From: Argopecten irradians
Taxonomy: Eukaryota > Mollusca > Bivalvia > Pectinida > Pectinidae
Reading direction: 5' to 3'
Assembly (NCBI RefSeq): GCF_041381155.1
Contig: NC_091142.1
Coordinates: 22,096,362-22,160,361 of the forward strand
DNA: 64,000 nucleotides
Made by a program: the position numbers and the translations under genes. Below, piece by piece: positions 1 through 64,000 of the stretch. Each line of letters starts with the position of its first letter. The first letter of the stretch is position 1. The notes under the pieces are model-generated. The model was not told the origin of the DNA. It searched no databases and saw only the letters and a list, made by a program, of their open reading frames with translations.

Positions 1-826
1 GTGTTCTAGCGGACGACTATTTTGAACAGCGAAACAAGTCTATCTTATCAATATCAATATAAAACTAAAGAACACACTTAACAAAGTTCAAGAAGTAAAG
101 GAAAGTATTTATTACAATACACCATGGACGTAAACTATCTCTTTGCATTAGTCTCAAGCATAATGAGCGAAAGTGCTGCGTACACCTGTTGCAGAGGATG
201 ATTTTTACTGGAAATTAAGGTTAGGAAGTAGTTAGCGAGCACTTAATGTCTAACAGACATACATGTATTTCTAGGTTTTTTTTAAAACATATCACAAATA
301 CATGATGTAACAATACCTACCCACAAGAGCAGATAGCAATAGCAATGCAATTAATATGATAATTATTTTGAAAGGTATGAAGGAACTGTTGGTAATAAGC
401 ATTCTATGTCCCAGCTGGTGTAAATCCCAGACATTTATTGTCCCAAAGGTACATACACATCCTGTGCTGCCATACAATGTGTCATGATTATGATTGGTTC
501 AGCCAGATATTAAGTCTGTTGGAATATACACCAGTCAAGGATCAAAAGTCAAATTTCTATCAACTTAGATTAGATTTTACGCACTGTTGGAATAAATACC
601 AACAGTGTTAAAATTGGACTTTAAAGCCAAATTTCTATCAAGATGAATTGATAAATCATTATTTTATGATATTTACACTTACTGGTCACTTCTACTATAT
701 ACACTAACCAAGGCAAAGCTCTGGCATCTATATAGACCATCGATGCCATAGGGAGATAGTTTAATGCTTAAATAAATCATTATACTTTAATTACCTGGAG
801 ATTAGTGAACTGTTTGATGCTATTAG
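1..826. other. Intronic or upstream DNA of the 827-1983 gene
   Basis: No coding exon is recognised here. The stretch is AT-rich. It holds a weak local duplication near 545-650, where a phrase reading about CAAATTTCTATCAA occurs twice. It is probably an intron of the gene whose exons start at 827, because that first visible exon begins after an AG acceptor and in mid-codon. Confidence 0.4.
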
Positions 827-1983
827 GCAGTGATCCAGCTGCTGCCTCCAGGAGGTCCAGGGGAGGAGTGACCGCTCGTGACGTCCAGCAGGAACTAGAC
901 CACCTTCCAGAGAGTCGGTCATCACTGGGGATAAGTGGTACGACTGGGGCCAGGAGGACTTCTAGGTAAAATATGTCTTGTTAATATCTGTAATATGATC
1001 ACCATGCTATAATTGGATAGATATAAAAAGAAATACCATCTAACCTGTAATGTTTGAGTGGATTATATTTTCTTGATTTTGCAGGATATTATTTTGTTCG
1101 CTGAAATTTTGTTTGTGAAATCATTATATTATACACTTACCGGATGGCGAAGTTTTGCTGGCAGTGTGTTAGAGTCAAAATCACAAATATGTTTACCCAC
1201 AAAAAGAACCTGATATTTTTTTATGTTGACTAGTTTGAAATGTCATTGTAAGGTGAAATATTGAGATTTATTGTAGTCCTGTTTCATGAAATTGCATATA
1301 ATCCTCGTGATAAAGAGTTGTTTCCCTTGTACCATATAAACTTTTAGTCAAGTAAACCTGTTACCTTTTTTATTTTATTTGACGGCTTTTGCATTAAATA
1401 TGTCTCACAGAACCTCAGAGGATCGCACAGTACATGTATCTGGTCTCCGCACCACGTCCACAACACCAGGATCAGCCCGACGTGACAGAGGCAATGGTAT
1501 CTTCTCACACGGACAGGCAACCACATCAAGCTCAACAACATCCCGAACTGTGAGTATCAATTTATCACACGGTACTATGGTATCATGTAAAATTCCTTCT
1601 TTTATGGTTTGGAGCTTTCAAATTCTTTTTCAGTAGAACTGCTCCTGGTTTGATACAGAGTGTAGCTTATATTATCTACATGTAACAAATTTGCTGTGGT
1701 TCCATAGCAACAACATGAACAAAATAAACATTTCTACATAACTGGTACTACATGTACATGCATTGTAACATTTGCTTTATGATGCATACAGTAATAATAT
1801 ATAGAGTTTTATCATATAGTGAAAACTGAATATAAATGGCTGACCTGATTATCCATGTGTATTGCACAAATGAGAGGTCATTGCAGTTTAAAAAAGATTT
1901 ATATTTTAATGAAAATTTGTTATTTTGTATTACAGAGAACACAACCACATTCAACACACAGAGGGCGAGATTCCTACCACTGA
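827..1983 (+). CDS. C-terminal three exons of an unrecognised Ser/Arg/Thr-rich protein (5' part outside window)
   Basis: I do not recognise this gene. Three exons join in one frame with proper borders: 827-965 (acceptor TTAG, donor GTAAAA), 1411-1549 (acceptor CACAG, donor GTGAGT) and 1936-1983 (acceptor TTACAG, stop TGA at 1981-1983). The first two are both 139 bp and their phases match exactly: AG from the first exon plus A from the second makes an Arg codon. The roughly 108 residues visible begin SDPAAASRRSRGG, run through TARDVQQELDHLPESRSS and end GRDSYH. Composition is Ser, Arg and Thr rich with no clear domain, membrane segment or Cys pattern, so it reads as a disordered cytoplasmic or nuclear tail. 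The evidence is the three matching splice phases and codon-like composition, not homology. Upstream exons must lie left of 827 or outside the window. Confidence 0.6.
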
Positions 1984-2048
1984 TACTGGGATTTATTCTA
2001 TGCAATTCTACTGTTCATCAACAGCTTTTACCCGTCTACTCTTCACAC

Positions 2049-2725
2049 GCATTGGCCATTTGTAACCTGGTCTCCATGTACCATTGGCAAGCTAAATGTT
2101 TATCATTAGACATGTGTAATCTTGTCTACCTTTGGCCGTCTTTAACCAGGTCTACCATTGGTCACCTGTAACCTGGTCTACCATTGGTCAGCTGTAACCT
2201 GGGATACCATTGACAAGCTGTAACATGGTTTATCATTGACCATCTGTAACCTTGTCTACCATTGCCTATCTATAGGCTGGTTAACCAATGGTTATCTCTA
2301 ACCTGGTCTACTATTGGCCGTCTGTAACCTGGTCTACCATTGGCCAGCTATAACCTGGTCTACCATTGGCCATTTGTAACCTGGTCTACCATTGGCCATC
2401 TCTAACCTGGTCTACCATTGGCCATCTCTAACCTGGTCTACCATTGGCCGTCAGTAACCTGGTCTACCATTGGCCATGTGTAACTTGATCAACCATTGAC
2501 CATCTGTAACCTGATCTACCATTGCCAATCTGTAACATGGTCTTTCATTGGCCCTCTGTAATCTGCTTTATCATTGGCCATATGTTAGCCGATGTACCTG
2601 TCACAAGGTCTATCATTGGCTATCTGTAACCTTGGTTGCTTTTAACTTTTTCTAATGTGATCTACTATTTGGCTCCTGTAGTCAAGTCTACCATAATTGA
2701 ACAGCTGAAACCTGGTCTACAATTT
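2049..2725. repeat. 26-bp minisatellite
   Basis: About 25 degenerate units of a 26-bp motif reading close to AACCTGGTCTACCATTGGCC plus ATCTGT. Units are cleanest at 2290-2470 and decay on both sides. The array starts just after the stop codon of the gene at 827-1983, so it may lie in its 3' untranslated region. Confidence 0.85.
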
Positions 2726-5217
2726 GTATTGACATCTCAGCTCTTCCATTTGATTATCATTTAGTGATGGGTTTCAGACAGTAAATCCCAAGTTATCATG
2801 ATTGCTGACCAAAAAATTGATTGTCTTTTCATGGTATTGTAACATTTCTTAAGGAGGACTTAAACTCACAGCTCTTCATTGTCACCAACTATCAATTGTA
2901 AAGTTATTATGTTTTTAGTTAAAACAGTTAATCTTCATACTTCATCATAATTTAGATAAAATGTATATTATTCAAAGACTTAGAATGGGTCTTGTGAATA
3001 GAGACTTAACATGTATTTATGCATAAATTTCACTACAAACCCTCGCCAAAATTTTATACATATCAAAAATGTCTTGGTCAAATGTATCAGTACCGTTTAT
3101 AAGTCTTGAAATTATTTTTATAGTACATACTAATATTGTCATTTTCCACCCCGATTTATTAGACTTTGATCACATTATGACACAATTTTTGTGAAGGGGT
3201 TTAGACCAGGATATTTCTATATTGGACCAGCGATAATCTGCATGGAACATGAATCCTTAAGACAAACCGTCCAGATTATGAATTTTCCAGGCTGTCGAAT
3301 ACTGTAAGTCCACTGTCTATAAAGGATATGAATAGCCTGAAAAAACATAACATTCACTGTAATTGTTATATAAATCATTTACCAGACCGAGACTTTCTCA
3401 TTTGACAGTATGATTAAAGTCAATATAGACCAGCTGCAAACTTTATATTGTTCTCAATAGCGTATCATTTAATACTGTTTGTCAGGTAGTTATCAAGCTT
3501 ACATATGTACCTTTCTAATTGTTCTGAAAGTAGTTCTCCAAAATTTCTGAGATGAAGCAGTGTTAGATACTGTAAACATACTAATTTAAGCCAAAACGCG
3601 AAAAAAGTGTAAATTCTGATTTATAATCGCGGATATGAATTACTGGGTAGAGTAAGTCATTAGTTGTTCAATACAAGAAATGCCCTCTTACAAAATTTAG
3701 CATTGTACATGAAAAGTGCTTCGAAGACAGTGTGAAAAGCGCTAAAATAAAGCTATTTTTAAAATAAGTATAACAGTATGAAATCGGCATGTCATGGATT
3801 TTTGTTTATTGTAAATTAAAATTATGTGTGTGATATCTTTAAACTATCAATTCTCAAATAAAGCACTCAGTAGGTTCATATGGTTGATGTATTTTACTAC
3901 TGTACCCAATATAATAACCAATCATTATTTATCATCTTTTGTCTGTTTGCTGTGTGTTTTGTTGACAGTGCTAAGTATGTTTTGTTAAGTTTCAGCAATA
4001 CTGGTTGTTGTATTTAAAGTAGCCAGTTTTATGAGTGAAATTAAAAATTCAAATCTTCATTTAAAAGAGGGACAATTCATAGAAATTGATTTTTAGGCAA
4101 GGTCATGCATTTTAAAACTGTAAATACGCTAACTGTAATAGTGTTTTGTACGGGTAGTGATAAACTTACAGTTAAGTCTGCCTTAGTGGCTACTTTGGTA
4201 TCAAGAAAACCTGCTCTATTAGACCATCTTTTCAGGGTCCAAAATTGTCAAATTTGACACAAATGGCAGTCAATTCACAATGACTCATTGTACTCACTAA
4301 TTCCAACTTCCATTTCAACTGGTTTATTACTGATATCAATGCAACTTCCTATGCACACTCAGACTAAATTGTCTCTATAATAGGTTGTTGACAGGTAAGT
4401 GTTAATTCGGGTCTGTAAGGTAACCTTGAAGACCCTGATTAATTTGAAGTGTTTTGTATATCTTACAAGTTTTTGTAGTGTTTTGTATATCTTACAAGTT
4501 TTTGTAGATTAACCATGACACTTCTGCCTGTGACTTGAAGAGATTTCAACTGTTACATGAGATACCATTTTTGGAAGTTTTGTTGCATCGTTACAATTTT
4601 TATGAATTTGTTTTGTTTTGCTGCAGGGAAATCCACTTTCCTCTTAAAGATAGATATCTCTATTTTTTCATGATCAACAATTTGTTTATTTCCAAAATTC
4701 AGAAATGGTCTCTTTCATATTCTAAAGTATATACCCAGTGTCATTGACAATGACGATAATATTTTACAGTTGTTTGAATCAGATTGCCAGTAGAATCAGG
4801 GAATTTAATGTAGCACTACATCAGGTGTTGGTATCATATGTCAATCATCGTGTCCAGCGACATGTGCAGCGAACTTATATAGGCTGTGCTGAAATCTGGA
4901 TCATCATTTAAAATAGACACAAGCTGTTTGATTTTAAAGTCCCATTTAATTTCACACAACATGTTTGTTGATTTAATAAAATATTGATAAAACATGAATT
5001 GTTTTGTATTTACATTATGTAGGTTAGTAATTATCATGAAGAATGACAAAGGGAACATAAATGTATGTATGGTTGCCATAGTCTCGAATACAGGATGTAA
5101 GGAGTAATGGGGCTGTTGGCCATTTTGGCTTACCTGCACAGATAGTTAATTAAGTGGTTACACTTTTTGGGTAACAACTAGATGAAGAAGCATGCTGTTG
5201 ATGATTACATTGTACAT
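2726..5217. other. Intergenic DNA without a recognised gene
   Basis: No supported coding exon. A short tandem duplication of about 30 bp (TTTTGTATATCTTACAAGTT) lies at about 4450-4507. Two open frames at 4535-4747 (+) and 4834-5139 (-) show neither exon borders nor a recognisable protein. Confidence 0.5.
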
Positions 5218-5600
5218 GTAATCAATTAAAGAGTGGTACACCGCTGACAAATGGTATTTTTTCACTATAAAAAACAGGAGCAGACGATTTAGTATTTTTA
5301 TTCAGTTACAAAAGTTACTTACTTTACACCATTACCACCATTGAAAAGTTTGAGCTTCTAATTTTACTTCAAGCTAAAAATATGAAAAATAATTAATTGC
5401 ATCCCGAAAAAATTCCGTGACACTATATCTTATATGGAATGAAGTACTGATTGCGCATGCACCAAAGGCGAAATAAATTATTTTGAATTATTTTTTGTGT
5501 TAATTAGGCATATATATACACGATTAAACACCAATTATTGTTCAAATGATTAACATCATTTATGCTCTGTCGGCGGTGTAATCAATTAAAGAGTGGTACA
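5218..5600 (+). mobile_element. Odd copy of the TTAA MITE family, with 23-bp direct repeats at its ends
   Basis: The core 5241-5577 matches the MITE copies at 26423-26793 and 28205-28568 over its length, from CCGCTGACAAATGG to CTCTGTCGGCGG. The outer part of the usual inverted repeat (AAAGATGCTCC) is absent. Instead a perfect 23-bp direct repeat (GTAATCAATTAAAGAGTGG plus TACA) flanks the core at 5218-5240 and 5578-5600. Confidence 0.8.
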
Positions 5601-6189
5601 GTATATATAAACTTGTGAAAGTTATTACATTTGTATTCGAGATCTGAGATTAACTGGAACTGTAAGTCTATGGTTGACTTATACCCCCACTTCCCCTCTT
5701 AAAGACTATGGCAACCAGATGACATAGGAAAATAGGACCAAATATGTCCACCAATGATCTATGCCCAAATTTTGAAAGGGTCATTTTGAGGTTTTCATTT
5801 TTATCTGTTCACCATGGAAACCAAAATTTTAGAAAATAAAGCTAATTTGTTGCCTGTTGTACATGTACACATGGTCCCAAACAATGCTGTTAGTTTCCAT
5901 TAACATTGGTGCTGCATCAATATTTTACGAGTTGTTCCAACAAGATTTGCAGCCAAGTGGTAAACACAATTTTCCATGTTGACATTTCAATCGGTAACAA
6001 TTTGTTTTCATGGTAGACATTAAACCATGCAATATGTGAAGCAACAAGCATCCATGTTACATCACTTGACCAAATTTGAACAAATCCGTTAATTTTGAAA
6101 AGCCAGTACCTTTATCCAGTGATTTTTGTTTAATTCCATAAGGATATCGGAAAACTAACATATCTATTATACTGCAAGACCATCCTTGA
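5601..6189. other. Intergenic DNA
   Basis: No gene, RNA or clear repeat boundary is visible in this AT-rich stretch. Confidence 0.4.
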
Positions 6190-6191
6190 TA

Positions 6192-6492
6192 CTCCAGGGA
6201 TTACTATTACTGACGGTATATTCGTCCTTGGACTATCTCATAGTAAAACTAGTATAAGGGCAGTTCAGATGAAAAATAATCTGACAAATCACAATTCTGC
6301 AAAAACTTCACTCAAAGACTACAGAGAAAAAGCGACGCCCAATGTCAAAGCCACAGTCAACCACAATGTACCATTATACAATTCTTTTGATGTATATCAA
6401 CGTACTAAATGACCTGTTCTGTTGCCTTCAGTTTAACTATGACATAGTCCAGGGGTGGACAGTAATGACGACAGTAATAGTAACCCCTGGAG
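6192..6492. mobile_element. TIR MITE of about 300 bp with TA target site
   Basis: The left end (CTCCAGGGATTACTATTACT) and the right end, read on the minus strand (CTCCAGGGGTTACTATTACT), form a near-perfect inverted repeat. A second inverted block follows inside: GGACTATCTCATAG against CTATGACATAGTCC. TA lies directly outside both ends at 6190-6191 and 6493-6494, as for Tc1/mariner-type elements. There is no coding capacity. A decayed relative appears near 9841-9900. Confidence 0.7.
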
Positions 6493-6494
6493 TA

Positions 6495-8285
6495 TCGAGA
6501 ATGCTGTGAGGCAGGCTTGACACACCACCAAAACATTAAATAAACAAAACATAAAAATGTAATAGATTAATATTTGTTTCCACATTTAATCAATCAATAC
6601 CTCTCAACTTCATTCACTACATCCATTTTACATAGCACTACAAAGGCCTGATGATGTAACAAATTCTGTTTCTATACTGACTATACATAGGGGTCAATAA
6701 ATAGTAATCACTACTTCACTTCGGCGGAATTACTGCACTGCTGTTCAGAAGATTGGTGGAATTTTTCACAATTCTAGAGAATTACATTTAATACATGTAC
6801 ACCAAATGCCAAGTTTACTTTGATAGCTAAACACCTTTCTACAGTGATCAAAGCATTAACACAATAGCACATAACACTATCATCAAATTAACTTCATACT
6901 TTCATTTGATTTTGAACACAATTAACGGGCTGCTCTTGAAAGCAAGTTGTTGTCAATGATATTTCAGTTGGAGACAAAGATTGCTTGTTCTCAGTTTAAA
7001 GTTAAAATCTAATTCCACTTTCAAAGTTTCAATTTTTAATAGTAACACAAGTACATTGTATACACTTTGTAACCAATGAATTGATAACGGCCTCGGTAAT
7101 TACTGGTTGACTCAAGCTCTATTACTTTGTAATCTTTGCTAATCGTTAGCAGAAATTTGTAGACATATATTAAAAGTAAATAAGAGTGAATTTATGAGTT
7201 CTATATTGTGTAAATGTCATGAATATACATTAAAGACTAAGGTTATCACAAAAATAAATACAAAGTTAAAGGTACAAATAAAGGAAGCAATCCTATTGCA
7301 AAATGAACCACAAAACACAAGGTCAGATGTGTTTATAGTGAAAGAAAATATGATATTTAAATATTGTCAAATATGTGCTCATTTACATCTAGATCACTGT
7401 CAGACTAAATATCTTACTAAATAGGATTCTACCAGCAGTTGATAAGTATATTTTTAGACAGTAGTGTCTACCTAACAGAATATTCCCCAACGTTTTATGT
7501 GTAGCAAATATACAATATTCATTTATATTGACCTTTCATTATTGAAATTCCTTTCAAATTAATATATATTAATATTATTGAATATTATATGTACACATAT
7601 TTGCCATTCATAACAGAATCCAAGTAGTTGAGTTACACTGTTAGGCTTCAATGTAGTGTTAGCAACTGATAAAAAAATACAAAAAGAAGAAAATCTATTA
7701 TAACCACAATAACATATTATACAAGATTGCACACATTACCATACATCTACCAAAATAGAAATACTAAAAGAAAAACTTCAGCTGCTAATTTCCACCAAAC
7801 ATCCAGTGCTGGCACCCTTGTCACAACAGTGCTGACCTGTGAAATACACAAATTAACAGCCTTATATTCAAACCTAGAGTCTGACACATTTCCTGTATTT
7901 CAAGATTACTGAATCCTTTTAGATATTAGTCCACAACTGCACGCTGTAGATAGTCGCTGTTCATTTAATTTATTTAAATTGAGATCTGTGTGATTATTGT
8001 ATTAAATTTAATTTAGTACTTTTTATCTGTTAGGTAAACGTTCCTAAAGAATGTTCCAGGTTTTATATGGGAGATATCAAGAGTTCCAGAAAAAATACCA
8101 ACACGTATCTACAGCCAGTATCTGTTAACTGTCCTCAGCTCCAATTAAAGTACTGAGTGTAGGTTGGTAGGTTTTCTCCAGATTCTCTGGCTTTCCTCCA
8201 TCTTCTAAACTGACATGTCCTTAAATGACCTTGGTTTTTATAATAAAATAAACACCTACATAATGTACATAAATGTACTTACAGT
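6495..8285. other. 3' flank of MGST3 with a SINE-tail-like fragment
   Basis: No coding exon is supported; the open frames at 7194-7424 and 7727-7912 have neither splice context nor recognisable sequence. At about 8150-8230 a phrase of the form GGTTTTCTCCAGATTCTCTGGCTTTCCTCC followed by CTTAAATGACC, given here in two parts, resembles the tail of a tRNA-derived SINE such as the one at 57165-57345. MGST3 is transcribed leftwards, so its 3' untranslated region must lie in this stretch. Its end is not visible. Confidence 0.4.
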
Positions 8286-11200
8286 TTAAATTAGCTTAAG
8301 CTGTCTCACAGCTACTCCTACAGAACAGCCAAGCATGGTAAGTAGACCAATGTATCCAAAGGTTCCCCATCGTCTCTTCTCAGGCTCTACATATCACAAA
8401 CACAGTGTTACACATAATCATATATGGAGGGTTTAAATTAATGTACAAGAAATGAAAAATTGTGTGGAGATGCTCAACTCGTTCACCAAACTCGTTCACC
8501 ATGCCCTCAATCGTTCACCTATTGTTTGGTTTTCATTTTTTTTTTTGTAAACATGGTCATTTTTATTCAAATACAATTTGTTCTAAATTACACAAATTCT
8601 AGAGAAAAATCACCCTGAAAATAACTTTTTTTTGTGTTCCGAAATATACCAAATTCCTTTTAGAATACTTACCCTATAGAGATTTCATAATGGACTATTC
8701 CATTATTTAAACTATAAGATTAATGGACTATTCATTTTAACTTAGTCCAGAAGATGCTTAATGTGTCATAAAGGGAGAACAGGTTAATATTATTAAAGAA
8801 GGTTTTTCAATACAATGTCAATTTTACAAAATTTCACAGTTTCAGACTTGCAGGTTAACAATCATTGTATTTGGAGATTTACCACATCCTTATCTATACA
8901 TGGAATATTTTAACAAGAGCTCTTTATACATGAGAAAAAGTATAATTGATCATTCTCTGGGGTTTATAAGACAGGTGTTATATGTTATTTTACTGACCTC
9001 CAGTACTGTATCCCTTTGCGAATGCTATCCTGCCGAGCTGGTAGATAGTCCCTGCTCCAGCCGAAGTCAGCTAAAACATAATAATTTATTGGTAATTATT
9101 CCGTTACCACTGTTAAAGAGACACAATCTGGCAATGTCAGGAACTGATAAATTGATGATGAATTTTCTACAAAAAACTTTATTTTCAGTCTATCAGAATG
9201 TTCGTGTAATTCTGCAGAATGCAGATATGCAATGTAAGTTAATTTTTCACTTGATGTAGAATACGTGAACTTACAGGATATTGAAGACCTCCAACAAATA
9301 ACAGCATCAAGAATGTTGGGTAGCCTTCCAATCTAAAAGGAAATTATAATCAATTAAAGCAGTTTCATTTACTGTTACATGTACTGTATGTACATATGCC
9401 AAATAAACATGTACAGTAAAACAAGGTTATAACAAACCTCTGGGGACCAACACAATTGCTTTGTTATAAGCAAAGTTCGTTGTACATACATTGCAAACCA
9501 TTCATAGGAACCATGGTGGGGAATGAACATTACTACATTATAATCATGAATTTGTTGTAAGTGTGTTAGTTACAAACATGTTTTATTGTATTAATGTCAC
9601 TATCATGGCTTAACACATTACATTAACCAATATTGTTTTTTTTTTATAAAACCAATGAATGAATGTCCTCCCTTTAAGGGTTTAAATGTAGGGTAGCCAA
9701 TGAAATAAGATAGCTTTAAAATAAACAGACTTGTTTGACTGCTGACCATATCAACTTACGTGTTCTGGTGAGCTCTCTGGATGCAGTTGAACACTTTGTT
9801 GTCAGAGTACATGTTTGGATACTGAAACAGTAAATGTTCAGAGATAGTCCAGGGGTGAAGAGATTGAATGTGAATCGGAACTCCTTGAGTATTAAGGATG
9901 AGCAATACAAAGAGCAATACCATGAATCTTTTAAATAATTAGGTACTTGTATCAATAGCTTTTTCTCACTTGCTTGAGAAAATCATTTTCAATTCATTAA
10001 AGGAAAGATTAAAGTTGTATGGTATATCACTTTCGCTCTTTTTGTCATGGTAAAAACTGTATAGGTGCTATACACATTTTTCTTCGTCTGTCCGAGGTTT
10101 AAACTTTCTAATTTTACCACTTTTTATAAAGTTGCAGCACTGGAAGCATTTTAATTATAAAAGTAAAAAAAAAATCTTTTTTAACGTGTACACGTAAAAA
10201 ATAGGCTCGAAAGATGCCGAATCATTCCGAACTCTTCCGAACATCGTCGCGACAATCTCGAAGTAACACGAGAGTTGTGAAACCAAGAGAAATGTCAACA
10301 ATTTTTCGTAAACAAAACATGTAGTCGACCTCAGCAAACTGGATCTACAAAGAAAATAATGCTCGCACATTACAATATTTGATACACGCAATATTGAATC
10401 GTGGCAATGTGTGAATTAGATGTTTCAAATACTCGCTCTGTGGACATATACCAGCACGATTTGCCCACATTAGCCAGAAGGAAAACGTAAACAAACACAT
10501 GTGCGCTTACGCTAGTTACCTGGATAACCACGTGCAGGAAGCGTGGATGTCAGTCACGTGATATGATTCGGAATTCCGACAAAACCCTAAGGTACTGGAC
10601 ATGGCGGTGATTGAAGGCGTTTTATTCAAAACCAGGAATAAATGATCTCTGGATTTTGGCTCTCTTATAGGCTGACATATAGTTTTGGGGAGCTAAATCA
10701 TCAAGACACATGTTCATGTCCAAATATCAAATGTTAAAACGACATATCGTTTCGGTGAAAATTACAAGAAATACAACTTTAATTGAGCAGGAATCTGTTT
10801 AGGATTAAAGTGTACTTATTGAGATTTTGGCTAAAATTCAAAACATTTTCAAATGGCATTAGGAATGTAATTGGCCTGTATTATCAGTCCCAGAAAAAAA
10901 ATATCCCTGTGTATTTTCATCAATGTCACATAATTACAAATAGCTGTGTATTGTCATCAATGTCATATATTACAAATCCCTGTGTATTGACATCAATGTA
11001 ATGTAATTACAAATCCATGTGTATTGTCATCAATGTCATGTAATTACAAATCTGTGTGTATTGTCATCAATGTCATATAATTACAAATCCCTGTGTATTG
11101 ACATCAATGTCATGTTATTAAAAAATCCATGTATATTGTCATCAATGTCATGTAATTACAAATCTGTGTGTATTGTCATCAATGTCATATAATTACAAAT

Positions 11201-12928
11201 ACCTGTATATTGTCATCAATGTCATATAATTAAAAATCCCTGTGTATTGACATCAATGTCATGTTATTAAAAAATCCATGTATATTGTCATCAATGTCAT
11301 GTAATTACAAATACCTGTATATTGTCATCAATGTCATATAATTACAAATACCTGTATATTGTCATCAATGTCATATAATTACAAATCCCTGTGTATTGAC
11401 ATCAATGTCATGTAATTACAAATACCTGTGTATTGACATCAATGTCATGTAATTACAAATACCTGGATATTGTCATCAATGTCATATAATTACAAATACC
11501 TGGATATTGTCATCAATGTCATGTAATTACAAATACCTGTATATTGTCATCAATGTCATATAATTACAAATCCCTGTGTATTGACATCAATGTCATGTAA
11601 TTACAAATCCATGTGTATTGTCATCAATGTCATGTAATTACAAATCCCTGTGTATTGACATCAATGTCATGTAATTACAAATCCCTGTGTATTGACATCA
11701 ATGTCATATAATTACAAATCCCTGTGTATTGACATCAATGTCATGTAATTACAAATCCCTGTGTATTGACATCAATGTCATGTAATTACAAATCCCTGTG
11801 TATTGACATCAATGTCATGTAATTACAAATCCCTGTGTATTGACATCAATGTCATGTAATTACAAATCCCTGTGTATTGTCATCAATGTCATGTAATTAT
11901 AAATCCATGTGTATTGTCATCAATGTCATATAATTACAAATCCCTGTGTATTGACATCAATGTCATGTAATTACAAATACCTGGATATTGTCATCAATGT
12001 CATATAATTACAAATCCCTGTGTATTGACATCAATGTCATATAATTACAAATCCCTGTGTATTGACATCAGTGTCATGTAATTACAAATCCCTGTGTATT
12101 GACATCAATGTCATGTAATTACAAATCCCTGTGTATTGTCATCAATGTCATGTAATTACAAATCCCTGTGTATTGTCATCAATGTCATATAATTACAAAT
12201 CCCTGTGTATTGACATCAATGTCATGTAATTACAAATCCCTGTGTATTGACATCAATGTCATATAATTACAAATCCCTGTGTATTGACATCAATGTCATG
12301 TAATTACAAATCCCTGTGTATTGACATCAATGTCATGTAATTACAAATCCCTGTGTATTGTCATCAATGTCATGTAATTAAAAATCCCTGTGTGTGTATT
12401 GTCATCAATGTCATATAATTACAAATCCCTGTGTATTGACATCAATGTCATGTAATTACAATACATATGTACATAAGTAAATATATTAGAGAAATAAATA
12501 TTATCAAGATGTATATCAATATTACATATGCACTGAATTTCAAATACTCTCATGGTGGGTCACATTATGTTCCATAGATAGAGAATTGACATAATTGTTT
12601 CCTCGGTCATTATCTAAATTCTACCAAGGCAGTATAACAACATATGGACCTCAACAATGGACCTCAACAAAGGTCCATAATTGATATATATATATATTCA
12701 TAATTCAAATAAATGTAAAATTGAATAGAATGTACTAGGTGAATTGATGTCAGATGGCCAAGTGCATACTTACTGCTACTTCATACTGTTTACGGGCCTT
12801 GGCGACATTCATTCCCATCCACATGTTGACAAACGTGCTGCCCACTCCGGTGAGGATCACATACCCGTATCCCTCGGGCAGGTCTTCCATTATCTTAGAT
12901 AGGCCACCCATTCCGATATGTAATGCTC
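8286..12928 (-). CDS. MGST3: Microsomal glutathione S-transferase 3 (MAPEG family)
   Basis: MGST3 is a small membrane enzyme of the ER and outer mitochondrial membrane that conjugates or reduces lipid peroxides and leukotriene precursors with glutathione. Five coding exons on the minus strand join without a break: 12774-12890 (ATG at 12888-12890, exon continuing as 5' UTR to 12928), 9760-9821, 9275-9332, 8998-9070 and 8286-8386 (stop TAA at 8286-8288). All have GT donors and AG acceptors with matching phases. The product is 136 residues; family members are about 140-155. Landmarks are EGYGYVILTG near residues 6-15, the MAPEG signature FNCIQRAHQN at 50-59, EGYPTFLMLLFVGGLQYP at 62-79, GAGTIYQLGRIAFAKGYSTG at 84-103 and a last membrane helix near 111-132. 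The coding start follows an intron, so at least one non-coding exon lies further right. The 2.95-kb intron between 9822 and 12773 holds a TTAA element and a minisatellite. Confidence 0.95.
9412..9590. mobile_element. Short TA-flanked MITE in an MGST3 intron
   Basis: The left end TACAGTAAAACAAGGTT and right end AACATGTTTTATTGTA form an imperfect inverted repeat with TA at both edges. An inner phrase, TTGTTATAAGCAAAGTTCGT, recurs in the truncated copy at 34850-34952. It is non-coding, about 180 bp long, and of the Tc1/mariner or pogo type by its ends. It lies between the second and third coding exons of MGST3. Confidence 0.6.
10009..10782. mobile_element. 0.77-kb nonautonomous TTAA element, copy 1
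   Basis: It starts TTAAAGTTGTATGG and ends AATACAACTTTAA, so a 12-bp inverted repeat is bounded by TTAA on both sides, as in piggyBac-type elements. A second copy at 35663-36432 is alike along the whole length, including the segment CCGAACTCTTCCGAACATCG. No transposase is encoded. It lies in the first visible intron of MGST3. Confidence 0.85.
10905..12462. repeat. 37-bp minisatellite, about 42 copies, in an MGST3 intron
   Basis: The unit reads TGTGTATTGACATCAATGTC then ATGTAATTACAAATCCC. Copies are well kept, with three main variants (ATGT or ATAT before AATTAC; CCCTG, CCATG or ACCTG; TTGACA or TTGTCA). Each unit contains two dyads: TGACATCAATGTCA and the shorter GTAATTAC. An out-of-phase spacing occurs near 12390, where GTG is repeated. 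Confidence 0.95.
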
Positions 12929-13125
12929 CTAAAATCAAGAGTATATATAACATAAGTAATAATAGGATCCCAAAGCAACTTTAAACTGTTCAGTGTATAT
13001 CTACCTACATGGCATTGTATATTCAGGGGAAGATACTGTAGCAGTGGTCCTGTAACCCGAGATCACCAAAATACTGGGAGGACTGCCAAGATTGTCTCAG
13101 CTAGACCATCAAACATCAATAGGTC

Positions 13126-13200
13126 CTAGCTTGGCTGCAATAGCTCAAAAGACTTTTAGACAGATAATGGTGTCGTCTTTAGAGCTACAATTGGTACTTA
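13126..13200 (-). repeat. Short interspersed repeat (copy 1 of 3)
   Basis: A segment of about 70 bp containing AAAGACGACACCATTATCTG, AAAAGTCTTTTGAGCT and TTGCAGC on the minus strand recurs on the plus strand at 17500-17585 and 25833-25922. Its boundaries and type are unknown. Confidence 0.55.
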
Positions 13201-13392
13201 TTACTGGTAATGGAGCAAAGAAATGATTGTGCACATCATTATTAAAACATCTGTATGGATAGTATCGTAAATTTGTTTTATATCACTCACAATAACTTAC
13301 AGGCAATAAAACTGAACCGTATAAAATATCAAATTCATAGCGAGACATTATTTTTTTCAAATATAAATATGATGGCCTTTTCTAAGTACATA

Positions 13393-15681
13393 CAGTGTAA
13401 CTTCCCAAAACCGAACCTTCTCAAAACCGATCACCTCTAGAAACCAAACATGGATGTCATGTACGGAATGAATTCCTCTTTATTAATTAAGGATTAAAGT
13501 CTCTTTCTGGTGGTTCTATCGAAGGATAAAGTTGAGTAGGGTATCGATATTTGGAATGGACCGCGATGAAACAAATATTGATACCCTACTCAACTTTATC
13601 CTTCGATAGAACCACCAGAAAGAGACTTTAATCCTTATATTTACAGTCTTAACTATTATTTTCATAGCTCAAAATTGACACTTAGTGTTTATGGCATTTA
13701 TAAGACTAAAATTGGATTATATCGTTTGGTTCCGACGGGCATTTGGAACAGCCACTCGAAGTGGCGGAAATTCCCGCCAATTTATCAATGAACATACAAA
13801 TAAAATGAGTTCCGTCTGATGAAGCATATATCTGGTGTTTTCCCGGTATGAAACTATAAATCGTTATATTTATCCGTTGAAAAAAACACCATGATGCAAA
13901 GCAGTTTGGTTTTAATCTTTTGCTTCGTATTATTACACACGCTTACACAATTCATAACGTGGCAGGATATTTAACGTAGTTGTGACGCGGCGTCCGATTC
14001 AAACCGCCTGTGTCAAGGAGGTGTGACAAACAGAGAGTTTCTTCGATTTTGTGATCACTTGAGTTCTACTTAATCAGTTCACGTTTGAAATTACTTGAAT
14101 ACATGGATGTTTTCATAGTTTCATGACATTATTTCCGGATTTTGGAGATTTTCAAATGTATCGGAACGTCGTTTCGAGTAACATGTACAAACACAGGTAG
14201 GCCCACTACTATAAACGTTTACCGCTCTCAAAATGTTAGCTTATATTTATATTGTTGTTTCAAACACTTCAATAAGTATTAGAGATATCTATTACAAGTA
14301 TTGTAAAGCTACAATTGTAGGATTCCGTTTCATTGATATTTCGAAACACCCAAACGTACATTGTGTAGGTAGGCTATAAGTAAGGAGGGCCTACTATCGC
14401 CGATTCACAGTAGATAACGTACAGGACTTGTCTGTCCCGCGAGGTGAACAAAAATGCATTGTCCTGCTTGGTCGTTTTGGTTAAACTTATCCAACTAAAG
14501 ACTGATGTTGTCTTGATATATCTTATCCATTTGCGTACAACCAAAGATGTTAAATGTTGTAGCGAACAACACAGACTCACCGACACACACTCACCGACAC
14601 ACAACATGTAAACATTGCGACGTCATCGGAATGTGCAAAACTGTACATTGTTACAACATTGTTTATTTATCATACCCACGGAAGCATTACTAAAAGAGGT
14701 ACGGTAGTAACATAAACAATGTAACTTTTCTACATTTGTATTAACACACGTACATGTATATGTGTTGAAACCTATTTTGATACCTACATGTTCACCGAAC
14801 GTACGTTCGGTACTGAAAACACCAAAATTTTCTGATTTTGACCATCATAAATTCATCCGCGCGGCTCCAAATCGCGCGTGACATACTCAATCTATCGAGA
14901 AATAAAACTCAGTAGCCTTTGGTAGAAATCAACGGGGTTTATACTATCAATTCACCACTGACTGTAAATATTAGTATATAAAACTTCCCAAAACGGATCC
15001 TTCCCAATTCCGAATACCGGACCGATTTTGAGATCGGAATAGTCAAATGTAACTAAAATACATTTCTGAAAACCGGCCTTACCTGAGCCACACCGATAGA
15101 TTGCATTGAGGTCTGATCAACCGACGGTGAAATACACACGTACCTGTACCATAGTTGTCGCATGCCATGTCCTGGGGCATGTATACAGATGTGAAGGCTA
15201 TAGGTACACGGTAATTATACCCGAGATAGTGGTGAAATTATTTAATCATGTCTATTGTTTAGATATTTAACGAAGGTCTACCACGTGCACGCGGTTTGTT
15301 TACTGTAGGAAAACAAGCAGAGCTAGTAATAAAGAGAAAGTTTCGTATTCAAATCACACGTTTTTTTTATTTACATATAAAAATTATGTAGTTGTCGGAT
15401 AACGTAAATTATCTGGTAATAAAGTTTAAGATTGTTGTAATCCATTCCTTTTAAACGTGTGATTCCCTCTTTTGTGATAACATTCACATTAATAATCAAT
15501 ATCGGTCGGTTTCAACGAACACTAGGCATACATGCGGTACACTAGTGTAAAAAAACGACTTCTGATCGATTAAATCCGGATCGTAATGATCGGTAATCGG
15601 TTCACTTCTCCAAACTGAACCCTCTCTAAACCGGCCGAAATTACATGCACCGACCATGATCTGTTTCGGGAGGTTCCACTG
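13393..15681. mobile_element. 2.3-kb pogo/Tigger-like nonautonomous element (TA target site)
   Basis: The left end CAGTGTAACTTCCCAAAACC and the right end read on the minus strand, CAGTGGAACCTCCCGAAACA, form an imperfect TIR. TA lies directly outside at 13391-13392 and 15682-15683. The CAGTGGAACCTC type of end is characteristic of pogo/Tigger-like elements. Similar phrases (ACTTCCCAAAACGGATCC) recur inside near 14987. No transposase frame is seen. The interior carries the hairpin element 13488-14973, so this is a nested structure. Confidence 0.55.
13488..14973. mobile_element. Hairpin-headed TIR element, copy H1
   Basis: Positions 13488-13637 form a hairpin with 66-nt arms that differ at about one position, around a 17-nt loop. 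The hairpin starts TAAGGATTAAAG and ends CTTTAATCCTTA. Immediately outside its right arm comes TATTTACAGTC, and the same motif returns inverted as GACTGTAAATATTA at 14960-14973. The body between is non-coding. It contains GGAACAGCC, TTCCCGCC and TGACGCGGCG, motifs that also occur in the elements at 36720 or 61048. The hairpin therefore lies outside one of the two terminal repeats. Confidence 0.6.
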
Positions 15682-15683
15682 TA

Positions 15684-16873
15684 TTAAGAATGGTCATAAT
15701 GTTTGTTTAGGACAAAAATATTATATAAATGCATGTATACTCTTCAATTAATTGGAAACCTACAAAAAAGATCAGAAAATTGTGCTCGAGTGATTTTCTG
15801 AGGCAGTGCTCCATTACAACACGTAGGCACCAATTAGTACCCGGTCAACTGTATAGTAGACCGGGTACATATATATATATTCGTTCTAGTCCTAGCTATC
15901 TGGGCTCACGCTACCTATTTGCATTTTCGTTAATAACGAATTGATCTGGCAATTTGCTAAAATAAATTCATCCTAATTCGCAAAAAATGCTAAACTTTTT
16001 CTTCACACACCCGATATCCAATCACAGGACTAAAGCTTCAGACAGTTTTTTCAGTCACATTACTTTCATAGCAAGTCTAAAACAGTTTGATTAATTAATC
16101 AGTTACATTACTGTACCATATATATTTTAATGCTGAAGGGATGTAAAGTAGCAATACGCACGACGTAGTATGGTTTAATGAATGATCAGGATCTTTTGCA
16201 TGTATGTACTTTTCACTTGATGCATAAAAAACATTATTGGATGCTCCTTAGTAATTTAATAGTTTCACAATTTGCTAAATGAAATTCTTATTTTCTAAAG
16301 AGAAAAAAAAACTTTCACAACTTTTGCTTATGCAAACTGGAAAGTTAGTGCGAGCCCAGGCTATCTAAGAGATGTAAAGACTTTTTTGGCCCAACTGTCA
16401 GAGAAGTATAAGCAAGAATACATAAACAGTTAACAAATTACTTTGAAATAGTAGAGTTTAAATTATTCAAGTATTTTTCTTGAAATTGTAGAGTTTAAAT
16501 TATTCAAATATTTTCTTCATACTTTATATGTTATTGTAATTACTTTTTTCTTTATTGATCTACTTTCCTGAGATAAAATAAGTGGTATTTATATTCTACT
16601 TTCCTTAGATAAAAAAGTGATATTTATTTTACCTATCTGAGATAAAATAAGTGGTATTTATTTTTAATGTGATGGAAGATAAGAAGGGCCACCATACATT
16701 ATTTACTGTCTCTTGGTCGCCGGTTTTTCTCTGGTTACTCTGACTTTCCTCTAGCGGAAAAGATTAATCTCTATGGAGATTCCTCATCTTTTATATTCGA
16801 AGGTTTGATAGATGTCTCTCTGAATCTCATTAGTGATTAGGAAAAGATATGTTACATGTACAGACATACTAGC
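15684..16873. other. Intergenic DNA with a SINE-like fragment
   Basis: No gene is seen. Near 15845-15870 there is a small inverted repeat of ACCCGGTC and GACCGGGT. At about 16705-16760 a phrase (TTTCTCTGGTTACTCTGACTTTCC) resembles a SINE tail. Three local tandem units of about 40 bp (GATAAAATAAGTGGTATTTA) lie near 16560-16660. Confidence 0.4.
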
Positions 16874-16875
16874 TA

Positions 16876-19800
16876 CAGTTGGTAGTAGACTAAAGGTTAC
16901 ACCCTTGTGCACACGGAGTGCACGAGGTTTAGACTACAGGTAGACACGGAGTGCACTACGTTTAGACTACAGGTAGACACGGAGTGCACAAGATTTAGAC
17001 TACAGGTAGACACGGAGTGCACAAGATTTAGACTACAGGTAGACACGGAGTGCACTACGTGTGAACACGGTGTCCACTACAGGTGGACATGGTGTCCAGG
17101 TACATTCAGACTTAGACAGACAAGGTGATGTGTTATAGTTAGGGATCGGGGAAGAATACGTTCTTCAATTTGAAATAATACATAGTTATAATTTTTTAGT
17201 GTTTCTTTTTTTAAATTACAACATCTACAATTTAATGTACTATATAATACGATATTTTTTCAGTATACATGAATAAAACCTTTTCACCGCAAAAGTAATA
17301 AAGATTAATTTGTATTCATTAAGTATATGTCTATTTAATTTTATATCAGTAGTTTCCATTTCATATCTTAAATTATCTATATTACGTTTTCAAAAGTCAA
17401 TGTTTTATGGGTAAATTGCATTAAATTTTACATGAAATAGTAAATATAAGTCAAAAACAACTTTGAATTGCGGCAAAAACTAGAACGAATATTCGTACCC
17501 GGCCTACTAAGACGACACCATTTCCTGTCTAAAAGTCTTTTGAGCTACAATCTTGCAGCTACGGCAAAAACCAGTCCTATTGCGCTTTTGAGACACTTGT
17601 TCTTTTATAATTTAAGCTATTAGTAATACAATCATATACCGGGTAATACATAGCTTTTAAATAAAAAGATTTGGTCCCTATCAATCGGTTTTCTAGCGAC
17701 ACCCTTGTAGATCGTCTTTCATAAAATATACACTTTTATAATATTTTTCTTTGCTATATCAAGTTCTAAAAGTATTGTACGTAAAAATAGCTTAATTACA
17801 TATTCTTTATTAAAAACTGAACATCTTTAAAAGATCATGCAGAATAAATCCACTTCAAACTTTATGACGTAGCTATAGTCTACCTACAAGTACCCAATTC
17901 AGTTTGTTTTAATTCTTAATTACCGGTAAACACAATATGTTTATGATCCCAACCCCGCAATTTATCTTGACCGTATATTGCGTCATGGTCCAATAATTAT
18001 AACTTGTCAAACATACAGGTAAGCCACAGTATCCAGCTATACAGGTACCTCAAGGTGACCATCGATAGATGGCCAGAGGGCAGAATCGTTGTCTTCTGTG
18101 TTTGCACGGCTTTATGAGAATGGAGGCAGTATCTTTATATAATATGTGATTTTAGAATTGTTTCAATGGAAGTTTGTTAAGACAAACAAATACACTTTAC
18201 CTTTTAAAAATCATATAGGTTTGTGAGTTTGAAACACAAAAGTACCATTCTTATTAGATACATGTACATGTTTGTTGTAGAGCCTGGGTAAACATGTACA
18301 CCATTTCCCGGGGAGGGGGGGGGTAGATTGGGATGAGGTAAAAACTAGCTGGCAAAACATATAGTAAGTGATGCTGAATACACCTCAATTATTGTCATGA
18401 CAGACAGCCTTGAAGTGGAGCTGACGGGAGCTGTACAATGCGTAAATCAAGCATGTCTGTCACAACCTTGAATTTACCAATAATACATGTATATATTATA
18501 ATCAAAATTAATTTAGATTATGTACTTATTCAACATTGTAATATGGTATTTTATATACATAGTCATGATAATCAGGTTTCTGATATATGTAAAAAGCCAG
18601 TGTAAAAAAAATTAAATTAATGAAAAGATATTGGATGAAATATGATTTTCCAATAATTTTGAAATAAATGTTTTAGTTAATTATACACTTGGTATTTTGA
18701 TTATTTTTTTATTTTAATATATAAAGCTTCATTATCAAATAAATTAAAATGCACTACCAGTTAAAATACATATCCCTATTGACTACCATTGTTGTATAAC
18801 TGTTCGTATTTGTGTGATGAGTACAATGTATATGTAGAGAGGCTGCCGCCTAAGTACAGCATGCTATAAATGGACCTCCTGGGGTTGGGATAAGGTACTT
18901 CATTTATACAGGTGTTGTTAGTCTGTGATACACTTGACTGAACATATTGAAGGGGTGCCCAAAGAAGGCCCCAGGCCCCTGGCCCCACTCTGACCAATGT
19001 TAGGTAATTTAGATTATCATATCCGTGTGGTTGATGGAACAGTATGAAGTCCAAGTGACCATGGCAACTGCAGTCCTAGCCTAGGGGTCTACCTTTCGAG
19101 CAGGCATATTTTAAGTGTACAATATACTATGTATACATGTATGGATCACACATTGTAAAGAAGGTCATAATAGGATATTGTCAAATTATCAGAGTTTCTA
19201 GAATTAAAATAATTGTGACAAATTCAGAATCTAATCAACAACTATGAATCTACAGTTTAAATGGGTAGAAGTTGGATTTATTTTGATTGTCTGTTTAATT
19301 TATTATCAGGCATGTGACCTACATTTTTCCGATCGGTACTTTGAACAGTGTTGATACTAAATTTTTGCTTTCTATAAGCCAGTGCTTACAGGTTCCTCAA
19401 TCGGTTGACACAATAAAATGCTATTTCTAATGCCGATTTTTAACGTCTATGGACGAATGCCGATTTTTAACGTATATGGACGATTTCACATATTTTCAAT
19501 GCTTTGCAACGCGCCAGGTTCTATGTAGCAAATGTATACGTATTATACATTTGACAGGATTAAAACTATTTCGCGCACCTTGCCGTTTAGAAAACTATAT
19601 TCCATGCATACATAGTAAAACATCTTATGAAGAATTTAATTTGTTTATGTTTATCATGATGTCCTTGCTTTTATTATGCCCATCAATATATCCTTTTTTA
19701 TCAAAATATTTTGCCGATCAAAATATCTCTTGGGCGACGATTTGCTAACACTGAAAATCTTACTTCCTGCAAGGTTCATCACTTTATGCGTTCGAAAAAG

Positions 19801-20430
19801 AATTTCATCTTTAAACTACATATCACTAGCTAAGAAAAATAGTTTTTACTGGGAAAATGCGGACTTGAACTATCCATTGATGAGACATAACCAGTACGTG
19901 GTTTACCGTGGTTTACCGTACGCAGTTAATTTGCTTTTATAACTTCTAATAAACGTCATTATTTATAAATTAAATTGTATGATAATATATATTGATACAT
20001 TTTACTTTATATGTATCTATTCAAATAAACATTACAGTACGAATGATTTCCAGTAATTAACGGCAATTTTATGTTGCAATAAATATTATGTTTCTGATCG
20101 CAATAAATATTTCTATCTGTCAAAGTCCATATAGACTGCAGAATAAATACATATTTTCTCATATCTCTGTGGCACATCATCTAGTCTGTCTGTGGTCTTG
20201 ATGTAGTGGACATTTTACCTGGACACGATGTCCACCTGTAGTGGACACCGTGTTCACACGTAGTGCACTCCGTGTCTACCTGTAGTCTAAATCTTGTGCA
20301 CTCCGTGTCTACCTGTAGTCTAAACCTCGTGCACTCCGTGTCTACCTGTAGTCTAAACCTCGTGCACTCCGTGTCCACTCGTAGTTCACACCGTGTGCAC
20401 AATGTGTAACCTTTAGTCTACTACCAACTG
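16876..20430. mobile_element. 3.55-kb TA-flanked element with repeat-built 250-bp TIRs
   Basis: The left end CAGTTGGTAGTAGACTAAAG is repeated exactly, inverted, at 20411-20430, with TA outside both ends (16874-16875 and 20431-20432). Terminal repeats run to about 17125 on the left and from about 20180 on the right. Each carries several 33-bp direct repeats (GTAGACACGGAGTGCAC plus RAGRTTTAGACTACAG) and then a diverged block with GTGTCCACTACAGGTGGACA. The interior shows no convincing transposase. It holds a short interspersed repeat at 17500-17585 and AT-rich filler, so the element is nonautonomous or has lost its gene. Confidence 0.75.
17500..17585 (+). repeat. Short interspersed repeat (copy 2 of 3)
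   Basis: It shares AAGACGACACCATTTCCTGT, AAAAGTCTTTTGAGCT and TTGCAGCTA with 13126-13200 (minus) and 25833-25922 (plus). It lies inside the 3.55-kb element. Confidence 0.55.
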
Positions 20431-20432
20431 TA

Positions 20433-21314
20433 CTGTTGTAGTGGAAAAGATATAACCTGCTGACTGACTTTCAATCACAAAGTGATATCTTTTCAGTACA
20501 TCAAAAACTGTTGAATAATCTACACCAATTCATGTATACTGGTTAGAATGGACATCAATTCATACCAGTTCATACATGTCAAGAAAAAGTACTGCGATAA
20601 AGAACATAAAATGTACACATTAAATGTCTAACAGTTACTTGGCGACCTTTGAGCTTTTCAGAGTACAGCCAGTCGAAGTAATTAGAGAATAAAGATGGAC
20701 AATTGTGAGTTTGTCATCATAAGATAAACGTTATATTGTGTCAACCGCAATTGATGTCTGCTGACATTCGCATAAATATGGAATACTTGCCTGAAAATTA
20801 AAACGGGCAAGGACAAACCGGCAAGAATGAGGGCAAGAATTGCGTGCCTTTCGTCAGATTCAAAGAAGCGTTCCGAATGGCCTGGGCAACTATAAAATTG
20901 GAAAGTGCACGAAGAATATATTCCGGAATAAATAGAAAAATATAATTTTATTCTGTAATTATATATATATAATGTACCATGAATGGCTTTGTAATTTTTA
21001 TGAAAATCAGGAATACTCTGAAGCGGAAACGTATTTATAATTTAGAAAATGTCAATTCTTAACATAAGTCTCTGATTACTTTAACGACGTGAAATATGTT
21101 TTAGAGCGTTTATCATGTACATTTCTATAGCTCTTTTTAGCAAGAATTTATATCAAGAACTCGTGGATTGTTTTTTTTTTTTTTTTGATATAAATTTCTA
21201 ATTTGTGATCAACTTTCATTTCACAAAACAACAGCATCATGTCTGGGTCTGTAAATTAGAATATACCTTACTTCGGAAATCTTCAGTTATTTACCTCGGT
21301 TCATCACAAGCATC
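20433..21314. other. Upstream region of the PfpI-family gene
   Basis: No coding sequence is seen. A run of 18 T follows at 21168-21186. The segment just upstream of the ATG at 21315 is presumably promoter and 5' UTR, but no TATA box or other element can be assigned with confidence. Confidence 0.35.
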
Positions 21315-24300
21315 ATGTCGGGTCGTGTTGGGATACTAGCAGAATTTAATTATGAGGATCTTGAGGTAAGGGTAAAATGATTAAATATTTATTGCTAGAC
21401 ATAAAAGTAGCATAGATATTTCATGCAATATCATTGAATCGATATCGTTAAATTCAGACACTGAATATAATTCGAATACGGATTTAAACACCGTTCCGGT
21501 TTAAAATTATTTTCTCCCGGTATTTTGTACATTTTTTCTACTTTCGTTTTGTCTTCCGATTTATATTGATAGATGTTTGTATGATGACGCCATCAAAACG
21601 CGTATACAATTGGTTAGGGGCAATATTTAATCAATGTTCGAGGTTCAATGGCGAGAAAATTACATTTTCAGGAAAACAAATTTAATAAAAAAAACCAAAA
21701 AAAAACAAAAACATTTTGTACATGAACAATGCAGATATATAAATCTATTAGCCTATAGCTACCTGTAAACATTTTTTGCAATTAGGCCTACGTTGTACAT
21801 GGACATGTACTGTAGCGGTGTTTGCGCTTACACCCCCCATACCCCCTTAAAGCATGAAAAGGACCCCACTTTTTGTTGTAAGTCCATTGAAATTATACAC
21901 ATACTGTTACTGTATGTGCATGCATTGTAACGTAATCAGGTGCGCGCGTACATGTACAAACTAGAGGCCGGACAGAAATATTCGAACAAAATGACCGCCG
22001 TAGCGTCATGTGCACATCGATCTTGCTAGAGCTAAACACTCTTATGTGTTGTGATACTGGCCTAATATGACCCTTGGACTTCCGTGCTTCCTTCAGACGG
22101 GGATCGATTGGTATCAACCTTGAATGTATGCTACATCAACGTCTTGCCAGATGGTTTATATTGCGTCAAAAAGCTATGTTTGATGTTGTTGACACAACTT
22201 TTTAGCACGAGCCTTGTGAACCATAGCATTGTCCTGTTGAAAAATATAGTTTTGGTTTGAGAAGTGTATCGCTAAAACTGGCCAAAGTTTTTCTTCCAAT
22301 ATTTCAATATAGTATTACTTTAATGCATTGATGGTTCCATTTATACTACAAACAGTAACAACTCCATGATTGGTAGTTTTTGGTGTGACCGCGGACAGAT
22401 ACAGGCTGGCCGCGGGTATCCCGTCTTTTTCCCTCCTTATCATTACCGATCACGATTTGACTTTCATCAGAAAAAATAACATCTTTCCAATAATTTTCTA
22501 CAGTCAGATAATTAGAAAATTGCAGTCGCACGATGTGTAATGCATCTATAGACAACTTTGAAAATATCTCTTTATTTATCATCACTTGTTGGATATTGTA
22601 CAATACTTGTGTTATGAACATGTATTTATTTACAAAATACCTTAAATACATCAGATGACTCCAATGCTGGCCGGTCCCCTCATCAGGTGGATCCTCCTTC
22701 CTTAGACGTTTCGGCGCTTTCCACGACGTCCTCCAGAGGTGCGTCGGCTGGGTTGATCAGGCCCAACCAGGAACCGGTCGGCTATCGCATCCGCGTGATG
22801 TTATTGCGGGTAGTTGTCTTATTTCTGCCTGTTCATCGCCACGGGCAGCGATGTCTGTCCTTCTGCCATTCGTCACCTTGTGGCTAGCACTGTTGCTGGT
22901 GACCAATCCACTTCTCCTCCCTCTTCCTCCAGATCCAACATCGAGTATCCCACCAGCCTCTACGCTTCCTGTAGCCCGGGTTCCAGACTTCAGAAATGTG
23001 ACAAACTTTGGCCCTTTCGATATCGTCCGCTTTTTCCTCCTTGCACGGTCTAGACTTGCTGCTACTTCCTTGAGGACCTGGTCGTGGCGACATGTGTATC
23101 TTCCATCTGAAAGTGCCACCTGGCATGATGTGAGGACATGTGCCAGGTTAGCTGGTTTCCTGCAAAGTACACATTCAGCGTTGTCCTTGATTCCCCAGGT
23201 GAATTTTTTGGTTGGGCTTGGCAGTAAATCGTAGGTTGACTTCAGCAGGAAGCTAAGTCTGTGACCTTCCATCTTCCAGATATCATTCCAAGATACTTTC
23301 CTCTGCCTCACTCCCTCCCAGTAAGTCCGGCTGCCCTGCTGTCTCATGCTCACTGCCTTCACCTGCCTAGCCTCCTCATCCATCGATCTAATCTCTGCCT
23401 GGGCCATGTCCCTACGTGTCCGTTGGTTTGCACTTCCCCACCTTGGCCTTGTGATGGTCCCCAGGCCAAGGCGCCCTGATGCCACGGACCCTACGATATC
23501 ACCATGCCGAAGTCTTGCCTCTGCTTCCTTCAAAGCCTGTTTAGCGTCCCACTTTCTTCCTGTTCGTGTAACGACCCTCGCTGCTCTGACCTTGTCATCC
23601 GCACTGTCCCTCAACATGATGACCTGACGTGCTTTGGTAACCTTGAACTCCTCCGTTAACGATTTGAGCGGGAGTTGGAGTTTGGTCCATGAGCTGTACA
23701 AGCCTACACTGCTGAAGCTGCGTGGAATATTCAGCCATCTTCGAAGGTGTCCATTGATCATCCTCTCCATTGCCTCTACAGATGTAAGTGGTACTTCGTA
23801 GACAAGCAATGGCCACAAGAGTGTGGGTAGTACGCCATGCTGGTATATCCAGGCTTTGAATTTCCCTGGGAGTCCACTCTTCTCAACTGCCTTTATCCAT
23901 TCTTCTGCCTGCTTCCTCATCTCCACTACACTGTTCCTGTCGTTGAATGAACCATCAAACCACTTGCCAAGGCTCTTCACTGGCTTCTCTGTAACAGTTG
24001 GTATGTCCACTCCTCCGATCTGAAACCTTTCCCCCTTCACCTTGCCTGCCTTAAGAACGAGACTCCGGGACTTGGCTGGTTTGAACCTCATGCGGGCCCA
24101 AGTTATCTGCTCTTCTAGATCTCCCAGAGTCCACCTTCCTTCTACCACCGTCTTAATGGTTATGCTAAGGCAAGAATAAAATTTTATTCTAAATAAATAC
24201 AGTAAAATATATCAAAAGCTGAGTCGCAAAAAGTTTGATCCGGTTTCCTGATTGTTTGAACTGATCCGGGACAAGTTGCTTTGGAGAGGATTCGGCAGGG

Positions 24301-27300
24301 AATAACACTGCATCCACATTGTTTCAACCCTGACTACACCCCTGTTCTGGTAATGCATACATGTATAACATTTAATGATGCTACCCAAAGTAGAACGCTA
24401 CTGAAAATGGGACAATTATGAGATACGCGTACCTGATACAGAATTACAAACTCATCCATATTGTAACAATTACTGTCTTGGCCAAATATTATGGTGCTAA
24501 TACATGTACATGCAATAACTGGTAATCGTATGCATGTATTTCTTTCTCTCACCTATTGTGTAATATTTCTTTTTAGTTTAAAGATGCTCAATCGCCGACA
24601 GAGCATAAACAATACTCATTCTTTGAACAATGATAGGTATTTATTCATGTAAATGTATTTTATTAACACAAACGATGATATAAAATAACTTGTTTGGCTT
24701 TTTGTGGATGCACAATCAGTATTTCATTCCATATAGGGCATAATGTCATACACTTTTTATGGAGACAATTAATTATTTTTGATAGTTTTATCTCAAAGTA
24801 AAAAGAAGCTCAATCTTTTTAATGGTGGTAATGGTGTAAAGTAAGCAACTTTTGTAACCGAAGAATAGTACTAATTCATGAGCATCTGCTTCTGTTTTTG
24901 ATAGAGAAAAAAACCCAACATTCTTCAGTGGGAAAATGTCAGGGAAAAAACTCTTTGTTCAAAGACTCGGTATAGAAAAATGTATCTACAATATAGCATG
25001 TATAAAATTGTTTCAATTTTGGAAATGTCACATTATTCAACTTCACAATATAAGAATGCTATATAATCGTGTGCATGGGGCATTCGAGCTCCATGTTTTG
25101 CGCTGACACGACGTAATGTTAAAAAAGATAAAGTACCAAGAGTTATCTCACCTACCATATATGCCCATTCTCGTTGCTTTTATATGAAACATTCTCAAAT
25201 AATTTATGGTAAAATATTAAATGACAAGAGTTATATATAATTTAATTTGCATAAAAAAATGAAAAAATACTCAATGGTGCCATCTTAAAAGATAAGGGTA
25301 ACATCTATATGTAGACGACTAAGGATTTGGTACAGAAAGTACATTAAATGGTCTAAACGAAAACTAAAATAAGATCGAAATGGATATGAAAAGGTGAAAT
25401 CGGTTGTTTAAAAATCATGCGTAGTGAGAATACACCGATATTTGCTCAAAATAGGAGTTGCATGCTCACTATTAGTAATTCATAATGTACAGTACGTGGA
25501 ATGTAAATCTAGCCACGATACATGTACAAAGTGTGTATGTAGTGTGAGTAGTTTGTCGAGTTCCTTTCGCAATATAAAAAGTTATTTCGTATATATCAAT
25601 CTTGCATACATTATTAATATAAGTGATACAATCACAAGTCCAAGACCACTGATTTTCCATGTAAGATTAGGTTTTAAGCACATGCGTTTGTAGTTCATAC
25701 AGAGCTACCTAAAACGAATATACATGCCCGGCCTTCTATACCTCCTAGTAAGTAAGGGATATAAAAAAGTACGACTATAAAAAGCATACAAACGTGAAAT
25801 AATGTTTTCCTTGATCATTGCTTTGCACAAATTGTAGCTCTAAAGACGACACAATTTTCTATTTTAGTCCTTTGAGCTACAATATTGCAGCTCAGCTACC
25901 TAAATTAGCTCTATTCTGTTATACTTTTTAAGCAATGACCCGCAAGCTGCTGTTCTTTTTAAAAGTACAATATAAATCGTCCTTCACAGAATGTTCATGT
26001 AAATTGCACAAGTAGTTTAATAACATCTTAACAAAACTCCTATTATTGTCGAATAAAAAAAAAACCTTTCCATTTACGTTATTTATTTTTATTCATGTTA
26101 TACATTAGTTCACCGAGAAATTGCACGAAATTGCACGGTATGATTTTTTCTCAGGCTGAACGATTCGATCTGTTCAGTACAGTGTAAATAGTCCTACATA
26201 CCCGTTTTAAGGAGTACCGATAGATACTCTTAGCGGTATTTGAATAAAAATAAACACATGATTTTCTAAGGAAATCCGTATGTAAATAGTAATACATAGG
26301 AAGAAGGAGACATGCAGTTTATGTAAGAACATGATCTTCAAAAGTCTTGAAGTGCTGTTTTATATTGATAATAAAAATACATTATCTGCGGAACTTGAGT
26401 TTTTTTATATATAATTGTAATGTTAAAGATGCTCCACCGCCGACAAATGGTATTTTTTCACTATCAAAAACATGAGCAGACGATTTAGTATTTTTCTTCA
26501 GTTACAGAAGTTACTTACTTTACACCATTACCAACATTGAAAAGTTTGAGCTTCTAATTTTACTTCAAGTTAAAGATATGAAAAATAATTAATTGCATCC
26601 CGAAAAAAATCCGTGGCACTATATCCTATATGGAATGAAGTACTGATTGCGCATGCACCAAAGGCAAAATAAATTATTTTATATTACATTATATTTTTTG
26701 TGTTAATTAGACATATATATACACGATAAAACACCAATTATAGTTCAATTAATGAACATCATTTATGCTCTGTCGGCGGTGGAGCATCTTTAAAGCAAAT
26801 TAAATCTATATGTAATATGCAAGATAACTAGTGTACGTATTTCTTTAAACGTATCAGTATCTGTATAATTAAAATAATGGCATCGTTTCATTGATGCCGG
26901 TAGGTATGGTATATATGATAATGGTATAGTTTCGTTCTTAACGGTATCCATCCCAACTATGATGTGCCTGACTCTTTTATAAATTTTATTGCTGATATTA
27001 AACATGTTAGAAGACAGTACAATTATATAAAACCGACTAAATTTGGGATATCATAAATTCTATTCTTCCAGCCTGACTTAATCATTCTCTCGACCTCGAC
27101 ACCAACCTGTACTGGCCTTGAGTTGAGTGTGATTAACAGTGAGGAAGGCTCTAACACAGGGGGCCAACTCAATGAAAAATGATGTTGTTATCCAGGGTTT
27201 TTTTTTGTATTTGGTGGATGAACTGATGAGTATATATGACAGTCATGTGATGTTTTTCAAAATATACGAGATTTGAAAATTATTAAAAATCTAGATATTT

Positions 27301-29211
27301 ACTATAAAACAGAGAGTAAATATCCAGATTTTTCAATAATTTTTCACATCTCGTATTTTCGAAAAAAATCACATGGCTGTCATATATACTCATCTGTCCA
27401 TCCACCAAATACAAAAGAATGGATGACAACATCCATTTTCATTGAGTTGGTCCCCTGTGTGCACTATCTATAAAAGCGGTAGTTTCATATTTAGTCGCAT
27501 TACCGCTATCGCGATAAAATATATTTCTGCATCAGAACAGAGAAATGGCAGTTTCTACTCCTGCTCGGCGCTCAGCATTAACATGCAATGTGCATCATGG
27601 AGCAAGTGATTGTCATTGTCAGACTGAGTCGGTGTGCCGTTTGGTGTCTGGGATATGTCGCAGTAGCACTATAAAATGAACAACAGGTCCACAATTTAAA
27701 GAAGACACAACACGAACAACTGCATTCTCCAGAAACATCCACTGATGGACGATGCACCTCGCACGCGGACGATGCCGCCCATCATTTATCTTCGCTTCTT
27801 GATAGGACGTTAACTTTCATATCGTATAATCAACGTCCCAATCGATACATTTGATTTTATTTTTTCTTCCTTTACTGCTTTCATCACCCTAAGATTGAAA
27901 CACATTTCAATACAGCCAATTCCTTTCTTTGGGGAGATTTGAGGATTATTTTCATTTATAGGTCGCTGTTGATAACATTATACCCCTTATATTGTAATTT
28001 GCTTGACGATTTCTGTTCACATGAAGTTCTGGTTTATAGTCTAGATAAGCATTCGAATTCTTTGGCTGTTAAATTAAACGTGAATCTATTGTTATAATAA
28101 TTGATGAAACTTAAAGATGCTATACCGCTGACGTATGGTATTTCTTCAAAAACCCGGAGCAGTGAAGTAATGATTGCGTATGCACTAAAAGCAAATTACA
28201 TTATTTAAAGATGCTCCACCGCCGACAGAGCATAAATGATATAAATCATTTTAACAATAATTGGTGTTTAATCGTGTACATATATGCCTAATTAACACAA
28301 AAAATAATATAAAATAATTTATTTCACCTTTGGTGCATAGGCAATCAGTACTTCATTCCATATAGGATATAGTGTCACGGAATTTTTTCGGGATGCAATT
28401 AATTATTTTTCATATTTTTAACTTGAAGTAAAATTAGAAGCTCAAACTTTTCAATAGTGGTAATGGTGTAAAGTAAGTAACTTTTGTAACTGAAGAAAAA
28501 TACTAAATCGTCTGCTCCTGTTTTTGATAGTGAAAAAATACCATTTGTCAGCGGTGGAGCATCTTTAATATGTGTTTTGGTGTTAGTTAGACACATATTT
28601 GCACGATTAAACATCAATTATTGTTCAATTGATGATTATCGTTTTTACTCTGTTGGCGGTGGAGCATCTTTAAACACAGTCATCTACTCATGGGTAGCTT
28701 GCGTTCGGAAACCACCTAGGCGCATTCTTCAACATTTTGCTTTAATTAGTGTGTAGAAACATTCCATCTTTCTCTATACAGCTGTGGTATCCATATTACC
28801 GCCTACAAGAGGAGGGGTACGACACCTTTACAATAGGGCCAGAGAAAGGCAAGACCTACAACTCCAAACATGGCTACCCCTGTAAGGCAGAGGAGGGTAT
28901 CGACAACGTCAAAGCGGAGGTAACCACATATTCGTACAAGGTCTATTATAAACTAACTTATTTTATATTGATTTACACGTTTATCTGAAATGTCACGGAA
29001 AGACAGGGTCTTTAAGTATTCATGCATTGTTCTGTATGATTGATAAGATACTCCTGTTAATCCCATACTCTATTCTGTATTCTTATAATCCCTAACATTG
29101 TCTATGTTTTGTAGGAGCTTGCAGCTCTGATCATCCCCGGTGGGTTCGCTCCAGATTACTGGAGGAGAGACAAACGCTTCCTAGACCTCGTTAAGGCTAT
29201 ATACCAGTCAG
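21315..29211 (+). CDS. PfpI/DJ-1 superfamily protein (class I glutamine amidotransferase-like), first three exons
   Basis: PfpI/DJ-1 proteins are small cytosolic flavodoxin-like enzymes described as proteases, deglycases or glyoxalases, with a Cys nucleophile. Three exons join in frame: 21315-21365 (ATG, 17 codons, donor GTAAGG), 28782-28919 (acceptor ATACAG, donor GTAACC) and 29115-29211 (acceptor GTAG, donor GTAATA). The 95 residues read MSGRVGILAEFNYEDLE, then LWYPYYRLQEEGYDTFTIGP, KTYNSKHGYPCKAEEGID and LAALIIPGGFAPDYWRRD. This matches archaeal and bacterial PfpI almost block by block, including the conserved Glu (residue 10) that pairs with the catalytic Cys and the PGG loop. The third exon ends in mid-codon after YQS. 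The next exon should carry the AICHG-type nucleophile elbow; I could not find it to the right, so the gene is partial, broken, or has another very long intron. The first intron is 7.4 kb and full of transposons. Confidence 0.88.
21860..22654 (-). pseudogene. Tc1/mariner-type transposase relic
   Basis: On the minus strand a DDE transposase is visible in pieces. NYWKDVIFSDESQIV at about 22450-22500 holds the first catalytic Asp, and YIFQQDNAMVHKARAKK at about 22198-22248 holds the second. They lie in different frames, with stops between, so the gene is dead. To the right the relic is cut at 22654 by the LINE sequence that follows. No clean TIR was found on the left; the downstream part (21893-22117) reads open in one frame but matches nothing I know. 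It lies in the first intron of the PfpI-family gene, antisense to it. Confidence 0.7.
22655..24160 (-). mobile_element. 5'-truncated LINE (non-LTR retrotransposon), C-terminal half of the reverse transcriptase
   Basis: A 463-residue open frame occupies 22757-24148 (minus) in a sharply GC-richer island. It begins after the point where the RT catalytic box would be. LEEQITWARMRFKPAKSRSL and EKPVKSLGKWFD are the palm-to-thumb segment of this LINE type. The frame continues through a thumb region (SWNDIWKMEGHRLSFLLK) to a zinc knuckle, CVLCRKPANLAHVLTSC, with GRYTCRHDQVL after it, then a low-complexity tail. The upstream RT, endonuclease and any first ORF are missing, as expected from 5' truncation during target-primed insertion. 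The knuckle and thumb resemble R2/NeSL-like or related elements, but the clade is not certain. The unbroken frame suggests a rather recent insertion. It abuts the Tc1 relic at 22654. Confidence 0.8.
24578..24915 (-). mobile_element. TTAA MITE family, diverged copy
   Basis: It opens TTAAAGATGCTCAATCGCCG and runs through GACAGAGCATAAAC, the CATTCCATATAGGGCATA block and TTGTAACCGAAGAATAGTAC to TTTTTGATAGAGAAAAAAA. It is orientated opposite to 26423-26793. The far TIR is no longer recognisable. Confidence 0.75.
25833..25922 (+). repeat. Short interspersed repeat (copy 3 of 3)
   Basis: It shares GTAGCTCTAAAGACGACAC, CTTTGAGCTACAATATTGCA and downstream text with 13126-13200 and 17500-17585. Confidence 0.55.
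26423..26793 (+). mobile_element. TTAA MITE family, complete reference copy (371 bp)
   Basis: Both ends are intact: TTAAAGATGCTCCACCGCCG at the left and its inverse, CGGCGGTGGAGCATCTTTAA, at the right. That gives a TIR of about 24 bp with TTAA as target site. The body is AT-rich and non-coding. It lies in the first intron of the PfpI-family gene. Relatives are at 5218-5600, 24578-24915, 28111-28673, 28205-28568 and 31640-31869. Confidence 0.9.
27154..27461. repeat. 308-bp palindromic (foldback) element
   Basis: The two halves are inverted copies of each other. ACACAGGGGGCCAACTCAATG at the left matches CATTGAGTTGGTCCCCTGTGT at the right, each shown with about one mismatch. TTTGGTGGATG, ATGAGTATATATGACAG and TATTTACTATAAAACAGAGAG lie toward the centre near 27305. 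Arms are about 150 nt with scattered mismatches. A transcript would fold into a long double-stranded stem. It lies inside the PfpI-family first intron. Confidence 0.8.
27462..28110. other. Intron DNA, no feature recognised
   Basis: This somewhat GC-richer stretch (27480-27800) has no open frame with exon borders. It could hold an unrecognised old repeat. Confidence 0.35.
28111..28673 (+). mobile_element. Older TTAA MITE split by a younger copy of the same family
   Basis: The left part 28111-28204 opens TTAAAGATGCTATACCGCTG. The right part 28569-28673 runs from TATGTGTTTTGGTGTTAG to GGCGGTGGAGCATCTTTAA. Together they are the two ends of one family member with an internal deletion. The sequence between them, 28205-28568, is a complete copy in the opposite orientation with its own TTAA ends. 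Confidence 0.8.
28205..28568 (-). mobile_element. TTAA MITE family, complete nested copy (364 bp)
   Basis: It starts TTAAAGATGCTCCACCGCCG and ends CAGCGGTGGAGCATCTTTAA. The body matches 26423-26793 in reverse. It sits inside the older copy 28111-28673, with TTAA at each junction. Confidence 0.9.
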
Positions 29212-30060
29212 GTAATACTTAATTACACCCTATTAAGTTTTCTTTCTGCTCGTTCTCAAGTTACAAAACTTCGGAGACGAGTGCACAAGATTTGCCTCAC
29301 ATCACGAGTCAGTACATAAAGATAATCCCAAGTAATACTATTTTAAAATAGCACTGATCATTATAAAAAAAACACTAGAAAAAATAATTTTAGATATCAC
29401 TAAATAAAAAATTACAAACACGGCTGTGTCATGTAGCTGCAACTCCAAAAAGTGGTTCCTTAACTTAAGATAACCTTGAGACAAAAAAGTCGTTAAAATA
29501 ATCAATACCTCATAAAATTATCGTGTTTAGTCGCATCATCTACCGTGTAACCGGTTATTTACGCCAGGGTCAATTAAGATTTAAAATTTTCGCAACATGA
29601 TTTTCAGGGTATATATGATTTAGCCATTTAAATATACATAATGTGTTTCGAGATTTAGTCCCCTTCGTGGTTTACAATACTTGCACGGAGTGTATATTGG
29701 TGTTTCGTAAATAGTGAAGCATTTTGTCGAGATCAAACTATACGTACATATGACCTACACAGATACTAGTTCATGATGCTATTCTTGATAATATAGATAA
29801 GACTACCGGGTTACTGATATATTATCAAAAGAATAAGTTATTTCTGTAGGTGATTGATCATTGATTTATATTATGACATTGGTTTATGTTTTTGTATTGT
29901 CGAAATATTGTACATTTGCTATATTCTTGACCATATGTAAGAAGTCTCTTACTACATTTCTTCTCTTGTTATAAAGTCTAAATAAAGACCATTATTAATA
30001 TAATTCTCCAAATTCCATGGTCACGCTTACGGGAAGATACGGTGAAAACCATAAAAGGAA
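29212..30060. other. Region after PfpI exon 3, no exon recognised
   Basis: It was searched for the expected next PfpI exon (a GxP-V-A-x-I-C-H-G motif) without success. The stretch is AT-rich and carries no clear repeat. Confidence 0.4.
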
Positions 30061-31447
30061 ATGGATATAGATGAAGCCATGGTGGTTCTCCTGTATTGCA
30101 GCCACCAAGGGCGTCATCCCGTTAGGGGAAGAGGAATTCCCCCAAGGACAATTTGCACACGACATGGTGATCGTATCAATGTAGTTGTCCGCGAAGGGTT
30201 CTTTAGGTTCGGTGGCTATTTAACTGAATCAAGCACACGTCGCCATTCTACTCTCAAATGGGCTGTGAAGTTGGACGATTAAACACCCCAGTATGATGCC
30301 AGTAGAAATTGCATTCCTAATAGTTGCGGAACCCTTGGTCCCTTCGTGCGATACAACAAACAATCTTGGATTTCTATCCTGCTCACATGTCTTCTTTGAT
30401 ATGCCCACCCATTCATTCGCTATGAATTTTACGGCAGGATTTTCTAAGGTTGAGAGTAGCTCAGCCATCGACTGATTCAACGGCTTCTGTCAACAATACT
30501 GCTGTGGATTTGTTAGGGCCGTTTTCGCTCCAGACCACAAGTATTGATGCCGCGGTGGTGTGACGCTAACTGATCCATCCAGAGTACCTTCTGCTGGCCA
30601 CTTCTCAAATGATCACCACAGTAGTTATAAAACCGCAGGTATGTTTATATTTCATTGTTGATTTTGCACGTTGCAATATTTAATTGAGATTTCGATCGGT
30701 ACTGAAAACATACAGTTACAAATGCGGACCATCATAATATTTCATATGCGAGGCTCGTGACATACTATCAATATACAACTGACAGTAATTATATACTTTT
30801 AAATTGTTTTCCCTATATTTAAAATAGGTCTGTTTGTAAACGTCGAGTCCAGCAATGTTTTATAAAGCAATGATTTCGACACATTAAAATGGTCCTGTTA
30901 GCTAACTTAATGGTGTTATTCGTTTTAGATTTTGTCGATTGAACATACATGTACATATACCTGTATGGATATAGGTATACAATTAAACCACAATACATAT
31001 ATCTTAATCATTTACCAACAGGGTTTGACGAGCTTCCCGAATACAACAACGCATTTATGCTGGGTGATATAAACGCATTAAAGTCCAAACCAACTGTGAT
31101 CAAAATTTGGAAGCAAAACTGACGTGACAAGAGGAGCATTGAATGTAGTCGGTACTGACGTTCGGCCCTTTGCAAAAGAACTAGGTTTTGGTGGCAGTTC
31201 TGATAAAGTATTGATGAAAAATCAGTATTTAGTCACAGGCATCTATCCGAGTATGGATTTTTTCGATGGAGGCGATTCTGGTTCTGCAGTGTTTTGCCAA
31301 GACGACAATGGACAATTGGTATGTGTCGGAATGGCAATCGGACATTGTGTTTTGAATGACTATCCGTATAAAGCTGGAATTGTGACACCAATCGATGCTA
31401 TACTTCAAGCATTGGGTTCCAATATTACTCTCGCTACATTTCCATAA
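30061..31447 (+). pseudogene. Decayed trypsin-like (PA clan) serine peptidase gene
   Basis: Protein pieces of one trypsin-like domain occur in order on the plus strand but in changing frames: AMVVLLYCSHQ, GVIPLGEEEFPQ (about 30100), VVVREGFFRFGG (about 30183), MGCEVGRLNTP (about 30259), NSCGTLGPFVRYN (about 30313) and NLGFLSCSHVFFD (about 30363; His in CAC at 30384). SIDAAV follows, with the Asp codon at 30546. After a likely intron (30645-31019, donor GTATGT, acceptor CAACAG) come FDELPEYNNAFMLGDINALK and an open 107-residue end at 31124-31447 with GGDSGSAVF (Ser codon 31277) and stop TAA at 31445. The His-Asp-Ser order and GDSGS motif fit a chymotrypsin-fold peptidase. At least five frame changes rule out a working gene unless the assembly is poor. 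Start and full length are uncertain. Confidence 0.75.
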
Positions 31448-31639
31448 ATTTACTTATATTTGTAGCACGTTTTCATAAAACGTATATGTTTTAATATATT
31501 TCATTTGTGAATTTTTCTTACGTGAAAACTTTAAGAACTTGTCCGTTTGGCTGATAAAGTAAATTTTAAAGCATAAATGAAAATGTCTATTTAACTGCAA
31601 ATTTGAACTAGTTAATAAGTTATTTTGCTTTTGGTATTT

Positions 31640-31869
31640 TTGGTATTTGCGCCATCAGTACTTTATTCTAAATAGGGCATAGTCCAATCAGGACGCAATT
31701 AATTATTTCAAATATTTTTGTATATAAAATAAGAAGCTCAAAATTTTCAATGATGGTAATCGTATGAAGTAAGTTATTTTTGTAACTGAAAATTAGAAAA
31801 CTAATAATTACTCTGTTCCTGTTTTTGATATAGAAAAAATTCCATTCGTCGGCGGTAGAGCATCTTTAA
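31640..31869 (-). mobile_element. TTAA MITE family, truncated copy
   Basis: It carries the CAGTACTTTATTCTAAATAGGGCATA, AATTAATTATTTC and TTGTAACTGAAAATTAG blocks (the first shown in part: AGTACTTTATTC) and one intact end, GTCGGCGGTAGAGCATCTTTAA. The other end is lost. Confidence 0.75.
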
Positions 31870-32010
31870 AATGTGTACTGAAAAAATAGAGAGCATATGT
31901 AGCGATTTTGGTTGACTCTCGGAAGATGGATGTGTGGAAACTTAACAAGTAGTCTATTTTTTTTTATAAAATTGCATCATTATCTATATAAGACAACTGA
32001 AATGAATAAT

Positions 32011-33205
32011 TTTAGCTCACCTGGTCCGTCGTCCGTCCGTCCGTCCGTCTGTCAACAATCAACTTCTTCTCTATAACCGCAGGTCGGATTTCAACAATAT
32101 TTGACTGGTGGCATCCTTATGGGCTACTAGCTGAAAATTGTACAAATGATAGGGCCGACCCCCGAGATGCCTGAGGGGCGGGGCCAAAAGGGGTCAATTT
32201 GTCTATTTCCATATAAACGACTTCTTCTCTGAAACTAAGCATGGGATAGCACCCATAATGCAATGGTAGCATCCTTATAGGGTGGGGATTCAAAATTGTA
32301 CAAAATGATGGGGCCGACCCGTGGGGGCCTGAGGGGCGGGGTCAAAAGGGGTCAATTTGACTATTTCCATATAAACGACTTCTTCTCTGAAACTAAGCAT
32401 GGGATAGCACTCATAATGCAATGGTAGCATCCTTAGAGAGTGGGGATCAAAATTGTACAAATGATGGGGCTGACCCCCTTGGGGGTCTGAGGGGCGGGGT
32501 CAAAAGGGGTCCCCATTTGGCTATTTCCATATAAACGACTTCTTCTCTGAAACCAAGCATGGGATAACACCCATAATGCAATGGTAGCATCCTTATAGGG
32601 TGGGGATTCAAAATTGTACAAATGATGGGGCTGACCCCCCTGGGGGCCTAAAGGGTGAAGTTAAAAGGGGTCAATTTGGCTATTTCCATATAAACGACTT
32701 CTTCTCTGAAACTAAGCATGGGGTTAGCAATCATAATACAATGGTAGCATCCTCTGAGGGTTGGGATTAAAAACTGTACAAATGATGGGGCTGACCCCGT
32801 GGGCCTAAGGGGCGGGGTTAAAAGGGGTCAATTTGGCTATTTTCATATAAACGACTTCTTCTCTGAAACTAAGCATAGGAGAACACTCATTATGCAATGG
32901 TAACATCCTTATAGGGTGAGGATTCAAAATTGTACAAATGATGGATCTGACCCCCTGGGGCCTTTAGACGTGGGGCCAGAAAGGTTAATTAGGCTACTAT
33001 TTTCATATAAATTACTTCCTCTCTGAAACCTATGTATTTTAGATAGCATATTTGTATGGTATCTATAGCATCATTATATGGTTTTGATTCAAAATTAAAC
33101 AAATTTTGGAGTCATTTTTGCTATTTTTTTTCTAATTGTAAGAGTCTTTGTGATAATTACTTAAAAAAAACAGGCGAGCGATACAGGCCCTCTGGGCCCC
33201 TTGTT
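32011..33205. repeat. Mollusc-type repeat with about six 160-bp tandem units
   Basis: It begins TTTAGCTCACCTGGTCCG followed by a CCGT microsatellite (about 32027-32049), and ends GGCCCTCTGGGCCCCTTGTT. Between them a unit of about 160 bp repeats at roughly 32170, 32331, 32490, 32650, 32812 and 32970. Marker phrases are AAAAGGGGTCAATTTGGCTA, CATATAAACGACTTCTTCTC and AATGCAATGGTAGCATCC. Repeats of this form are familiar from bivalve genomes. There is no protein coding. Confidence 0.85.
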
Positions 33206-34672
33206 ACATTTTACTGATGATTTTGAATGTATGTCACCTTATTAGCAAACTTTCTGTGATAGTTACCTTATTAGTTATTTTGTTGATTTTATATTTTTTT
33301 TTCTGTTTTTATACATGATGACTTATGTCCTGATTTCATTATATGATATTCGATGGCATTGGTTTTATAAGATTTGTGTGTAGAACCATCTTAACATACA
33401 TTGATTTCAGTTTTTCCTGTTGATAGTAACGGGATTCTACATTGATTAGACATGTTTCTACAACAATGTATCGCATGTATATTATATAGAAATTGCAATG
33501 TTACCGTAATTATTATTTTTCTTCGAACATATTACTGACTCATTTGGAATATTGAAATTATCGACGAATTGCTTCTTAATCAGTTGAACATTTAAAATTC
33601 ACAAACGTTTGGATAAATATAAAGAAGAAAGAGATTAATATGTACAATTGTAAACCTAACTCATACAAATACTGAAAACTGCTTTGGGACCTAATAAATT
33701 TATCATTTTGAGCAATATTTATGATTTTTTGTACTTAGACTGGAAGAATTCCTACAATTTTGCGTATTGTATATATTCATAAACATCGCACTTAGGGCGA
33801 AATTATGAAATCTCTTCGAAAACAAGTAATATTCTTATCAACACATTAAAACGGATTCTTAGGACATAAGCATCCATTCGGTTTACCAAAGTTGTGTTTC
33901 TATTGTTGTTGATTTTAGTGATTCAGAATATGTCTAATAGTCGCGATAGGATGTCATTTTCATATTGATGAATTTGTGTTGTTTTCAAATAGCTGCAACA
34001 TGAGGTAATTATGATGTTACATATTTTAATTCGAAAAATTCGTTTGAGAAGTTGCATTAAAACATTTTTAGATAATTAAAATCATAACAAAAACCTTAAA
34101 ACATATTGATGAAAATTCAGACTTAGGGAGACATCAACAAGGATAAATATGGATTAAAGTTACTTGTTGTACAATAAGGTTCCAGGTGTTATCTTTATGT
34201 TGCATTTAGAATATTTAAAGATACCTATTGCATCCAGTTTTTAGTCACAATTATTGTTCAGTTCAATAATATATTCCAGGCAAAATACCGTACTTATATA
34301 AACTGTTTCAATATTGAAATTAGCGATCAATCGCTTCTTTGTTAGTTGAACATTTGAAATTCACAAATGTTTGGAGAAATATAAAAAGACAGAGATGAAT
34401 ACATAGTTCATTAATCTATGTTTTTTTTTATTATCTTTTTTATCTTTGTTTTTGATTTTTTAGTTTATATTTTACATCTAGACTGGAAATAATTCCTAGC
34501 AATTTCCTCATTACATATGTGTTTATTATTATGGATTCATCAGAGTTATGTCCCTTGGATGATACGTAATTATCGTTTTATATGATTTGTCTGTTAGCTT
34601 TTTGACAAATTTGACTTGTGTTAAATATATTGTGTTATATCAAATTACAATACGTGTGGGATGATGTGCTTA
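33206..34672. other. AT-rich intergenic DNA with a diverged local duplication
   Basis: No gene is seen. A phrase of about 90 bp (AGTTGAACATTTAAAATTCA, CAAACGTTTGGATAAATATA) near 33560-33640 recurs with changes near 34330-34410, and a weaker trace lies near 35515-35565. Confidence 0.4.
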
Positions 34673-34849
34673 AAGGGATAATTCAGTCTAAGAGAAACAA
34701 ACTAGTTCTAATGAACATGAGATTAAATGGTTTTACTGTGATATGCCGGAAAAAATGTGTTTAATGTTTAAAATTTCTCGCTGTCCGCCATTACACATTG
34801 TGGTCGGATGTCTTGTATGCCGAAATCTGATCGTGTAATAATGCCAACA
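34673..34849. mobile_element. MITE fragment of the AAAGGGACAATTCA family
   Basis: It starts TTAAAGGGATAATTCAGTC and reaches CCATTACACATTGTGGTCGG, a phrase also found at 56491-56512. The rest is replaced by the TA MITE copy that follows. Relatives are at 49950-50300 and 56488-56855. Confidence 0.55.
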
Positions 34850-34952
34850 TAATTGTTCCGTTATAAGCAAAGTTAGTTATATAAAAAGAAAATTACAATG
34901 TTATAATGATGTATTCGTGTACACATGTCCGTGATAAACGTGTTTTACTGTA
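34850..34952. mobile_element. Truncated copy of the 9412-9590 MITE
   Basis: It shares GTTATAAGCAAAGTTAGTTAT and the end CGTGTTTTACTGTA with 9412-9590. Its left end is missing. Confidence 0.5.
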
Positions 34953-35662
34953 GTGTATACGATATCAGATAAATTGCCTGGTCTAAAACAATCATTCATC
35001 AACTCCTCAGTGGTTATGTATTCATTGGTATCAACTAAAATCCTTAGCAATGACGTGTAGAGTATCGATGATGATATGAATTAAGATAAGAATAATGTAA
35101 AATGTGACCTAATGCCTTTTTATTCTGAACGTAGATGATGTCCCATGCCTTAGGTTACACTTTTTATGTTAAACCTGTGTTTTTTACACTTGTAAGAGGT
35201 ATCACGATTAAAAATATTTTGAATTTTGCTAGAATGGGATTATGTCATAACGACGTCATCACTTTTAAAATATTGTTAAGTAAGGAGGTTATGTAGATGT
35301 AAAATCATTTATTCATTTCAAGATATACTTAATACATTAATTTTCATTAGAGAAATTTCAAAACATGTTTTTATGAAAATTATTTCCAGCCTTACGTAAC
35401 AGTTTTGTTCCGTTCTTTTAAACGCTAGAATAAGATTTTGAAGATTTTCAGCTGACAGTGTTATTCGTTTTTAATTAGATAAAATAGTAAATTGTAAATT
35501 GAAACCATGTATATACTGAATCAATTGGTAAATAATTCGAAATTTACAAATGTTTGAAAAGGTCTATGATGGCTAGCAATGGGTGAGCTTTAAAGAAAAA
35601 AATAAATTGTACTAAATTTTCAGGTAGCCATTAGCAATATTTTTTTTAAATGAAGAGTTATG

Positions 35663-36432
35663 TTAAAGTTGTATGGTCTATCACTTTCGCTCTTTTTGTC
35701 ATAGTGAAAACTGTTTAAGTGTTATACACATTTTTCCCCGTCTGTCCGAGGTTTAAACTTTCTACTTTTACCACTTTTTTATAAAGTTGCAGCACTGGAA
35801 GTATTTTTAATTATAGAAGTAAAAAATCTTATTAATGTGTACACGTCAAAAATAAGCTCGAAAGATGCCAAATCATTCCGAACTCTTCCGAACATCGTTG
35901 CGACAATCTCGAAGTAACATGAGCGTTGTGAAACCAAATGTCAACAATGTTTTTTCTTAAACAAAACATGCGGTCGACCTCAGTAGACTGGATCTACAAA
36001 GAAAATAATGCTTGCACATTACAATATTTGATACACACAATATTGAATTACGGCAATGTGTGAATTAGATGTTTCAAATACTCGCTCTGTGGACATATAC
36101 CAGCACGATTTGCTCATATTAGCCAGAAGGAAAACGTAAACAAAACACATGTGCGCTTACTCTAGTTACCTGGATCACCACGTGCAGGACGTGTGGACAT
36201 AAATCACGTGGTACGATTCGGAATGCCGACAAAAGCCGAAGGTACTGAACATGGCGGTGATTGAAGGCGCTGTATTCAAAACCAGGAATAAATGATACCT
36301 AGATTTCGGAGCTCTTATAGGCCGACATATTCTCTTGGGGAGCTTAATCAATAAGTTCCATGTGTGTGTTCAAATATCAAATGTTTAAGCAATATATCGT
36401 TACAGTGAAAATTACCAGAAATACAACTTTAA
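35663..36432. mobile_element. 0.77-kb nonautonomous TTAA element, copy 2
   Basis: It starts TTAAAGTTGTATGGTCTATC and ends AATACAACTTTAA. It is alike along its whole length to 10009-10782, with small indels. It is non-coding. Confidence 0.85.
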
Positions 36433-36719
36433 GCTACATACCATTTATTTTATTTTTAAAATGTCACTGTATACGTAGTCGGATCTCGAAACTCAAAATA
36501 GAGAGTCTTATTTTAATAATTATTTAAATAGATAAAATGACAAATGACTAAGAGCTAATCAGTAGCAATAGTTTTATATATTTTGATATATATATATATA
36601 TATAGCTGTTTTCTAAATTAAGAAGACCAAAGCCAATTAAATAACTTTCTCTAAGTATGTTTTTTAAAAGCATCGTTGCGAAATAGGATTTGAAATAAAT
36701 ACATTTAAGCAATAAATTG

Positions 36720-37300
36720 TTACCAGATTGGACATACAGTTGATATGAAGCCCATCCGGAAGGAAGATGAATAGAATGGCGCCCGTTAGAGCGCCATGAA
36801 TATTTATCTTTCGGACGAATGGGCTTCATATCAACTGTATGTCCAATCTGGTAATAGTTTATTACTTATATTTCCATTACGATTATTAAAATTCAACACT
36901 ATACATGTATATCCTTTGACTTTTCCCGCTTAAGCTTGTGTTGACGTCACCAAGTTTAATAAACGGAACAGCCATATCATCAGCTTCTGAATATAGTTCA
37001 ACACAAAACGGTTTGAAACAAGCGAACAAATGAAAATTATGCGATGATATTTTTTAATACATGCTTCTTTGTAAACATGATAATACTATTAGATTGAATA
37101 GACCACACAACTTTAAAACCACATTTTAAATTATTTGACCGTTATGTATAGGCGTAAGTATATATTGTTTACACTGTCCGTGACGCGGCGGAAACGTTAA
37201 CTATTCATACGCTTGACCAGATTGGAGTTCATAGCGTGATATTGCCCATCTGGTTTAACATAGATCAAACGGGAAACTGAAAGTAGAAATGGAAATATAA
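36720..37300. mobile_element. Hairpin-headed TIR element, copy H2
   Basis: Positions 36720-36854 form one near-palindrome from TTACCAGATTGGACATACAG to CTGTATGTCCAATCTGGTAA, with a small GC-rich inner stem GGCGCC/GCGCC. Just outside the right arm is CTTATATTTCCATTAC, and its inverse, AAATGGAAATATAATA, closes the element near 37287-37302. The body (GGAACAGCCATATCATCAGC, GTGACGCGGCGGAAACGTTA) is repeated with high identity at 63350-63700. Confidence 0.65.
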
Positions 37301-37307
37301 TAGTATA

Positions 37308-37585
37308 TACCGTAATCGCCGTAATTAGCGCTTAAATAATGGTAACAAAGGATGGCGCTTATTAGTGAACCAAAATGTTTTAGACGATGCAATATTATGT
37401 CGTGTAAAAGACTCACAAGTTCATGTAATATGAGATACATTGATATTGCTGATGTTAGAGGCATTATATGTTGTAAAAAAAGTTTATTTCCAGTGAATTG
37501 GGGCGTTAATACAACTTCAAACACCCTCCAGAAAAGGGGAGGTGCGATTCTCAGGGGATTGACGCTAATTACGGCGATTACGGTA
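37308..37585. mobile_element. 278-bp MITE with perfect 23-bp TIRs
   Basis: TACCGTAATCGCCGTAATTA at 37308 is exactly inverted at 37563-37585, 23 of 23 positions. The interior is non-coding. It lies 7 bp from the end of the hairpin element H2. Confidence 0.85.
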
Positions 37586-39540
37586 ACTGATTATTAATAT
37601 GAATTTAGTGGTTGAAGATATTGAACTTTTTCACATTAAACAAATAATATCCAAAACAAAAACTAAAGTCATATTATTTGTCAGTATGGCATACTAGTGA
37701 TATTTAGTGAGATATCTTAATTGTATTTCCCAAAGCTCGTGAAGGAACACATCTACAATTTTAGTAGTTAATTTGAATTGTCTGTCTATACTTTCGGAGC
37801 AATACATTATGACCGGATATATTAAGGAATCTCGACTTCTAGGTCACAAACTAATTCTGTGATAGCTACCTTACTGGCTTGTTACTTATAAAAAAACATA
37901 TCTATTAATAAAATATTTAATGATTTGATGACTTTGTTTTTTATTTTTTCTGCTTTAGATACATAAAAAATATTTTTTGAATGATTTAACGTGACCATTA
38001 CAGTCAAAAAGATCGTCGTCAGACACGATTTAATATTTATTGATTTCCATATAACATTTAACGTTAACAACGATGGGTTTATAAGGTTTACTTCCTAATA
38101 AACAACCAGGGTCATGTAAGCACGTGCCAGGCTTGTTTTTGGAGGAAAGCCGGAGTACTCGGAAAAAAACAGAAAAGTTAACAATAAACTATAGTTTATT
38201 AAATGAGTTGCAGATACATAAAATAAGCTAATTTAAAATACGTTAACTTAAGAAGAGGGTATACTTCAGCTGCTTGCTTATTATTTTCTGTGCGTTTGTT
38301 ATAGTTTACAGCGAACAGAACGCATGGTTTTCAAATATGGTAATAGTTACCATATATAGCACGCATCGGTAGTAGTCCGCATAAGGCAACTTCTGATTTC
38401 AAAAAACCCATATCCCCCTGGCGATCCACAGGAAATTACAGCGTTTATCCAAGAATAAACCTGTTTGAACACAGATATTTAAAAATGAAAAAAAAAAAAT
38501 CAATGAATGATGGAAGAAAAGTGTAAACTAAAACGTTCCTAATTAGTTGTTTGACTTTAAAATGGCTGCAACGTTTTTGAGTATAATTATGAAATTTATA
38601 TTATACATGAATACCGCCTGATCACTAAATTACAGAAAAACAATCCTGTAGAGTTTAAACTCTTATGGCTTTTATTTTACTTTTCATCAGAAATATTTAT
38701 AGTAAACGTAAAGTTTGATAGTATATCTTATATCTACTAATACAGTATTTATGTCATACAATTACCACCAAGACTGTATCAGAATGCACCAAATTATTAT
38801 TGTGTAATTATATGCAAAGAAATGAAAAATAAGACGAAAACTCCGTTTTACCCTGTACACATTTGAAATAGTTTTTTTTTATCATGTTTGACTTTTTTAC
38901 TGATGTTAAGTTGTTATCAAAAGATTGTCACATACTGACATACTATCAATAATAAGGATGTATATAAGGATCATTCGGAAGACTAAGGTAGGCAACACGA
39001 CATATAAGAACAATTTTCAAATATTGAAATAGGACAAACCGTTACCCGGAAGGCGTCGAAAATAACACTATAAGAGGCGTACATTGAAGTTGTCCTGTTC
39101 TGATTATTAAAGTTTGATTGTCTGATGATAGACCGACTTTCTATATAGATAATATTTAACGTGTGATAATAAACCTCTGTATCTAGTAATGTCAAATGTG
39201 ATATGCTGATATGAAGGTCTTAATCTCGACTGTGTACTTTACAAATCGAAAGCGAAAGTAAATCTATGTTCTGCGAAAGAACGGTATTACCATAAGTAAA
39301 GGGAAGTAAATCCTATTTAAATTACTAACCATGGTAGTGTCAGCGAGTACATGTGAAACAGATTTAGTAACCAAACCTTATGAATTTGTATATTTAGGAT
39401 ATCATATGGTTATTACAAAAATTTAGCGTACACATTTTACTTGCTTCACTACATAGCTTTTTGAATTTCAACATTATCAATTGTAATAATTAACAATAAA
39501 TGGAAACGGATATAGGTCTTATATTATATATAGGTCATGG
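37586..39540. other. AT-rich intergenic DNA
   Basis: No gene or clear repeat boundary. At 38140-38170 the phrase GGAGGAAAGCCGGAGTACTC recalls a SINE or other common repeat tail. Confidence 0.4.
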
Positions 39541-39599
39541 GCTAGGAGGGTCCCACATGCACCCCCCTCCAAACCTCCGAACCAATATTTTTCTGAACC

Positions 39600-40150
39600 C
39601 TTATGACCCCTGATCACAAATCAAAATATTAACATGGCATAAGTTGGGATGAACTTCACGGTTATGACGTCATCAAGATGGCCGCCATCTTGAATTTCAC
39701 TAAAAATTGAAAAATAGTCATAACATTGACATTTTTCAACCGAAGTAGACAAATGAGGTATCAAAATGACCACAATAGAACAACAAATATAAATCAGGAC
39801 CCCAAAATCCAATATATGTAGTTATTGATACGCAGGAAATGAAAAAAAATCTTATTTTAAGCTCAGAAATGGTGATTTTTCAGCAAAATTTTTCATATTT
39901 GGGTTGACGCAGCAAAAATGTTTCCCAACAGCAAACTATTATTTCTAACAAGTTTTTTGACCACTTATCAATCAGTTTAAGCAAAAAAATAACAAAAAAC
40001 CAATATTAACATCGTATAAGTTCCAGGTTATGACGTCATCAAGAAGAATAGTCATAACATTGACATTTTTAACTAAAGTAGACAAATAAGGTATCAAAAT
40101 GACCACAATAGAAAACAAAATACATGTCAGGACCAAATAATCCAATTTAT
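39600..40150. repeat. Two diverged tandem copies of a unit of about 370 bp
   Basis: AATATTAACATGGCATAAGT, GGTTATGACGTCATCAAGA, AGTCATAACATTGACATTTT and GGTATCAAAATGACCACAAT occur in this order near 39625-39780 and again near 39998-40115. The second copy runs directly into the end of the retroelement at 40151. Each copy has a TGACGTCA site. Confidence 0.7.
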
Positions 40151-40440
40151 GCACACTCCACATACAGAAAACAAAGAGTTTAAATGAATTGAAAATGGCC
40201 ACCATAAGGTGACATATTTATTATAAAATTATATAAAACTCATATCAAAGTAATAAAACAAATATTATGCAAACAAATTGACACTATGCAAACAAATTGA
40301 CACATAATTCAGTTTTATAGAATTATGTTAAAAGATTATGAAAACATAACATAATCTAGAACATCTCAATATTGATATTAAGGTGGGGGTTCGATAGAAC
40401 AGGGCCAAAAAATATGAAAAAATCTCAAATAGGAACTAAA
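40151..40440 (-). repeat. Split direct repeat B2 of the Ngaro-like element
   Basis: It shares GCACACTCCACATACAGAAA, ATGGCCACCATAAGGTGACA, TGCAAACAAATTGACAC and GGTGGGGGTTCGATAGAACA with B1 at about 40731-41005, in the same order and orientation. It is the outermost repeat at the 3' end of the element. Confidence 0.85.
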
Positions 40441-40472
40441 ATAATAAAATTGGGCGGGTATACAAAGGGTGG

Positions 40473-40735
40473 GTTTTTTGGCAATTTGTTGAGTTATTAT
40501 CAATAAAATGTTGCACAAAATGTATGCCAATATGGCGCCCGTGAAAATTTTTCTTAGATGAAGGGCTAATGGCTTAGCCAATCAGATTCTTTTACAAAAG
40601 GGTGACGTCATACGGTACCCCAAATAAGGGACAGTCAAGCAAAGGGGAACAACTCCTACTTAAATTGTACACAATTACTTCTATATGTGTCAGTACATAA
40701 AATTAGCTATACGTATAGCTTGCATTTATGCACAC
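40473..40735 (-). repeat. Split direct repeat A2 of the Ngaro-like element
   Basis: About 260 bp, directly repeated at 53492-53757 (A1). Shared phrases include TTGGCAATTTGTTGAGTTAT, CCAATATGGCGCCCGTGAAA and GTCATACGGTACCCCAAATA. It lies between B2 and B1. Confidence 0.9.
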
Positions 40736-41005
40736 ACTCCACATACAGAAAACAAGAGTTAAATGAATTGAAAATGGCCACCATAAGGTGACATATTTAT
40801 TATAAAATTATATAAAACTCATATCAAAGTAATATAATGCAAACAAATTGACACTATGCAAACAAATTGACACATAATTCAGTTTTATAGAATTATGTTA
40901 AAAGATTATGAAACATAACATAATCTAGAACATCTCAATATTGATATTAAGGTGGGGGTTCGATAGAACACGGCCACAAAGTTAAAAATATCTCAAAGAG
41001 GATTT
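40731..41005 (-). repeat. Split direct repeat B1 of the Ngaro-like element
   Basis: It is the inner copy of the B repeat, adjoining A2 on its left and the retroelement's 3' non-coding region on its right. Similarity to B2 fades after about 41005. Confidence 0.85.
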
Positions 41006-41831
41006 TTAACTCCCCCCCCTCCCCAACCACACAAAGTTCACTTTAAAACACATTCAAGTAAATAAAAGAAACAGTTCAAGGTTTTTAAAGTGGAGTATAT
41101 TAACATTCAATGTGTTTTGTTCAAAAAAGGACTCAATAATAAAATTAATATCAGCTGAAATAAAATTGTTCCCACTAATATATCTTGCCAAGCCCAAGCA
41201 TGGCAAGATAAATACACAAGTTCTTCACTATTATATCAACACTTTGATCACATATATCTTCCTCATGGTCCACATTCGGAGATTTCCATAATATGTATTT
41301 GGATTTCTGAATGTTCAAGTTAGCTGACGGAATTCATCAAATACGCAGTCCCTGAATTCCTATACTGCATTGACCATAATTTGTTGTTTGGAGACAGGTG
41401 CTAATATATATCTAAAGAAACCATAAACTAAAATTATGAAGGTACAGTAAATCCAGGAAACTGGCTCAAGCAAGTTCCTGTCAAGATTACTAAATCAAAA
41501 AACACATATTAGGCTATGTACAAAAACATTTAAAGTCAACCATGATAAGATTTATATTGCCAAATATCTTTGCAATCAAACTAATACCTATACGTTTATG
41601 TGAACAAGGAAGCCGGCCCAAGCAAGCTTTCCTAAACAGGAAAATGTTAAAAATACACAAAAATTTATTTAGTAGAAAAACTAAACCACATGGAAAAAAT
41701 GTATAAATGAGGAAGCCGGCCCAAGCAAGCTATCCCATGTACACTATATTACTTGTACAAGAAGAAATACTGTGCATATTAAAAAAAACATATAAAAACA
41801 ACACATAGTAAGTGAAAATGATATAACTACA

Positions 41832-42569
41832 TCACTGAATTTGCCCTAATGTATTTCCGGAAGGCTGATGAATGCCATCTCCCCATAGAACAAATTTTGG
41901 CATCAGAATAGCCTTGTTCTGCAGCATAGGATGCGCCCCGATCCTAAAGCTATGGCCTTTATAACATGTACTATCTAACTTACAAAAAGCTAGACATCTG
42001 TGTAACTGTCTGTCAAAAAGGGGGCGGGGGACTGGGGTGTTGCCAGGAATAACAAACAGGGGGCCTGAATTTGATCCCCTTAAAAGTAAATAATCATGCA
42101 AAGCTTTTAGCAGCAGATGATTTTGTGGTCCATGGCCAAAACTGATTTTGTGTCGAGCATTGTTGAGATTGTGTTTAAAGCGACTAAAAAACACATTAAT
42201 AACAAGACCAGAACTAGATTGTTCCAGCTGAACATCAGAAAGCAGTAAATTGTTCTGATTATTGCCAGTCATTGTGATTTCACCTACGCGTGCAAAAGTA
42301 TTGAAAGCAAATAAAAACATTGCTTGGAAGAGGACACGGTAGTATGCTGTTGTGGCTGTATGAACTACTGCCTGTATGAGACGGTCTAATATTGGTACAG
42401 TAATGGGCAATCTCATATCAATGGAAGGAGCTAAGCGATACGCACCAGCAACTACTTTCTTAACCAGGAAGGATGCTGTTGGATCAGATCTATGCAATAA
42501 TTTATGAACATAGGCAATAGCAGACAAATATGTAGAAATAGTTCTAGGTGAAAACTTGTGATAATACAA
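41832..42569 (-). other. Tyrosine recombinase part of the Ngaro-like fossil
   Basis: Phage-integrase-type recombinase, the integration enzyme of this element class. An N-terminal SAM-like helical segment (FSPRTISTYLSAIAYVHKLL) and the RVGEI box around the first catalytic Arg are visible, with the HSFRIGA box near the end. About 245 residues. It lies downstream of the RT region on the same strand and upstream of B1, the usual place. Confidence 0.8.
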
Positions 42570-42706
42570 ATGAGCAACGAAAAGTGAAATATGAGATGGG
42601 CAAAGGTGTTGACTAAAAGGGTCAAATTGACTTGCTACAGCAAACTCTTGAAAGTATTTCAGAGCTCTATCATAAATATTGCGACTTGATGGTGCCAGGG
42701 AAGCTG

Positions 42707-44092
42707 TCAGTAGATGTTCAATGACTGGAAGAAGTTGTGTGGTACCAAGTGGTTGGGAACTTCTGTTGGAAGAACATCCGCCTGTTGGGCGAGAGTCTTG
42801 AACTTGGCAATCTGTAACCGAGAAAGGGAATCAGCAAGGATGTTGCGTTTTCCAACAACATGTCTACATCTAAAATTCAAATTAAGTTGTAGACATTTTA
42901 GAACTAAACATCTGACCATTTTTAAGAGTGTTTCCTCCTTACTAGTTTGTTTGTTAATGACCGATACGAGTGCTTCATTGTCAGTGAAGAAGATGATGGA
43001 ATGATTAGCCCAGAGGTGACCCCAGGTATACACAGCTAGTAAAATAGGGTAAAACTCGAGCACTGAGATATTAAACTTTCTAAATGACTTAGGAAAAACG
43101 CCATACAGCCAACTATTTTTGAAAACAGCTCCATAACCAATAGTAGAAGAAGCATCTGTATACAACTGTAAGGTGTGATTGGACAGGAATTTTTCCTCTA
43201 TGAAAATTATGCGCCCATTATACTCTTGGAGAAACTGTAACCACACTCGTAAATCATCCTTTGCTTCTAATGTAATACGAATGTGATGAAAGGGTTCAAA
43301 AACTCCAATAGTTAAATTAATGAGACGTCGAAGGAAGGGACGACCAGGTACAACCACAGAGCATGCAAAGTTGAGTAAACCTATCAGAGATTGTAAGTCT
43401 TTCAGCGAGCATTTTGACTTGTTGAGTAAAGATTGTATAGCTATGATAGACTTATCAACTTTATCTGATGGTAGTGAAGCTGTAGAAGTTACACTATCAA
43501 GTGCTATACCGACAAACGACATTTTTTGGCTAGGCGGGAAAGTTTTCTCTACAGCTATGGGAACTCCTATATCATTACACATCCAAATGAACCTTTGTAA
43601 AGCAGATTCTGCTAAGTCATGTGACTCCTCTACAAACATGAAGTCATCCAAAATATGTATAACATGATTACATTTTAACTTAGTGACAGCTATCCACTCT
43701 AGAGCAGTACTAAACGCTTCAAAAATTTTACAAGATGTAGAACAACCCATAGGTAAGCAAGTGTCATAATAGTACTGATTATTGAAAGAAAAACCCAGCA
43801 ATTCATGATCCAATTGATGAACTGGTATAATTCTAAAGGCCAATTTAATATTAGTTTTTGCCATGAAACATCCTGACCCACACTGCTTCACATGTGATAT
43901 TGCGTCTTCTATGCCAGCATAATGGACTTCTGAAGATTCAGAGAGAATACCGCTATTTACAGAATGTGAATGTGACCCATTGCGAGGGTAAGACAGGTGG
44001 TGAATTAATCTAAATTCGCCTAGTGCTTTCTTAGGAACTAAGCCCAGGGAGATAATTTCAAATTTTTTAAAGGGATAGTTGGAAAAGGACAC
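42707..44092 (-). other. Reverse transcriptase and RNase H part of the Ngaro-like fossil
   Basis: About 460 residues of DIRS/Ngaro-type RT. FRLIHHLSYP and the LDDF catalytic box are present, followed by an RNase H segment beginning LQLYTDASSTIGYGAVF and ending with the GKRNILADSLSRL box shared by retroelement RNase H domains. It lies between the gag-like region and the recombinase. Confidence 0.85.
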
Positions 44093-45395
44093 TTAACTCG
44101 CCCCAGTTCGACTTCCTTATCAATCTTATTTTGAACGATGTTAGGATTAGTTAAAGCTGATTGTAAATTAGGACTATTTTGTGGCCGCCGTTCACCTTGA
44201 AAATGTAAATGAAACCCATTTGTAAAACCCTGAATAAGCTTAAGGTATGACAATTTATCTGAACTGTAGCCTTGTAAATACTCTCTAAGTTCATCAACAT
44301 TTATAGGTGTTGTCACTGAAGAACATATTCTAGAGTTAGGAGGATGAAGCTGTGGTTGGTTTAGGTTTTTCGGAACATTTGAACTGAGGGTGTTTGCCAC
44401 CACATTTTCCACAGACGTGGGAAAAGGAGCAGCCCCCACAGTGTGCTCCCTTGTTAAATCGAAAGCAGGTTCCTGGATTGGAACGAAAAGAATGATTCCC
44501 TGATGTATGCGGGGAAGATGAAGGGAATGTTTGTTTTCGATTGGATGATTGGGGTTTTGACTTTGATGCTGTCATAGCCATACAGTATAGCTCTTGCTCT
44601 AAAGAGCCCCAATCCATATCTATGGCTGTTTGCTTGAGACGGCGAAAACTAGTATCGTACGTATACCAGGCACCACCGGCTTTCGCAATATTCCGAACCA
44701 CATGTTGGTAAGTAGCCAAACCCTCAGTGGCCTCTGGATATTTCTGTCTATAAACAGAGGAAAGGATGCTTTTTCTGGTTTGCATCTGTCCATCTTTCTA
44801 TATTTAAAAACTTTTTCTGGTTTGCCTGAGTCAAGCCAACACTACCAGAGTCGTCCAATTGTAAAGTGTACTTTGGAGCAGTTTGCTCGTCCAAAATTTG
44901 TGATAGGTCCAAGAATTCCCCATCCCATATTTTTTGCCTTAATTTTGGAGCAACTTTTTGATGTAATGGACGGCATGATATCTGTGGTGGCTTGACAAAT
45001 GGCATATCAGGTACAAACACACTACTGTTACTGTTAGGTATATAAGAGTTCGTATCAAAATTAGCACCTGTCTCCGTATGTCCATGATCGCCGGAAGTGT
45101 TCGGATGTATCATAGCTGTCGCATCGCGGGCCTGTGTTGCTGAGCTCCCTGCTGCAGCAGCTGGTTCACATGATGATAAGGTCAAGGGGACAGGTGGCTT
45201 TCGGAGCTCCTCCAAAACCGCTGCAGTGACAGTTTTTGTAATAGCGGAAATGGTAGCTGCTGGAATGGCTCCTGCAGAGTCTTCCTGGGCTGGTACGCTT
45301 ATAATGGGCACTGGAGACGAGCTTGTGGGTGCTTTGCGTTTCCGAGTTGCCCTGGTGCTGGTAGACTTAGGCCTGGATGCCATATTAATTGGACA
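44093..45395 (-). other. Gag-like region of the Ngaro-like fossil
   Basis: It starts near 45390 with a basic, Ser/Ala-rich N-terminus (MASRPKSTSTRATRKRKAPT). It ends with a DIRS-type zinc knuckle containing CGGCSFSHVCGKCGGKH. This nucleocapsid-like protein class precedes the RT in DIRS and Ngaro elements. The region is in several overlapping open stretches and is best treated as broken. Confidence 0.7.
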
Positions 45396-45489
45396 CTGTA
45401 TAATGAAAAAGAAGACCAGCATACAAAAAGGTCATATATATTGGATATATGTGTATAAAACCCACGTAGCCAGACATATCTGGGCTGTA

Positions 45490-46335
45490 CTAAATTATAT
45501 AATAATAACAACCAGGCATAGCTGGGCTGTACTAAAATGTAATAACCAGTCATAGCTGGGCTGTACTGAATATAATAACCAGTCATAGCTGGGCTGTACT
45601 GAAATATATAATAACCAGTCATAGCTGGGCTGTACTGAATATAACAACCAGTCATAGCTGGGCTGTACTGAATATAATAACCAGTCATAGCTGGGCTGTA
45701 CTGAAATATATAATAACCAGTCATAGCTGGGCTGTACTAAAATGTAATAACCAGTCATAGCTGGGCTGTACTAAAATGTAATAACCAGTCATAGCTGGGC
45801 TGTACTGAATATAATAACCAGTCATAGCTGGGCTGTACTGAAATATATAATAACCAGTCATAGCTGGGCTGTACTGAATATAACAACCAGTCATAGCTGG
45901 GCTGTACTGAATATAATAACCAGTCATAGCTGGGCTGTACTGAAATATATAATAACCAGTCATAGCTGGGCTGTACTAAAATGTAATAACCAGTCATAGC
46001 TGGGCTGTACTAAAATGTAATAACCAGTCATAGCTGGGCTGTACTGAATATAACAACCAGTCATAGCTGGGCTGTACTGAATATAATAACCAGTCATAGC
46101 TGGGCTGTACTGAAATATATAATAACCAGTCATAGCTGGGCTGTACTAAAATGTAATAACCAGTCATAGCTGGGCTGTACTAAAATGTAATAACCAGTCA
46201 TAGCTGGGCTGTACTGAATATAACAACCAGTCATAGCTGGGCTGTACTGAATATAATAACCAGTCATAGCTGGGCTGTACTGAAATATATAATAACCAGT
46301 CATAGCTGGGCTGTACTGAAATATTATAAATTATA
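45490..46335. repeat. Minisatellite of 29-35 bp units inside the Ngaro-like element
   Basis: About 26 copies of ATAACCAGTCATAGCTGGGC followed by TGTACT and a variable AT-rich spacer (GAATAT, GAAATATAT or AAAATGT). Spacer types recur in a fixed order, giving a higher-order period of about 240 bp (compare 45733-45800 with 45973-46040). It lies between the gag-like region and the SGNH-like part. Confidence 0.9.
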
Positions 46336-46559
46336 AAATATAACCAGTCATGTAGCTGTACTGTACTGAATTATCAAACCAGTGTGAAGCTGTAACTGGT
46401 ATTTAATTAACCTGTCACAGTTTGACTGAACTGAGATATCAGATTCAATCAAAAGCTAAAGAATTAATAACTTATAAATTAAATATCAAGCCAAAGGCCA
46501 GATATAAAGCTGGACTCTGTGTAAAAATTTGAACATTAATAATCACCGCTTATAATAAG

Positions 46560-46898
46560 CTAAAACCTACCCTCACTATGAGCCATACATTTGGAACATG
46601 CATGTTTAATGGCCAGTCTTAGGTTCCGATAAAACTTAGAAGTGCCTAGTGAGTTAAGATGGCATCCGTCAGGTAAAAACAAATCGTGTGGGCTTTCATG
46701 CATGCGCTTGTGACGCCACATCAGTAAACCTTCACAAAACTGTACTAATTTAAAAATGTCAGTATTGGTCTCCTCTCTGCGAGTTTCATATACATGGGGA
46801 TGCATGCCTCTAGGGTTCGGGCGTTTGAATATGTCACAAATCAACACGAACATAACCCCATAATTGCGACGTAGGTGGCTAGCAAAACGGACAATCTG
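46560..46898 (-). other. SGNH-hydrolase-like segment, C-terminal part (fossil, split by a transposon)
   Basis: About 110 residues ending in the SGNH block V: LFLPDGCHLNSLGTSKFYRN holds the Asp and His of the catalytic set. Upstream VRFASHLRRNYGV is typical of the SGNH proteins that accompany tyrosine-recombinase elements. The DNA transposon begins at 46899; the matching N-terminal part with the GND block lies beyond it, near 52983-53090. Broken; treated as part of the Ngaro-like element. Confidence 0.7.
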
Positions 46899-47127
46899 CA
46901 GGTTGGGGAAATCTGCCATATTCAGCTATATAGCTGATATCAGCTACTCTAGCTCATAACAGCTACTATCAATAGCTCATTTCAGCTATTCGGAAACAAT
47001 ATGTTTGTCGACGTGTCAAATACACAAAGTCGCACGTGCGCCACAAAATTATCGGGTACCCACATGCATCAAACTCTGTATATAAACAAGTTTCGCGAAT
47101 GTTACCACGTCATTTTTCCTGCAGCGG
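46899..47127. repeat. Left 230-bp TIR of the 6-kb transposon, with AGCT palindromes
   Basis: After CAGGTTGGGG comes AAATCTGCCATAT and then a cluster of AGCT-centred dyads. The perfect 16-bp palindrome TCAGCTATATAGCTGA is followed by TGATATCA, CTAGCTCATAACAGCTAC and AATAGCTCATTTCAGCTATT. The inner part holds GTCGACGTGTC, GCACGTGCG and GGGTACCC. The right TIR (52755-52977) repeats all of it inverted. Confidence 0.9.
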
Positions 47128-47557
47128 TTGAAGAAATACACAACTATCATAGAAAGTGACCACCATGCTCACCTGCATTCCAATTTGAAGTAAGTTAACT
47201 TAATATCTGCACATATATCTGCCATCTCCACCTTCCATGACACCCAAACATTTCTCTCTGCTGCAAGTACCCGGATGCGGAAGTAGTCTAAGCTGAAAAA
47301 CGACCCAGATTAGGAATCCGAATCGGGTCAATGCTGTAAAAATACGGATGCACATAAATGTAAACCGTAATCTTAAAATATCATTGGTGATTGAATTAGT
47401 CATTAAAAAATCAACAAAATCACTACAATTTTACGTTTTATTACAAAATATTGTGCGATTAAAGTTAATCAATGCGTATTTACAAGTGAATAACATATAT
47501 ATTTATCATAATATGCGACATAATCTTTACTATATTTTTGTGTTCTTTTTTTTTTAG

Positions 47558-50500
47558 ACTAAAAATGCCAGAATGCAGCTGTAACAAGCATGGTGATTTC
47601 TGCACTGATCAACAAAATTTTAAAATCTATAAGATCTCTTCAAAAAAGTATAAAGTTGCAGTTGTAAATAGATTGAAAGAACTTGATTATTTAGGACAAA
47701 GAGCCAATTATTTATGTACTCAATGCGCAATTTACTGTGAACAGAATTTTTTTAAACAACAAATCAACACTCGTCAACGAGGTCATTACGGCAATACAGA
47801 ACAAATGAAATTTGTAAAAATGATTTATTGAGGCTGTCTACTGCATTGGGTAAATGTCAATTTAATGAACTCACTGACGATACAAAAAACATTTCTCATG
47901 ATTATATGTCCGAAAACTTTGCTGAATGTGTTTTAGCCACGAATGGTTAAGGAAAAGGAACCAGATATTGATCAACTTTCTTTGTGCCCTTTGTAATGTA
48001 GATTTCTTTGGAGCATCAGGAAAAAAACATTGTCTCGATTTTTGATTGTTGTGGAAAGTGTGTATGCACTTCGTTGCACAAACTCTGGTGTTGCCATTGT
48101 CTTTTTGCAAAAACCTCCTTACATATTTCATAACCGGAAGCAAGAATGCCTGTCTATTGAACTCTGTATTAGGTCCCTGTGGTAGTTACCAAACCATTCT
48201 AAAATGGATTAATGCTAATTCTGCTCAGCCAATCCGTGTACCGGACAATTGTGATATAATTACCTAATTTGATAATAATCAAGTTTTGGGACGTAACTGG
48301 CGCCTCCGTCACGATGCGAAAGCTCTTATGAGCATAACAAACTACAGTGGTCCATTTTTATTCCATCTCCTACATCACACCTTCAAAACAATCTTAATCT
48401 TTCTCCAAAGAACATGGCTGTACAATGCAAGTAACAAAGATGCAGTGTCCAAAATTTTGCTCTTAGGCCAAACATGCGACTCCATTTTTAGGAATTTGCG
48501 CGCTCAATTCCTCCAACAACGGATTCAACATGTGTTAGGCCAACAGGAAAACAACGATGGCGAATTTTGTGATTGTATTGATGTTGAAATAAAAAAACGT
48601 AAGCGACTTAAGAAAGACCCCGCGTTAGTCGAGAGAAGTCCAAACACAATATAGATGTGTACAATATCGTTAACCATTCACACAATGAACCACCAACTGT
48701 TATGATGGGGGATCCCATTGGCGTCAATCCTTGTTCTCTAGATGCGATCAAAGAAGTCCTTTTGCAGCTAAAACAAACGGCAATAGCACATGATCGGCAT
48801 TGGACCATAATTGGTTGTGACGGCCTGCCATACCATCTTGCATCGAAGGTCATAGACGCAAATGAAGAGCTTCACGACATCCTTCTACAGCCCGGACTTG
48901 GTCATTACGAAATAAACTTGACGAAAGGTAGGCTAATTGGTTATTTGCTTCATTTGCTTCATTTTCACCCAAGAATTATTTTGAAATTTGTTGCAGTAGT
49001 GTGACTCTATTTTTCACTTATGGCTTTTTAAAATCCATGTTCAAAGTTTTAATAGTTTCATATTTTCTCTTCTATGTTTCAGCTTTCATCAAATTGACAT
49101 GGGACGTTGTTGGGGAGGACCTTGCCAAAATGCTGGGTTTCCGGACTCCAAAAGCCCTCAACGCTTGTAAACAGGCAAACGACCACCATAAGGCCTGGCA
49201 AATGATCGAGATTTTGCTGTATGGATTAGGTATGATGAAATACACGAACATTGTAATAATTTATGTTCTGGTTCAATATAACTCCAATTTTACTGTTTTA
49301 ATCTTGTTTTCAGGTGACGAACTTCTCTTACCATACGTAAGAACATGTTTGGACAGCGGAACTGAACCTAGTGCCGATGGTTTCTTCTCCTGGAGTCAAG
49401 ATGCTGTGAATCCAAATTACAGGTAATCACCAGTCACGATAACCTTTACTGTATTGTTCTTGTCGTTTCTGAAGTGAAATTACCATGTTTGTTAATTTCA
49501 TATCCTCCTTGTTATATGCTGTGTGAAATGCATCTCCGCTTTTATTTATCATTATTTAGGTTTCTGTTGGAGTGTATCTTCACATATGGTGTGGCACTCC
49601 ATTACTTTCGTGCTGGTGTCCGACGCAACAACAGCAGGGTCATGTTGGCTTCAAGGATGAAGTTGTCGCCTCTCTTCTATGGATTGCATAAAATCAATTA
49701 CCAGCGCATTGATTTCCTAGACCTGAAGTCCCGCGTATTAGCACCGCCAGAAATTGCTAATTACATCAACGACCATGAGTCTTTCACAGTGTCCGGTCAT
49801 CCAAGCAAAGGAGAGGGGTGCGATTTCATCCTAGAGGCAAACAATCGGGCATCGAAGATGTGGCTGCCACCCGGATCCCCGTCACAGGACCACTGGCTAA
49901 GAGTATGCCGTAATCTTGACCGCCTGAAAAAGGTACCCTGTCCCTGGCTCATTGTGTAATCCAACTTTTAGAACTACTCAAATCGCTCTCAATACTAATC
50001 TCTTGTCGCTTGGCTGAGAGGTTGAAAAACAAACCATCTTCGTTCTTTCCATAACTTTTTTGTTCACCTCCTTTTTGGAGAGCTCCGCACAAGGGGAGAG
50101 AACACATAACATTCAGTGAGACAAAACAAACATTTGTAATTTCAACGGTATCAATCAAAATACTTAACAATGGCGTGGAATTTGTCAATATTTCATGTTA
50201 TATGTTTCGTATGAAATGTAGAACAATACATTTATGCTATATTTTACTTCTTTGCTGTGTAAAAGAATTAGCCTGAGTGAATTGTCCCTTTGATAATAAT
50301 TAATAATTCAATAATTGAATTGAAATCCAGTCGTCATCTTTCTGAAATAAAACCATATAAACCATACAACTCAGAATTACAAGTAGTTCACATCATTTAT
50401 TTTTTCATTACATGTAAGAGTATATTATCGGTGAAATGGACACAAATATTTAACATTTTTTAAACTGTGTTTTTTATTTTTAAAAAAAAAACCCACAACA

Positions 50501-52016
50501 CTGATCATGGCACCAGTAATCACATAATCGGTGGTCACACCCAATCCAATAACCACGTTCTGTCGGTGAAAGGCATATGTTGCACACCTCTGGCGTTTTA
50601 GTTAGGATTCTGTCTGTTTGTGAGAGTTTGTTTCTGTAGATAAGCTGTGTAGTTGTTTTTGGGTTTTTTTTGAGAAGGGGAAAAACGGATCGGTTTGGGA
50701 GAGGGAAAATAATTTTTACAGAGAGAGGGTGGTGGGCATGGACTGCGCGTTGGAGAAAGTGAGTGATCTGCGGTGTGTGATGGAGAAATTCTGTCAGTGT
50801 CGGTGTGATCAGTGATGGGAAATTCCTCTGGGTGTCGGTGTTATCAGGTGATGGTCCCGTCAGCACGTCGGTATCCATCGGCTCAATGACATCAGTCTGT
50901 TGTAATAGGTCTGGCTCCTTCATCTGCTCAGTGATGGTGTTAGTGTTCTGTGAAATTAATTAAAACGCATCTGTAATTAATAGGCTATATATGTAATAGA
51001 AATACCTACAGTGAATGTGTAAAAAGTATAAGTTATATAATAGGGGAGATAAATGGATGGTTTACTTTCTTGGAAACTTTGACAGAAGATGCATAACAAC
51101 ATATTTACTTCATAAATTATATATGAAAAATATTGAAGTACGGGAAAATTTTGCAGAATGTGAGACTACCACATTAAGTGAATTTTGATAATCATTTATA
51201 TGTATATTTATTACCTGCTCGAAAAATGGTGTATTATAATGGAAGGTCTTTCCATTTGGCGTCCGTACGATAATCATTACTTCGCATCCCGTAATCTCGT
51301 GGAGTTCTTTGCCCTACAAAACCAAATTTGTTTGAATATTTACAGATTGAGATTGATTTCAACCAAACACTTGGTGTCAAGGAAAGCAAGGATTCAATAT
51401 ATCATTGTAATTCCAACGTAGAGATTACAGAGTGGCGGAAACATATAAGAGAGTCTGAGTATCTACTCGCACCGTGCCAAGCTCGAAATCACCAATCTCT
51501 GAGTGGTATAGCACTGGATGCTGATCTCGCAGATTTTTCCGCCAAGTGTAAAGGCAATCGGTTAAGTTATCTGGCCGAAATTGAAGCCTACAAGTAAGTT
51601 CATCATTGTTGATTATATTGACGACATTTTTGCGAAATGTACTGTAAATCATCTGTATTATATTGTTTTTTAATGGTGTAGAGATTCATAAAATACTGTA
51701 CTCAACCGTTATAAGACGTAAACAAATATTATCTTTCTTTTATTTTACTTAGATGAGCTAAAAAACGGCAACTAACCTAGAGCCAGTCTTCATATTGGCT
51801 AATGACAAAGTATCATACCAAAAAATTGACAACAAAACCAAGGCTGAGATCGGGAGCATGATAAGAGGCATACTTCAGCAGATCCAAGACGAAGCCGATA
51901 CAGATCTTGACATGTACGAGTCTCTGCATAAGAAATGGGAGAGGGAAATTAAGAATGCTACCAAGCCTGTACTTATAAGTTTTTATAAGGAGGCCTGCAT
52001 GGCGTTTGGAATCTTT
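47558..52016 (+). CDS. Transposase-like multi-exon gene of the 6-kb transposon (damaged 5' third)
   Basis: I do not recognise a named family, though similar PGLGHYE-type proteins recur as orphan genes in invertebrate genomes. The ATG at 47565 follows an acceptor at 47556-47557. The N-terminus has a Cys set (PECSCNKHGDFC, YLCTQCAIYC), a likely zinc-binding region. The frame then shifts near 47815, again around 48000-48290 and near 48620. From 48657 exons join cleanly: to 48927, 49083-49229, 49314-49422, 49560-49932 and 51346-51593, all GT/AG with matching phases. Core motifs are WTIIGCDGLPYH, PGLGHYEINLTKAF, NDHHKAWQMIEILLYG, DELLLPYVRTCL and KLSPLFYGLHKINYQ. Acidic residues in these could form a DDE-type site, which is inference. 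After 51593 the next acceptor (51752) gives a stop at once. A further open piece (about 51768-52016, NDKVSYQKIDNKTKAEIGSM) may be the original C-terminus. Confidence 0.7.
49950..50300. mobile_element. MITE of the AAAGGGACAATTCA family inside the transposon
   Basis: It ends TTAGCCTGAGTGAATTGTCC plus CTTTGA. It shares AACTACTCAAATC, AATACTTAACAATGGC and ATGTAGAACAATACATTTAT with 56488-56855. It lies in the intron of the plus-strand gene after 49932, so it is a secondary insertion or part of that intron. Confidence 0.65.
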
Positions 52017-52252
52017 TGATGTGGCATCTGTGGATGAAGGTATATTTGAATTAATATGAAAAAACATTTAATATTTACTTTGCTCAAAACGGTGATGCGA
52101 CGGCTGTATATAGCATCGTTCCTTTTCTTTGCATCATGTATAAAATCAGTTGATCTTTTCCCTTTCACCACTGTTCCCCTCTTTTTCTGGCCCTTTGTGT
52201 TTTTACCGGGATTTGATTTTCTGGCTTGTTTTCCACAAAAGCGAATGCTGTC
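50480..52252 (-). CDS. Lys-rich protein with C-terminal PHD-like zinc finger, minus-strand gene of the 6-kb transposon
   Basis: Two exons join in phase on the minus strand. 52252-52079 (acceptor ATTCAG, donor GTAAAT) has 58 codons, Lys/Arg rich: GKNTKGQKKRGTVVKGKRS. 50947-50480 (acceptor TTCACAG, stop at 50480-50482) has 155 codons plus stop. The second exon is acidic and Thr/Pro rich at first (EPMDTDVLTGPSPDNTDTQR). It ends with CNICLSPTERGYWIGCDHRL, CDYWCHDQC: a C-x2-C, W-I-x-C, C-x2-W-C-H-x2-C pattern like the PHD fingers that read histone H3 tails. A possible first exon starts with ATG near 52609 (MHGIPEAAVRCLITGDGRWE), but its donor is not resolved. The gene overlaps introns and the end of the plus-strand gene. 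It could target insertion or help the transposase; this is inference. Confidence 0.6.
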
Positions 52253-52754
52253 CTGAATTATATAAAAGAAAATTATTGTTTTTAATGTACCCGCGCATTA
52301 ATATATGTATCAAGTTTTTTTTTATTTAAAAATATATCGATTTCAAACATATTTACCTTTTAATTATTAATTATTTATTTCCAATGTTTTAAAATATTTA
52401 TCCATCTACTGGCGTTTCTTGTCACAATGAAAATAATTTGATAAGTTTGGTAAGAATTATGACAAAGGCAACAAAATAATATTTGTACGAAAATAATTTT
52501 CATTTTTGTTTCGTGTTTGGGCCACCGTAGATATAACACTGGAAGATGCGGATTTCCCATCGTCCGTCTCCCGTAATTAGACAGCGAACTGCAGCTTCCG
52601 GTATACCATGCATGGTGAAGCAGTGACATGTCAGGTAATCAGTTGTTTTGGTTTTGACAATATATTATGTACATATTTAAACACAAAATTAGTTTATGTC
52701 GAGGTACCCTTACCATTTTCTCGTCTTTCAGGGTACTTCTCCGTCTTCTACGTT

Positions 52755-52977
52755 AAAAATGACGTGGTAACATTCGCGAAAACTTGTTTTATATACGGAG
52801 TTTTGATGCATGTGGGTACCCGATAATTTTGTGGCGCACGTGCGACTTTGTGTATTTGACACGTCGACAAACATATTGTTTCCGAATAGCTGAAATGAGC
52901 TATTGATAGTAGCTGTTATGAGCTAGAGTAGCTGATATCAGCTATATAGCTGAATATGGCAGATTTCCCCCAACCTG
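52755..52977. repeat. Right 230-bp TIR of the 6-kb transposon
   Basis: It is the inverse of 46899-47127 with only a few single-base and length differences. The TSD ATCTG follows at 52978-52982. To its right (52983-53090, minus strand) the SGNH-like segment resumes with the block ILQICGNDLCDK. Confidence 0.9.
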
Positions 52978-52982
52978 ATCTG

Positions 52983-53090
52983 TAACAGGGCGCCGTAGAT
53001 TTATCACACAAATCATTGCCACAGATCTGTAGAATTATCACGTGTGGTTGCAATGAAAATAAAGATTGTTCGATGTACATTTTAGAGCTA
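52983..53090 (-). other. SGNH-hydrolase-like segment, GND block (fossil, other side of the transposon)
   Basis: On the minus strand HVIILQICGNDLCDK contains the GND motif, block III of SGNH hydrolases. It is separated from the C-terminal part at 46560-46898 by the 6-kb transposon. Part of the broken Ngaro-like element. Confidence 0.6.
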
Positions 53091-53491
53091 TTCTACTAAG
53101 TTTTGTGTACAGTAGCCATCTGGGTATCCCACAAGACTGAATCTCCGCTTGTGCTAAATTGAAATCAGGCGATAGGCCTGCTTCTTGTATGAAGGGATCT
53201 TTCCAGACGACGTAAAAACTATTTCCCTAGTATCAAACAACGATACACATTACTACTCATTCGCTTATAATATATATATATATACACGTTAATTGTATTT
53301 GTTCTCAATGAAACTTTCTGGCTTTGGTGGCTGTCGAAGGACTTCACACAAATCGGGAAATCTGCACGCCAGGCTGTTCGTTGTTTACACTCCTGGTTGT
53401 CCAACCGGAACGGCGAAGACGTAGAGTAAAGTCAAAAACATCATGACAAGTTGATCCGGAAAGCTCAAAAAACACAATTTTTTTTTTTTTT

Positions 53492-53757
53492 TTTTTTGGC
53501 AATTTGTTGAGTTATTATCAATAAAATGTTGCACAAAATGTATGCCAATATGGCGCCCGTGAAAATTTTTCTTAGATGAAGGGCTGATGGCTTAGCCAAT
53601 CAAGATTCTTTTACAAAAGGTGACGTCATACGGTACCCCAAATAAGGGACAGTCAAGCAAAGGGAACAATCTCTTACTTAAATTGTACACAATTACTTCT
53701 ATATGTGTCAGTACATAAAATTAGCTATACGTATATTCTTGCATTTTTGCACAACAA
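53492..53757 (-). repeat. Split direct repeat A1, 5' end of the Ngaro-like element
   Basis: It matches A2 (40473-40735) over about 260 bp, from TTGGCAATTTGTTGAGTTAT to the GCATTTTTGCACA end. A run of about 22 T/A-side bases (53479-53500) adjoins its inner edge. Confidence 0.9.
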
Positions 53758-53789
53758 ACAATTACTTGATATATACCTAAGAGACTATT

Positions 53790-54700
53790 ACATGGGTCTG
53801 TCAAGTGGACAGTGATATATCGCAACCAGAGTGAAAGATTGTGGATCGTTAACACCCGATACTTGCTGAGGATTGTTGACGGCCAAAATATTTCATAAGA
53901 GATATCTTTGTCCGCTTACCAGACCTGTGTTTGATTATCACAGGAACGTCATTCTGTATTCGAAATTGATGACTTCATCGACAATGCATGCCACGGTAAC
54001 GCCGCATGCATTGATGACGTCACGTAATTGTCTTGTGTGTGTTAGCTGTCTTATACACCTCTGTGCAAGGTAGAGTTATCTTTTTCTCTAGCAACCACAG
54101 AATATCCTTTTTTAAGAAAAGATGATTAAAAGAACTTACATAGGTTTTTCAAGTGGACAGGGATATCTAAATCAGAGTGAAAGATTTTGGCATGTCAACC
54201 CGAGGCTTGCCGAGGGTTAGCGGCCAAAAAGCTTTCTCGAGGGTTGATATATCACTGTCCCTTTGACCAACCAATGTTTGATTCTTTTTCTTCCATCCAT
54301 ATTTAAAAAAATACATCGACAATGCACGCCGTGGCATGTATTGATGACGTCACATTATTATCTAGCGGGTGTGAGCTGTCATACAATCCCCAGTGTACGA
54401 TAGAGTAATCTTTTCCCTAGTACACACGGGGTATTATTGTGAAGTATAGGAGAAATACATCTGTCCACTTGTCAGATCCATTCTGGATTCATTTACTTCC
54501 ATACATAGTAGAAAAAAATAATGAGATTTTATTCATTGTTCATCATGCCATTATCACAGTCATCGTCACGTTGCGGTTTTACCTCATTGTATTGATGACG
54601 ACACACAGTTTTCTAGTGCGTTTGAGTTTACACTCCCCAGTGATAGATAGAGTTATCTTTTCTCTAGCGACCATTAGATATGTATGTGAAGTGTGGAAGA
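53790..54700. repeat. Three diverged tandem units of about 300 bp with CRE-like sites
   Basis: Units near 53840-54110, 54140-54420 and 54430-54690 share an order of phrases. The phrases are CTGTCCACTTGTCAGA or its variants, ACATCGACAATGCA, TTGATGACGTCAC, TGTGAGCTGTC and GAGTTATCTTTTTCTCTAGC. Each of the first two has a palindromic TGACGTCA. The open frame at 54439-54798 is part of this repeat. Confidence 0.65.
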
Positions 54701-56233
54701 AAACTTTATCAATAGCATTTTATTTTACATTTGACTGTTTGGGTGTTAGGTATATCACACTCATGCAAACACTATACTTGTGTATCCATGGTATTTAATT
54801 GACCGTAAAATCTTTTAAATTGAATGTAAAGAATGAGATTAAGGCTACAATGCACAAAACGTCAAAACAATTGACACCCAGCATTCAGTGAACTCGCTTA
54901 AAGGATAATCTTTTCATTAGGAATAAAGCAAAATCATAACATTTTTTTGGGAATGTATGGAAACTACACACAAATTTGTTAGACATGTATGCATCAGACA
55001 TGGGATCTTCCGAGTCTCTTTTGCGAGTCGAGAAGGGATTTTGATATCAACTTGAGTGAACCAGACTAACCACGTAAATAATGTTGACTTAAACATGTTG
55101 ATGTTTTGAGATTAAGATAAATAATGACTCTTTATCTTAAAATAATGCCAAAACGTTAAGCAAACTTATATTGATCGACGTCTTCAATTTCAATGTATAT
55201 CGAACATCCAGATCATAGTTGTATCATAAACTGATGTCTTGACAAGGTTTCTTGTTATAAGATACAGTTCGCATTTTATATTTATTACACCGGTAATGCG
55301 TTTCAGTTCAAGGTTCTGGTAGGAAAATATTTCATCTATTCGTACATAATAGGACTAGGTTTGATTTCAGCGATTTCCTTTTTCAGATGCGAACATATTA
55401 TATAGTGGCGTTATGTAGGTTTGTTTATATGACTTTTTGTTTAAACCAATGCAAAAGGATGGTAAAACTTAAGAGGTGGAATTCCATTCAAGCATAAATA
55501 AGCCACGTGCTGATGCACGTGGTTACCACGTGGATATTGTTAGTTTTATTTAGAAATAAATACGCCAGCCTAACTTGTCCAGTGAACTTGTGAGATTTCC
55601 ATGTGTAGCTCTCTTTCCTCGATGATTTTGAGACAAATCTCATTAGATGCTTGCTCAAGCCCACCAACTGCATAACTAATTAACTTACATAATATATAAT
55701 AATAATAAAAATACTGTTAGCGGTATCTTCATAATTCCAACTGTTCCGAAATCAGAATGATTTTTTAAGTGTTCCAGCAAAATTAATGTATTTTAATTTA
55801 CTTACGTTTTGAGAAAATCAATTTTTATGTCCCTGTTCCTCCGATGCAAATATTCACTTGGAAGGTCTCTATCACTTCGGTACGATTCCGGTTGAAAACA
55901 AGCGTTCTGACGCCTTTCGAATTTGCGAATTTAAACTCAAAAAAAGTAGCAAAACAATATCAATAAACAAGGTATTTTTCAGCACTAATATCGAGATTAA
56001 TCAGACATAGAGCTCGATACCAGATAATAAGAATTTCCTGTAACAGTTGCGATAGGAAAATATTACGATGTGAGCAAATACATTTGATATATTATTATTA
56101 ATATTAATATTATTAGAAATTTTCTGTCAATTTCCTTATTACCCAACTTGCGGTTAAAAGCGTGTTGGTAGGTTAAAGTTGACGTGGTTAACATTCGTTC
56201 CGAATGAACGATAACTCTGTTATCACACCTTGC
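54701..56233. other. Intergenic DNA
   Basis: No gene is seen. A compact inverted repeat, CCACGTGCTGATGCACGTGG followed by TTACCACGTGG, lies at 55502-55532. Confidence 0.4.
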
Positions 56234-56294
56234 GTCTCTCATTTCATACTAGTGGGGCAACACCGTAAGCGGTGTTGCAGATAAAATGAGAGAC
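56234..56294. repeat. 61-bp nested hairpin
   Basis: Outer arms GTCTCTCATTT and AAATGAGAGAC enclose a strong inner stem-loop, GCAACACCGTAAGCGGTGTT plus GC. The outer-arm plus GC-rich inner-stem layout recalls the longer hairpins at 36720-36854 and 61048-61207. Confidence 0.7.
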
Positions 56295-56487
56295 ATAAAG
56301 GATCATAACGCTCTGCAATTTTTCAAAAGAAGTAATTTGCATTTTGTAAAACCCAATTTTCATGATGCAATATTTACCATAACTATACAGAGTCCCACCC
56401 TCTTTTTGGTTTCAGTCCAAATTTATTGCCTTCCCTTTTCTATATATCTTGTGCCGCGCAAATATGGCTTCAGGGATTAAAAATGTG

Positions 56488-56855
56488 ATGTGCCATTACA
56501 CATTGTGGTCGGACATCTTGTATACCGAACCATGGCCCTTGCTCAGGGAGTAATACAACTTTTGTCCAGGAACTACTCAAATCACTCTTGCAATAGTGTG
56601 TTTACCTTATTAGGCACTACATATTCCTGTCGAAAAACCAATTTCATCAACTCATCGGTGGCCATGGCTATTTATTGCCATACCATTTGGAATTCCAACG
56701 GCATCAAATAGAATACTTAACAATGACACAGAATTTGTCAATATTTTTATGCTGCATGTTTAATAAGGAATGTAGAACAATACATTTATGCCATATTTTG
56801 CCTCGTAGTTATGTGTTAACAGAATAAGCCTCACTTAATTGTCCTTTTAATTACA
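56488..56855. mobile_element. MITE of the AAAGGGACAATTCA family
   Basis: It contains CCATTACACATTGTGGTCGG (shared with 34673-34849) and, near its right end, AAGCCTCACTTAATTGTCC and TTTTAATTAC, matching 50270-50300. It is non-coding. Confidence 0.6.
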
Positions 56856-57164
56856 AGTTTCAATTTTGATTTCCGTACTTTCATCAGTAATTGTCACTTA
56901 TTAGGACGCACTGGTTTACATTATTTAGAAGATGGAGTTGTTTTGGGTCGAGTGATTTAATAAGATATATTTGGGTTACGAGTTTTGAATCTCATGTACT
57001 GACTGCTTGTCAGTGGTCTTTCTCTATGTGCTCTGACTTTTCTCAATCATCTCCCCATTAATAAATGATCCTGCAATAAATACTGATTCCGATATTTAAT
57101 TTAAATAATGGTATGACATTAACGATTTTTAAATGTCTTGTATATAATTATCATATGATAGTCA

Positions 57165-57345
57165 GAGCTGCAGTGGCCAAGTGGTGAAGATGTCTCGACA
57201 CATTTACCTCAAACCCTCTACCTTTGCGTTACGAGTTTGAATCCCATGTTGGGTAGGTGCCAGGTATTGACTGCTGGTCAGTGGTTTTTCTCAGTATACT
57301 CTGATTTTCATCTCCTTAAATTATCCTGCAGTAAATACTGGTTCT
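57165..57345 (+). mobile_element. tRNA-derived SINE
   Basis: AGCTGCAGTGGCCAAGTGGT matches a tRNA-like head with a polymerase III A box (TGGCCAAGTGG). TACGAGTTTGAATCCC about 50 bp on is a B box. A tail with GGTCAGTGGTTTTTCTCAGT follows. A partial copy of the B box and tail lies at 56975-57060. Confidence 0.75.
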
Positions 57346-57347
57346 GA

Positions 57348-60216
57348 AAGTAGATGGATTAGAATATTACGTGAAGATAGATGGAATAGAATATTACGTG
57401 ATTGTAGATAAAATAGAATATTACGGGAAGATAGATGGATTAGAATATTACGTGAAGATAGGTGGAATAGAATATTACGTGAAGGTAGATGGAGTAGAAT
57501 ATTACGTGAAAGTAGATGGATTAGAATATAACTTGAATATAGATGGATTAGAATATTACGTGAAGATAGATGGAATATAATATTACGTGAAGATAGATGG
57601 AATTATTACATGAAGATAGATGGAATAGATATTACGTGAGGGTATATGGAATAGCTTATCACGTGAAGATAGATGGATTAGAATTATACATGAAAGTAAA
57701 TGGATTAGAATATTACGGGAAGATAGATGGAATAGAATACTACGTGATGGTAGATGGAATAGAATATTATGGGAAGATAGATGGGATAGAATATTACGTG
57801 ATGATAGATGTAATAGAATATTACGTGAAGGTAGATGAAATAGAATATTACGTAAAGATAGATGGAATAGAATATTACGCGAAGGTAGATGAAATATAAT
57901 ATTACGTGAAGGTAGACGGAATAGAATATTACGTGAAGGTTTGATGGAATAGAATATTACGTGAAGATAGACGGAATAGAATATTACGTGAAGGTTGGTG
58001 GAATAGAATATTACGTGAAGATAGACGGAATAGAATATTACGTGAAGGTTGGTGGAATAGAATATTACGCGAAGGTAGATGAAATAGAATATTACGTGAA
58101 GATAGACGGAATAGAATATTACGTGAAGGTTGATGGAATAGAATATTACGTGAAGATAGACGGGAATAGAATATTACGTGAAGGTTGATGGAAAAGAATA
58201 TTTACGTGAAGATAGACGAAATAGAATATTACGTGAAGATAGATGGAATATAATATTACGTGATGATAGATGGAATAGACTATTACGTGAGGATAAATGG
58301 AATGGAATATTACGTGAAGATATATGGAATAGAATATTACGTGAAGGTAGATGGAATAGAATACTACGTGAAGTTAGATGGGATAGAATATTACTGGAAA
58401 TTAAATGGAATAGAATATTACGTGAGTGTAGATGGAATAGCTTATTACGTGAAGATAGATGGATTAGAATATTACATGAATGTAGATGGATTAGAATATT
58501 ACGTAAAGACAGATGAAATAGAATATTACGTAATGGTAGATGGAATATAATATTATGGGAAGATAGATGGAATAGAATACTACGTGAAGGTAGATGGAAT
58601 AGAATATTACGTGAAGGTAGATGGAATAGAATATTACCGGAATATAGGTGGAATATAACATTAAGGGAAAATAGATGGAATAGAATATTACGTGAAAATA
58701 GACGGAATAGAATATTACGTGAAGATAGACGGAATAGAATATTACGTGAAGATAAACGGAATAGAATATTACGTGAAGGTTGAAGGAATAGAATATTACG
58801 TGAAGGTAGATGAAATAGAATATCAAGTGAAGGTAGATGGAATAGAATATTACGTGATGATAGACGGAATAGAATATTACGTGAAGACAGATGGAATAGA
58901 ATATCACGTGAAGGTAGATGGAATAGAATATTACGTGATGATAGATGGAATAGAATATTACGTGATGATTGACGGAATAGAATATTATGTGAAGATAGAT
59001 GGAATAGAATATTATGTGAAGATAGATGGAATAGAATATTACGTGAAGGTAGATGAAATAGAATATCAAGTGAAGGTAGATGGAATAGAATATTACGTGA
59101 TGATAGATGGAATAAAATATTACGTGAAGACAGATGGAATAGAATATTATGTGAAGATAGATGAAATAGAATATTACGTAATGGTAGATGGAATATAATA
59201 TTATGGGAAGATAGATGGAATAGAATACTACGTGAAGGTAGATGGAATAGAATATTACGTGAAGGTAGATGGAATAGAATATTACCGGAATATAGATGGA
59301 ATATAACATTAAGGGAAAATAGATGGAATAGAATATTACGTGAAAATAGACGGAATAGAATATTACGTGAAGATAGACGGAATAGAATATTACGTGAAGG
59401 TTGATGGAATAGAATATTACGTGAAGGTAGATGAAATAGAATATCAAGTGAAGGTAGATGGAATAGAATATTACGTGATGATAGACGGAATAGAATATTA
59501 CGTGAAGACAGATGGAATAGAATATCAAGTGAAGGTAGATGGAATAGAATATTACGTGATGATAGATGGAATAGAATATTACGTGATGATAGACGGAATA
59601 GAATATTACGTGAAGACAGATGGAATAGAATATTATGTGAAGATAGATGGAATATAATATTATGTGAAGATAGATGGAATAGAATATTACGTGAAGATAA
59701 ATGGAATAGAATATTACGTGAAGATAGATGGAATAGAATATTGCGTGAAGGTAGATGGAATAGAATATTATGTGAAGATAAATGGAATAGAATATTATGT
59801 GAAGATAGATGGAATAGAATCTTATGTGAAGATAGATGGAATAGAATATTACGTGAAGATAAATGGAATAGAATATTATGTGAAGATAGATGGAATAGAA
59901 TATGACGTGAAGGTAGATGGAATAGAATATTATGTTGAAGATAAATGGAATAGAATACTATGTGAAGATAGATGGAATAGAATATTACGTGAAGGTAGAT
60001 GGAATAGAATATTGCGTGATGATAGATGGAATAGAATATGACGTGAAGGTAGATGGAATAGAATATTATGTAAAGATAGATGGAATAGAATATTACGTGA
60101 AGGTAGATGGAATAGAATATTACGTGATGATAGATGGATTAGAATATTACGTGAAGGTAGATGGAATAGAATATTACGTGTAGGTTTATGTAATAGAATA
60201 TTACGTGAAGGTAGGA
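57348..60216. repeat. 27-bp minisatellite, about 106 copies, with a 648-bp higher-order repeat
   Basis: The unit is GAAGGTAGATGGAATAGAAT then ATTACGT. Because 27 is divisible by three, long frames stay open on both strands, including one of 345 codons at 58491-59528 (minus) reading HVIFYSIYL. These are by-products of the repeat. A block beginning TAATGGTAGATGGAATATAA occurs at 58531 and again at 59179, exactly 648 bp (24 units) apart, with the same unusual variants in the same order. Confidence 0.97.
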
Positions 60217-61047
60217 GGTTGTAACCACTTTGTGTATCCAATGTTGATAATGGATACCATTATCATTGTTTCTTGTACAAACGATTATATCTGTCAGATT
60301 CGCAGAAAATTCCTACCCATCTATTATATTACAAACCCATCTGTTGATAAATTGAAAGGGTTAATCTCAATTTACAATATCAAAATATTGACTTACTTAA
60401 TCACCTTTTTTCAAATTGGTAGAAACACGTTTAAAAGGTACTCAAGTTGTATAATGGAAAACGTGTTTAATACCATATATTATGAAAATATGTATTTTAA
60501 AAAATATAAATGATAGCAAATTATGTAAAAATAATATCAACATATCAGTAATAAGGAAATAATGTGATATCCTATCTACATATAGACTTGTATACACAAA
60601 ATGTATGTATCGATGCTTCTGTATGTATACACTTGTTGATACTAACGATGTTTGTATCATTGTGACTCTTGTTGTGCACAAATGTTTCTCCTGAGTTGGA
60701 AAAAATCTTGAATTGTGTTCCCATTATAGAATCGCAGGTAAATCTCAGGTAACACTAATGAGCATGAGTGGAAACTCCTAACTGGAGATTATCATGTTTG
60801 TCGACTTCATTATGGTTAATTTCTTACGGGTCGTACTTGCTGTAACATATCTAAATCGTCAAACTAAATATCGTTTCTTAAAATTCTATCTGGTTTGATG
60901 AAGTACGTATCCATTTGGAATTAAATATATAGATTGATATATTTCAGCGAGGCCAACATCCATTTGTTGGCTTCTTTAGGCAATACATTGGATATGAAAA
61001 TATTGTTTTATATAACATAACAATTATGTAAATTTGAAAATACTATT
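60217..61047. other. AT-rich intergenic DNA
   Basis: No gene is supported; the frames at 60205-60513 and 60442-60681 lack splice context and recognisable sequence. Confidence 0.4.
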
Positions 61048-61512
61048 TAAGGAATAGATGTTTATTTTGTTGAGGTTATGAGGGTATAATGATAATGGAG
61101 CACGTGTAAATTATGTAACCCCGGCGAAGCCGGGTTACATAAAATTTACAAGGGCTCCATTATCATTATACCCTCATAACCTCAACAAAATAAACATCTA
61201 TTCCTTATATTTACAGTTTTTCATGTAAATGAATATTATTTTTTCCCACGGCAGTTGCATATTTTTTTTTATTAGAATACACATTTTTTTTCTCTCCCGT
61301 CGTCGTCAACGAATTCGATTGAACAGCTGATTGGAATCGAGTCATTCATATGTTCCCGCCAAAAGTGGGGTCATGACCCCACGTTGCTACGCCATCGACT
61401 ATTCACGTAACAATAGAATCGCCGCGCGTGTTGTGCTATCATTATACACTGATAATGATAATACTAGAAAGCATGGTTATTGAGTCCGTGTCAGTGCAAA
61501 CTGTAAATATTA
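61048..61512. mobile_element. Hairpin-headed TIR element, copy H3
   Basis: Positions 61048-61207 fold as one hairpin with arms of about 75 nt, from TTAAGGAATAGATG to CATCTATTCCTTA. The tip is a GC-rich stem, TAACCCCGGCGAAGCCGGGT. Directly outside the right arm is TATTTACAGTTT, which returns inverted as AAACTGTAAATATTA at 61498-61512. The body is about 300 bp, non-coding, with TTCCCGCC as in H1. The same TAAGGA start and TCCTTATATTTACAG junction occur in H1 at 13488-13647. Confidence 0.65.
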
Positions 61513-62555
61513 ATATTTATCCGATAACTATGGATAAAAATAAAATGATGAAGATGGTGGAAATCAGCCCTATTGATATAAAGTATGCTTTTGGTAAACA
61601 ACACGGTGTGGGAAGTGATACCAAACAGGAAGTGGTCAGAGACTGCGGGAGTGAATGACAGGTTCTCGGACTCAATAGGCTTACATCTTACCAGAAGTGA
61701 ACACATAGATTTGTAGTTGTTGTATACTACAAGTTGTTCTGAGACTTTACTCTATAGAGATAAAGTGCACTTGAGTTAGTAGTGTTTTGTAATAATCACT
61801 TGTTCTTCTTTTAAGACTCGTTTCAGTAACTTTAGGTTAACTATTTGTAGAGAAAATGAAATTTTCACCTGGTTTTACTTAACTCACCAGTGCGCGACAA
61901 CATTTTAGCGATCACGTTAATTTATGCTGTAATTTAAATGTTCACTGAGGTGAAAATGGTAAGCATTTTAATGAGGAATTATAAACTATTGTTCTATATT
62001 TTCTACATTTTAGCAAAGTTTAAGTGATTTTAAATTATTCGCTCAATAAATGATGAAAAATAACATATTTTGTAACGGGGCAAAACTCAAGAACACTGAC
62101 CTCCTAACTTTATGATGATTTAAGAAACAGCAACAGAAATTTTTTTTCTGACTGCAAAATTTTAGAAAAAAGCTAATCATTAAATGTTTTTAAGTGAAGC
62201 GTTGAATCTGTCAAAAAATGGTAAACATACGAGGTATTTTCATCTTCAAAATTCAGGGGGTACGGGTAAGTTATACAGCTGTTCAAAGCAAAAATAATGG
62301 ATTAATATAATTATTTTCATACTTATAAGACATTTTATTTACAAGACATTGCTTTAGCTTATCGTGTGAATACAATTTATGTCAAATAACTACCTTTGAT
62401 TCACAATAGCTCAAAATCGAAACACACCAACATAGTATCTATATTCCTTATTTAACTTTGGTGTGAATTCTTATTTCAAAAATCTATATTAGAAAAAATA
62501 AAATGTTAGTCATCAGACTTTTTACCGGAGCTGATCCTTTAGGGGTTTTATTAAC
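61513..62555. other. Intergenic DNA
   Basis: No gene is recognised. The short frame at 61428-61658 overlaps the end of H3 and has no supporting evidence. Confidence 0.4.
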
Positions 62556-62807
62556 TACAGTACCGTGCCAAAAGTCTTCGTAATTTTCAACAATAGCTAG
62601 CGTAACGTTATCTGGTTTTACTGAATCTATCGCTCTCAGTTTCAATTGACCATAACTCGTTAACAAATATGTAAGAGTTATCCCCTTACTACACATATAT
62701 CACGTCACATATCGTCATATCAGAATGATCACGTGAGCGTTTTGTTGTCGTCTGATAGACTTTTGCGGTATTTAAAAACACAGACTTTCCACGCGTATTG
62801 ATCTGTT

Positions 62808-64000
62808 ATGCATGGAGATGACAAATGCGAGAAAGATTTAATACAGCTGTTATATCAAGACGGACATCGACCTAAGGACATTGCAAGTTTATTATACCAT
62901 ATACAGTTTTTCAATCTGATTAAAATACAGATCCTTATAACCACTCCGTTATATAAAGGATCTGACAATTGACCGATCGCCAGGTATCATATAGCCACGC
63001 CTCGCGCTCACAAACGCACGTGTTTTCTATTCAATGTCGGAGCAAACATCGTAGCACACACAATACAAAAAGCAAAGTCATGAGCGGTTTGATTGACAGC
63101 TGGCGATCTGTCAATATCCCATAGAGGGTCACGTTCAGATGACCTTTATACCACGTGGTCTTCATATATGATACATTTTCTACACATTGTCACATCCATT
63201 GAAAACGATATTTCGTCCCAGTATACATTTCAGCAATAAACTGATACCAGATTGGACATACAGTTGATATGAAGCCCATCCGGAAGGAAGATAAATAGAA
63301 TGGCGCCCGTTAGGGCGCCATGAATATTATCTATTTATCATTATTTAACTAGTTTAATAAACGGAACAGCCATATCACCAGCTTCTGAATATAGTTCAAC
63401 ACAAAACGGTTTGAAACAAGCGAACAAATGAAAATTATGCGATGATATTTTTTAATACATGCTATTTTGTAAACACGATAATACTATTAGATTTCATAGA
63501 CCACACAACTTTAAAACCACTTTTTAAATTATTTTACCGTCATGTATAGGCGTAAGTATATATTGTATACACTGTCCGTGACGCGGCGGAAACGTTAAAT
63601 ATTCATACGCTTGACCAGATTGGAGTTCATAGCGTGATATTGCCCATCTGGTTTAAAACATAGATCAAACGGGAAACTGAAAGTAGAATGGAAATATATA
63701 CAATTAGCTTTATTGTGCTCTTTGGCGAGATGACGACGTAAACCAAAATAATTCTGACAGTTTTTTCAAACTATTTCGTCCCTGAAATTCACTGTCAAAA
63801 TTTTGCAAGTAGCAATTTGATTGGCCATTTCCAAAGGTCACCTGGACATGACCTCTAATGGGATTTTCTCAGATCCTCTTATCAAACGTAGTGATAATAA
63901 GGATCTGTATTTTAATTAGATTGACAGTTTTTGAGACGTTTCAAAGTGCGTAGTATGATAGAAAATGGAAAAAGATCGGGACGACCTCCCGTATTATCTG
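62808..64000 (+). CDS. Tc1/mariner transposase N-terminus (paired HTH), split by an insertion, partial
   Basis: The transposase binds its element's ends and cuts and pastes it. ATG at 62808-62810 opens MHGDDKCEKDLIQLLYQDG, then HRPKDIASLLYH, a first helix-turn-helix. At 62911 the frame runs into a 1012-bp element. Beyond it, at 63933, the same frame resumes with RRFKVRSMIENGKRSGRPPV, the linker and the SGRP-type GRPR-like motif between the two HTH domains of Tc1 transposases. Counting the 9-bp target duplication once, the two parts join in frame without a stop. The catalytic DDE part lies beyond the window. So the gene was probably intact when the insertion happened. Confidence 0.75.
62912..63923. 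mobile_element. 1012-bp TIR element with a 9-bp target duplication
   Basis: The left end CAATCTGATTAAAATACAGA and the right end, read on the minus strand, CAATCTAATTAAAATACAGA, form a TIR of about 27 bp. The direct repeat ACAGTTTTT lies at 62903-62911 and 63924-63932. A 9-bp target duplication fits Mutator-like elements; no transposase is encoded. The interior carries a copy of the hairpin element H2 (63245-63700). Confidence 0.8.
63245..63700. mobile_element. Half-hairpin copy of element H2
   Basis: It matches 36720-37300 with high identity in the left arm and loop (ACCAGATTGGACATACAGTT to GGCGCCATGAATA) and in the body (63352-63700, TTTAATAAACGGAACAGCC onward). The right hairpin arm and left TIR are missing, replaced by a short AT-rich junction at about 63330-63350. 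It lies inside the 1012-bp element. Confidence 0.75.

What the first reader, a model, noticed from the sequence alone, without database searches (positions are those of the whole stretch)
46899..52977. Unassigned 6-kb DNA transposon with 230-bp TIRs, 5-bp TSD and two opposed spliced genes
Ends are defined to the base: CAGGTTGGGG TIRs flanked by ATCTG on both sides. Inside are a transposase-like protein with motifs CDGLPYH, PGLGHYE and NDHHKAW spread over many small exons, and an antisense PHD-like zinc-finger gene. Known 5-bp-TSD groups (Transib, RAG-type) have CAC-type ends, which these are not. The combination does not match any superfamily I can name, so it may be an undescribed one.
Basis: partly seen in the sequence, partly recalled or inferred. 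Interest (0 to 1): 0.85.

Follow-up and report, generated by a model that had tools for sequence, protein, structure and literature searches.

The report
Transposon carrying a captured SRF-like gene
This is a real 6-kb jumping DNA element in an animal genome whose moving enzyme fits no named group well and whose second, oppositely read gene joins a DNA-binding domain that looks taken from an SRF regulator gene to a PHD-like zinc finger.

Summary
Window 46899-52977 is a DNA transposon with ~220-bp TIRs (CAGG...CCTG) and TSD ATCTG; a second copy (99.2% identical) has TSD TAATA. Of 10 two-ended insertions scored (this family, sister family F2, a CAGGTTGGGG MITE family), 8 have an exact 5-bp TSD, one a 4-bp match, one none. 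The sense gene has D/D/E motifs conserved in relatives but only grazes Pfam DUF6589 (25.6 bits, cut-off 27); F2 does not match it. Two DUF6589 families here pair with an antisense helicase, the published AcademH layout. The MADS box is split by an intron at the same codon boundary and phase as host SRF, unlike host MEF2, so it was probably captured, intron included, from an animal SRF gene. Four searches listed no MADS-box transposon (two listings capped). New superfamily or divergent Academ-related lineage: open. Both window-family copies share an in-frame stop.

The parts
46894..46898 (.). Left target site duplication ATCTG
46899..47117 (+). Left TIR, begins CAGGTTGGGG; dyad CAGCTATATAGCTG at positions 25-38 from the end
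47565..48927 (+). Transposase exon 1 (Cys-rich N terminus MPECSC.., FDNNQ motif near 48268, GCDG motif near 48813); interrupted by stops/frame breaks in this copy
   Evidence: extent by comparison with the unbroken exon of sister family F2 (L066)
49083..49229 (+). Transposase exon 2 (..NDHHKAW..)
49314..49422 (+). Transposase exon 3
49560..49932 (+). Transposase exon 4 (DFILEANNRASK, candidate catalytic E)
50425..50947 (-). Antisense gene exon c: PHD-like zinc finger (CNIC..WIGC..CDYWCHDQCC..CPFH); split over two frames in this copy; lies inside the transposase intron between exons 4 and 5
51215..51313 (-). Antisense gene exon b: second half of the MADS box (GKELHEITGCEVMII..), also inside that intron
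51346..51594 (+). Transposase exon 5
   Evidence: resembles exons read in L064/L066 (by eye)
51762..52019 (+). Probable last transposase exon (open frame; resembles the F2 continuation by eye; a stop lies in frame just after the nearest acceptor at 51752)
52079..52252 (-). Antisense gene exon a: basic extension and first half of the MADS box; donor ..AGCAAA|gtaaat
52755..52977 (-). Right TIR
52978..52982 (.). Right target site duplication ATCTG

Best explanation
A cut-and-paste DNA transposon family. The sense gene encodes a DDE-type transposase of a divergent lineage, distantly related to DUF6589 proteins. It recognises ends that start CAGG and carry a dyad centred about 31 bp inside, cuts there and joins to target sites staggered by 5 bp. 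The antisense gene, convergent and interleaved with the transposase gene, encodes a MADS box plus PHD-like finger protein that descends from an animal SRF gene captured with its intron. Most likely it is an accessory DNA-binding dimer that helps assemble the end complex (plausibly at the subterminal dyad) and, through the PHD-like finger, links it to chromatin, in the manner of RAG2 beside RAG1. Shown: element, TSDs, gene pair, MADS box, shared intron site, recurrence in related families. Inferred: catalysis by the D-D-E set, capture direction, accessory role, dyad as binding site.
For: Second copy and TSDs; 8 of 10 two-ended insertions with exact 5-bp TSD. D/D/E motifs conserved in the window family, F2, L042, L044 and L059/L060. 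SRF-TF over the Pfam cut-off in two families (26.5 and 29.0 bits, cut-off 26); nearest solved chains MCM1 E 4e-4 and SRF E 1e-3, then MEF2A E 0.07. Intron at K-K|A-Y-E-L phase 0 in host SRF and at the same boundary and phase in both transposon families; both host MEF2-type loci run through that boundary without an intron. Antisense MADS/PHD pieces beside the transposase in 8 of 20 further places, 8 of 8 on the opposite strand (places; 5 of the 8 at E<0.01; L051/L053 and L059/L060 are near-identical pairs, so about six families). By genome search 7 of 11 MADS-PHD places lie within 10 kb of a transposase match, 7 of 7 opposed. Dyad centred at 30.5-32 in four end types (shuffle p 0.0005-0.009 each; position range chosen after seeing them).
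Against: No fold was predicted, so the RNase H fold is unproven. One full F2 copy has only a 4-bp flank match and one F2 copy with distant ends has none. The whole window MADS-PHD protein scores 25.4 bits, just under the SRF-TF cut-off, and a genome search with PF00319 listed only the host loci, so single transposon exons do not reach E 0.001. No SRF consensus site CC(A/T)6GG with up to 1 mismatch lies in the window or F2 TIR; the MITE and L029 ends have one and two 1-mismatch sites (about 0.3 expected), and one exact site lies inside the window element's coding part. Both copies of the window family share an in-frame stop, so this family may now move only in trans or not at all. The MITE family is tied to it by end sequence and TSD only.
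Confidence: 0.7

Rival explanations
1. It is simply a member of the known Academ superfamily (DUF6589 taken as the Academ transposase), with a swapped second gene and a 5-bp TSD.
For: Window core matches DUF6589 at E 6e-6 to 1e-4 in a sensible register: GCDG on GGDQ, GHYEIN on FHTEMA (alignment). Two DUF6589 families in the same genome (L076, L077) have an antisense Helicase_C gene, the AcademH content (PMC10045372, passages). A second gene read against the transposase is common to both.
Against: Match is below the Pfam cut-off and found for 1 of 9 rows of the lineage alignment (most rows are fragments); F2 has no DUF6589 match at E<=1; profile-profile comparison is not significant (probability 0.4%). 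TSD is 5 bp, against 9-10 for AcademH and 3-4 for AcademX. That DUF6589 is the Academ transposase is my inference; no paper in the library names DUF6589 and the AcademH paper is not held.
Confidence: 0.25
2. It belongs to the CMCT clade (CACTA/Mirage/Chapaev/Transib and RAG-like elements), a RAG-like element with a different partner gene.
For: 5-bp TSD, CA..TG termini, convergent gene pair, PHD-like partner; F2 and L059/L060 have a C(2)C...H(4)H finger after the second D, a feature listed for CMCT (PMC12730594, passages).
Against: No RAG1/Transib match by Pfam at E<=1 or to PDB chains at E<=1; no kelch in the antisense protein; ends are CAGG, not CAC; the window family lacks the C2H2 insert.
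Confidence: 0.08
3. The MADS-PHD gene is a passenger picked up by chance and does nothing for transposition.
For: Transposons do carry captured genes (general knowledge); window-family copies are broken; no SRF site in the window or F2 TIRs.
Against: The pair, its exon order, its opposed orientation and the zinc-ligand pattern persist between families whose transposases are about 50% identical, which points to selection.
Confidence: 0.2

Closest known systems
AcademH transposons (helicase-carrying Academ lineage; seen only through passages of PMC10045372 and PMC10799480)
   Same: Transposase plus one accessory gene; two DUF6589 families in this genome show an antisense accessory gene as here.
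   Different: Accessory gene is a helicase there, MADS-PHD here; TSD 9-10 bp there, 5 bp here; transposase similarity weak and below cut-off.
RAG-like (RAGL/ProtoRAG) and Transib transposons (PMC7204232, passages)
   Same: 5-bp TSD, convergent gene pair, PHD-type finger in the second protein.
   Different: No RAG1 or kelch similarity detected, CAGG rather than CAC ends, MADS box in place of the kelch propeller.
SRF/MCM1-type MADS-box transcription factors
   Same: MADS box over the Pfam cut-off; same intron site as host SRF.
   Different: Carried by a transposon, joined to a PHD-like finger, many usual MADS residues changed.
CMCT clade (PMC12730594, passages)
   Same: CA..TG termini and TSD length within 2-5 bp; C(2)C/H(4)H after the second D in some relatives.
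   Different: No sequence match found; insert absent in the window family.

Membership tests
TIR DNA transposon (cut-and-paste type) | TIRs, fixed-length TSD, several copies at unrelated sites | tested here: met
   8 of 10 two-ended insertions with exact 5-bp TSD; one 4 bp, one none
DUF6589 (PF20231) | Protein scores over the family cut-off | tested here: not met
   25.6 and 21.4 bits against 27; 1 of 9 lineage rows matches; F2 none; hhalign not significant
AcademH | Helicase gene | tested here: not met
   No helicase among the element proteins scanned (four, the antisense protein; not every open frame was scanned); present beside two other DUF6589 genes
AcademH / AcademX | TSD 9-10 bp / 3-4 bp | tested here: not met
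   5 bp in 8 of 10; one 4-bp exception and one without match in F2
Academ | Transposase homologous to Repbase Academ proteins | not testable with these tools
   No Academ reference proteins held; AcademH paper not held
RAGL / Transib | 5-bp TSD and (RAGL) convergent gene pair with a PHD-bearing partner | tested here: met
   the finger is PHD-like, below the PF00628 cut-off
RAGL / Transib | RAG1-type transposase, kelch repeats in the partner, CAC-type ends | tested here: not met
   ends CAGG
CMCT clade | C(2)C and H(3-4)H between the second D and E | tested here: inconclusive
   Present as a C2H2-like finger in F2 and L059/L060, absent in the window family
DDE/RNase H transposase | RNase H fold with a D-D-E/D set | tested here: inconclusive
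   Three conserved acidic motifs; no fold predicted
MADS box (SRF-TF, PF00319) | Score over the family cut-off | tested here: met
   26.5 bits (window exons a+b) and 29.0 bits in F2, cut-off 26; 25.4 for the whole window protein; single exons not listed in the genome search
PHD finger (PF00628) | Score over the family cut-off | tested here: not met
   22.0 and 19.8 bits against 24; zinc-ligand spacing is PHD-like, so called PHD-like here

The most novel reading that the evidence does not exclude
A previously undescribed transposon superfamily, with CAGG ends, a subterminal dyad and 5-bp TSDs, that captured an animal SRF gene with its intron, joined it to a PHD-like finger and uses the product as a RAG2-like accessory factor: the first MADS-box protein known to belong to a mobile element, and a second, independent invention of the RAG-like layout (DDE transposase facing a PHD-bearing partner, 5-bp TSD).
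Probability: 0.35. Interest if true: 0.85.

Novelty: new variant of a known kind. Interest (0 to 1): 0.74.

Why it matters
It would show a transposon that recruited a core animal transcription-factor domain as a working part, with the intron as a fossil of where it came from. It also offers an independent comparison for how a DDE transposase comes to depend on a PHD-bearing partner, the question behind the origin of V(D)J recombination, and a test case for domain exchange between genomes and mobile elements.

Tried and rejected
Chance inverted repeat: rejected by the second copy and its own TSD. RAG1/Transib membership: no match. SRF consensus sites in the TIRs: none with up to one mismatch in the window or F2 TIRs; one and two 1-mismatch sites in the MITE and L029 ends. 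Profile-profile link to DUF6589: not significant. Viral contigs: 7 stretches matched a pattern, none a relative; phages, asked with the DUF6589 protein of L077: none; NCBIfam: none. Short TIR pieces L025, L026, L027, L032, L033 showed one end each and were not scored for TSD; L028-L031 hold diverged or rearranged pieces, not scored; the C2 copy of F2 has a damaged left end, not scored. Ends of L076 and L077 were not reached: homology runs off both sides of about 9.5 kb, so their TSD length, the best test of the AcademH reading, is unknown.
Full report
What is there. Window 46899-52977 is flanked by ATCTG on both sides and begins CAGGTTGGGG and ends CCCCAACCTG. The arms match perfectly for 169 bp and at 98% over 219-223 bp. 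The host genome (G000, 845.8 Mb, unnamed) has a second copy on contig C6, 99.2% identical over 6082 bp, flanked by TAATA on both sides. The element is therefore mobile DNA. The 10-mer CAGGTTGGGG by itself is not enriched in the genome.

Target site duplications. I scored ten two-ended insertions. Window: ATCTG; C6: TAATA. Five MITEs of 540-615 bp with CAGGTTGGGGAC ends: TTCAA, ATATA, TTATA, TTGTA, ACTAA, each exact. A short derivative of the sister family F2 on C1: TTGTT. The full F2 copy on C932: AATGA versus ATGAG, that is a 4-bp match ATGA and no 5-bp match. The F2 copy on C14, whose ends lie about 31 kb apart: TTCAA versus TCATT, no match. So 8 of 10 have an exact 5-bp TSD. One-ended copies (L025, L026, L027, L032, L033), diverged pieces (L028-L031) and the C2 copy of F2, whose left end is damaged, were not scored.

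Sense gene. The exons join in frame across GT/AG introns. The core matches Pfam DUF6589 at 25.6 bits, cut-off 27, and only 1 of 9 lineage rows matches, most rows being fragments; the 705-aa F2 reading has no DUF6589 match; hhalign against three DUF6589 proteins from this genome is not significant, though it lays GCDG on GGDQ and GHYEIN on FHTEMA. Three acidic motifs, FDNNQ, GCDG and (D)FILEANNR, recur in the window family, F2, L042, L044 and L059/L060. I read them as the D-D-E set; this is inference without a fold. Both copies of the window family have a stop just before FDNNQ.

Antisense gene. Three exons on the minus strand (52252-52079, 51313-51215, 50947-50425). The last two lie inside the intron between transposase exons 4 and 5, and transposase exon 5 lies inside the antisense intron between exons a and b, so the two genes are interleaved. 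A start exon was not found. Exons a+b score 26.5 bits against SRF-TF (cut-off 26), the F2 equivalent 29.0, the whole window protein 25.4. The C-terminal finger is PHD-like but under the PHD cut-off (22.0 and 19.8 against 24). The two proteins are 32% identical. Nearest solved chains are MCM1 and SRF, then MEF2.

Origin of the MADS box. PF00319 gives four matches at three loci in this genome, none of them the transposon exons. The one on C3 reads as SRF (KGRVKIKMEFIENKLRRYTTFSKRKTGIMKK | AYELSTLTGTQVMLLV; the names SRF and MEF2 for host loci are recalled from their sequences) and has a phase-0 intron between KK and AYEL. The window gene (SK | GKEL) and F2 (QK | AKDI) have a phase-0 intron at the same boundary. 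Both MEF2-type loci on C10 have an intron before VTFTK and none at KK|AYEL. The simplest reading is capture of an SRF gene from genomic DNA in an animal, before the two transposon families split.

Conservation of the pair. Of 20 further transposase places held (listed), 8 have antisense MADS or PHD pieces, all 8 on the opposite strand; five are at E<0.01 (L047, L051, L053, L059, L060), three weaker (L062 0.017, L056 0.10, L031 0.34). L051/L053 and L059/L060 are near-identical pairs, so these are about six families. For 12 of 20 nothing was found; all but L031 are held with only 1.5 kb on each side of the match, so misses are expected. A genome search with the F2 protein (E<=1) gave 23 matches at 11 places; 7 of 11 are within 10 kb of a transposase match, 7 of 7 opposed; C1:17990, C371, C7:44110 and C8:37142 have none listed.

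Ends. Four end types (window, F2, MITE, and a further lone end in L029) start CAGG and carry a dyad of unrelated sequence centred 30.5-32 bp inside (shuffle p 0.00045, 0.00745, 0.00885, 0.00065; the position range was chosen after inspection and the types may not be independent). No SRF-type CC(A/T)6GG site with up to one mismatch is in the window or F2 TIR; the MITE and L029 ends have one and two, about 0.3 expected.

Comparison with known kinds. DUF6589 matches are common here (87), and the two families read have an antisense Helicase_C gene. Published AcademH carries a helicase and makes 9-10-bp TSDs, AcademX a nuclease and 3-4 bp (PMC10045372, passages). The AcademH paper itself is not held. 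I infer that DUF6589 is the Academ transposase; no paper in the library names DUF6589. The window element differs in accessory gene, TSD and transposase score. RAG-like transposons share the 5-bp TSD, the convergent pair and the PHD-bearing partner (PMC7204232, passages), but RAG1, kelch and CAC ends were not found here. CMCT features are mixed (PMC12730594, passages).

Novelty. Four searches bear on a MADS- or SRF-bearing transposon: 181 papers, 20 listed; 66 papers, 15 listed; 2 of 2 listed; 1 of 1 listed; no listed title or abstract start describes one. PMC7642931, which holds both SRF-TF and transposase, only tabulates domain counts in the passages seen. Search 49, on Academ and PHD fingers, listed 13 papers, none on such an element by title. 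The library holds only open-licence papers and Repbase was not available, so absence from print is not shown.

Verdict. Real element, sound boundaries, transposase of uncertain placement, and a recurring antisense MADS-PHD gene with an SRF intron. The accessory role is the best guess, not a result.

Noticed in passing
L076:4401-8333 and L077:4564-7812: DUF6589 genes each with an antisense Helicase_C gene, in repeats longer than about 9.5 kb; candidate AcademH elements whose TSDs were not read.
   Followed up: partly
L067-L071 (contig C1): A 540-615-bp MITE family with CAGGTTGGGGAC ends and 5-bp TSDs; 617 first-look candidates, 40 scored.
   Followed up: partly
L064:150-1750: Long tandem array of a unit like CCACTACTTGGTTGGTCGGTCAGTCCCGGAGGTTTGA inside or beside the C14 copy of F2, whose two ends lie about 31 kb apart.
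   Followed up: no
L066:2545-3372 (F2 exon 2) and L059/L060: C2H2-like finger inserted shortly after the GCDG motif, absent in the window family.
   Followed up: partly
L029:477 (minus strand): A lone end CAGGTTGGGCACAACCCTGCATATGGGTAACAGTTACCC with the same dyad position; its element was not found.
   Followed up: no
G000 C1:17990175-17990428 and C371:42055-42498: MADS-PHD pieces with no transposase match listed nearby; either decayed elements or solo copies.
   Followed up: no
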